This document shows, piece by piece, positions 1 to 64,000 of a DNA stretch of 64,000 bases. A model generated the notes under the pieces. That model did not search any database. It was not told the origin of the DNA and was given only the letters and a program-made list of their open reading frames with translations. Source of the DNA: Patagioenas fasciata (lineage: Eukaryota; Chordata; Aves; Columbiformes; Columbidae). The position numbers and the translations under genes were made by a program. How positions within the stretch are numbered: the stretch's first letter is position 1; each line of letters starts with the position of its first letter. The stretch spans positions 29,538,367-29,602,366 of the forward strand of contig NC_092525.1 of the NCBI RefSeq assembly GCF_037038585.1, given 5' to 3'.

Positions 1-837
1 CGTGTCAGCGCTGCCCGGCCGGGCTGCTGTCTGCGCGGCTCCCGGGCCGCGGCCGTTGCCCCACAGGCGGGCCCGTCCTCTCCCCTTTCCCCCCAGCCCG
101 GTCAGCAACCGGCCTCAGCGCGGCCTCCTGCCGCATTGCGGCTCCCTCGGTCCTGCCCGCACGACCATGCCCGTCGGTTTCTGCCCGGGGATAAGCTGAT
201 GTGGGCGCAGCCGGGTGCGCTTGGCTGAGCAGTGGTGTTCGGAGAAGCCCAGCAACGTCTTGTGTGAAGTATCTGTTCAAATTACAGTGAATTTCGCCAA
301 TATAGGACCTCTCTGAATTAGTGTGTACGGGCGTCAGGGCTGTTGTGTCTGGCCCGTGTCGGGAGGCACAGGAAGGCACTGGTGTGCTCTGTAACGCAAG
401 CGGCTTCTCGGGTCACTCAGTAGGTAAATGAAGACAAGGTAGCGCGGTGTAAATGATCAGCAAAAGTTTCAGCAGGCTTTTCCAAAGATTTTGGTTTCTG
501 GATAAAGCTTCAAAACTTCTGCCTTGCTATTTAAAGTTTGGTGAATGACAACCAAAAAACCTAAGCTGGCTGAGGAGCTGTAATGATAACTGAAACCGGG
601 GCCTTCAGGTGTCTTTGTAGGAGTTGGCAGCGGGAACTTTTCTCCATAGTTGTGCCTAAAATTTTGTTTTCTAAATGTCATCTGATTCCTGTAATTTGGC
701 AATTATTATACTATATATATAGTATTCTCTATATATAACATGCTATGTGTAGTATGCTATGTATAGAGAGGAGACTATATATTTATTATTTGGAGAATGT
801 TTTGATTTGGTACTAAGTTTCATCTTTTTCTACACAG
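1..837 (+). promoter_or_regulatory. SASS6: CpG-rich 3' flank of SASS6 promoter and intron 1
   Basis: The first 235 bases or so are GC- and CpG-rich, then composition falls to the AT-rich background. No sequence matching the SASS6 first coding exon (MSQVLFHQLV... in human) is present, so that exon must lie left of base 1. This stretch is read as the inner edge of the promoter CpG island plus the 5' part of intron 1. In human, SASS6 shares a divergent promoter with TRMT13; whether that holds here cannot be seen. An AT-dinucleotide-rich patch lies at about 707-776. No separate gene is seen. Confidence 0.55.
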
Positions 838-3800
838 GAGATTAAATGTTCGAGTGAATATTGAGCTACTGTCAATTTCTAATCCTGTTCATAAAAAGGT
901 TTGTGGATTTATTATATTTGTGTCGTTCATTAGGTGTTATCTGAATTTCATTGTATATGAGGACACAGACAAAGGAAAAGCAAAATAGAATTTTATTATT
1001 TTTGTCACTTGACCTTATTTTTTATATGTTTTCTTGAATAATTTATTTGGTCTGTTATGGTGGTTTTTTTCCTGGCCTTTTTAGTCCTCTCTTTTAGTTT
1101 GGCTGTTCATGAGTCTTAGTAAACTTGCAAATTAAAAGTATCTGGAGACCCTCAGAGGAACCCAAGTCAGAGCTTAAGAGCAGTCTTGCTTTAAATATAT
1201 TGAACTCTTAAATAAGACTGTAGGGTAGCAGTTGTCTTTGCAAAGTCCTCCTGTTAACTAGCAATAATTCTGCTGACTGTGACAATGACAACAGTAAGTG
1301 TGAAGCAGCAATTCAGTTAAGAACTGTGTACGAGTGGCAGCTCCCGTCAGCAGGAGCCTGGAAGTCAATTGGGTACCTCGGTGAGTGATCAGTCTGTAAA
1401 GCTAACCTCAAATGCTTGGGTCAGTCAGTGGGACATCAAACCGAGCAGGCAGTTGTATCCTCACCAACGCGGCTGGTGTGGGCTGATGTCAGCTTTAGCA
1501 TAAGCAGAGCTGCACATATAAATCTCTGTGTTTGTTTACACATCTCCAACTGAGTGCTTTGTTAGTGTTACTGGTATCTGAGTTACTGAAACTCGTTTCA
1601 ATTCTGTGTGTGTACATGTGCTATGGTCACACTTCAGTAATGCAGGAAGATCTGTGTCAGCTCTGTGCTTCTTTTCTTTCCTCTCCTCTGCTAGGGAATG
1701 TTACATTCATCACACAGGTGTGAGCCTCCTTATAGAGAACAGGTGCCTGGGCCCAACAGATCAGGTGTTTGGCATAAGCTAAGCAGCATAATGCTGCAAT
1801 TTTCCTTATGAGTTTACTGGACTTCATCTGTATCCATTTTGTTTGCTTTGTGAAGGTCTGCATTCAAATACATGAACTCTTCAGAAGGCGTTTTCTCAAA
1901 CTTACAGGAGCGGTGTGCTCTGAAAAAACTTCCAGTTATGAGAATGATGTGTTTGTGGTCCATTCCCCACTGTAATATTTGAAGTTGTGTCAGATGTTAA
2001 TGGTTTCCACCTTTTGAATTAGTCACCACAATTCTATCTTATTTTTGGTTTAAGACAATAGTAAATACCGTTTGCAATATTGCTTTACAATATTTAAACA
2101 ATCCTACAGAGTGGTTTGTAGTATTTTTAATCATATTTAAATGTCTGTTTTTTCAGGATTTAGCTGTTCGATTGACTGATGATACTGATCCTTTTTTCCT
2201 TTATAACCTTGTCATATCTGAGGAGGACTTTCAAAGGCAAGTGAAACGATAATGTTTTGTCTGTACAATGTTTCTAAATGGCAAAAGAGAATGAAGGAAT
2301 ATTTTTAGCTTAGAATGGTCTGTCTTAAAATTTAGGTTTTGGCATTTTTCACTTGTGGAGTTTTGTCAGTATTTTGGTCGTGTTGTTCTCTTTGACCAGT
2401 TGGTGAAACAGCCAAGTATGGGAAAGCGATTGGCTCAAATTATCCAGATGAATGACAGAATCCTGATATTACCCTTCCTACGTAGCTACAGTACCACCGT
2501 TCACATTACTGCTTGCATCTTGTTTATCCTAACTACTCCTTATTATTGTATGTGTGTGAGCTATTTCAAGGACTAATTGCAAGAGCAAAGTCTGTTTGCA
2601 TGGGCATGGATTCACAGACCTGAGCCTTTGTCTTAGAGGTTTCTTGCATACTAGTTGAACTGTGGGTCTCACTTGACTTGCTCAGAATTTGATCATCACA
2701 TTTGGGCACCGAGCATGAGCAGTTCAGTTTTCTCCTTTGTTGTTTGAGAGTTTTGTTTGTTTATTATCTTTTTTTTAAAAGATACGTGATCAGTGTGTGA
2801 ATCAAAAGGTAAAATAGTGTTTGTAAAACAGGAGTGCAGAAGAAGTGTTTTGCTATACAAGTTGTGACTTTGTGCAAATACTACTGAATGTCTATTTCTG
2901 GTTAAGTTTGTGTCTATGGTGAAGGTGTGCAATTAAATAAACGAGTAGATAAAGTCTTTTTAGTGGTTGAGTCTTCCCTTGTCCTTTGCTTCTTCCATGT
3001 GCTCTCATCCAATGACTGTACCACTCTGTGCTGTAGGGAAGTTGTCTACTCAAAGGAGCACATTTGTTCTGCCACAGTAACTTATTTTCTTCCGTAGCGC
3101 AGCCCATTTGCAGGAACTCTTGAAATCAAAAATAGCCTCTGGTGGTTATTATCCAATATACGATCACATTTATTCTCTGTTCAGGACTGAAAATAACATA
3201 CCAGTGAACTTTAATGCCATGATCAGAATTACTTCTTTCTACTGGTGTAAACAGAATATTTTATAGGAAATAAATTACTCTCTCATATATTAATAGTTTT
3301 TTCCATTCTGTTTATATAGTTTAAAATCCCAGCAGGGTCTCTTGGTGGACTTCTCTGCTTTCCCACAAAAATTTATAGACCTGCTTCAGCAGTGCATTCA
3401 GGAACAGAACAAAGATATCCCAAGGTAGGTAATAACTGAGTGCCGTATTTCTCTGTGTTGAGTTCTTAAAATACTTATCAGCTACTCAGGCTGAGAAGAG
3501 TCAGCAGAACAGGGAGAATTAACCTTCCCCTGGACATATCTAAAGATCAGTTGGTGGATGTTACTAACAAAACTTGGGAGGACTGAGCAGTGGAATTAAT
3601 GTCTAGTAGTAGTGTTCCCATCTGAGTTGAAGCTGTCAGGCTCCCACCCGAGCAGATGTGCAAGGATGCAGCACTAGGCCGCTGTTGTTTTTTAGGAGTT
3701 TAATGCTAGACAGCTAATCTGAGTTTGGTGGACTGAGATATGAATCATTCTGTTTCACAGGAGAAGGTAGAGTTATAAGGCATTCTGACAAGGATTTTTT

Positions 3801-6800
3801 TAAGTTTCAGGGTTCAGATGTTAAGACATGAGTGGGGGGACATGAGGTCCATTCTTTCCTGTAGTGGCCTTTTCACATGTTATTTTTGTTGGTGTGGGTG
3901 CTGAGGAAAGCCCTGCCCAGAGTCCCTGCTCTACTCTGGTGGGCAGGCCATCTCCTGAAGTATGTCTTGGGGGCTATGGGTTTTACTAGGTTGCAGGATA
4001 CATAAAAGCAAGTTTTGGATCTGAAAACTTTACAAATAAACAAACTGATTAGTTTTGTGCATTTCTTATTATAAGGTGCAAAAATTTCAGTTGATATTTG
4101 TAATATTAACTACAACACAAGGATTGATTTTCGTAGTTCTTTTTCAAGCAAAAACTGGACAGACTTATTGAACCTATAAACATATATTTTATTTGAAAAT
4201 AGCTTATAGGATCTACAGGTACTCTCAGGAAAGGAAATATGCTAAACACTTGTTAATTTTTTGTATTTTCTCTAGGTTTTTGTTGCAGTTAGTTTCTTCA
4301 GCACCTGTTCTCGATCACACACCTGTCTCTTTAAATGTAGTGGAGACCAACCCTTTTAAACATCTTACCCATCTCTCTCTAAAATTCCTACCAGGAAATG
4401 ATGCAGAAATAAAGAAGTTTTTAGCCAGCTGTTTGAAATGCCTTAAGGTAAAATGAAGGCTTGTCATAGCTGCAACTAGGCCTTGATACTATGTGTATTT
4501 AAGCATTTTTTTTCACTCTTATATTTCAAAAGTATGTACCAAATTGTATGCTCTGCTTTATTTTTTATTTTATCTTGCATATGTAATTGCATGCAGTTAT
4601 TCGGATGCATGTTATAAAAGTGAATTGTTACTGTCACTCTGGCAATGAAAATATGACATGCATGTTCAACCAAGTGCTGTAATTTGACCTGGCAGAAAAT
4701 CAGACATCACACTTGCAGTGCACATAGAACACAGCTGTTGTGTAAATGCTCCAGTGTCTTGTGCTTTAGAGCCTTGGGCTGATTGTCAGATCAGCTGCAA
4801 AAATAAAATACTGTCGACTTTCCATCTCTTTGCTCTGCGGTTGGGTTTAGGAAAGCTTGCGTGCGTTTGTGATTCTAAGGTTTTATGGACTTCAAAGGGC
4901 TAGTAGCTATAAATAGCAAATGAAATTGTAATGTTGATGCAGTTGGTAGCATGCTAGGTTTTATTTAATGAGAAATTAATGGTCTCATAGTTTGCCTGTT
5001 GTCTGTTTCAGTTTCACAGACTGGGATTTATGTCTTTTCTATTTTGCTGTGATATTTATAACCACCTAATAAGCCTTTTTAATAAAATAAATTTAGAGTG
5101 TTTCAGTTGGTTTCTTGTTCATGCAACTCATTTTTAAGCAAGTCTTTATGATAGTATTTCCTTATAGAAACTTGTTAAGAATTTAATTCAGAGTTTTTAC
5201 CTTGTGGGTTAATGCCTTTTCTTTTAAATTTATTAATTGTATCTTATTGATTATGATTACTTCAGAAGGTGTTTTTTTTCTGCAAATGTAATGGGTATGT
5301 GGTTGCTTAGGCAGGGTATGCTGATAAAATGGAAGGTAAATATAATACTATTTGTAATTTGATAGCTAAGGATTTGATTTGATATCAATTTGTACATAGG
5401 AAGACAAAATGATGTTGGAAGAAAAGCTTAGAAAAACTGAAGAGACTCTTACCAGACAACTGAGCCATACTCAGCAGGTAATGCACATTTTTAACTTTAC
5501 TGTTGTCAGTTGCATTTCTTTTAGTCTGTGGCAAATGTACCTTCTTGTGGGCGGGTTGGTTTAGCTGCTGCCTGGCCAGGAGAATTAACTTGGGAATGAG
5601 TGGTAGTTCTCTGCTGGAGCTTTTCTTCAGAAAGAGTAAAGCGTGCAACTGGATAATAAAATTTAGCTCTTAAAGTGGTAAAACAGAATTTTACTGTATT
5701 TTGTACAGAGGTCTGTCTGTATATGCACACACAAGTTTTATACTAAATATATGTTAGTGTGAAAATAAATACACTCTACATATTTGGTGAAGGGTTGGAA
5801 ATCCTTAGATTTGGAAAAACTGTGAAACAGTGATAGATAAATCAGAAGTCTTGGACTTCATGTTATTCTGCTCCTTCTTGATTTTTTGCAGTCAGCCCAG
5901 TAATGACTTCACATTTGTGTTTGTGTCAAATTCTAGAACTATCAAGGTTACTTTTTAACCATCATGAAACAGAAAAAAAATCCATCAAAACTATTATGGA
6001 GCTTTTTTGGAATGGAATACTTGTTTACCTCATCTTTGCACTTTCAGCTGGAGTTACTGGAATGTGTTTGCTGAATTGGAATGCAGAATTACAAATCAAA
6101 GAGAGGAAAATATGCTGCTTAAGAACTTTTTTTTTCCCCTGCTAGGTTCTGTTACAAGGGTAGGGAACATGAGCAGACTGGCTTTTCACCCTTAAATAGT
6201 GGTTGGAAGAAAATACAGTTGGAAATGAAGATTGTTTTTCCACAGTGTCAGAAATGCGCTCTCTAGCTTCTTGGTGCCATACTTTCCTCTTTACAGAATT
6301 AATAGATATTTTGGCATCTGATGCTGAAATTTAGACTTTCCATGTCCTTTTAAAGAAATAATAGTAAAGAATCATTCAGTATTGACTGAAATGCTTGAAT
6401 TTTTAAAACTCCATATGCTTTGTCCAACTTTAACAGAGCTTGTCAGAGAAGAGCCGAGAACTAGACAAACTGAAAAATGAATGGACATCATACACTGCTG
6501 CTCTAACAAACAAACACACACAGGAACTGACAAATGAGAAGGAAAGAGCTCTCCAGGTATGACAACGGGAAAAAATTAACAGTATTCTTATATGTGAATA
6601 GTTTCTTGGCTAAATTTTCAGATTTATTAAATGCCTACTTAGTTTCTTTGCTTCTCATAGGCACAAGCTCAGTACCAGCAACAGCATGAACAACAGAAAA
6701 AGGAGTTAGAAAATCTGCATCAGAAGAGTATTCAACAGTTGCAGAACAGACTCTCAGAACTCGAGGTCATCAATAAAGATCTAACAGAAAGGAGATACAA

Positions 6801-9800
6801 AGGAGACTCCACAGTCAGAGAACTGAAAGCAAAGCTTTCTGGAATAGAAGATGTATGGCTTATTAATTTCCATAACCAAACCTACTATTTTTAAATCATT
6901 AACACTGCCTACCTATGCATGTAATAGGAAATATAGCATATTAAGTTTGTTCAGCTCCTATTCATCCCACACTATGATTGCTATTTAGGTATATCTATTG
7001 AAGTTACTATTAGAGGTTTTCCTAAAAATAATAAATAAAACTCCTTCCCAACATTCTAGGAATGTCAAAGAACTAAGCAGGAGGTGCTGTCGCTGCGTCG
7101 GGAGAACACTACTCTGGATGCTGAATGTCATGAAAAAGAGAAGCTCGTTAATCAGCTACAGACACGGGTTGCGGTTCTGGAACAAGAGATCAAAGATAAA
7201 GATCAGCTAGTTATTAGAACAAAAGAAGTATTAGATGCGACACAAGAACAAAAGGTTCCTTCAAGTTTCAAAATAATTTTCTGCAAAGCTATGTAGAACC
7301 TTCTCAATTGTAGTCTCTGACCAGTTTTTATGAATACAGCAAGTAAGCTTTCAAATGTAGTTAAAGAATCTAAATTATAGCATCAAAAGTATACTGATCC
7401 AGTTTGACACGGCTCACTGCTGCCTTAATACTGTAGTTCTGGAGTAAAGTCAGTGGTAATTTTAGTAAACCAGAAAATGGATGAATTGATATCTGTGTAA
7501 TTTGACTAAAAAGCAAGGACTGAATTTCTTGTAAGAATTAGTTCCCAAAGAATTATTGAGCTTCTACTTGAAATCATAAGCAATGTCTTATATCTTTATT
7601 ACAATATTTTTTATATTCTTTTAAAGGTGATACTGGAAGAAAATACAGAGAAAAAACAAAGTCATATTGAAAAGCTGGAGACAACAATTAAGTCGCTGTC
7701 AGCCGAACTTCTTAAGGTTTGTTTGAATGTGCTGTTGTCCTCATGAAATGTCTTCCTTTTTTCTAGGTGTTTGTTTTGAGAATATCTGATTTTTTTTTTT
7801 TAATAGGCTAATGAAATTATCAAGAAGCTACAAGGAGATTTGAAAACTCTAATGAGTAAATTAAAATTGAAAAATACAGTAACAATTCAACAGGAAAAGC
7901 TATTGGCAGAAAAAGAGGAGAGACTTCAAAAAGAGCAGAGAGAATTGCAGGAGACAGGACAATCTCTGCGGATGAAAGAGCAGGAGGTATTGTGATGGGT
8001 GAACCCCCTGTTTGGTAAATGCTGTTGTGTTCAGTGTAGTGGGGTTTGTGAGTTTTAATACAGCAACGAGGTCTTACATCTTTCTGTGGAATAGAAAGTA
8101 TTGTATTCTTAACATGTTCGTTCAAATGTGTAATCAACTTCTTGGTTTTTTTCATATTAAACTGATTTGTAAAAGCCATCTATCCATATAGAAGAAAAGT
8201 AGAATTGCATTGTTAGCAGCACAGAGCAATATGATGGATGAATTGGCGTGCTTTACAGAGCGCAATCATGTGCAGGTTGGTGAAGGAGGTGAGAACAGGA
8301 ACAGTGCGAATGTGGGTTTTTTCTCCATTAGGTATGTTCCCCTGCTTAAAGTCTTTGCATTATTTAATCATAGAAGAATTAAGGTTGTAGAAGTTTCTGA
8401 CTGTAATCTTGTTAAAACCCCAGCTAAAAGTAAGGCTTTTTTTAAAAAGAATTATATTGCTCTTGTGAAAACCTGAGTTGAAACTTCTCTAAATAATTTT
8501 GGAACAACTTCATAGATCCTTTTTATTTACTGATGCTACAATTTTTCTTCAGTTTGTAATGAGTAGCAGCTCCCGATGGTGTTATAATTATTATGGGAAT
8601 ATTGCAGGTTTGCAAGCTACAAGAACAGCTGGAAACTACAATACAAAAGCTAGAAGAAAGTAAGCAGCTACTGAAAACCAATGAAAACGGTAGGTGTGTC
8701 CGATTTCATTTCTCTCCCTGTAAAAAGACAATGAAGTAGCTGCTGGTGAAAATTAAGGGAATCAACGACATTGCTTTACCTGTGCTCTTTCTCTGTGAAG
8801 AGCTGTGATTATTGTTTATGGAAAACGAGTTTCTGTCTGTAGCGGCTCTGCAGCAGCCTAGAGCTGCGGGTGGACACCATTTCATTGCATGTGGGGCTTG
8901 TGGTGGTGTGTGTGGGGAGTAACTCTGGAGGTGGGGGCGGGAATGGTCTGCAGGGTGGAAGAAGCTCTGAACATAAAGGCTTTTGATAAGACTAGGACTT
9001 GTAGTCATGCTTGAGCTTAAGGAGGAAAAATAGTCCTCCAAGTTGTTGCTTTTTTTGAGGAAGGGCTATTTGCTGTTTTAAATGGCTTACAAGAGGTAGG
9101 AGGTGACTCAGCCTCTTTCTTCTCTCTTCAGTTATCACATGGTTGAACAAACAGCTGAATGAAATTCAGATGGGCAAGAAGCTGGAGACTTCTGCCCCGA
9201 CGCATGGTGCTGTTAGGAGTGTCCTGTCACCTCACGGCTTGGTAAGATACAGCTGTAAACACCATGGCTGTGATGTAGTCATTATGTCCTGAAACACAGG
9301 GCCTCTGCAGAAAAAAGGAAAAGTGCTTTCATCTTCTTAGAGCCCTATAGTTTCAGGTGGGTGTGGTGGTTTGGGTTTTGGTGTGTGCTTGTTTTTTTTC
9401 CATTTAGGTTTTTTTAGTGTTTGTTTTTTTTAGTAACACAATACCCTGATGGGTGCTACTTGATGCCTTGGCATTCAAAGTGACAATTTTCTAAGCTGTC
9501 ATTTATAAAAATACACAAAACAATGCAAAATCAGCTTGGAAAAGATGAAGTGCAGGGTGAAGGGGGCGAGGGGGAAGGTGGCATTTTTGTGTTGTGAGGT
9601 TAACTTGTGTGCTAATTATCTTTGTATAAGATTGCAAAAAATGTACTATTTGAATACTCTTGTTAGTGCTATTTAGAAACATGAAAATGAGGGGTAAGAC
9701 ACATATTACCTACTATTTTTGATAAATACCATAGCTTATTAGTTCGTTGTTGTCCCGGTGTGTACAGATGTCCGTGTCACTCAGTAATCAATGAGCTGCT

Positions 9801-11416
9801 TTTTGCGCAGTGGAAGGGCATATTCGTGCAAAGAGGTCTCTGATGTATAGCTGGATACATTTACTTTATTCAACAATTATAGGGTGTGTAGCTTATTATG
9901 AGCTTGTTAGCTGAGTGCTCAACTCATCTAACTAATAAAAAGTGACAAGTTTTCCTTACAAAGTGGGTCTTGAAGAAGGGATGTTTTCTTCCCATCCAGA
10001 AGACTCAAGTGAGTGTTTGCTTTGTGATTGTGGCTACCTGTTAATTTTGGAATCTCAGATATCTACAAACAGTTACTTCAATAATTGTTTTTCTCCTTTA
10101 TGGACATATTCTGTTTCTCTTACAGCCTGACCGACCATCCTTTCCCAGCTCAGGAGTCAATCATCCCCTTTCTCCTCTGTATGCCTTCCAGAACTTGGTG
10201 GAACCAGTGCACAACAGAACTGTCAGTTCACAATATCCAGTACCAAAGGCAGGCATTTTGACTTTTCTCCTTGGTTAAGAATGGGATGGCATAAAATAAC
10301 AAAGCTTTGTGTTTTATTTCTCAAAATGCATAAATATTTACTGTATACCCTAGTACTCTTAAATTTCCTGTCTTAAACATTGTCAGTATTAGTTATGTTA
10401 TAGCTAATGCTTGTTTCTAGAATGCTTATTCTTGTGTGCTTTGCTGCGCAGAAGTGCTGTGCAAGAGAACAGGAACATTAGTCCCCAAAAAGCTGACTCT
10501 GAATACAGGTATGGGTGAACCATCGTGCCTGGTGTAGCTCTCTCACCTCCAGCTCTTCTGTTTCTGCAGGGGCAGTGTAACACACAGCTTTCTAAAATGA
10601 ATCCATGTTCCAGTGTTCAGACAGTGCCTGCTGCAAGCAGCCATCCAACAAACAAGGAGAAGTAAGTGTCATCTATTGTATTTTTAGTAGTGGTGGTGGT
10701 TTTGTTGTTGTGTGTTTTTTTGGGGGTTGTGTTGTTTTTTTTTTTTTTTTTAATCTTTTTATAAAACCATTTGTCTTCTATGTGTGTCTGGAACTGAGCA
10801 GAACATTTCCAGTGCCAGGCTAGTTGTGTGATCTGCCTTTCTCCATCAAGTTGTTGTGATAGACTGAACTGGTCACTCAGCATGGTTTGTAGATAACAAG
10901 GAGCTGTGCTTGCAGGAGTGGGTCTCAAGGAATAGAAGTTCATTGTCCCTCCTGGTGACAATGAAAAAATAGTTGTAGACTGTTCTTATTTGGTAGTGGT
11001 TTAACTTTAAATAAGAGTTCACAGGAGTGCAGTAGTTCCACTTTGATTTTTCTGCATGAGTCTGTATCCACACTTGTTGATGTACTGCTAGCTAATGACA
11101 TTTGTTTTAAATTTTAATTAGCCTTTTTATTTCTAGTGGTGATAATTTGGGGCTGGAATCAAAGTATTTCAAGAAGAAAGATGACAGCATTCCTTTAAGA
11201 GGGCTTAGTCAAAATACATTGAACTCAGGTATGTATGGAAATAGTAAAACAAGACTTTGTTTGAAATGTACTTAAAGGGTATTTACATTTATGGTTCGAA
11301 GAACAGAATCTTGTTTCTGCTGTTCTACAGAGTATCTGAAACCCTACTTACCAACAAAAGCCCAACCGTCACCAAAAGCTGCAGTAACACCAGCGTCAGC
11401 TTATTTTCCTGGATAG
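838..11416 (+). CDS. SASS6: Spindle assembly abnormal protein 6 homolog, exons 2-17 (start exon outside window)
   Basis: SAS-6 forms the nine-fold cartwheel that templates new centrioles; head domains oligomerise into a ring and coiled-coil rods form the spokes. Coding exons: 838-898, 2157-2236, 3320-3424, 4276-4447, 5400-5477, 6437-6556, 6661-6852, 7060-7254, 7627-7716, 7807-7986, 8608-8689, 9132-9241, 10126-10248, 10570-10661, 11137-11228, 11331-11416 (TAG). All phases join without a stop, giving 618 residues here and about 640 with the missing exon (human 657). Exons 2-5 are the globular head and keep [10 protein letters not shown], whose Phe matches human F131 at the head-head interface. 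Exons 6-12 are a long charged coiled coil (e.g. [16 protein letters not shown]). Exons 13-17 are a Ser/Pro-rich tail with the conserved [11 protein letters not shown] block, ending AYFPG, a few residues earlier than human. Two introns use GC donors (after 2236 and probably after 10248). The exon count of 17 equals my recollection for human. Confidence 0.96.
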
Positions 11417-12580
11417 TAGGCAGGGTGCTTAAGAAGAGGCTGCTTTTAACTATTTGGGGGATTTGTGGATGTCCTGCAACAATGTATTGGTAAAGTATCA
11501 ATGTGAACTCACAGAATTTTCTAAGTCTGAATTTGTTTTCTTTGAGAAAGATATCTTGACTGACTTGTATGACTTTTCAGGATACTCAAGCCTAAAGAAA
11601 AGATAAAGCTTTAAACAGCCTCATGCTTAGTGGAGCCAGTGTCATAGTTAAGCCAAAGGGGCAGTGCTGAATTTTCTCTCGGTGTATTGGAGACCCTGTA
11701 TTCTTCCTAAAAACCCCCACAGCACACGGAGTGTTTTGTTCCAGGAGCTGATGAGATGCAGGTTAGATACATTTCCCTACTCCTTTCAGAGAAGGATGAT
11801 GCCAACAGCAAGTGCTGAGGAGCAGGCTGAGGCTGTTGATTTTAACAATGGTCAAGCTCTTAAGTTGGCACAGCTGCCTCACTGATCCTCCCTTGCAGTT
11901 TTAATTTTAAAACCTGCTTAGTTTTGCAACCAGCTTATTTGAATTGCATATAGACTTACAAATGTATTTAATATTAAGGATGCCAAATTAGTTCCCCAAA
12001 TGTATCAACTTATAAGATTCTCACTCTTCATCACCCTAAATTTTCTATTAATCTGTCAGTATCATATTCCACAGGCCACATGCATAAAAGATATAAGGTG
12101 AAATAGCTGAAAATTTAACTAATCAATCAAAGTATCACATCTAAAAGCTACTTTAGTTTTACTAATTACACTTTAACCTAAATTTTTGTACAGTCTTACA
12201 GCTGTACTCTTAAATCTCAACTTTAGGCAGACTGAGTCTATTCAACTTGTTTGACCTGGTTCCAAATCATGTCCCAGCTTCATTTTGTGCCATCTTTTTT
12301 ATTTGGTGGTGTCTCACTAAAGCGCTGGCATGCAAGTATTTGTAACATTCAAAATACACTTTTTTAATGGCTATTTACATACTTTTTTTGTTAAAGATAT
12401 TTAAAACCTTTTACTTTAGTTATTTAATTGCATCCAGAGGATTGTATATTTAAGTGCTTTGTTTTGCAGTGCAAAATGTGCATATTTGTTTATAAATCAG
12501 CACTATGTCAATGTATATTCATTTGTTTTGACATGTGTAAGTTTCAATGGAAATATTAAATGGTTTTTATCAAAAGCTCT
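11417..12580 (+). other. SASS6: SASS6 3' UTR
   Basis: This is AT-rich non-coding sequence directly after the SASS6 stop. An ATTAAA polyadenylation signal lies at 12555-12560, followed about 20-40 bases on by a GT/T-rich stretch, which suggests cleavage near 12575-12580. No other gene is seen in the 1.16 kb. The end point is inferred from the signal only. Confidence 0.6.
12555..12560 (+). terminator. SASS6: Polyadenylation signal ATTAAA of SASS6
   Basis: The hexamer ATTAAA is followed by a G/T-rich tract, and it is placed 1.14 kb after the SASS6 stop codon. It is the most convincing + strand signal before the convergent MFSD14A transcript. Confidence 0.5.
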
Positions 12581-13140
12581 GGTTAGTAATGTTTTAACAG
12601 TACTAAAGGATTCCATTACTGAAATTCCACAATGAGGTAAGTGCCAGGTACTATTTTATTCATCCTACCTTTTCCTGGCGTTTTCTTTTGAGCGTGTTCA
12701 TTTCCCCAGGCAAGGCAGCATCACTGGACCAGCACGATGATGCATGTACAGCCCCCCGATGGCAGCCACTCGGCTCTAAGGTCTGTGCTTTATGCTACTA
12801 TTTCTAGTTAAGTTTCAGTAGGTGTAAATTAATGTGAATTTGGTCCATTCCTCTTGAAGTATATACAAGCTGCAATCAAGGAGGAAGATGGTAATGAAAG
12901 CGTGGTGGCTTTCCACATTTCCTGGGCCTGTTCAAAGCTAAACTGCAGCAGCAGGGCTGTGCAGCACAGGGAGGCAGAGGCTGGAGGCCTGGCCTTGGAT
13001 CCCGGCTCATCCTGGTCCTGCTCCCTGGAGCCAGCACAAAAGGGAGAATGTGTTGTCAGCATCTGCAGAGCAGCCTTATCTGACAGGTAACATACACTAC
13101 AGAGCTCAATTAACATTTAAAGAGACATTAACAATTATTT
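12581..13140. other. Intergenic gap between convergent SASS6 and MFSD14A 3' ends
   Basis: About 0.55 kb lies between the likely 3' ends of two convergent genes. A second minus-strand AATAAA (12655-12660 on +) could extend MFSD14A transcripts to within about 60 bases of the SASS6 end. The GC-richer patch at 12860-13080 has open frames on both strands, but no splice signals or protein similarity that I recognise. Confidence 0.4.
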
Positions 13141-13163
13141 AAAAATTCATTAAAATATTCAAC

Positions 13164-13169
13164 TTTATT
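13164..13169 (-). terminator. MFSD14A: Polyadenylation signal AATAAA of MFSD14A
   Basis: This is a canonical AATAAA on the minus strand, in the context GTTAATAAAGTTG, about 1.1 kb after the MFSD14A stop. Another AATAAA at 12655-12660 is a possible distal alternative. Confidence 0.5.
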
Positions 13170-13860
13170 AACAGTATATTTACATTTTTTTTCCTGCTCT
13201 TGGTCAACCATGGTGAATGTTCAAAGGTAAAAAAGCATTAAGCAATAACCACAAGATGAAAACATTTTAAACCTATACAATACTTTATACACAAATTTAT
13301 ACAAAGGAACACTTAAATAATACAACTGGACACAAAAATATACACTTTTAGAGAAATTCACATCAGTAATTGTATAAAGCTCTCTTCTTTACTAAGGGTC
13401 CTGAAAATTTAGGACTAAAACATTAGCTCTGTAATGCAAAAGGGTTATTGTGACAGTCCTCAAAGGCCACTATATAGCACATGGACATATTCAAGGCTAT
13501 CAGCTTATATTTCAGTCTGTGTATTCAAGTTTTGAGGTCCTTTATGATTACGCAAACATCAGAAATATAGTGGTATAATAAACGGTGCTTAGGAAAGCAG
13601 AGTTTTAGAGCCAATATTAAAATTAGTAGGCTCAAAACACCCACTTAATATTTAAACAAGTGTTTGATACTACCGTTTATTCAAAAATAGAGTAAATGCA
13701 CTTACATAAAAAATAACTTTTACTGTTCAGCAAGCGTGCTCATGTGATTTTTATATTAGTACAAACTTAAAAAAAACTGCCATATGACTCTTAAAATAAA
13801 TGATACCAGTTTACCTTCTCCCTACTTGAGTACATTTACATTAAGGCTTTGAATCATCTG

Positions 13861-13940
13861 ACCCGAGATTTTACGACAACATTAAAATGAGTGGGTCCGC
13901 ACGGACGCGAGTACGTCTCATTGAGACTCGGCGTGACTAG
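13861..13940 (-). promoter_or_regulatory. CpG-dense inverted-repeat cluster in the MFSD14A 3' UTR
   Basis: About ten CpG dinucleotides fall in 80 bases inside an otherwise AT-rich 3' UTR. Two near-perfect short inverted repeats are visible: GTCCG-CA-CGGAC (13895-13906) and GTCTCA-T-TGAGAC (13915-13927). The block could be a structured RNA element or a constrained protein-binding site. Its function is unknown; only composition and symmetry are seen. Confidence 0.35.
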
Positions 13941-14273
13941 AATTAAAGCTCACCACCTTAAGGAAACAGAAGGACACATGCTCATGCCTTGACTCTATTC
14001 TTTTTGTCTCTGAACTACAAAGTAAGGTTTAGTAGTAACAGTATTTCATGGCAAGCGACAAGTATGTAACAGTTTGTTTTTAAAAGCAAATTATTAATTC
14101 CATGGCAACATCTTTGGAGAAACTTCCTTCTTTTTTTTTTTTTATTCCTATGAACTTCATGCAGAAAGATAATTCTTAAGATTACCTTAAGAAATTACAT
14201 TTTTCGATGGAATTGGAATGTGTATCCCAAACTGCTGATGAAAAACAGTCTAAAAGATTTTCCTGGACTTTTG

Positions 14274-17200
14274 TCATACATTTGTATCTTGCAATAATGG
14301 TTCCTTAGCTTCACCAGGAGTCTGTGGACTGTGGGGATGGCCATGGCTGCCACAGTGTTTCTTCCAGTTGCTGGATCGTAGGTTTAGGTTTGTGTGTTCA
14401 GGAATAAACAAGGCAACAAGTAGCGCCAACAGCACAGAGCACGCTCCAAACAAGAATGGGGGTCCAGGGATTATAGAATTCTGAAAACAACAGTAACAAC
14501 ACAAAGTATTAATGAACCTCAAGACACATGTTAACAGACTCCACTTGCTAATTACATAAGTTTCAAGAGTGGGAAGAACTTTTTATTGCTACACTATAGG
14601 CAATACAGTATTTGTCCCCAGGTGCAGTCTTCTAGAAGGAATGTGGGAAGTGTTACATGCCAAGACTTAAGAGAGGGAGCACACAGCTCTGACTAATGTG
14701 TGCCAACATCCCTTTCCAGTGCAAGTTATTGCTGCTGAGTATCCTCAACAAATCAATAGCGGTTAGGAACTAAAAAAATACTGAGGGCTTGGTTAGAGGA
14801 TTAAAAGAGAAATAAACAAAACTGTACAATGGCTAAGAGGTAAATACAATGCCAGGGAGACAAGAAGAGTGGGCTGCTGCAGTTATCAGTGCATCCCCCT
14901 GCACAAGGGTCCTCCATTGTCTTATTGCCATCAGCTCTGTCTTTGAACATTAAACTAAACTATGCCAACAGCCCTCTCCAGGGGTCAGTCCAAAACCTTT
15001 TTTTAACATGCTTCATTTACAGTTAGCTTAACATGTAATACAGCATCACACTCGAGAACTGGTGGGCACATGCTGCCTTCCAAAATTCTGTTTTTGGAAT
15101 TAATAAGTAAAAGAATACCTGTTGTAAATGGTATTGTGTGACCACACTACCTCCTGGTGGTGATTCAGGCATGGGGAGTTCATTCAGTTCAACATGAAAT
15201 ATATAGAATATAAAACCATAAAGTGCTGGTCCCAAACCATTGCACAGTCCTCTAATTCCTGTTATCATCCCTTGAACAACACCTGGAAAAAGTAAAATAC
15301 ACTTATCTGTCTGTATTTATACATATATAATTATTTTTAACATATTATGAGCAGATCCGTAAGACTTTAGTCAGTTCACCTTCCAACTGATGCAAGAAGG
15401 AAAGCTTTTCTAAATGGTGTTGCACTGTGGGTAGCAATAAACAAGGGGTGCAGAAAAGTTGTCATTATAGTATATTCAAGGGTTGGGTTTTTTTTCTCCA
15501 TCTCCCTATAGGCACCAAGTAGTATTTATTGTGCTGTGTTCATTCAGAGACCAGTACATATACAATATGCATACAATGTCCTTGCAGGCAGTGTCTCAAA
15601 GAACACACTGTATGCAACCTGGACAACTGAACAATACTTTTGTCAAAAGTGAGGAAAATAACCAGCATTTTAAGTTTGCTAAATAAATAGTTTGCTGCTG
15701 TTGGGACCTGTCGAACATTTTCCCATCTGCGCCAGAAGGATGTGATACTCATGTATTACAACTTTGAGGAACTTGGATTTCAACATTTTGTGCCCTACGC
15801 TCAGGTGTGGGGCAGCTCTGTGCCACATCTGTCCTCACGGTGTTCTCTGAGGAAAACCCAAAGGATTAGGACAAAACCTACCCTGCTGGTCAGCGTCTGC
15901 AGTGCGTGAAACCAGCGCGCTCACCGCTGGGAACGTGATGCTGGACATGGCTGCGACAGCGCCGGCCGCCCACATCATCCTGCAAAACACACAAAGTCAC
16001 CGCTCTGCGTCTGCAGGTGTATATGTATGTATACATGTACACACTAAAGTGTCTCCCTTGGGTAAAGGATAAAATGCAGAAAAATGCCATATTATTCAGA
16101 CATTAACATGAAATGTACGTACCAGGGTTCTGATCCAAAGCCATACCATGCAAGTTGCAGTATTTGAAATCCCAGGCCCAGCAGGATGGTATTTTTGTTT
16201 CCAATGGACCGCATGAGTAAACTCAAAACTATTGTCTGACAGGTTAAAAAAAAAAAAAAGAAAAACATTTTATTCTAAATGTTAAATACATGCAAATAAA
16301 TTAATTTTGAAGAGACAAATAAAATTCTCCAAAAGCAGTATTTGCCAAGTATTAAGGAGCCTCTACAAAACAAATAGCAATCATTTAGTGAGTATTTCAA
16401 ACAAACTGTCACACAGGATTTAGTTTTCCCAACACAATAGATTTTGAATATTCATAAACCAACCCCTGTCTGGCCAGCAGTTTTGTCATCCAAGGTACAG
16501 GAACAGTGTTAATTGTCAGTGACTTAGAAGAACAGCTGCAGAAAGTTGAGTCCCATTTCCGGAACCACAGTATCATGGAAGTCGCCAAGTGAATGAAATA
16601 TGCAGCAGAACTTACCTGTGCAATAATGGAAAGAATCCCCAGGACTGCTATAAATGCCGCAACACTTTCAGATGAAAATCCCATTATCTATATTAAAAAA
16701 GGAAATTTGATTATTAACCTTAAAATGTGTTATCATGAAGTCACAAACATCAGTGGGGGAATACACAGTGCAGTAGACTGGTGTTATTCAACTCCTCCCT
16801 AACTTAAAAAATGTGAGGTTTTTGTTTTGGTTGTTTGTTTTTGTTTGTTTGTTTTTGTTTCGTAGTAATTAAATCAAGCAATTATACAAAAACAAAGGGG
16901 CATGAATAGAAAACAAGTAAATGGTTCCTTCAAAAAATTTAAAGAGTTTAACATAGTAAACAGCATAGTCCAAGAATAAGGCAAATGATTAAAAAAAATA
17001 AGAAATTGTTTTCTAACTTGTTCATCTCTCTTTTGTCTCTCTAAAAAGAGACAAAAGCAACAGCAAGAGGACTTAAATCCTTAAAGCTGAAAGCTTTTCA
17101 ATGACACTAATGATCTATACTTTCTGTATTAACTCAGCAATACTGAAAACTTTCCTACACATTTGCTTTTGTTCAAATTCATACCAAAACATTAAGTTAC

Positions 17201-20200
17201 CTGTCTGAGGTAAAGGAAGAAGCTGGAATATTGACCTGCCTCTGGGAGGTAGGAAAGAAAGACTGTTATGCAGATTAGCAGCACAATCGAGTCCTGGCCG
17301 ACCTTCTTCAGTGACTATGGCAAGAAAAAAGTATAAAATGGTTAATGTTCATATTCTGAAAAGTTTACTTAGCAAGAGTTTGAAATGTCAATTAAAGAAA
17401 CTATTGTGTGGTACCACCAAAACACCTCCTGCATGTTTAGCAAGGTCATGGCAAAAGTATTAGCAGCAATGCAAGGTTAAATGTGAAAAAACACAGGCTT
17501 TGTTTTTGAAGCTTGAGATGCAGAAAAACTCAGTCTTTCCTGTCTCAAAAGCTCAGTGTTTACAAATAACTCAATACCCCATATTTAAATAGCTTACTGC
17601 AAAAGGGTCAGCCTGTTCCCATGAAATGGGTGCTCCCCAGGATGCCGGCCGCATCTTCTCTGGCAGCGATTCTGGTACAGCAACAAGAATAAAACAAATG
17701 TCTAACAAGGCTATTGCTGTAGCCAGGACCACAACCAAGCTGTCTCCGTAGACTCGACCAAGGTAGGCACCGATAGCGGGGCTGGTGACCAAACTTGCCG
17801 CAAAAGTTGCTGAAACCTACAACAAATAACAGCTGGTAAGATTTTCAATTATTTAAGTCAACAGTATTATTACCCGCTTTTCCTCATTTTCAGAAGCCTA
17901 ACCATTCTAATCATGCAGTGATTAAACGTAACCTGTGTCCTGTGACTATGTGGTAGCAGTGGTATGTTTTAGATAGACAAAAGTTTTCAAGAAAAGCTTT
18001 TTTTTTGTTTTGTTTCTGGACAGCAGTGTGAGGCTCACAGCTCTCTTACATGTACTGACATAATTAGGTGTAATTAACTATACACTCTGCTCATATCTCT
18101 GGGCAGTGATGAGCTGTATTTAATCTTCATATTAGCAAAATACGCAAGGCCTGTTGAGAAAAAAAAATCCACGTATTCAGAGCATATTAATCTAACTCAG
18201 AGAGCAGTGGATCTTCAGAGAGCAGTTTTCAGTTAACCAGCTGGCCTTAGTGTGAAAGGTGTTAACTGCCAAACTGAAGCACTTTTCTCAATACATCTCA
18301 ATCCCTGACACATAAAGGCAGAAAGAAACTATTCAGTGCTACATCCACTGCTTTTGGCTCTTCCTGCTGAATAAGACAATGGATTCTGTAACTTGGATGC
18401 AACAACTGAGTTGCTAAACCATAACACGTAGGGTTGTGAAGGCTCCCAAGATCTGGCAGGTTATTGGGAGATACTGGAGAACTGGAGGTGAGTTGTAAGA
18501 ACTTAAGACAGACAAGTTACTCAGCTACACTTGCTCTGAAGCGCAGCAGTGTCACTGGGGACATGGGCAGGTGTGGTCAAGACACCATACAACATCAGTT
18601 CCAAAATTATGCAGAAACAAAAGGTCAGGTCTTTTAAAAGATGACAGAGTAGTGCTAGTGTAAGAAACAGTGGTGGAATAACTGAAGTCCCTCAAATCAC
18701 AGCATTAACACTGATAATAACTGTGAAGATAGCCATCTGAAACACAGCTTTTAACACGGCCACAGGGTGTTTTAACTAGAATCGGAATATTCAAGATACT
18801 CCAAACTAAAATCAACTTGCTAGAGAACAACCCAAAATACAATTTTGAAAATCTTTACCTATTCAAGTATTTAGCACTGAACACCACAGAAAAAGAGCCA
18901 AAAAAATACATACCAAACCATAGGCCATGCTTCTTTCATGTTCTTGGGTTATGTCTGCTACATATGCAAAAACCACAGAAAATGTCACTGCAAAAACTCC
19001 AGAGACAGAGATAACAGCGAAGTACCACCTAGGAACATTATACAAAAATTAGAACAGCTAAATGCAAACAAAAAGTCTCTACAATCCAAGTCCAGTTCAA
19101 CAGTAAATCCTCTTGTCCAACTTCTTCTGACAAATATCAAGATAAATGTGGATAAAGCCAATGTGAATGCGTGTTGATATAGTTGGGGAATATCCCCTTA
19201 GCGCACCCAGTACAAAGATAAACAGCATAATTTTGTAGCTTCTACAAAAAGCTGCTGTGATTAAGTATTTCTAGGAAACAAGGTGTTAGACTAACTTTGA
19301 CTGGAGGCCTAAGTCCCAAAGAAAATTAGGAACCTCAGTATTTTGAGAATCTGGTCATTGAGAGGTCTCTCAACATTAGCTTTATCTTTATGCTATAGAT
19401 CCTGGCATTCACATCATTTGAAATGTTAATCTGCACTTAGAAACGAGCAACTTCCCAGAAGAGGGATGAAGAATCCATGAAGAATCTGTGTGACTGGAGA
19501 CAAAACTGCAGAGGCTCAGGGAGCTGCTTGCACAGCTGGTTCAGTGCAGCCTGTGCTGTCCCAGCTGCACCATGGTACCGCACACGGGCACCCCATACCC
19601 CCAGAGTTCTGCCCTGCGGAACATAAGCACCAGCTAAGAGCTTGTGAACTTGCTTCAAAGCTGATGGATTTTAAAACTTGACAGAAGTACAACCCTGCAG
19701 CAACATTTTAGGTTACAAATGGTTACTTTCATGCACTAGCTAGCATTAGGCAAGGTTTTAATTTCTGGATAGCTGGTTAGTATTTGAGTACTACAGCCAC
19801 AATAAAGACCTGCAGAGTTTACCAGATAGCATTCTAGTATCTTCTGCAAATGTGCTGAAGTAGGAAGTAGGGCCTACAGCACAGAGCTCAGAACAGCAGC
19901 TCTTAACATTGTGACCAAGTCATTCGGCCTCAGGGCAGCTGCTTCAGTTTGGCTCTGTTCTCCCAGCTTTGCACTGAAGTAATAGAAAAGCTTCAACCTT
20001 CCATGGAACACAAACAATATTTTATCAACAATGCTACAAGCATAAGCCTTATATGGTAACCTTGACAAGAAATGGCAAATCTAGTGTGAAAGTGTTTACT
20101 AACCATGGGCTGATCTTCATTAGTGGTATTGGTGCACAGGTGAAAAATACTGTTAGCAGCAAGAAGGACTTTCGTCCCCACACATCAGACAGGGCACCTA

Positions 20201-23200
20201 TGAGTGGGGCACTGAGGAACGATAATAAGCCCTAAATGAAACAAAACTTAAGTTAAACCTAGATGGTTAGAATTGTGACAGCCAACTGTACCACAATCTG
20301 AGAGCAAGCAGAGCTGTATTTTTATTCAAGTTGATGACTATAGTGCAATGCATCAAAGGCAATATGGTCAGGCATTACTAATCTGTCTCATGTCTGGTTA
20401 CATAAAGTTTGAGATTTATTAACTCAGAGCTACACAAAATTCAAAATGCAGATGATCCAGTGATACTAGCATTTTTATAAACTGTGTTTTATAGCTTTAT
20501 CTATTTCTATTTCACATAAATGTAAGCAATTGAAAATACCCTACTGGAGCAACAAACATTACGTAAAAAATTATCAAATTTATTAATAAACACATTTGGG
20601 ATTAGTCAATTACATTTTTTATTTGTTGAGCCCAAACAGCAGGTACAGAGCAAAAATATCTCATTAAAAGTAAAACGATACATATTTTGCCTTTTTAGGA
20701 ATAATTTATTCTCATGCTTTATTTATACCAAAAGGCTATATTAAAAAAAAAATATTGAATGTTCCTCTCATTTGTCAATGATTCCTATATTCCTCCCACC
20801 ACTCACTTTAAATTGTACTTGTGATTAACTTCTGTCACCTTACCTTTACTCCTTGAATTAGACCATTCATTAGAAATGTATGTTTTGGGAAGGTTTCATG
20901 CAAAACCTGGAGAAATAGAAACACTGTCATTTACTATTAACCATAAATATTGCTCATGATGCATCCAACTTCTACAGTGGCACACCCACAGTAGTTTTCT
21001 GTTTTCATAGAACATAAAGAAAAAGACACCACAAATAATCTATTTAATCTTTAATTCACATGGAAGTTACTTTGAGATTTTAGCTGCACTTGGTAGAGGC
21101 CTTGGTTCTCTCAACATTTTGGGAAGGATTCAGGTCATCCAACCTCCGTGTCTGAAATCTAAATAGGCCACAGAGAACCTAGAACATGATCTCAAACCAG
21201 ACTCTCCACACATTACTGTGTCATCTGGTGGGGGGCTGGGGAGAGAGAGGAGAGACATCGTTCTGAAGTATCTCTCAATTTGGTGATGAGACTCTGGATA
21301 CACAGGTTAAAACAGGCACCTCCCTCAGTCTGACTTGTGTTACGTGAGGTGGATTCCATTCAGTGACCAACGTGCAGTTTATATCCAAGAGACTGTTCAT
21401 GGTTAACATCTGCTTACACAGCCGCACCAAGACTGCATTTTAAGTGGAGTTTGCTTGGAGATCTTTAAGCCTTTGGTCCTTTTAATTTGTAAGCATGTGT
21501 CACTCTCAAAGATTAAATCCAAACAGAAAGCAACCAACTACATTAGAAAAGAATTTGGTACAAACATGTTGGTATGACTGTCTCGCTAATCATAGGGAAG
21601 CTTTGACTGGTGTAACAGGGTCTGAGCTCTGAAGCTTCCATTTAAAGCACAGCCAGGTCAGCAAACTTCTCCCTACCTACACACACATGCTTGCATAATT
21701 TTACCCAATTTAAAGTGTATTTTTGTCCTTACATTTGTAATGTGCCAACTTTTTGTAGCATCTTGAAAGGAAAGATAATTTCATTACTGTCTTACTGATT
21801 TCAAGTAAAAAAATAATCACATGTAAGCTTGAGTGTTGGCAGACTTGCATGTAAATAGCTACGCTGCATCATTACACTGCTTTAATGAAATAATTCAAAA
21901 TTCCTGATTCCATGTAAAAACACAAAACTTTTCACCTGCACAACAGAACAGCTCAATGATATATAGTTTTCATTTAATTCAGAACATGCTCAGTGCCTTT
22001 GCAGTAACTGCCCCATATCCCATACAGGGCAAAAAAAGCTTAAACGTATCACTCACCACCAGAGTGGGTGCTGTCAAGAGCCCCCAAGCAAAAAACTCCA
22101 AGAAGATCACTATCACAGCATGGTAGACACTAGGTGAACCTATTCCTTGAGCCTAAAAGAAGAGAAAAAACAGGTAATTAAAACAACTAACAATATATCA
22201 TAGTAATGAGAAATGCATATGAACACTATGAACAGAAGGACTGAAAAATGAAGGACTTAAAACACTGGAATACAGTTACTCGACCTAACTGGTACTTTGC
22301 AGCTAATATGCTGAGGTGCATTAATCCTCCACAGAATACAAAAGGCACTCCCACCTCAAAAAATAAACCACTTACACTGCCAGTCTGGGAAACAAGGATG
22401 CTACTGAAAGCAGAATCAGACTCTTATTTGGAGAATTAGTGTCTTTTCCTTGAGAAAAATGCTTAAGCCCACACAATGCTGCAGGGAAAACAAGTTTTCA
22501 TAATTTCAAAACATGGCAGAGTGCTCGCACTTGGCTATCCCAAAGTCTAATTACCTAGTCTATCAAACAGCCTTCAAGTACTTCTTTTAGTAAAAGGCAG
22601 CATGGTTGAGCTCAAAACTTTGATAGCTCTAAATCAAGAAAAACTGAAATAATTAACGCCAGAAATTAATCTCAGGAACCGCACGGATCACTTCCCAAAC
22701 ATTGACAGCATGCCTATTACCTACAATGTGCTTCAAAAGTAGGAAGAGATCTAGATGAAAGACTTCAAATAAGGAACTTCAAATACTTTGGTCATTTGGA
22801 ATAATCAGAAGTAGCATTTGAGGAGAACAAAAAGAGTATGGGTGGGACAACCTGCTCATCTCCCAGACTCTCTAAATGCTACCCTGTCAAACAACATGCC
22901 AAAGTTAATCATTTGCAAATTGAGGAAACGATGCACCAATTATTTTCATATGAAGGCAGCAGTATGAATAAGTAATCAGAAATCTCATATGCATTCTTTA
23001 TGCTTAGAAGTGCTGCCTTAACATCTACTTTCCTGGCCTTGTGTGAAGGGGAGTTACTAACAGAGTAGTGCTGATGTGACAGACCCAGCACTTACACTGA
23101 GCAAACACACACAGGCTGAAATCCTGAGCTGCTTCTCAAGAAGGCTCAGAGGGATCTTATCAACATGTATAAATATCTGATGGGAAGGAGCACAGATGAC

Positions 23201-26200
23201 ACAGCCAGACTCTTGTCAGAGGCATTCAGTGACTTAAACCTCGAACAAAACAAACCCCTGGAAACAGGCAGCCCAGTGAGGCTGTGGAACATCCGTCCCC
23301 AAACCTGACTGGTCATGGCCCTCAGTAAACTGCTCCAGCTGACCCTGTTATTAGAGATGTTCAGAGGTGCCCTCCAATCTCAAATGCTATGCAATTTTAA
23401 GTTTTGGTTAGGTAATACTAGAGTCTTTCTTTTATTGCAAGATCTATGCAAGTCATACTTAGCTTTTCTGTATTTCCAACACAGAAGAAAAAAAGCCTTT
23501 TAAACAACTGTAGGAAATAAATACAGAAGATCGCACTGGCCATTCACCCCTATTGCTAGAAAAGATCATAATTTTCAAAAGTAACCGTATCAATATATAA
23601 AAGGTGAGCTACAAAAGCACCTTAGCACTGTGGGTTTTTCTTTCTTTTTCTTTCCCAGGCTCTCTTCAGTAAATACAGACATCATACCATACAGCTCTTT
23701 CTGCTATTTTTTCATGCTGTTCTCTTAAGGAGGTAAATTAACAGTCTTTATAGGTACAGAAACTGGCTATAGTTATCTTCACTTCCCACAATTCCTTTCC
23801 CTTTCCACCCACAATGCTTATTTTAGTTTTGGGCTAAAAACTGATCCAGCTCAGCACAAACTGTAAGCAATGATCTTAGTTGTCTGCCTCAGTCTGATAC
23901 AGAAAATCAGGTTCATTCTTGTAGTCCCCAGATTCCTGTCACGTTACTGGCTCGTGACTCCCAAGGCATTACAGACGCTTGAGGAGTCATGAGCCATGCC
24001 TGGCCCTCCAAGCCCAAGGTTCAAAGGCACCTCCATTCTGTTCACACACAGCAAACACAGACTGACTCTGTGCTGCCCTTGTCCAGCTCTGGGCAGCTAC
24101 CCAGAGATCCCACACAAACCAAACCAGCAAAGTGAACCCTGGGCTTGTCCTGCATGGCTATCAACTGTTGGCGGCTGTGATCAGCCCAACTAGATGTTTC
24201 TATTTCACTGGCAGATGTGGATCCTGAGAGTTAAGCTTTCTTCTTGCTAACACTCACTTATCACAGGGACTTAAAATTTGTCTTTATCTATAAAAAATGA
24301 AGTCATTTAGTCACATCTAGATTATCACCTCTGTAGCTATTTTTCAAGATGGTTGCAACCATAAAGTATCAAAAATACTCCTGAGGTGGAATAGTGAAGA
24401 TCAGAAGTGGTTACATTACAGTGCATTAAGATATACTATGTCCATTCAGTACACAAGACCTAAGTACTAGTCTGATGTACTCTCACACCCCAACGAGAAC
24501 AGATGTTGAGTATTCAGGCCCCTCTTACTCCACAAACCCGCCCTGCTGTGCTTTACAAACTGGCTAATGTAGTGTCATGTAATGTAACAACCCCAGTGCA
24601 ACCACATCGGAAGACCTTACACCTGGAGATAAAAGATAGAGAGCCTCTGCGTGAACAACCCGGAACAGAGATGTTCCAATCACGAGCAACAGCAACCCTT
24701 CTTATGTTTGGCAAAATCTGTGGCACAAAATAGGGCTCTAAGTGCCCCTTTCTCTAGTTAGAAAATGTCTAACCAAACACTTTCTACTGTCAGTCATGCC
24801 AGTCATAAAATGTGTATATGCCAGGCAACCCTAAGAACACACTTCTGACAACAACAGAATAACTATCAAAGCAACAAAGGCATCGGATATAAGATCACAG
24901 CTGCTGCTCCTCGTCTGGAAGAGGTACCAAATGTCATACTAAGCTCTAATTCTTTCCAGCATTGCCCAGACGTGCACCTCCTAATTCATTTATCGAGCAC
25001 TTGAAAAATGCATAATCTTACGTAAAATGAATTCCAACTGGTCATAAAGGAAGGTAAAATTAACGACAGGGTTGAAACCACTTCACTGCTGTTACTGCCT
25101 CTCTTGTGACAACACAGACTTGAGTACACATCACATTGTCTTCTGTGATACAGCTACTAAGCTGCAGAGAGAACACCACAAAAATACCACCAGACATCAA
25201 CCCAACCTCCTGCACCACCCACTGCCTTGCCAAGGGGATCCAGCATAGTCTGGGCAGGAGAAAAGGCTTTGCAGAGGCAAGGTTTCATTTCCAGATCAGT
25301 GATTATAAGTAACAATATATTGACAGAAGCTCCCCATCAGTAAACTCTTTTTGCCTGTGACACTGCCCCACTGCCAGCAAAAGAGTCACAGGGTTTTCTT
25401 TTACGTCAAATAATTTCAAAATAAACCAATCAGGCTGGAAACTGTACACTTAGATGCACAATTAATCACTGGTTTGCCAGTTAGAGACATTCAAGGCATG
25501 AGCAATTTTCATTTATCTGTTTCACACAATGTCACATAGCATGTTGGTTAGCCAAAGAAACTAAGGAAACTGAGCACAGAAGGCTAATTAAATGTTCCAG
25601 CAAAAAAAATCCAAGCATAAAGATTTTGCTGTCATTGTAAAGAAGACTGCTCTACCAGACCTTATAACTTTAAAAATGTATTTAAAGTGAATTCTCAAAA
25701 CATTTATTTGGAAGTAGAAAATATCTCAAACTGGTATTTTTGTTACCTAACAACCATCTACATACCTTCATCTAATGTTAATAGCTCACTTTTCCACCGC
25801 TTTGAAAACAACTGAAAATCATGCAGAACTCACACAAGTTTGCATTCTACTTTTGAACTGGTGGGAAACACTGATACCAAATGCAGTTACTGTAATATCC
25901 TTTCTCCTTTCTTGGCAAACGAAAGTGAAAATTGAGAGATAAAGGAGACTTGGAAGTATACTTTCTTTTAATCAATTATTACCCCAGAGAGAAATTTGAA
26001 AGCACCATGTCCTATGAGTAACAACATTTACTCTGCTTCTATTAGTAATTCTAAAATATTTGCATTTAACATTTGTACAAGGTAATCTCATACATTTCAG
26101 TCTTTACAAAGAGCAGGAAAACATGTCCTGGAAAACATCAGCATCACTGGAATTAGCTTTGCTTCTTACCACTAAGTAATCCAGGCAGTTGGTCACCAGT

Positions 26201-27351
26201 TCAACGAACAACTATAACGACTAACACCTCCCTCTTCTCCAATATCGTTCAAAAAACAAACTGAAAGGCCACCAGCAGTTTAGTCTGTCAAGATGTCTCT
26301 TTATTTGAAATACTAATACTGTATTTAGAAGAGTGCACATCAAAGCTACACAATGTTACACAGTTGAAAAAATCCAGGGCCATTGATACATTTGAAGTAA
26401 TGCTACTCATCAACTGAAAAAAAAAAATCAAGCTACAGCAGCTGAAACATTTAACAACTCCCCTTCTTTTTAAAACTGATATATTTAAGAGGAAGCAAGA
26501 CAGTGGGAGGGAGCTGCAAAACACTTCTTCCAGACACCCTTTATGGGACTCCTCTGATACAAGAGTTAGTCCCACTCGTTGGCCTGTTCCTTCTCAGACT
26601 GCGGGAGAAGAGGACGAAGGTGCCGGTGACCCCGCTCCCCGTGCGGGCAGAGCCCACCCCGGCGGGCCCGGGCCGCTCCCACTGCTCTTGCCAAGGCCCA
26701 ACGGCCGCCCGCGCGCCCCTACCGCTCGCCAACCGCCGGATCCCGGCAGCGCTTCCTGCCGCAAAGCGTCACTTAACGAATATTCAATGCAAAGTTGGGT
26801 TCGAACGCTTGCTGTTGGTCTCGCACACGTGAGCCGCAGTCACCTGTGCCTCAGCCCCGGGCCACCGCTGCTCTGCACAGCTGTCCCGAGCAGCTCGGCC
26901 CGCACTGAGGAGCGGCACTGACGAAGGGACCCGAGCGAGCGTGACGCCCTCACAGGTGTTTCTCGGGCAACTGCCTCACGGAAACCAGCCCGGGATGCCG
27001 AGCGAAGTTATGGCGGCCGCAGCAACCCGCAGCATAAAGAAACGGAAAGCTCGCCAGAGCTCGGCCCGTCACCCCGCAGCACGGCCCCGCCAGGCCCGCG
27101 GGCCCACCGCCCGCCTCGCACCTGCCGCGGGCCCCTGCCCGACGGCTGCCAGCTCTCCGCACCGCCGCGGGACTCGGGCCCCCCCCGCCGCCAGTTCGCC
27201 TCACAGCCGCCCCCCTGCCCCCTCCAGCTCGCCCCACAGCCGCCCCGGCACTGCCTGGCCTCACCGTCCCGCCGTCCTTAATGATGATCTTCTTGGCCAG
27301 CATGATACTGCGGTTCACGGCGCGTTTCTTCTTCTTCCCCCCCTGGGTCAT
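14274..27351 (-). CDS. MFSD14A: Major facilitator superfamily domain-containing protein 14A (HIAT1), complete
   Basis: This is a 12-span membrane protein of the major facilitator superfamily. Its substrate is unsettled; it resembles sugar transporters, and loss in mouse causes globozoospermia. Twelve exons in transcript order: 27265-27351 (ATG), 22057-22152, 20844-20906, 20104-20231, 18914-19028, 17598-17816, 17201-17314, 16616-16687, 16123-16235, 15882-15979, 15119-15282, 14274-14480 (TGA). All introns are GT-AG and the phases join to 491 aa (human 490). The N terminus is basic (MTQGGKKKKR), followed by hydrophobic segments. The MFS loop motif GALSDVWGRKS spans the first half, and the DITQEHERSMAYG loop is conserved. 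The C terminus is GEAKEPLLQDTNV as in human. The loop encoded by the end of exon 11 (ELPMPESPPGGSVVTQ) differs most from human. The start codon sits in the CpG island. Confidence 0.97.
23120..23400 (+). mobile_element. CR1 LINE 3'-end fragment in MFSD14A intron 1
   Basis: The sequence resembles the CR1 tail: AAGGCTCAGAGGGATCTTAT, then a region like the CR1 ORF2 end, GAGGCTGTGGAACATCCGTC, and a terminal stretch like the usual ...GAGGTGCCCTCCAATCTCAA. It is 5'-truncated, as most avian CR1 copies are, and noticeably diverged, so it is an old insertion. It is antisense to MFSD14A. Confidence 0.75.
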
Positions 27352-28060
27352 TTTACCATCCTACAGCCCCGGGGAGGAGCGGGGGCAGCAGCGAACCCTC
27401 CCCAGCAGCCGGGCCTTCACCTCCCCTCCCCGAGCGGCCACCGCTCACGCACCCTGCGCCATCTTGCCCAGCCACCCCCGTCGCAAGCCGCCGCCGCGCA
27501 TCACGCGATCGCCCCATTGGCCGGCCGGCGGTCACGTGCGCCAGGCCGCCCCTCCGCCCCGGGGCCGGCCGCCACCGCCTCGGTTGTTCCCTTTCAAAAA
27601 TCTGATGGTCAGGGTTGGAAGAAATACCCAGATTTTAAAAACGAAATAAAACACACTGCTGCCAGAAAGCCGTGCGGCTGGCTGTGGCGCGGCCGAGAGA
27701 GCCCGTGCGCGGCCCCTCGCGGAGGGCTCGGTGCGGCGGTGCCTGCTCGGCCGCGGTGCCCGGGAGCGCGGAGCCCGTCACTCCGGGCTGAGCAGCCTCC
27801 ACCTCCCGGCACACCGAGCCCACCTGCACTGTGCCAGACACACTCGACTTTGTTCCCAATCCGGACAACGCTGGGATTTTGAAACACGTATCTCGGCCTC
27901 TTCTACCCCTCAGAAGCCTCAGTTTCTCTCCCGGTTCCGCAGGCACCGGGCCGCTCCCAGCCCCTTCCTCCCGCCCCGGGCTGCCCGAGGGGCCTGCAAA
28001 GAACGAGCAAAACCCCGCAGTTCTTACTGGATACACCTGTTGGACACTGAAAGGCCTTTC
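26590..28060 (-). promoter_or_regulatory. MFSD14A: CpG-island promoter and 5' UTR of MFSD14A
   Basis: A GC- and CpG-rich block surrounds the MFSD14A start codon (27351) and is densest at about 27000-27560. No TATA box is obvious near the start. Transcription to the left is expected to begin a short distance right of 27351. Long open frames on both strands here (the largest is 26941-27882 on +) come from GC richness and lack stop codons for that reason only. They have low-complexity Pro/Ala/Arg composition. Confidence 0.75.
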
Positions 28061-28215
28061 TACAGCCCAAGTACACAACCACAGATATAATCCATCTTAA
28101 AAATCCAATTTGGAAACGTTCTGCTTTCTTATTCTTAAGATTTAAGTTAGCTTGTGAAAGCTTTGGCAACTTCAAACAGGCAGGTCATTTCAGGTTCTGA
28201 TTTACCACAGAGTAA

Positions 28216-28286
28216 TCCCTGTTACCTTATTACCTGTGGGTAATATTACCTATGTATATTACCTATGGGTAATAAGATAACAGGGA
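28216..28286. repeat. Imperfect palindrome, 19-bp arms around a 33-base loop
   Basis: The left arm TCCCTGTTACCTTATTACC (28216-28234) and right arm GGTAATAAGATAACAGGGA (28268-28286) pair with one mismatch. The loop holds a perfect 12-base palindrome GGTAATATTACC (28239-28250) and two near copies of TATTACC-TATGGGTAATA. It lies about 0.9 kb upstream of MFSD14A. It is probably a chance or slippage-derived hairpin or a tiny inverted-repeat element; no terminal duplication was found. Confidence 0.6.
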
Positions 28287-28299
28287 TCAGCTTTCCCAA

Positions 28300-31200
28300 G
28301 GCATCATACTCACTAGTGGAGGAAATCCTTTAGAAACATGTACTATTATAGTTATTATTAATTATTCTGTGGCTTAGAGTTTAAATCCCTTCACTGCTGA
28401 TGTCTGGCAGCACTAAACAGAGCAACATCTGTCCACGTGCAGTACTATCACATTTACGATCTCAGATACAACTCTCCATGGCTACATGCACATACTAGTC
28501 TTTTCCCTATGTTCTTCACTCAGTGCTCCACCTGCCAGCCCTCTTGCTGCATATCCCTGCCTCCCAAGCTCCTGCCACATCCCTGCTTCCCCCAAAACCT
28601 CAGCCACACGCTGACATCTTCCCTATCCATACAGGGGCTGCTATGCGGAACCCCAGCCCTGACATGCACAGCTGTGCTCCAGCTCCCTCACAGCACCGAC
28701 ACCACTGTGCTAAAAAAGGGGTGTAAATCACGCACTACTAAAGATCATGGGGGCTTATTGACCATAAGACCAAGCACCCTTTTATCAAAATGCAGCTTTT
28801 AAGGAATTTAGAATTCCATAGGTGTAGCCCTATTCAGGCCAATGGATCTATTCTGGTCTTACTGTGAGCCAAACGCAAGCAGACTCCATCTCGTGACACA
28901 AAGTGTGTCTCTACTGGGCTACTCACAGGGAAAAAGGATGTTCGCAGTCATTGCTATTATCAGTAATTTCTTACAAGTCTTAATAAATTATGTCAAGTAT
29001 GTGACAATTCTGTTCCAGGGTTCCTCACCCCTTCTATTTGAAAAGAGGGGTCCAAAATACTGGCATGGTTTCAAATCTACTCCTTGGAGAGAGTGCTGTT
29101 ACATTTTGGTGGGAAAGTCACACACAGACATGTACATGACATGTAAGGTAGTCACATAAGAAAGTTAACACAACTACACCTTGAAGACATTTTGTAACTC
29201 GGCTGATTAAACAGCTGTTTTTCCATCTACACCTTTATATTAGACCAACCCTGTCATCGATGTCATTATCCCAAAATAAATGCATCTTAAATATCAAATT
29301 CACTTTCGTAGGGCGAGCAGACGACTCAAGAATTGCTAAATATAGAACAAACTCTAGATAAATATGACATGCTTTTGCTGTCATGAATTTCAGCCAGCTA
29401 CACACTTTCAAATATCAAACTCCACTTACCTATGTAAGTCGTGACTTAATCCACTCTGCTATTATTTAAGACACAAATTCCTGACAAAGACTTAATTTCC
29501 TGAAGAAGAGAAAAAAAATTGCCTGTTACATCTCAACACCTGTAGCGTTCAACCTTCAACCAACAAACTAAGTGCATAATAGTACCTGCTAGCTGTAGAA
29601 GACATCACCATCTTTTCAGAAGCAGAACGAAAACAGCACTTATCTTCTCCCCAGGGGAACGCCTTGCTGCTAAAGCACAGACAGATGGTTTCAGTTATGA
29701 CTCCTACAGATTGCTTCTAGGCCAAACTTGAAGAACACTGTCCCCTGCATCCCAGTACTCTGTACCACCTATGCTCCTGCAGTTAGTTGATGAATAATTC
29801 ATTTCTGTCACCTAATGGCCTAAAAATTGCAGTTTAAATCATGCTGCATGTGATCACTAAGAGCAGAATTGACAAAAGCATTTGACAGAAATGAAGAGTA
29901 CTGAAAATTATTGGTGCATAGCTGATGAAGTGACCTGATTTTATTATATTTATTATATGTGTTATCCACCATCCACAGTAATGTGTTTGTGAACTCTGTT
30001 CAGGTCTTTGATATATTGTAATGCATAGCTATACAAAACCTCAGCTTCTAAATTGTGACATGAAGCAATGGATTGTGTTGTATTCTAGAGGGTATATTGT
30101 ACAGTACTTTCCACTGCTGTCGAAGTTCAATATTTAAAATGCGGGACGGAAGGGAAAGCTACCGAATCACCACCTGGCTCCTGGTAATTTCTGGCAAAAC
30201 TCTCCAAAAAGGATTAAAGTGTTTTACAATTGCACACCATACTGTATCTTGGTATGTGATACACAGATGCTCCCTACCAACTCCAGTTCAGGAACCACAG
30301 TCCTGAATAAGGAGATCAGGCTTTCGGGCCCAAAGAGTACAGAGACACATCGTCACAGGAACACTGCTGGAATGTGATTCACAAGAAGTCATGATACCAT
30401 GGTCAAAAAGAAGCATGTCTAAGTAAAAATTAAATTTCTCAGAAAATTCAGTAAGCTGTATGTTGAAAGGTACCACTAACAAATATCTTATAATAAACCG
30501 TTTTATTTCTGCTACAGTGTATAAGGCAAACTTCTCTATTTACAAAGCTCTCAAACATTTTAATATCATATTCTTAATAAAGCCAGTGCTTCATTTTAAC
30601 CAGTTCATTACTATAGTGCCATTATCTATACATACAGGAGAAAAAAAATACAGTATGTTACCTCAATATGGAGCTAACTGTACGAGGTCATGAAAGATGC
30701 ATCCTATGGTTCAGCAGGGTTATACCAAAAAAATAACCTGTTTCCAAACTGCCTGGAAACCATCCATTAGAATTGTATTCACTGTAATCACACACAAATA
30801 TCAACATCAACATATAAAAATATCCTAAGACTACCTAAAAAAACTTGCTAAAATGTTTGAATACATGATTTATATTTGGGCTTACATATTTAAAATGAAA
30901 TTTAAAATATATTGACAATAAAGACAAACTTTTTAAAAATTTGAAGTGTTACTCATAGCAGCAAATCCAAACAAATGCTTAGCATATATGCAATTCTTAC
31001 TGAGCTATAAATTGCTAATGAAATGAAATTAAATGAATATGTCTAATTGCAGCCAGAACAATGATGGAAGGTCTGCTAGAAAGAGTTATAAATTCATCTA
31101 GTGGGAAGTGATTAGAAAAAGTTATGAACTCAACTGAACAGAAATTTGGATTCACAGTAACCAGAACCAGAATCCCACTTATTTTGCTGCATTTTCCCCT

Positions 31201-34200
31201 GCATTTTTTTTAAGTAAAAATATCTTAATTCTAGATATCTAAAAATATCTAATGAGCTTACCTGGAAGGTGTGGAACTCTTTAGTAACTTCCTGTGGAAA
31301 ATAATGAGCTTTAAAGATAAAAGAACAATGAAAATAAAGGCAAGGAGACACTTCCTGGACTTTCTTACAATAGCTGAACACCATAGGTAATGATGCACTA
31401 CCACATACATGGTATAACACCATGTTATAGGTAAATGTTACCTTTCTAATACCCAAAACCCCCTTAATGCTTTTTAGTATCTCACTGTTACAAATCATGG
31501 ATTTCAGAGAAGAAAACCATGAATAATCTTCCTCATTGACAATATATAACAAGGAACACTGTCAACAGGAGGAAAATTAACAACTTCAAACTTGGAAAAT
31601 GATGATTGTTTAAATACAACAGAATATGCACAGCTGATAAGGAAATACATTAAAATATTAAAGTTACTGACAACAAAAACCAGAAGAAATGCACCATTTC
31701 ATTTATCGATTTTAAAACAATTTAACAAAATCCATTACAGTCTTTCGAATTACAGCCATGAAAATAAGTTAGGAACACAAAACAAATACGTACTTCTAAA
31801 AACCTGTGAGAGGACTGCATGAGCAACTGAAATGCAAGCATATGCTACCAGAATAAGATTTTTTGAGGGAAAATACAACAATAGTTTGTAAAAACTTACA
31901 GGAAAAACCCCAAGGTGCTGTATTGTAGAAGCCAGCTCTAGAACATGAATCCACCCATTATTAAAGCAAACAAAAAGGGACATTTTCTTATAGTTTGCCC
32001 AAAACAAAGAAATTGAATAGAACTATAAAATTATCTGAATTCTTTGAGAAAAAAGATTACTGGGCACTTGGGGATAGCATAGAAATAGGATGTTTAAAGG
32101 AACGCTTATCTTACTAGATTAGACTCAAGATTTTTCACCATTGAACTGCTGATTTATTTTGCTTTGAAGATAGTTCTCAGTTTATTGTTATCTGATAATT
32201 TATCATGTATTCCAGAGATTCTCAAATAAAACTACCAAATATCCAAGTATTTAATAAATACTAGTACTCCAATTATGCAAGTCTGAGGAAAAAAAATCGC
32301 ATAATTAAGTTATTGCAAATAAATACCTAGCTAAACTTTTTAAATATTTAAATAATTTTTTTCTACATATAGGTTATCCTTCTAAATATACAACTAAACT
32401 AACAAATCCATTGTCTAAAGGACAGAAAAATAGTTCAGAAAGATAGGTTTATTTTTGCCAAGTTAGACTCCTAGATTGCTTTTACAGGATACTCACAGCA
32501 CACTATCCCCTGCTTCCCAATGCTCTGGCCTAGCTACGCTTCTTTGGTTAGTTAATGGGTTATAAACTTAAAACTGCCTTTTTTATTTTTAATTTTAAAA
32601 TTCAGATACAGAAGTATCTCAGTGAGAAAATGTCCATATGCTCTGAGATTGCAAAGGTTACAGAAACCAGTAAAACCCTCCTCAAATCCTTTCTGCTCTC
32701 AAGAAACATATGGTGTCTGCCCTCTGTCCAGAGTAATGCTTTTCAGCCTGGTGCATCTCTAGGCAAGAGTCTTTCCTCACCCTGCAACGGGCTAAAGAAA
32801 GAGACCTAAAAAAGCAAACTCATATTCCCTTTATATCAACAAGTGGATGAAGAGATCTATTCTTCTACTGGAAAATTTAATGGAACTGTAATTGAAATAA
32901 TTGAAAGCATGGAAGAGTCACTGATCTATGGACAGGAGTTACTGCTCCATAGTACAGTAGATACATTGTTTTCAAAAGCAAAGAGCACATATTCCTGTTC
33001 TTTCCTTTAAACTGATCCTTATTGACAAATATTGACAGGTAGACCTGAAATATTAAAACTGGGTTTTATGTTACAGAACTCCAGCAATGTGGTGGTTATT
33101 TGGCCAATTTGGTCCCTTCCTGCACTACTGGTTTTAAGTGTTCTCCTCAGCCTGCTCCACATGTCTTTTGGAAGAATTCCTCAAGAAGTAACCAATTATA
33201 CTGCCTGAGCATTTCCACTACTGTGATTCATGAAATTAAAAGCACTATCATGCAGGCCAAACTCCAGTTCAGATTTTACTGCCAACACTTCTCAGATCAT
33301 TTCAGAGTCATGCACTTCCCATTCCACACTAAGTGACGCTGGGAGCCACTGGTCTATACATATATCTTACTTCAGGCTGTATTTCAGTGGCAAAATGACT
33401 AAATAGAATTTTTCAAGGATTTTGCCACACTGAGTGATATAGGTAAAAGGTTTAATATTAACAAAAAATGCTAATTTAGGGTAATATGGGATAGTTTTGA
33501 CTATTGAGCAGCAGAGCTCCTGCAAGTATGGCATGCTAGGACAGATTCACAGTTCACAGAGCTTAGCAAGCCCTTGCTGTAATCCTGAAGTTTCTTTAAT
33601 GCCTTGCTCTGATATGATAAACACAAATTTGATAATCTATGTCACTGCTAAGAAGGAAAACACTATTTTTACTTTGCTGACGTTAAGTGGAATTTTTCCT
33701 TTCCTATTTACAATACTTCATTAAAAAAAAAAAATCTCAGAGCACTCTTACAGAATCTCCTTATCAATCCACCACTAAAATGTGGAAAAGATGATGAGGT
33801 ACTTTGGTAAACATTTAAAAACATCTCTCTCTTCACAACGTGTTCATTTGCACAAGTGAGAAAGAGCATGAGGGGGAAAAAAGGAAATAATACATTTTTA
33901 CCTCTTGTCATTCTACAGGTAAGGTGACTATTGGTATGTTTTTGTATAAATCTGTACCTTTATAAGTGTAATATGTGGATAAGAAGTCACTCTACATTAA
34001 TATCCATGAATAGGTCTCCTGAAAACAAGTCATTATAAAGACAGCTTTTTTTGTTTAGTAGCTCTGGCTTTTTTTTTTTTTTTGGTGTTTCTGGCTATAA
34101 GAAAATATTTCAACAAGTGTTTGTAATTGCATCTAGGTTTCTTTGTGAAGTGTGGTGGTTTTTTTGGTTTAAAACAGCAGAACCTATTGCACTATTAATT

Positions 34201-35431
34201 ACTTTTCCATTAAGTTTCCTATTAAAGTATTTCCACTAGTAGATGGAATAGCTCCAGATAAACCATTTTGGTCTGTTGGCTCAAAGACTCCCAGAACAAA
34301 AAAAATAATAATAAAAAACAATAATCTCTGATGAAGCCATTACATAGAAATGTACTGAAAAAGCCTTGGAGAGTTCATGAGTAAACAACACTTGTTTAAA
34401 AAACACCTCTGTAATAAAGTACAGTACAGTATATGGATGATATACCATAATAGCTCCAGATGGAGCTGTTACAGACAACAATAATGCATTTAAAATGTTT
34501 ATTATGGACTTTTAAAAAAAATGTGGTTAAAAAAGTCCCCAGAGGATATTTAAAGCATAAAAACTACTTTAAAGGTTCTACCAACAAGTTGATTTATAAT
34601 CAATAAAAATAAAAAAACCCGAACATTACATTGGAGCAAGCACTCCATCATAACCTGCTCTTAGTGCAGTAACCTCTGGCCTGTGTCCACAGAGTTATTG
34701 CATCTGGTGGAACACTACAGGCTGTCCTGAAGGCTGGAGCATCAGCCCAGATTTCCAGCTTTCACTCTGAATTTCTCCCTTTGCATACTTAGGTGAGAAA
34801 GTTAACATTCTTACAACAGCTTTATATAAGGAACAGAACACAGATTTCTGTTATTAAATCACTCTTCTAAAAATATAAAAATATTTGATATTGTGAAAGT
34901 GTCTTTCAATCATACTTCAATCTTCACAGTTTTAATAAGGAATATTTAATTAGAACCATCACTTTAGAACTATGATGTGTATTCAGTTGATTTCATGTAA
35001 ATAGACAAACAGTTAAAAACATGTTTACTAAGATTAAATATAGTCAAATTGCAAAAACATACAACTGACAATGTTGTCATGTGCTCTTTGAAAGAGTGCA
35101 TAGGACGTATTTCTCCAGCAGTCAATACAGTAAATTCTTTTGAAGCAATCTCAGTCAAAGCTGTAAACATTCCCAATTGTAGTTTCTTGGAAACTTTTTG
35201 TTCAAGTTTCTATTAGCACGTTGCACTGGGTGTTCTCCTGCCATTGGTTTCCCCATCAGTTACAGACAGTATCATCATCAACCTTTAACCCTTCTGGCTG
35301 TTCATAGGCATTTCTTCACTAGGTCCAGGGTAGTAATCCTTTCCTTGCAGTGCACAATGACACTTCCCACATGTCATTGTTAGCAAGGCCCCCAGCACAT
35401 GATCTTGAGAAGCAGGCTGATGAGAAGTCTG
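28300..35431. other. Intergenic region and probable SLC35A3 3' UTR; no other gene seen
   Basis: This is AT-rich sequence between the MFSD14A promoter and the SLC35A3 stop codon. The right part is probably SLC35A3 3' UTR on the minus strand. A candidate minus-strand AATAAA lies at 34498-34503, about 0.93 kb after the stop; several others lie further left, so the true end is not decided. Open frames of 60-140 codons occur but lack splice context or recognisable protein sequence. Simple T and A runs occur near 33720 and 34070. Confidence 0.45.
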
Positions 35432-45014
<9,583 letters not shown>

Positions 45015-47047
45015 TCAGCCAACGGAAAACAAACCTAATCTGATATTTAAAAATAAAAAGGAGATGAACACTTTAAAAATGTTTTTCAAATATGGGGAAG
45101 CATATCAGAACATTAGAAGAGGTGATAACTAATAGAGAAATGAAATGAAGTATTTCTTATCTGTAACAATAAAGTCAAATAAGGACTATTAACTCATAAT
45201 TGGCCTTTCAATAACTGGTTTCACAAAAGAAATCACCTAAGTTAAATCAACTGTTTTTTTTTTTAATGTAAGTGAAGGCTCAGAAGATATTTTCAGAGTG
45301 AAAAAGCCCCACACTGCAGTACTGCAGAATGTCCAGTACCCCTACTGCAAGGAGCTATTTCCAGAAGGCAGAGATGATCTCATTCTTCCATCTCTCTGAA
45401 GTTTTTCAGGTTACAGTCTCTGCCTTGCCAGATGACACAGTTCCAGCATAAGACAGGGTCAGGGTTGGGCTCCTTTAAATGAAAATGAGAGGAATGCCTG
45501 ACGCTGAAGGAGCATTGTGGGAAAGCAGGGTTGAATGGGAAGACATGGGATGGAGGAGCTGCAGAGGAGACAGCACTAACCCTGTCCTGCTGATTATCCT
45601 GCTCAGAAAAAAAATAGCTGAATATAGATAACTAAGTGACTGCACCTACTTTTACATACTGCACTGACTACCACAAACCTTACAGTATTAAAGATGTATC
45701 ATCTCTACCATGAATTTTCACCAAGCTGACGTGGCTTTTCTTTGCACTTGTTCACCAATCAAAGCACTAAATTAGTGCAGGAGACTAATAGAGAAAGCAA
45801 CTTCCATTTTGCGAACACAGTATATTACAAGGAAATTTAAAAAACGCATTGCTGCTATTCAGAACATTATATAATTTTCTGCTGTTCTTCATATTAAGTC
45901 TGAAGTATTTCCATATACACAGAAATTAATACTTTCTATTAAAAATTCATTGTCCACATATTCAAAAACAGAGCAGTGTTTTATAATGCCAAAGTAAAAT
46001 AAAACCAGTCATTAAAAGTTCTTAAATACATTTTCAAGTGAAAGAAAAATAGTAACAAGTCAAGACGCAGTTCTCACTTTCAGAAGTGCAGAGATGGCAT
46101 AAGCAACACTTATTGGATATATATGACATAGCTGTCCCTATGCATGTTTTACACCTACAGGTGCACAAGTTTTGACTCATTAACTATCTGTTTTTGTACA
46201 CTGATATTTCTAAATATTTGTAGCTGAAACTGAAGCTGCTTCTTGCTGACTGCATTTCTCTAGCTCAAGGTACATTTCATAACAATTTTCATTGCTATTT
46301 TTTCAGAAATCTGGAGAGCTGTGCTATTCAAATATTTCTGACTTGCCTTTATCTTGTCTCTAAGCATTAATAGATTTTCTCCAGTCAAGCATACAATCAA
46401 ATGAATACCTATACGGCATGGATACTTAAGAGGCACTGCAGTAACCTGCAAACAAATATGAACTGCCAACAGCTGCAGAGATATGAAGCACATATTTGTA
46501 TCCTACACAATATGATTGCTTACCTCAAGAACCATATGGATGTAAAAATACTTGTAAAAGCATATTGGCAAAGGAGGAAGAAAAAGATGCTAGGATGCAG
46601 AAACTGAGGAAGAAATATACAAGGATTACTTTAAGGAATCTTAATAGAAGATATTTTCGTATGAACTATGATCTCATTTAACTCCTTGAAGAAACAAATA
46701 CTACAGATGCAACTGCCCTGGACAATATAAATCAGACAGAAACGTAAAGCACAAAGGAGAAGAAAGCTGCGGACAACATTCAAGATTTGTTAACTTTTTG
46801 CATAGGTTCTGGTGAAATAACCCTTTACATAAGGATGTTAATCGTGGAATTAAGCATTCCCAACAACAAAACAGAGAATATCAGCTAGACAAATGTAACA
46901 CCTTTGAAGAACAGATTTGCTCTAGCTGAGAACAAGGAGGAGAAACAGAAGAACAGTTTCCATTAAGGGATGAAGAGGGACATGCAAGGCCAGAGATCAT
47001 ACTCACTGGAGAAATACCAGCAACTTGGAGAAGATGGAGAAAAAGGG

Positions 47048-47074
47048 AAAACAAACAAACAAACAAACAAAAAA
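47048..47074. repeat. (AAAC)n microsatellite
   Basis: About six tandem AAAC units lie in the SLC35A3 5' intron. Comparable GTTT-type runs occur at about 16818-16860 (MFSD14A intron) and 51899-51937. Confidence 0.85.
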
Positions 47075-49002
47075 CTGAGAGAAAAACAGAACTGAACTTC
47101 ATGAAAATATCTGCCTGTGCTACTGAAGAAAACTGACATTGCAAAATGGACATTAATGAGAGCCAACTTGCACAAATTATTTATTCCACCTTTTCCATCT
47201 ACCTAATTTTTTAGTATTGAGACCCAACAATCTGGAAACACAAAAAGCAATATATGGTTAAGATGAACAACACAAAATTTCATGAAAGCACACTTACAGA
47301 AAAATAAGTTTTTAAACTTTTTGGTTTTCAGTTTTCAAAATGTTTCTGCATATAATATAGATAATGGGAACACACATCTCTCCTGAGCTTGGACCCAAAT
47401 GTCTGCCTTCTGTGAGCCTGTGAAGTGACAAAGGGTTTTACAAATGTTCAAAATTCTCAGAGATCAGTTCCTTAACCTTCAAAATAGGTCACAATATCAG
47501 AAAACAATGTTCACATGAATTTCTTGCTGAAACACAACCAACTATTTACTAAGCTGCTTAAAATGTAATTTTAAATATAAATCACTAATACCTTGTTTAT
47601 AAGCAAGTATCAAAGCATTCAGCATGAAAACATACCAACAAGCACAACAGTTTAGTAAGCCATCAGCAAAGGAATACATACCACAACATTATTTTGAACT
47701 ACAATCTCATCTTCACTAGTGGTCATGATAAAAAAAGAGGAACTTTCCCCAGACAATGTCTTGTAAAGGTGCCAGTAGCAGAAAACATTTCTTTACCACG
47801 ATTCACTAAAGCAGTTTCAGAGTTTCCAAAAGTCACACAAAATAGACTTTAAGTGTCCAACATGATAGCTGAAATAAGATATTTGTTACAAGTTGTCCTG
47901 TCAGTGGTCAGCAAGACAGGCTAGTAAAGAACAAGTCTGTGAAGTTTCATACTGTACTCACAAACAGTTTGTTCGTAAAGCCGGAACTACAGAGTCCTGA
48001 ACTTACATTTGCCAATAAAATAACCACCCTCTACTGAGCACACATAATATCTTATCACCTCTCCTGGTCCCGCCTCCTTTCTTTTAAAAGCAGAGCTGCA
48101 TATCAGTTCATAAAACTTGGTGCAAACTGGAGACTGGATCCAGAAAAGCCAAGTACTGAACTTCAAACAGTTGAACTGACTTCAGCTGCAGTTTTACAGC
48201 AGTCTTAGATTTACAGATTACTACCAGAGGTGTAATCTCCCTCTTCTAGCCATGAGCACCTGCTGCCCTCAGTGCAAGAGACTGTGCAGTCACATTCTAA
48301 ATGAACTATTGTCTTCAGCAACAGCCCACACTTTGATGAAATTAAAGTTCCCAATGCGTTTCCTATACAGAGTTACAGCCAGGCTTAGCTTTCGTACTGG
48401 GCTTTGGAAAGACTGCTCAGTACTCTGCAGGATGCATCTGTTCCAAAAATCAAATTTAGGTTTACTAATTCAAAGACTGGAAGTTAAGTGGTCACATTAA
48501 CTCAGGGACTTTTGAACTGCGTCTTACAATGGCAGTTCTAAGTAGCTGCAACTCATTGACTGTAACATAGCCTACCACATCTGTTAATTCAGTGACTAAG
48601 CTCATTATTCTTTTATTTTATTAGTCTTGGTAAAAGAAAAGTAAATCACTTCCATGCAGTTTATACCGTGTAGACACACCCTACAGCTAGCAATACAGAA
48701 GGGAGGGGAAGAGGTTACAGGCCGGTCTATCTGGCAAGTCAACATGCAGTAAGCCAACATGTTATTTACTGCCACGTAACCTCCAACTTCAGTACACACA
48801 GGTGGTTATAACTGAGGTGGATACTACATGAAGAGTTTCTCCTTAAATGTATAAAAGAAGAGGACCCGGGAAAGGTTTCACAGATTTAGAAAACAAAATA
48901 AAACAATCTGTACAGGAAGTAATAGCTTCAGCTCGAAGTATCATATTGTGCAAAGTCTGAAAAACACCCGTTCAAAGGTACCAGACTTTTTAAAGTGGAA
49001 AA

Positions 49003-49257
49003 ATCATGGAATCATTTAGGTTGGAAAAGAGTTTTAAGACCATTCAGTCCAACTGTTACCTAACACTGCCAAGTCCACCTCTAAACCGTGTTCCTAAGCA
49101 TCACATTTTTTAACCTCCAGGGATGGTGACTCCACCTCTTCCCTGGCAGCCTGTTCCAATGCCTGACAACTCTTTCCATGAATACATTTTTTCCAATATC
49201 CAATTCAAACCTCCCTGGCACAACTTTAGGCCATTTCCTCTCATCCTATCACTAAGA
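49003..49257 (-). mobile_element. CR1 LINE 3'-end fragment
   Basis: The + strand reads as the reverse complement of a CR1 tail: ATCATGGAATCATTTAGG, then the typical GTTGGAAAAGAGTTTTAAGA, CTCCAGGGATGGTGACTCCA and CAGCCTGTTCCAATGCCTGA, ending near CTCTCATCCTATCACT. Its 3' end is therefore at the low coordinate. It is 5'-truncated to about 255 bases with modest divergence. Confidence 0.9.
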
Positions 49258-50244
49258 AAGATTTTCTTACAGTCACTGCAGCTGGCTCACTTTTTATTCA
49301 TTTTTTTTTTTTGATATCTGAAACTTCAAGAGACTATCTGAGAAAACCTGAAAAAAAGAAATCAGTACCCAAATAAACCCAAGCACCCAACGCTATCTCA
49401 AGAAGTAGATAAGACAACAAAAAAAGCAATTAACAATGAATTCCAATAAATGGCATAACAAAAGAGTAGGTTAAATTAACAGATTAAAATAACAACATGT
49501 GCTCTGTCAAATGACTGAGCAATCCACAGTAAAAGTCACTCATGCAATTACTTTGCATTTGAACAGAAGTGACAGCCTACATTACAGTCACTGAGTTGGA
49601 GGTACTTAGCACCTCACACTGTAACATCCAATTTAAAAGTCACTTAAAACAGTTTTGGGGTACTTGTGGACATAATGTCTATAAATCAAGGTCCATTCAC
49701 CACTTTCCACTGACACATCTTTAGAGCAAGTCCATAAAGATAAAATGAATCCATGACAGAGGAAAGGTAACAGGTCCCGCTGGTTTAGGCTCCCAACCTG
49801 CAATTTATGCCTCACTGGCAGTGCCTGGGATTCTACACAGGCACAAAAGCAAAGGCCTTACTAGGTCATGGCCTAGGGATGCACCCTATGGAAACCAAAC
49901 ACATACAGACTAACGGAAAATCAGGAAATGAGACCTTCCCAACAGGCTAGAGAGTTAATGTTTATGTTCTTTCCTACCCACTTACAAAAGATTAGGTATG
50001 AAAATAAGTTCTATTGGCAACTATTTCTTTACTCCCTACTCTGTCACAAGGAAAGTAAATTTTTAAAACAGTAAATTAATAACTACTATTATGCTTCCAA
50101 TCTTCAAAGTGATGGCATTATGTCAGTTACATTCATTCCAGCCTAGCTGTGAAATGTTTCCACTGCTCATCATCCTGTAGAATAAAAAGCCAAGTTACAG
50201 GAGTTATTGCTATCTCTTATCCCATTTTATGATTAAGGAGTTCA

Positions 50245-50345
50245 AGATCACAGAATCACACAATGTTAGGGATTGGAAGTGACCTCAAAAGATGATCTAG
50301 TCCAATCCCCCTGCCGGAGCAAGAACACCTAGATGAGGTTACACA
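50245..50345 (-). mobile_element. Short CR1 LINE 3'-end fragment
   Basis: About 100 bases match the extreme 3' end of another CR1 subfamily in reverse complement: ATCACAGAATCACACAATGT, GATTGGAAGTGACCTCAAAA, GATCTAGTCCAATCCCCCTG and AGCAAGAACACCTAGATGAG. It is close to the consensus as I remember it, so it is younger or better preserved than the other two copies. It is strongly 5'-truncated. Confidence 0.85.
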
Positions 50346-50935
50346 GGAAAATGGCTTAACCAAACAAAAGGCACTTTCACAATAGCTAAAACACAAAGCC
50401 AAACAGAGGCAGACAACCAGTTTCTTAAAACTGCAAAAGGAAAAGTTTAAGTTTTGTGTGCCAGCACACCAAGTTCTATGTCTGGGAACTGTCAGGAATT
50501 AAACACGGATTGAGTCTGCCTTACAGAAGGAAAAATAGAGTGGAAAGTAAAGTACATTATTTCATTCCAGTGGAACAGGTATGGACACACGTCCTGGGCG
50601 TTTGCTTTCAAATCAAGATAGTGGATTAAAGACACAGGATTGAGTTCTCATATTTCTCAAATGAAATGGCAACCCGGTGCTGCTGCTACACCTACACAAA
50701 TATAAGCTGGAAATAAAAGAGGAAAAGCACAGTTGGAAGGTGGAGTAAAAGCCAGCTCACAGAACCTGAAGAACATATTTTTATAAGACTGCCTTCTATG
50801 CTTTCATACATGCATCGCCCTCTTCCCTGTCTTGCATAGCACACAAACAACATGCCACTTCCTATAACACAACTGCATTCCTCAGAGGAAAGTTCTATAA
50901 CACAGAACTTTTTTCTGTTGGACTCAATATAGCCC

Positions 50936-51000
50936 TTTTTTTTTTTTTTTTTTTTTTTCTTTTAAACTAAGACTAGTATCTAATTAAAAAAAAAAAAAAA
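50936..51000. repeat. T23 run followed by A15 run
   Basis: A run of 23 T is separated by about 27 mixed bases from a run of 15 A, so the two can pair. This may be slippage of two tails or a relic of back-to-back retroposed ends. No gene-like sequence lies between them. Confidence 0.7.
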
Positions 51001-54000
51001 GGTTTATGTATAGAAATAAGTGGATGGAAGTAACTTCATTAAGTTCAACAAGGCCAAGTGCAAGGTCCTGAACAAGGGCCACGGCAATCCCCAATATCAA
51101 TACATACTATACTCTTATTAACATTACTAGTAATCTTAAATCTTATACTTCTCACTTCAAAAATGTCACTAGTAATGTTCTCTATCTTCCTCATACTTGA
51201 CACAAGTTTCTGATCTGTTCTCTCCCATTAACTGCCTATAATTGTCAGCTGTCTCTCCCCAAATACATGGTACTTTTCAACTAAACCACTGCAAATCACT
51301 TCATAATTTTAAAACTTACCTTACTCTTTCTTTTGTTTTTCAGTTTGTTAGTCATTCTTCTTGCTGGATATATTAAAATGTGTACACTGAAACAAAACAG
51401 CTATGTTTTCCTACAATCTTGTATTCTTCTTCAGAAGCGTTATTCAAAGCAAATCCTCTAGCAGTGTTGTAACACAGTAGAACACTGGTGGACCTTGGTC
51501 CTCCAACAGTCATCTAGCTTCCTACCCACAGCCTTATCTTGACCTCTTCAAAATCATACAGATACTTTTTAGCACTGGCAAGTGCACTTATGCAAAGACC
51601 AGTTACACATTAAGTTGTAACTACTAAAGATCAACCAATGATTCTTCTCAACTTTGCTCCAAAAACCTAGGCTTTTGCCCAGGCTAGTGGAGGCTGTATT
51701 CAACAGCCTGTCACTCAACCAGGAAATTCCACCATTGCCAACTCTAACAAAAGCAATACAATTACATATTAACTAATGACAAATTTCATGCTGTAAATTG
51801 CTTGGGACTCAGGTAAGGTTTTCTTACAGGTTGACAGAAAACCTAGCAGAAAGGAAACTTAACACTGCTAAGTTTCTTTTACGATCTCACAAAGTGTTAG
51901 GTTTTGTTTGTTTGGGGTTTGTTTGTTTGTTTTTCTTTTGTGGGGGAAAAAGCCCCACACCATTCTAATCTATGTATCAGACAGGAAAAGTTGGACACTA
52001 TAAACCTTAAATGTCAAATTTGTGGCTAAATACTCTTCAAGCCCACCCCATCCTCTTTACCCTTTACACCAAACCTAAAGAATCCAAAGATAATATTTGT
52101 TTGGCTGATGAGAATTTGGGTTGATAAATATTAAATATATCACATATTGAGTATAAATATACAGCATTCAGGAAAATCAGCCCCTCATTGAGCTAAAACT
52201 AGCAGCAGTATTTCTTGTAAGATGAAGACTTCAACTATGTGCACAGTAGTGCAATAGTTTTATATTGACATAACAGTTATTGAGCAACACTCTGCCTGCC
52301 AGCCCAGAAATTTGATACAACCTGCCTTAACTGCCTCTCTCTTTTTCAAACAGTACATACACTACGTTCATTGTATAGTTCACAGTATAGAAAGACCGTA
52401 GTAGTCACATTCAGATTCTGTGAGCAAGGAGGATTTTGGTCTTAGTTTCAGTTGCAATGCCCATTCCTCCTCAAGCGTCCAGGAGTGCAAGGCCATGAAC
52501 TGAAGCACTGCTTGAAAGCAGCTCCTGCGGATGTGTCAAACCAATGAAGGAGCTTGACTGAAGGTGTTGAAAGACTGAACACTGAATACAGCCGGGGTTC
52601 AGCTACCGCTATTTATGAATTACTAATCAAGTCTGCATTCTTGAGGCAATACAGCCACCCTCAGTCTAGGTGACCTAATTTGAGTAGAGTAAGGCAAACT
52701 AGATACTACAGTAAAATCTGTAGACACTTATTACAGAAATCTATTAATTACAAATAAAATCAGACAGCTGAACAGTGTGCTGAAGGTGTATGAATGTAAG
52801 ACAAGGTTTGAAATTTCAATGGGAAAATCCTGAACTCCTAACCATCTGACATTATTATGCTAGATCCTAAAAGGTACAGGTCTTAAGAACATCTTCTCTG
52901 CTCTAGAGACACCCTCTATTGATGGGATTCAGCTGTGCAGCCTCCTGAGTCCCAATGAAGGCACAGAGCCTGCGCAAGCAGCATAGGTTTGGTGTGAACT
53001 GAAGTAATCAGGGAAGAAAAAGCCCAGGTGGTAAGCAATTAAAGAATAATAAGAGAGGAATAAGTGTATTTAGCAAGCCTGTCCCAGAGACCAAGAAGGT
53101 GCTGCTCTCACTTAAAACTGCCAAATCTGGAACTGTTTTAAGCAGACACATGTGATTTGATTTCCTTAGGCACCTGGTTCAGATGATCCCTGCCTTTTTC
53201 ATGTCACTGCAAACAGCAGCATAACCAGCATAACGAATAAGGCTGTGTAGGCAGCCTGTAGGATTGTTAAAGAGTCATTTCTAATAATACACTGCTCTAA
53301 ATAAAGCAAATTTATACTTACTACCACCATAGTCTTTCCCTAAACCAATGTTTTTGCTACACGTTCTAACTCTACAAACCAAAACATCATGCATTTCAAA
53401 CCAGTGGATCTGTATCTCCCAGAACTGTAATTTTCAATCATGAATTCTCACAATGCCTAACAATGTACAAGGGAATAATGAGCTACAGTTTCTGAAAGAA
53501 GAGGTTATTGTAAATCAGTTTCTCCACAATTATCACCTCCCTCAAACTCACCCTGCCACCTCTAAGAAATCTGATGCTGCTTATTCTTTAAGAAAAGCAT
53601 GCATCACACAGCAAGAGTCTACTCCTGCAAACTGTCTGTACAGTGACAGCTTTTGTGTAGCAGGTCCTGCGTACTAATTTAACAGAGAAGAGCTGAACAC
53701 GTCGGGGTCAACTAGGTACACATACAAAGAGTTCAGATGAGTCAAGTGCAGTTCCTGTGGAGAAAGGCAACCTCACAGATTTTGGGAGAATCAGCTCATC
53801 ACCTAACGTTCATTCTAAACCCGATTTTGTCATTCTGCACGTATGTTCTTTGAAAAGCAGGAGTTGCTTTAGATTGCAACACTCCTGGGTAGAGGCCACC
53901 GTGGCAGATAAGCTTTCCACTATGGTGCTCACTCAGTTTTAGAAAGGTTTGTTGCATGTGTTTTTACGCCCCAAATAACACATCCCCCTGTTGCAGGAAG

Positions 54001-54299
54001 CAGTCTCAGTATCCTCCACCCAATCAACACTTAAAAATCTTTTCTCTGGTATCCAAGTCCTCCTTACTCTGATTTAAAATATAGCTTATAGGATTCAAAA
54101 AAATGAAACAAGTTGAAGGACCTTTTGGTGTTTGTCTTTTACCTTCCAGCCTATTCCATAATATGTATTATATTATTATGCTCATTATCTCTGCATCTTC
54201 TGGTTTGCTGATTTAATCCATAAGCTTTGTACTGCTAAAGCACTTCTCATTTCAAAAACTCAGTATGAAATCGTGATGCCACGAAAATACTTGTAAAGC

Positions 54300-55180
54300 A
54301 CGGATTGCTGTTAACTTCGCACACAGCACCACATGGGCACAGCGAGCACCTCCTCAGCAGACACCAGCCGCAGCCCCATGGAGCAGACACCCGGCGAGCT
54401 GCCGGCCAGACCCCCATCCCATCCCTTCCCAACTTCACCGGCAGCTGCTTCTTCACAGGAACTTCACCCTCAGCCCTCCCTCTTTCCCTGACTATTCCAT
54501 TTACAGACATTTCTCTCAGAATCTTCTCAGTCCCGCTCTTTCCCTCCCCAGCCTGCTCCCTCAGACCTGCTTCCCGTCCCATCCACCCACCCCGAACGTC
54601 TCCCCCTCCCACACCACAGGCCTTCCTCAGGCTTCTTCCCCCACCCACTGCCCCGGCACGGCTCCCTCCGGGACAGCCCCAGCCGGGCTCTGCTGCCCCC
54701 ACTCCCAGCCCAGGCCTCCCACCTGCAGCTCCCGGCCGCCGGCCCAGCTCGCCCCTCACCGCCGGCTCCGCTCGCAGCCGCCACACGGTGTTTCCGGGCG
54801 CCGCGGTCCCGTCCCGCAAAGGCTCCGGCTGCAGCTACGGCCCCGCCCGCTCCGTTCCCAGGGCCGCGGAGAGCAGCGCGCCCGGCCCGTCACAGGCCCC
54901 GGCGAGCAGCGGAGCGCTAGCCCGCCGCTCTGGGAGGAGCGGAGGCGGGCAGGGGCCAGCGGGGGCACGGTGCCGGGGCCCCTGCAGCGGAACAGCGACG
55001 CGGGGCGAGCAGTGGGGGAGCTGAGGCGGGGGCCGGAGGTGCCGCACCGCGGCTCGCGCTTCCCGCCGCCCGCGAGGCTGCGCGCGGGGCCGGCGCCACC
55101 ACCCGCAGCCGCCGTCAGCGAGCGTCCCCCGGCAAGACCGTCTGGCGACAGGGCACTGCCAGGGAATGGCACGAGTATTT
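54300..55180 (-). promoter_or_regulatory. SLC35A3: CpG island, probable SLC35A3 promoter and noncoding first exon
   Basis: This block is GC- and CpG-rich, densest at 54580-55165, and located upstream of SLC35A3 on its own strand. Candidate minus-strand donors are GTGAGG (CCTCAC at 54754-54759 on +) and GTGGGA (54717-54722), either of which could end a noncoding exon 1 spliced to the acceptor at 44910-44911. Open frames of 60-240 codons on both strands reflect GC richness and are not called as genes. Assignment to SLC35A3 is inference from position. Confidence 0.6.
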
Positions 55181-55810
55181 CGTATGAAATCCGTGAGAAA
55201 TTTATTGAAGAAGTGCAAGGCTAGTTCGAATTAAGATATGGACCTCCCAGAAACAAATTGCCCACCAAATTTTGAAGATCGTGTTTAGGCAAAACTCCTT
55301 TATGCTTCAGGCACTTGCGTTGATGTGCTGATGGCTGGCAAAGGACAGTGAAGGCGTGAAATCCTGTCCCCACTGAAGCTGGTAGCAGAACTTGAATGGA
55401 AATATATTTCATCAGTTGCAATTGTAAACCATGGGAGACAAGCATGAGAGTAATAAATTTAATTTTAGTACCAGGCAGATGTTGAAAAATACATGAATTA
55501 GAAGTATGCTTTAGGAGAAGGCACTGCAGTAACACTGCCCACAGCTGCTGACCTGGCCGGAGCTGCAGGAGCCGGAGCGATGGCGACACCATTGCTGCCA
55601 ACAAGATGTCAGCACAGAGGTCACTGCGCACACAGGAGGCGGCTTTGCTGCAAGATGTGAAACTGCTCCTGAACTCAAAACCGGCCACGGTCTTTCTGTG
55701 ACCACATTTACTGTACCTGCTTGCACATGTCAGCAACATTCTTAAACTTGCAGATAGATATCACAGGTTAGACTAAATACTTGAGAAAAGGAGCCAAGAT
55801 AACTATCAGT
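55180..55810. other. Intergenic gap between micro-exon gene and SLC35A3 promoter
   Basis: No gene is called here. A 172-codon open frame on - (55221-55739) has no recognised similarity and ordinary composition. The stretch around 55345-55405 (GTGAAATCCTGTCCCCACTG) resembles an old amniote interspersed repeat seen often in turtles and crocodilians; this is from memory and weak. Confidence 0.35.
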
Positions 55811-55816
55811 TTTATT
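55811..55816 (-). terminator. Candidate polyadenylation signal of the micro-exon gene
   Basis: A minus-strand AATAAA (TTTATT on +) lies about 735 bases after the stop codon of the terminal exon at 56549-56647. It is the best candidate I found between that stop and the SLC35A3 CpG island. Confidence 0.35.
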
Positions 55817-56548
55817 AACTTAATTAAATTTCCATTCTTTCCCAAGGGAAAATGCATTGTTTTTCAGCAGCTTTTAGAGTATCGGCCTAATCTGTCTCTT
55901 ATGCTTCTCTACAGAACTCTAGGTATTTGCACTCGGTGTGAACAGAGCTCATCATGTCTTTCCTCTAACCTGTTTGGCTTCTCTAATGATTTTTTTTTTT
56001 TTTTTGCGCTTTGCAACCTCCATATTGAACTTGCAGTTGATTACAATAGACTAAAACAAATATTCTGATATTATCCTAGCATCTTTTCTTCTGTCCCATG
56101 GAGGACTGCTTTTCAGCTGTTTACATTAGCCTAATTTTATGCGATGATAACCAGGCATGGTGCTCGGTTTGTATATACAACAATTTGTTTGATCTCCTCT
56201 GCTTTGGTTAATAACCAAATATTTTCTAAATGTTTCTTGCACCAATCAGGTTTCAGGTAGGTGTTCATCGCATTCCCCATCAGAAATAAAAATAAACCAT
56301 GCAGGTAGGGTACAACATACTCTCTTAAAATGATGCCTAAAACAGTGACAAAACTAATGGTATCTACTAATGACTAAAACCAAAAGTAAACTAATGAGAA
56401 GCATGACATACTAGCTAGACATACAACAAAACAGCCAAGTAGCATTTGACAATTTGACTTAAGGGTACTTTTTTTCTTACATCAAGTAATTAATCTAATA
56501 TTACTGAATATAATCCATGCCTAGGATGCCGAACAGCTCTTCAGAAGT

Positions 56549-56647
56549 TCATATAGACCATTTTGATGTAGCAGCAGAGAGAGCAAAGGCACTCAGAACA
56601 CTGAATAACAGCAGGAGTTGGGGAGTTGAGTGTTTTCCAGCAGAGCT
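56549..56647 (-). CDS. Terminal exon of the micro-exon gene: GPI-anchor-like hydrophobic tail
   Basis: This exon follows a strong polypyrimidine acceptor (T12 then AATAG) and encodes 32 residues plus TGA. It begins with the small residues SSAG, then a short polar spacer KHSTPQ, then a hydrophobic run starting LLLLFSVLSAFALS, and closes KWSI. Small omega-site residues, a spacer and a C-terminal hydrophobic run are the layout of a GPI-attachment signal. The Lys four residues from the end is less typical, so a short transmembrane anchor remains possible. Confidence 0.65.
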   Translation of the reverse strand, partial: SSAGKHSTPQLLLLFSVLSAFALSAATSKWSI

Positions 56648-59600
56648 CTATTAAAAAAAAAAAAGAGCAATTGGATTAACCCAATTCAAAGTAGTTCTAT
56701 TTACTATTATAAAAACATAGTAAGTTTCAGGGATATATTTTCCTATTAGCCCCTTCTGTTATGTAAACACTTGTGATGTTACAAAGATCACGTGCCACAT
56801 CTACAGTGCACATAAATCAACAGGTGTTCAGTTTTCACGTGCCAGGCAGGATCAAAAGTATAAAGCACTTATGTGATCCCACTTTTTCTCATTTCTGTTG
56901 ATACTATTCTCATTTATTATATTGCACATGTATTCTCAAACATTTGTTCAGATACAGGAAATGTGACAGATACCTCACAGTATAAACAACACTTTGTTTT
57001 CTACGGTATATATATGAAGAAACCACTAGAAACTACAAAGAAAAAGTGCTTACCACTTGGCTGTTGCCTGAGTAAGGTGAATTCTGAAAATAAACAAACA
57101 AATAAATCTAGAAGTGTTCCCACCCAATGGTTTTAAACACAGTTTTGCCTGTGATCAACAAAATTTTAGTACCCTAACTCACAGCATTGTGTTAAGTTGT
57201 TCAAGAGGAAAGCAGCTTTGCATAGATAGTTTTAGTTACACACTCTATTCTCATATCACATCTGCAAATTTCAGCTAAAATTGATGAAAGGGCAAAAGTC
57301 TATTTTCCTCTCATTCCATTATCATATTCCATACAGTTAAAAATTGATAAGTACTGAAGACTAAAAAAAGAGAGAAGTGCAAAACCTGGTAACTTGCCAG
57401 TGAAAAACTCAATCTAGCTAATTAAAAAAAAGTGAAGGATTAACTGAGCAGAGCCCATGAAAATCTACATAGAAAACAGTAATTTAAAAATAGAAGACAG
57501 AAAAGTGTAACAAGGCCACTAACTGGAATGTGAAGCAAGACATATTCAGATTTAAAATATCACTGATATTGAAATAGCTTTCTGAGGCTGAGGCCATATT
57601 TTTCACAGCAGTTTCTTTAAATACGCTCTAATACAAATGGAACTAATACAGAATGTTCTCTTCAGACTAAATAATCCTGAAAATGCTCTACCAACCACCC
57701 AGGTTCTTTGTTTACTAAGAAAAGAAAATTAAAACACTGTGACAAAAGTATTCTCATTGGTTTCCCAGAATAAGTGCTTCCTGAGGTAGACAAGCCCTAT
57801 AAAATAATAATAAACCATTTATTTTTATTATGTGAGACTCCTAGTGAATTGTGTCCAAAGATAACACAGCCGTCTTGAAAATGCCCTAGATATTGGTAGT
57901 TTTGGCACTGACTTTGATTTTACCTTTTTCCTTGCACATTTTCCCCCTGTTTTAATTGAATACTCTCAAGTCAGCACAGTGATGTTCTTCACAGCGATGT
58001 ATCATTGACTGAACTACAAAGTTTGAAACTGAAACAGTTATCCTGATATTTAAATACATCATTCTTAATAGAATTATCCAAGCATGTTCAAAACTTTGCT
58101 ATGGGAGGAATGAATGCTGCCTCATCCTGAAGTTCAAGTCTGAACAAAATATTCCAATTTGTATTGGTCAGCTTTCTCAGAAATTTATCATTGTAACATA
58201 ATTTTAAATTTTACCCTTGTTATTGTTACCTATTTTTAAAAAAACAATATCCACATTTCTAACTTGATTGTGGGATAATGAAAGCAGAATACCCTTACTG
58301 ACTTTCCCTGATCACCGCCTCCTGAGGAATACAAGCTCTGAAAAAATATACCCATTTTCAACTCTAAACCTCTTTGTGCCTCAGTATATTCTTGTTATCT
58401 GGAATGAAGGACCACAGGAGAATGAACACTATTTTGTGTCTAGTCATCCAAAAATCCCAGGGAAATCTTATCTGAAATACAGATACTTAAAATCTTTCTG
58501 TTACAAGTATTCCTTTGAACGATGTATTAGTCAGAGAATTCAGTTCCAAGTTCTAAAGAAGAAAGAGGTGTTTTGTAGTTACGATATGTTTAATATATAG
58601 AAGGGAAAAAATAATAAGGTTTTTTTTTTTTTTTTACTTACTGGTTTACCCTGTTTACTGCCTCCAGAGGGACTTGAGCCCTGCAAGAAGTGAATCACAC
58701 ATCTATTAACTGAATGGAAAAGATCTTCTATCACTGCCCTGAGACAATTTGCCTAACTTAGGACAAACATATTTGGATATTGTTTGAACAAAGTGTAACT
58801 GGAGTACCCAAAGCTTAAGCTATCTACAGCACAGCAAAATAACAGCAATTTGTTATTCTGAATCAAGAAAGTGGTGTTACAAAATACAGTATAGCAATTA
58901 TGGTATGTTGAAAGGAACATTTTTACACAGAGTGGTGATTCACTGTAACCAAATCCTTTATTCAGCTTGCTGAAATGACTTGAGTTAATACTACCTCAAC
59001 TATATAAGGTCAGTAAAATAACCAAATGAATGTATTTTTCAGCATCAAGTAACTGACCTGAACTAGACAGTACAGGGAAAGAGTGGGGAGTGATGGGAGG
59101 AGAAAGAAAATACACCCACCTGCCCACCATACTGGCTGCTTACTGAGGGAGAAGAGCCCTATTAAAAAAAAAGAAAAAAAAAGACAAAACACATGAAACA
59201 TAAGTGTTTAAGTGTTGGAAGAATAACAAACATAACAGAAAGACTTTTTGGCAGGAGGTGTCAGTAGGAATCTGGAATATATATTAATCCAAAAAGACAC
59301 AGTGAAAGATGTCTGACTTAATTCCTTCAAGTTCCTTAACAGCTGAAATTAGTAAATTTGGCAAACACTCAGAAAACACCTGCTATGACTATTCTCTGAC
59401 AAATATCGGGATATAAAGTGTCTTTAAATACGGCTCTGTTCAAGGGAAGAAAAAAACCTACATTATTTGTGATTTTCTGCTAGGTAAAACATGTTCAGAA
59501 AGCATCATATGTATTTTGTAAGAGCATCCTTCTTCTTTCAAGTAAGTAATTTGGGAAAAATTTGGTTTGCAGCTTTTACAATTCCTCTCCATGCTACGAG

Positions 59601-62600
59601 AAACAATCTTCTTAATAGTGTGATACTGAACTCTAATGCTTGCCAACAGAGTAAAAAGAAATTAAAGTATTTTTTAGTATAGCAGAGTGAACAGAGTAAT
59701 ACTAATGAAAAATGTGTTCTGCCTTCTTATTAGATAGCCATCTGTTAACTATTTGGGCTACTAAGATTTCTTGATCAGTGAAAAACTACTAAGTCTACAA
59801 AATATACTCAGGGAGCTGCTTACAGTAAGAGACTCAAATTGCAGGTGAAGATGAGGAAAGTAGTATTACTGTGGGTAACACAGCAGAATTTATATTTTCA
59901 AAGCAATATCTATTGCTATATTTTGTACCAAATTTCCAAGTATTTAATCTAAATAAATGCAAAAAGAAATTCAATATGATGACTAAAAAAACCACAGAAA
60001 ACAGATTTTGAACTGATGTGGTAGCAATGTGAAACTGAAACATAAAAATGGTTAAATAAAATAATCACTTGAGATAAGAGGCATTCTGAGGTAATACAAC
60101 TAAAATTATTATTTGTACATCTGTCTTTAAACTGAAGTTTGTTCATGCTACTCCATTTCAGTTACTGAGAAGTGTTCCCTTTTTCACATTGAGAGTAAAA
60201 TGACTCTGAAAAACTGAGGAAAATGATGCTGAAAACCTGACTGGCAGTATATGCACTGCATCATATTTTTCATTTAGTAAACAGCACATAGGAAGAAGAT
60301 CTAGAAAACAAAGAAAAGGTGCTTGCCTGTCCACCATATGGACTGCTTCCAGAATATGATGAGCTCTGTAAAAAGAATGTGAAAATTTTGTAACTAATTT
60401 TTTAAAATACTGTCTGGCATCAAAAAAACCTGGACCAAATCTAAACCATATTCACAATACTGAGTAGCTGGAAGAACTTTACACAGATTTTAATGCAGTG
60501 GCCAATTTGCCCTGATTACTAGTATAGTAATTCTGTTTGGTAGATTAAACAAGTAAAGGATTTAATTTCAATTCATCCTTATTCCTTCAGATTGTTTACT
60601 TGCAAAGAGAAGCTGATAATTTACATGTTGTTTCAGCACTTCTGATTCTCAGAAGTGGCATGTATACCATGAGTGCTGTACTTCTGGCATACGGGTTTTG
60701 CTTGATTTCATAATCTGAGGAAGTGTAGTAGTCATCTAAGCAATTTTGACAATACTGAGACAACAGAAAACTGAACTCCCCCTCAAAAGTAAATTAGCTT
60801 AATTTCAGCAAAATAGTGCTTTGTTTTGTTCTCTTTTTAAAGTCTTTACAAAAGCATAGGGACTATACTAATTAGACAGAAAATTGGAAATAGCCTTAAC
60901 TTTTTAAATTGATTGTTCTCTTCCTACTTGGAAGCATTTTGGGCCAAGATTTTTGATCTAAGTTTCACTAGTTCAAATCATACTGTTAATAACCATCATA
61001 AGAGCAGCACTGTAACACTCATGTGTAAAACCCAGCAGATAAACTATGAGATATTTGGGAAACAGATTCTTAGGAAAGTTCCAGGCCTCTCTTACAAACC
61101 AAAATAAATTAAATGCTTTGAAGCAGTTGTTTGTATCTGGATATTTTACAGAATTAGCTGCAGTCTTCCTTTAATACTCTGTATTGGAGAACGCTACTAC
61201 TTCTTTTAATCCAGGGTGGGGAAAATGCATTTTATTTTATATGTGTTTCTTTGAAAATAGAAATGTATCTGGGTAGCTAGTTTTGAATATAACAATATCA
61301 CAGTTGCAAGTCACTTAATGTTTTTGTCTTAAGCAGGTTCAAAAGTTCTCATTTTAGCACAATGTGAAAAAAACTTCCATCATACATATAAATTCACAGA
61401 TAGAATTATTTCAAGAAATGTAGTTTGGGAATTTTGTAGTATGTGTAAATAGTATGAAAAATATACAAAGAATACTTACTGAACTTCCACCGGGGCACAC
61501 ACATCCACTCTGCATAAAACACAACCAAACTTATTTTCCTGAGTCTATGACTCAAAGAGGCCTCTGAATCAGTAAACTAAGCTCACATTCTGCTACTGCA
61601 AGAATATGGACTATAAAATTCTGCTCACAGACTCACCAAGCTCCATCTAAAAAGTAGTTTCTTTCTGTCTCCACTGTCCTTTCAGGGTAGCTGTGCACTT
61701 ATGATCATTTTTTTGAATATAGCCTTCTGATTTCGCATTTAAAACTTAAAAACCTTACCCACAAAAAGGATGAGTAAAAAATTCTGACCAGTACTACAGA
61801 ATGTTTGGGAATATACGTAGTATTCTTTCATGCTACAAATGTTACAGAAAACACTAAAGATGACTTCCAGTGGAGGCCTGCTGGGTGATTTCTGCTCCAA
61901 TAAAACTAACTGAAATGTGGCCAGGGCTTCACCATTCAGTGTTTCACTTTCCACATTCAATCTGCATGCAATGCGTAAGAAAAATGTTCAGCGCCAAAGC
62001 AGGTTGAGAACCTCCCATACAAGTGCCATTCAGACAGTTACTACTGGCTGCTCTGGCCTGCGGGATGTCTGAATGACACAGAAAAAAGAAAATAATGTGT
62101 TGCTGGGGCTTTAGGCAAGAAGGACAGTGGTGAAGGAAAACAGTTCTTCTGAAGGAGTGACTCAAAGTGAATTGTGAGTGCCTGACAGCAGCAGACTGAA
62201 CAGTGTGCAGAAGTAAAGCATACCTGTCCACCAGACTGGCTGCCTCTTGAAGGAGAGCCCTGGAAAAAAAGGAAAAACACATTATTTCTGTGTTATGGTG
62301 TAACATTCTCATTTGTTCTCTGTAGTTCTTAGGCTTTCAAATTGCTTCTGTTTAAACATAACAAAAATGGGCTTCTTGAACCCTGGTCTGTGTAAGGAAG
62401 CATTCGCATGCTGTCACACAGATCCCTGTATCATTTGTTCATACCATGACCTGACATACCAGACAGACCCCTACTTACCAACCCTCACTCAGTTTAGCGT
62501 AAAGCTAGTCTTCTCTTAGAATGTTCCTTTTTTAAAAAAATGCAGTTCAGTTTTCCTAATGAACTGTGTTCTAAAACTGCAAACACTATGAAAGTAGAAG

Positions 62601-63701
62601 TTTTACCTGGCTGCTTCCTGAAAAAGCTATACCCTAAAGAAATGAGAAAGTATTTGTATTTGTTGTGCGTTCTTTAACTTATGATGTCACAGGAAAAAAA
62701 AAAAACAACACAACACTTTTACTTGTCTTCCATTGACTTAAATGTCACAAGAATGTGAACAGTTCCTTTATAACCATACTGAAATCTATTAGCCTTTACA
62801 ATGGCTACTGTTTAAATTGAAGAAAGTTTAAATCCAAGTCAGTATAGGCAGGTGCGATTGTGTGCTCAGGGCAACCTCCTGTGCTTTACATTCCTGAGTG
62901 GGCAGAAGCAGCAGCAGGTCATATATTCATCTATTCTGCCTAAACACTGTTTTGCTATAAGCCACTCCTTTATAAAATATTCTGTTTTTCACAAACCAGA
63001 AAAAGAGACAAGGGTGAACATTAGAAAAAACAACCCATAAATAGAAAAACAATTCTCACCTGTCCTCCATAATGGCTGCCACCGGAGTAAGGTGAACCCT
63101 AAAGAAAAGGTACCAATTATTTCTCTATCAAAAAGCTTCTTTAAAGGTTTTTTTTAAAGAAAAACTATTTTATTTCTCTGTTGTACAATGGAAGATAAAC
63201 ACACAATCTGTTCCTTTATGTGTTCTATGCAAATTAGAGATGGTTTGTACCATGAATCTTCCATAATACTAATGATGAGTTAGTAGCATTATATACCTAA
63301 TTTTAGGAGAATGTATTTGGACTAGAAATCTCTTTCTCTTCTAACTCCCTCTCCATAAATCTGACCATAAATGTTTTCAGAGGCCAAGGACGAGTTTGTT
63401 GGGAATTTCACTCCATATTAAGGGCTATACCACTAGACAGCACTAGGAACCCTATCCATCACCTTTCATTTCCCAGGAGCATGGAACAGCTCTCAACAAC
63501 TCCTGCCCCGTTCCCCTGTTCCCCTCCTGAGAGACACTGCTCCTCTGATACCAACTTTGATATCACATTTTGCTGAAGGAAGCGAGGTATTCTGGAGGCT
63601 GAGGTAGAGAAGGAATGCAATCTGGGTTTTTGGATAAGGACTATACAGGAAGAGTTTCTCACCTGTCCTCCATACTGGCTGCTTCCTGAAGAAGGTGAAC
63701 C
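56549..63701 (-). CDS. Unrecognised micro-exon gene encoding Gly/Ser/Tyr/Gln 13-residue repeats (5' end outside window)
   Basis: I do not recognise this gene. Reading the minus strand, a series of small exons lies between clear AG and GT/GC splice sites, all phase 0: 63663-63701 GSPSSGSSQYGGQ; 63061-63099 GSPYSGGSHYGGQ; 62607-62633 GIAFSGSSQ; 62224-62259 GSPSRGSQSGGQ; 61480-61509 SGCVCPGGSS; 60327-60365 SSSYSGSSPYGGQ; 59120-59158 GSSPSVSSQYGGQ; 58642-58680 GSSPSGGSKQGKP; 58299-58337 SLYSSGGGDQGKS; 57054-57083 NSPYSGNSQV; 56549-56647 terminal exon with TGA. A further copy at 57758-57796 lacks a normal donor. Seven of the ten intact repeat exons are exactly 39 bp. The repeats are rich in G, S, Y and Q, with no N-glycosylation sequon but many Ser. 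Repeated exon duplication explains the layout. The tail suggests membrane anchoring. The signal peptide and start would lie right of 64000. Coding status is inferred from conserved frame and splice sites. Confidence 0.7.
57758..57796 (-). pseudogene. Decayed 39-bp repeat exon copy (donor GT replaced by AT)
   Basis: After an ATAG acceptor the minus strand encodes GLSTSGSTYSGKP in frame, closely like the GSSPSGGSKQGKP exon at 58642-58680. The bases after it are ATGAGA where the sibling exon has GTAAGT and others have GTGAGA. The first donor base therefore appears changed from G to A, and the exon is probably skipped. It could also be an assembly error or a polymorphism. Confidence 0.55.
61480..61509 (-). 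CDS. Divergent cysteine-containing micro-exon (SGCVCPGGSS)
   Basis: This 30-bp exon has a good acceptor (TTTTATGCAG) and a perfect GTAAGT donor, and it is phase 0 like its neighbours. It is the only repeat exon in the window with cysteines (CVC). Its sequence departs from the 13-residue consensus, keeping only GGSS. It is either a diverged duplicate or a separate module allowing disulphide or lipid linkage. It is less certain than the 39-bp exons. Confidence 0.45.
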
Positions 63702-64000
63702 CTGAACAAAAAGAATTAAATTATCTCTGTATCCATGTCGTAGCACTCCTTTAAACCACGCTCCGTAGGAGGGAGAGGTACCTAATTTCTTTCAGTGCAA
63801 AACCGAGTGGACTGAACCAGACTGTGCAAAAAGGACTGAGACTCATCTGCATTTACCATGACGCATCAGAAATTACATCTCCTAAAAACTCTCCTGTGGC
63901 TTTATATCACATACATTTGTAACTACTATACACCAAGCAACAAATGAAATAAAACATGAAAAAAAAATTAAAAAACCCCCAATCTCCTTAAAATGTTATT
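63702..64000 (-). other. Intron of the micro-exon gene; nothing further seen
   Basis: No further repeat exon with both splice sites was found between the first micro-exon and the window edge. A short patch near 63765-63785 can be read as TSPSYG on the minus strand but lacks a usable exon context. Confidence 0.4.

Follow-up and report, generated by a model that had tools for sequence, protein, structure and literature searches.

Duplicated phase-0 micro-exons beside SLC35A3 in Patagioenas fasciata: probable 3' end of a sauropsid gene encoding an extracellular Reeler-domain protein

A stretch of 64,000 nucleotides from Patagioenas fasciata (hereafter the window) contains SLC35A3 and, next to it, a row of very small open intervals, raising the question of whether these intervals are exons and, if so, what kind of protein they encode. 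A first-pass annotation had proposed at least ten phase-0 exons of 27-39 bp, seven of them exactly 39 bp, separated by introns of about 0.3-1.2 kb. Reading the minus strand directly from 63701 to 56549, we found eleven phase-0 internal micro-exons (E1-E11) followed by a 99-nt terminal exon (E12). From E1 to E11 the internal exons measure 39, 39, 27, 36, 30, 39, 39, 39, 39, 39 and 30 nt, the count of seven 39-nt exons being exact, the eleven introns span 304-1168 nt, and all 12 exons are open. SLC35A3 lies to the left on the minus strand, placing the micro-exon gene upstream of it on the same strand. We propose, with a probability of roughly 75%, that a sauropsid gene ends its coding region in the window, and that this gene specifies an extracellular, GPI-anchored Reeler-domain protein whose stalk has grown by exon duplication.

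The exons, all on the minus strand, encode Ser/Gly-rich units that are variants of one another. E1 (63663-63701) encodes GSPSSGSSQYGGQ and E2 (63060-63098) encodes GSPYSGGSHYGGQ, each followed by the donor GTGAGA. E3 (62607-62633) encodes GIAFSGSSQ and is a shortened copy with its GT donor at an internal CAG, E4 (62224-62259; GSPSRGSQSGGQ) is shorter by one codon, and E5 (61480-61509) encodes the cysteine-bearing unit SGCVCPGGSS. These are followed by E6 (60327-60365; SSSYSGSSPYGGQ), E7 (59120-59158; GSSPSVSSQYGGQ), E8 (58642-58680; GSSPSGGSKQGKP), E9 (58299-58337; SLYSSGGGDQGKS), E10 (57758-57796; GLSTSGSTYSGKP) and E11 (57054-57083; NSPYSGNSQV, donor GTAAGC). E12 (56549-56647) begins with SSAGK and continues into a hydrophobic tail that ends in KWSI and a stop codon. 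An AATAAA at 55811-55816, 732 nt past the stop, is by its position a candidate poly(A) signal. Six of the eleven units (E1, E2, E3, E4, E6 and E7) end in Gln, which may partly be an effect of the splice consensus CAG/GT, whereas E8-E10 are Lys-bearing (K-type) units with GKP or GKS.

The earlier proposal that every exon has its own splice sites held for most of them, nine of the eleven internal donors being GT. E6 is an exception with a GC donor (CAG/gcaagc), and at E10 the proposal failed: the donor reads AT (CCA/atgaga), and E10 is therefore probably skipped in this genome. The acceptor of E9 is weak, 29% of the AGs in the window scoring equally well under a weight matrix built from textbook frequencies. 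In E3 and E11 a new donor seems to have arisen at an internal CAG or CAA and to have shortened the copy. E11 could also be read as 27 nt, with a poor donor; the 30-nt reading is favored because its trailing V is kept in both bird relatives described below.

Could open intervals of this size be a product of chance? A search of the whole 64 kb for repeats of at least 60 nt (seed 14) yielded a single family, six copies of the exon cassette, and no inverted repeats. When 13-residue profiles were built with one exon left out at a time, five of the seven 39-nt exons ranked first among all six-frame 13-mers of the window; E9 and E10 ranked third, outscored by a stretch that overlaps E4 and by a 13-mer on the plus strand at 44994. 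A filter for AG..GT intervals (24-45 nt, a multiple of three, open), with score cut-offs set after the exons had been seen, passed 15 micro-intervals on both strands of the window, eight of them inside the 7.1-kb exon stretch; E6, E9 and E10 fail this filter. Profile ranking, clustering of micro-intervals and the repeat search rule out chance. When the eight window exons at least 36 nt long were slid, ungapped, over the non-exon intervals between 64000 and 56500, no further or decayed exons came to light, the best matches being 56% identical and all containing stops.

The seven 39-nt exons share a mean pairwise identity of 0.65 over their first 20 nt and 0.59 over the next 20. More than ~20 nt outside the exons, identity falls to 0.19-0.33, which is background, and the duplications therefore look old, with likeness apparently retained in the exons and their splice sites. 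Constraint was found in one class of copies: the Q-type exons E1, E2, E6 and E7 give a pN/pS of 0.24 against a median of 0.67 in a simple neutral simulation (P 0.001), whereas the K-type exons E8-E10, separated from the former after the data had been seen, give 1.02, indicating no constraint. For all seven exons pooled the value is 0.57 (P 0.12).

A first protein search, among 1077 candidates of ~90-287 residues, gave no match at E up to 10. A second search used an artificial tripled query, which admitted longer proteins (4916 candidates, E up to 10), and matched nine, two of them strongly: P0121 of Passer domesticus (E 5e-26) and P0122 of Cygnus olor (E 3e-24). The remaining seven are turtle proteins matched at E 0.14-6.5, which individually is non-significant; each of the seven has the same tail at its C-terminus. 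As a control, a search with SLC35A3 returned 2185 proteins, and many bird entries stood among the 120 matches listed, so that birds are evidently well covered in the protein database.

E1-E11 are collinear with residues 138-296 of the sparrow protein, with 7-12 identities each: E1 with 138-150 (12/13 identical), E2 with 151-163 (11/13), E3 with 177-185 (8/9), E4 with 190-201 (7/12), E5 with 202-211 (GGCVCPGGGS, 8/10), E6 with 223-235 (8/13), E7 with 236-248 (10/13), E8 with 249-261 (9/13), E9 with 262-274 (7/13), E10 with 275-287 (11/13) and E11 with 288-296 (7/10), the comparison being cut at residue 296. The sparrow unit matching E3 continues as GIASSGSSQYSGQ, and by eye this region holds two extra units without a counterpart in the window. 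The collinearity score was 489, whereas the best of 60 shuffled exon orders reached 435; the global alignment score was 459, and the best of 200 residue shuffles reached 220. The E10 unit also occurs in the Cygnus protein, both bird relatives have three GKP, and the trailing V of E11 is present in P0121 and P0122. E12 is identical to the C-terminus of the Cygnus protein at 28 of 32 positions and to that of turtle P0124 at 23 of 32. The predicted bird and turtle proteins are very probably orthologues. In none of the seven turtle models does YGGQ occur, so that the turtle stalk looks shorter or different. All relatives are automated gene models, and P0121 and P0129 are fused to neighbors. The search of translated exons against bird and reptile proteins that the first-pass annotation had suggested yielded relatives in sparrow, swan and turtles. 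The annotation's claims of coding use and of growth by exon duplication are supported, and the same units recur in predicted bird proteins.

The irregular exons might be taken to mean that a former surface protein gene is decaying and losing exons in this lineage. The AT donor of E10, the weak acceptor of E9, the shortening of E3, the two sparrow units missing from the window by eye and the unconstrained K-type exons are all consistent with such a loss. We consider it unlikely, since all 12 exons remain open, all internal donors except that of E10 are GT or, once, GC, the Q-type exons are constrained, and losing one phase 0-0 exon leaves the frame intact.

The position of the gene was also as first described, beside SLC35A3, with the same strand and order in the window and in the Passer model; AGL, which the first-pass annotation named as well, lies outside the window. 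Among the proteins compared, four exon peptides of the window's SLC35A3 matched at 210 of 211 residues in Cochlearius (boat-billed heron) and Buteo, at 205 in Passer and at 201 in Gallus. A sequence at 50248-50307 resembles the 3' end of a CR1 element. The start-codon coding exon lies within a minus-strand stretch at 44625-44909, with its ATG at 44891 and a Pfam Nuc_sug_transp match on the open reading frame. The acceptor adjoining 44909 is in phase 0 (KKERQE-M), and a read-through from E11 into SLC35A3 would therefore stay in frame. SLC35A3 isoform X1 of Passer (P0121) has this kind of junction, with repeat units joined in frame to SLC35A3, and it agrees with the window in placing the units upstream on the same strand. 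One may therefore ask whether the main use of the micro-exons is to provide SLC35A3 with alternative 5' coding exons, as the sparrow fusion and the same open frame in the window would permit. We regard this as very unlikely. The Cygnus model and all seven turtle models end in an E12-type tail and have no transporter domain in Pfam, a CpG-rich stretch at 54.5-55.5 kb suggests that SLC35A3 has its own promoter, and the Passer model lacks both a signal-peptide-like leader and a Reeler domain, as in a partial read-through model. The fusion of E11 to SLC35A3 most likely arises incidentally, when transcription runs on beyond E12.

What, then, is the protein? Pfam gave no match in the window part of the gene and Rfam none in the window, NCBIfam gave none for two of the relatives, and the PDB search with the window part returned just one hit, weak and uninformative (RpfC, E 0.097). 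The relatives were more informative: seven of the nine carry an N-terminal Reeler domain (PF02014). The two that lack it, Passer P0121 and turtle P0123, look N-terminally partial. Full-looking relatives have a hydrophobic leader, signal-peptide-like by eye, then the Reeler domain and then the terminal tail, an order which argues that the product is exported and anchored. A weak sequence match was found between turtle P0124 and spondin-1 structures (E 0.003). The AlphaFold model of P0124 is of low confidence (mean pLDDT 31.9); it places strands in the Reeler part and a helix at 480-492, and predicts little structure between them. No DOMON, cytochrome b561, spondin, thrombospondin or S100 domain was found in the nine relatives (Pfam, E up to 0.01).

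The first-pass annotation had likened the units to the low-complexity segments of FUS-type proteins. The likeness stands as to composition, the units being rich in Ser, Gly, Tyr and Gln, but not as to the type of protein: the apparent signal peptide and the Reeler domain with which relatives begin indicate that the protein should be extracellular. FUS, EWS and TAF15 carry an RNA-recognition motif, whereas an RNA-binding domain was found in none of the nine relatives (Pfam, E up to 0.01), seven have the Reeler domain and eight end in the membrane tail. An intracellular FUS-like protein is thus scarcely credible, and the domains of the relatives rule it out. The same holds for two other families. 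FRRS1 (ferric-chelate reductase 1) has DOMON and cytochrome b561 domains after its Reeler domain, and with neither present in any of the nine relatives (E up to 0.01) membership is ruled out; filaggrin and hornerin, of the S100-fused type, have an N-terminal S100/EF-hand domain, the absence of which in P0122 and P0127 rules out membership there as well.

The terminal exon had been read as a membrane anchor, and its tail recurs in the predicted swan and turtle proteins: SSAGK...LLLLFSVLSAF...KW.I is common to eight of the nine relatives. In E12 the hydropathy maximum is 2.37 (15-residue average). By eye and by hydropathy, the tail has a small-residue site, a spacer and a hydrophobic end; its SSAG, short polar spacer and 16-residue mostly hydrophobic run would constitute a GPI-attachment signal, and the product is probably secreted and GPI-anchored. 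Alternatively, the same gene could encode a type I membrane protein without GPI, if the tail is simply a single transmembrane helix that leaves six residues in the cytosol. After the hydrophobic run there are indeed polar residues, a lysine among them (TSKWSI), and the KW.I end is kept in eight of nine relatives, which would be unusual for a cleaved GPI signal. However, the small residues of SSAG and a short polar spacer precede the run, and nothing like a cytosolic domain is present. We therefore treat a transmembrane helix as possible although doubtful, and retain the GPI-anchored reading.

In a GPI-anchored protein of this kind, the signal peptide and Reeler domain would be encoded to the right of the window, and the Reeler head would stand clear of the cell surface on a long, flexible Ser/Gly/Gln/Tyr stalk, which in birds would have grown by exon duplication. 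All unit exons being phase 0-0, stalk length would be free to vary between species or transcripts, and gain or skipping of one exon would add or remove 9-13 residues while keeping the frame. The Cygnus label 'isoform X29' hints at many splice models, and it is this label that suggests variable repeat number between transcripts. Gln-rich units would face outward and Lys-bearing units would lie near the membrane, a pattern from which we would guess at transglutaminase cross-linking of the stalk. We infer the function, expression and anchor chemistry of the product; least certain is its role, which may be that of a surface coat in which the Reeler head binds ligands, perhaps microbial by analogy with the distant insect protein Noduler. 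This silkmoth Reeler protein is reported to bind microbial wall components, in a review that also raises doubts about its part in nodules (PMC10321396). More speculatively, and rather improbably in our own estimate, a dozen or more interchangeable phase-0 exons might yield graded surface stalks. Combinatorial exon skipping in each bird cell type would then set how long the stalks of a GPI-tethered coat, possibly a microbe-binding one, are and how readily they cross-link, with exon number turning over fast between bird lineages.

The gene is already in the databases, under misleading or empty names. Relatives are hidden behind names based on composition, filaggrin-2-like isoform X29 (Cygnus olor), hornerin-like (Gopherus evgoodei) and sericin 1-like (Mauremys reevesii), or are filed as uncharacterized LOC127056010 and LOC128842461, and the sparrow record is fused to SLC35A3. 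No published description of the gene or locus was recognized in the open-licence literature, a scope outside which most subscription journals fall; FRRS1 and SLC35A3 are each mentioned a single time in a paper on Korean native chickens (PMC11222857). To judge by the relatives predicted in sparrow, swan and turtles, the gene seems to be real, though unstudied and wrongly named. It shows clearly how, in nature, a protein stalk can grow when phase-0 exons of 39 nt are duplicated, and the intermediate stages lie next to one another: copies that are intact, copies shortened by whole codons, one with a GC donor and one whose donor is lost. A correct name would give cleaner records and open the way to a test of how very small exons are recognized and how repeat number evolves.

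Several known systems share single features with this gene or its relatives. FRRS1, spondin-1 and insect Noduler have the Reeler domain PF02014 in common with seven of the nine relatives, but the relatives have a long repeat stalk and a membrane tail in place of DOMON, cytochrome b561, spondin or thrombospondin domains. Elastin, the collagens and the PEVK region of titin are vertebrate genes grown by in-frame exon duplication; their repetitive regions have been lengthened in the same way, although their sequence is different and the bird exons are shorter. Schistosome micro-exon genes are described as having many very short exons between long introns and encoding secreted proteins (PMC10526429). 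The likeness is one of gene layout and of export; the organism is another one, and the bird units are visible duplicates of one 39-nt exon.

Exon E10, one of the micro-exons that each encode a stalk unit, is otherwise intact in the window sequence despite a donor dinucleotide that reads AT (57756-57757, minus strand), and its unit is found in both the house sparrow protein (P0121) and the swan relative (P0122). The AT at this donor reflects one of three alternatives: lineage-specific loss of the exon, a polymorphism or an assembly error.

The N-terminus of P0121, annotated as house sparrow SLC35A3 isoform X1, comprises ~297 residues from the unrelated micro-exon gene. These residues are probably a read-through product, with 44909 as the corresponding site in the window, and the database name SLC35A3 is misleading for this protein. 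Because the Mauremys mutica gene model P0129 joins a rhodopsin-type receptor (7tm_1) to the micro-exon gene, a receptor gene directly upstream of the latter is suggested in turtles. Separately, a short stretch at 50248-50307 (minus strand) is presumably a CR1 remnant, as its sequence resembles that element at the 3' end.

Among the Ser/Gly units sits E5 (61480-61509, minus strand), a cysteine-bearing unit reading CVCPGG, which may provide disulphides along the stalk. Its look-alikes are GGCVCPGG and GGCDCSGA in the sparrow protein and GGCICPDG in that of the swan.
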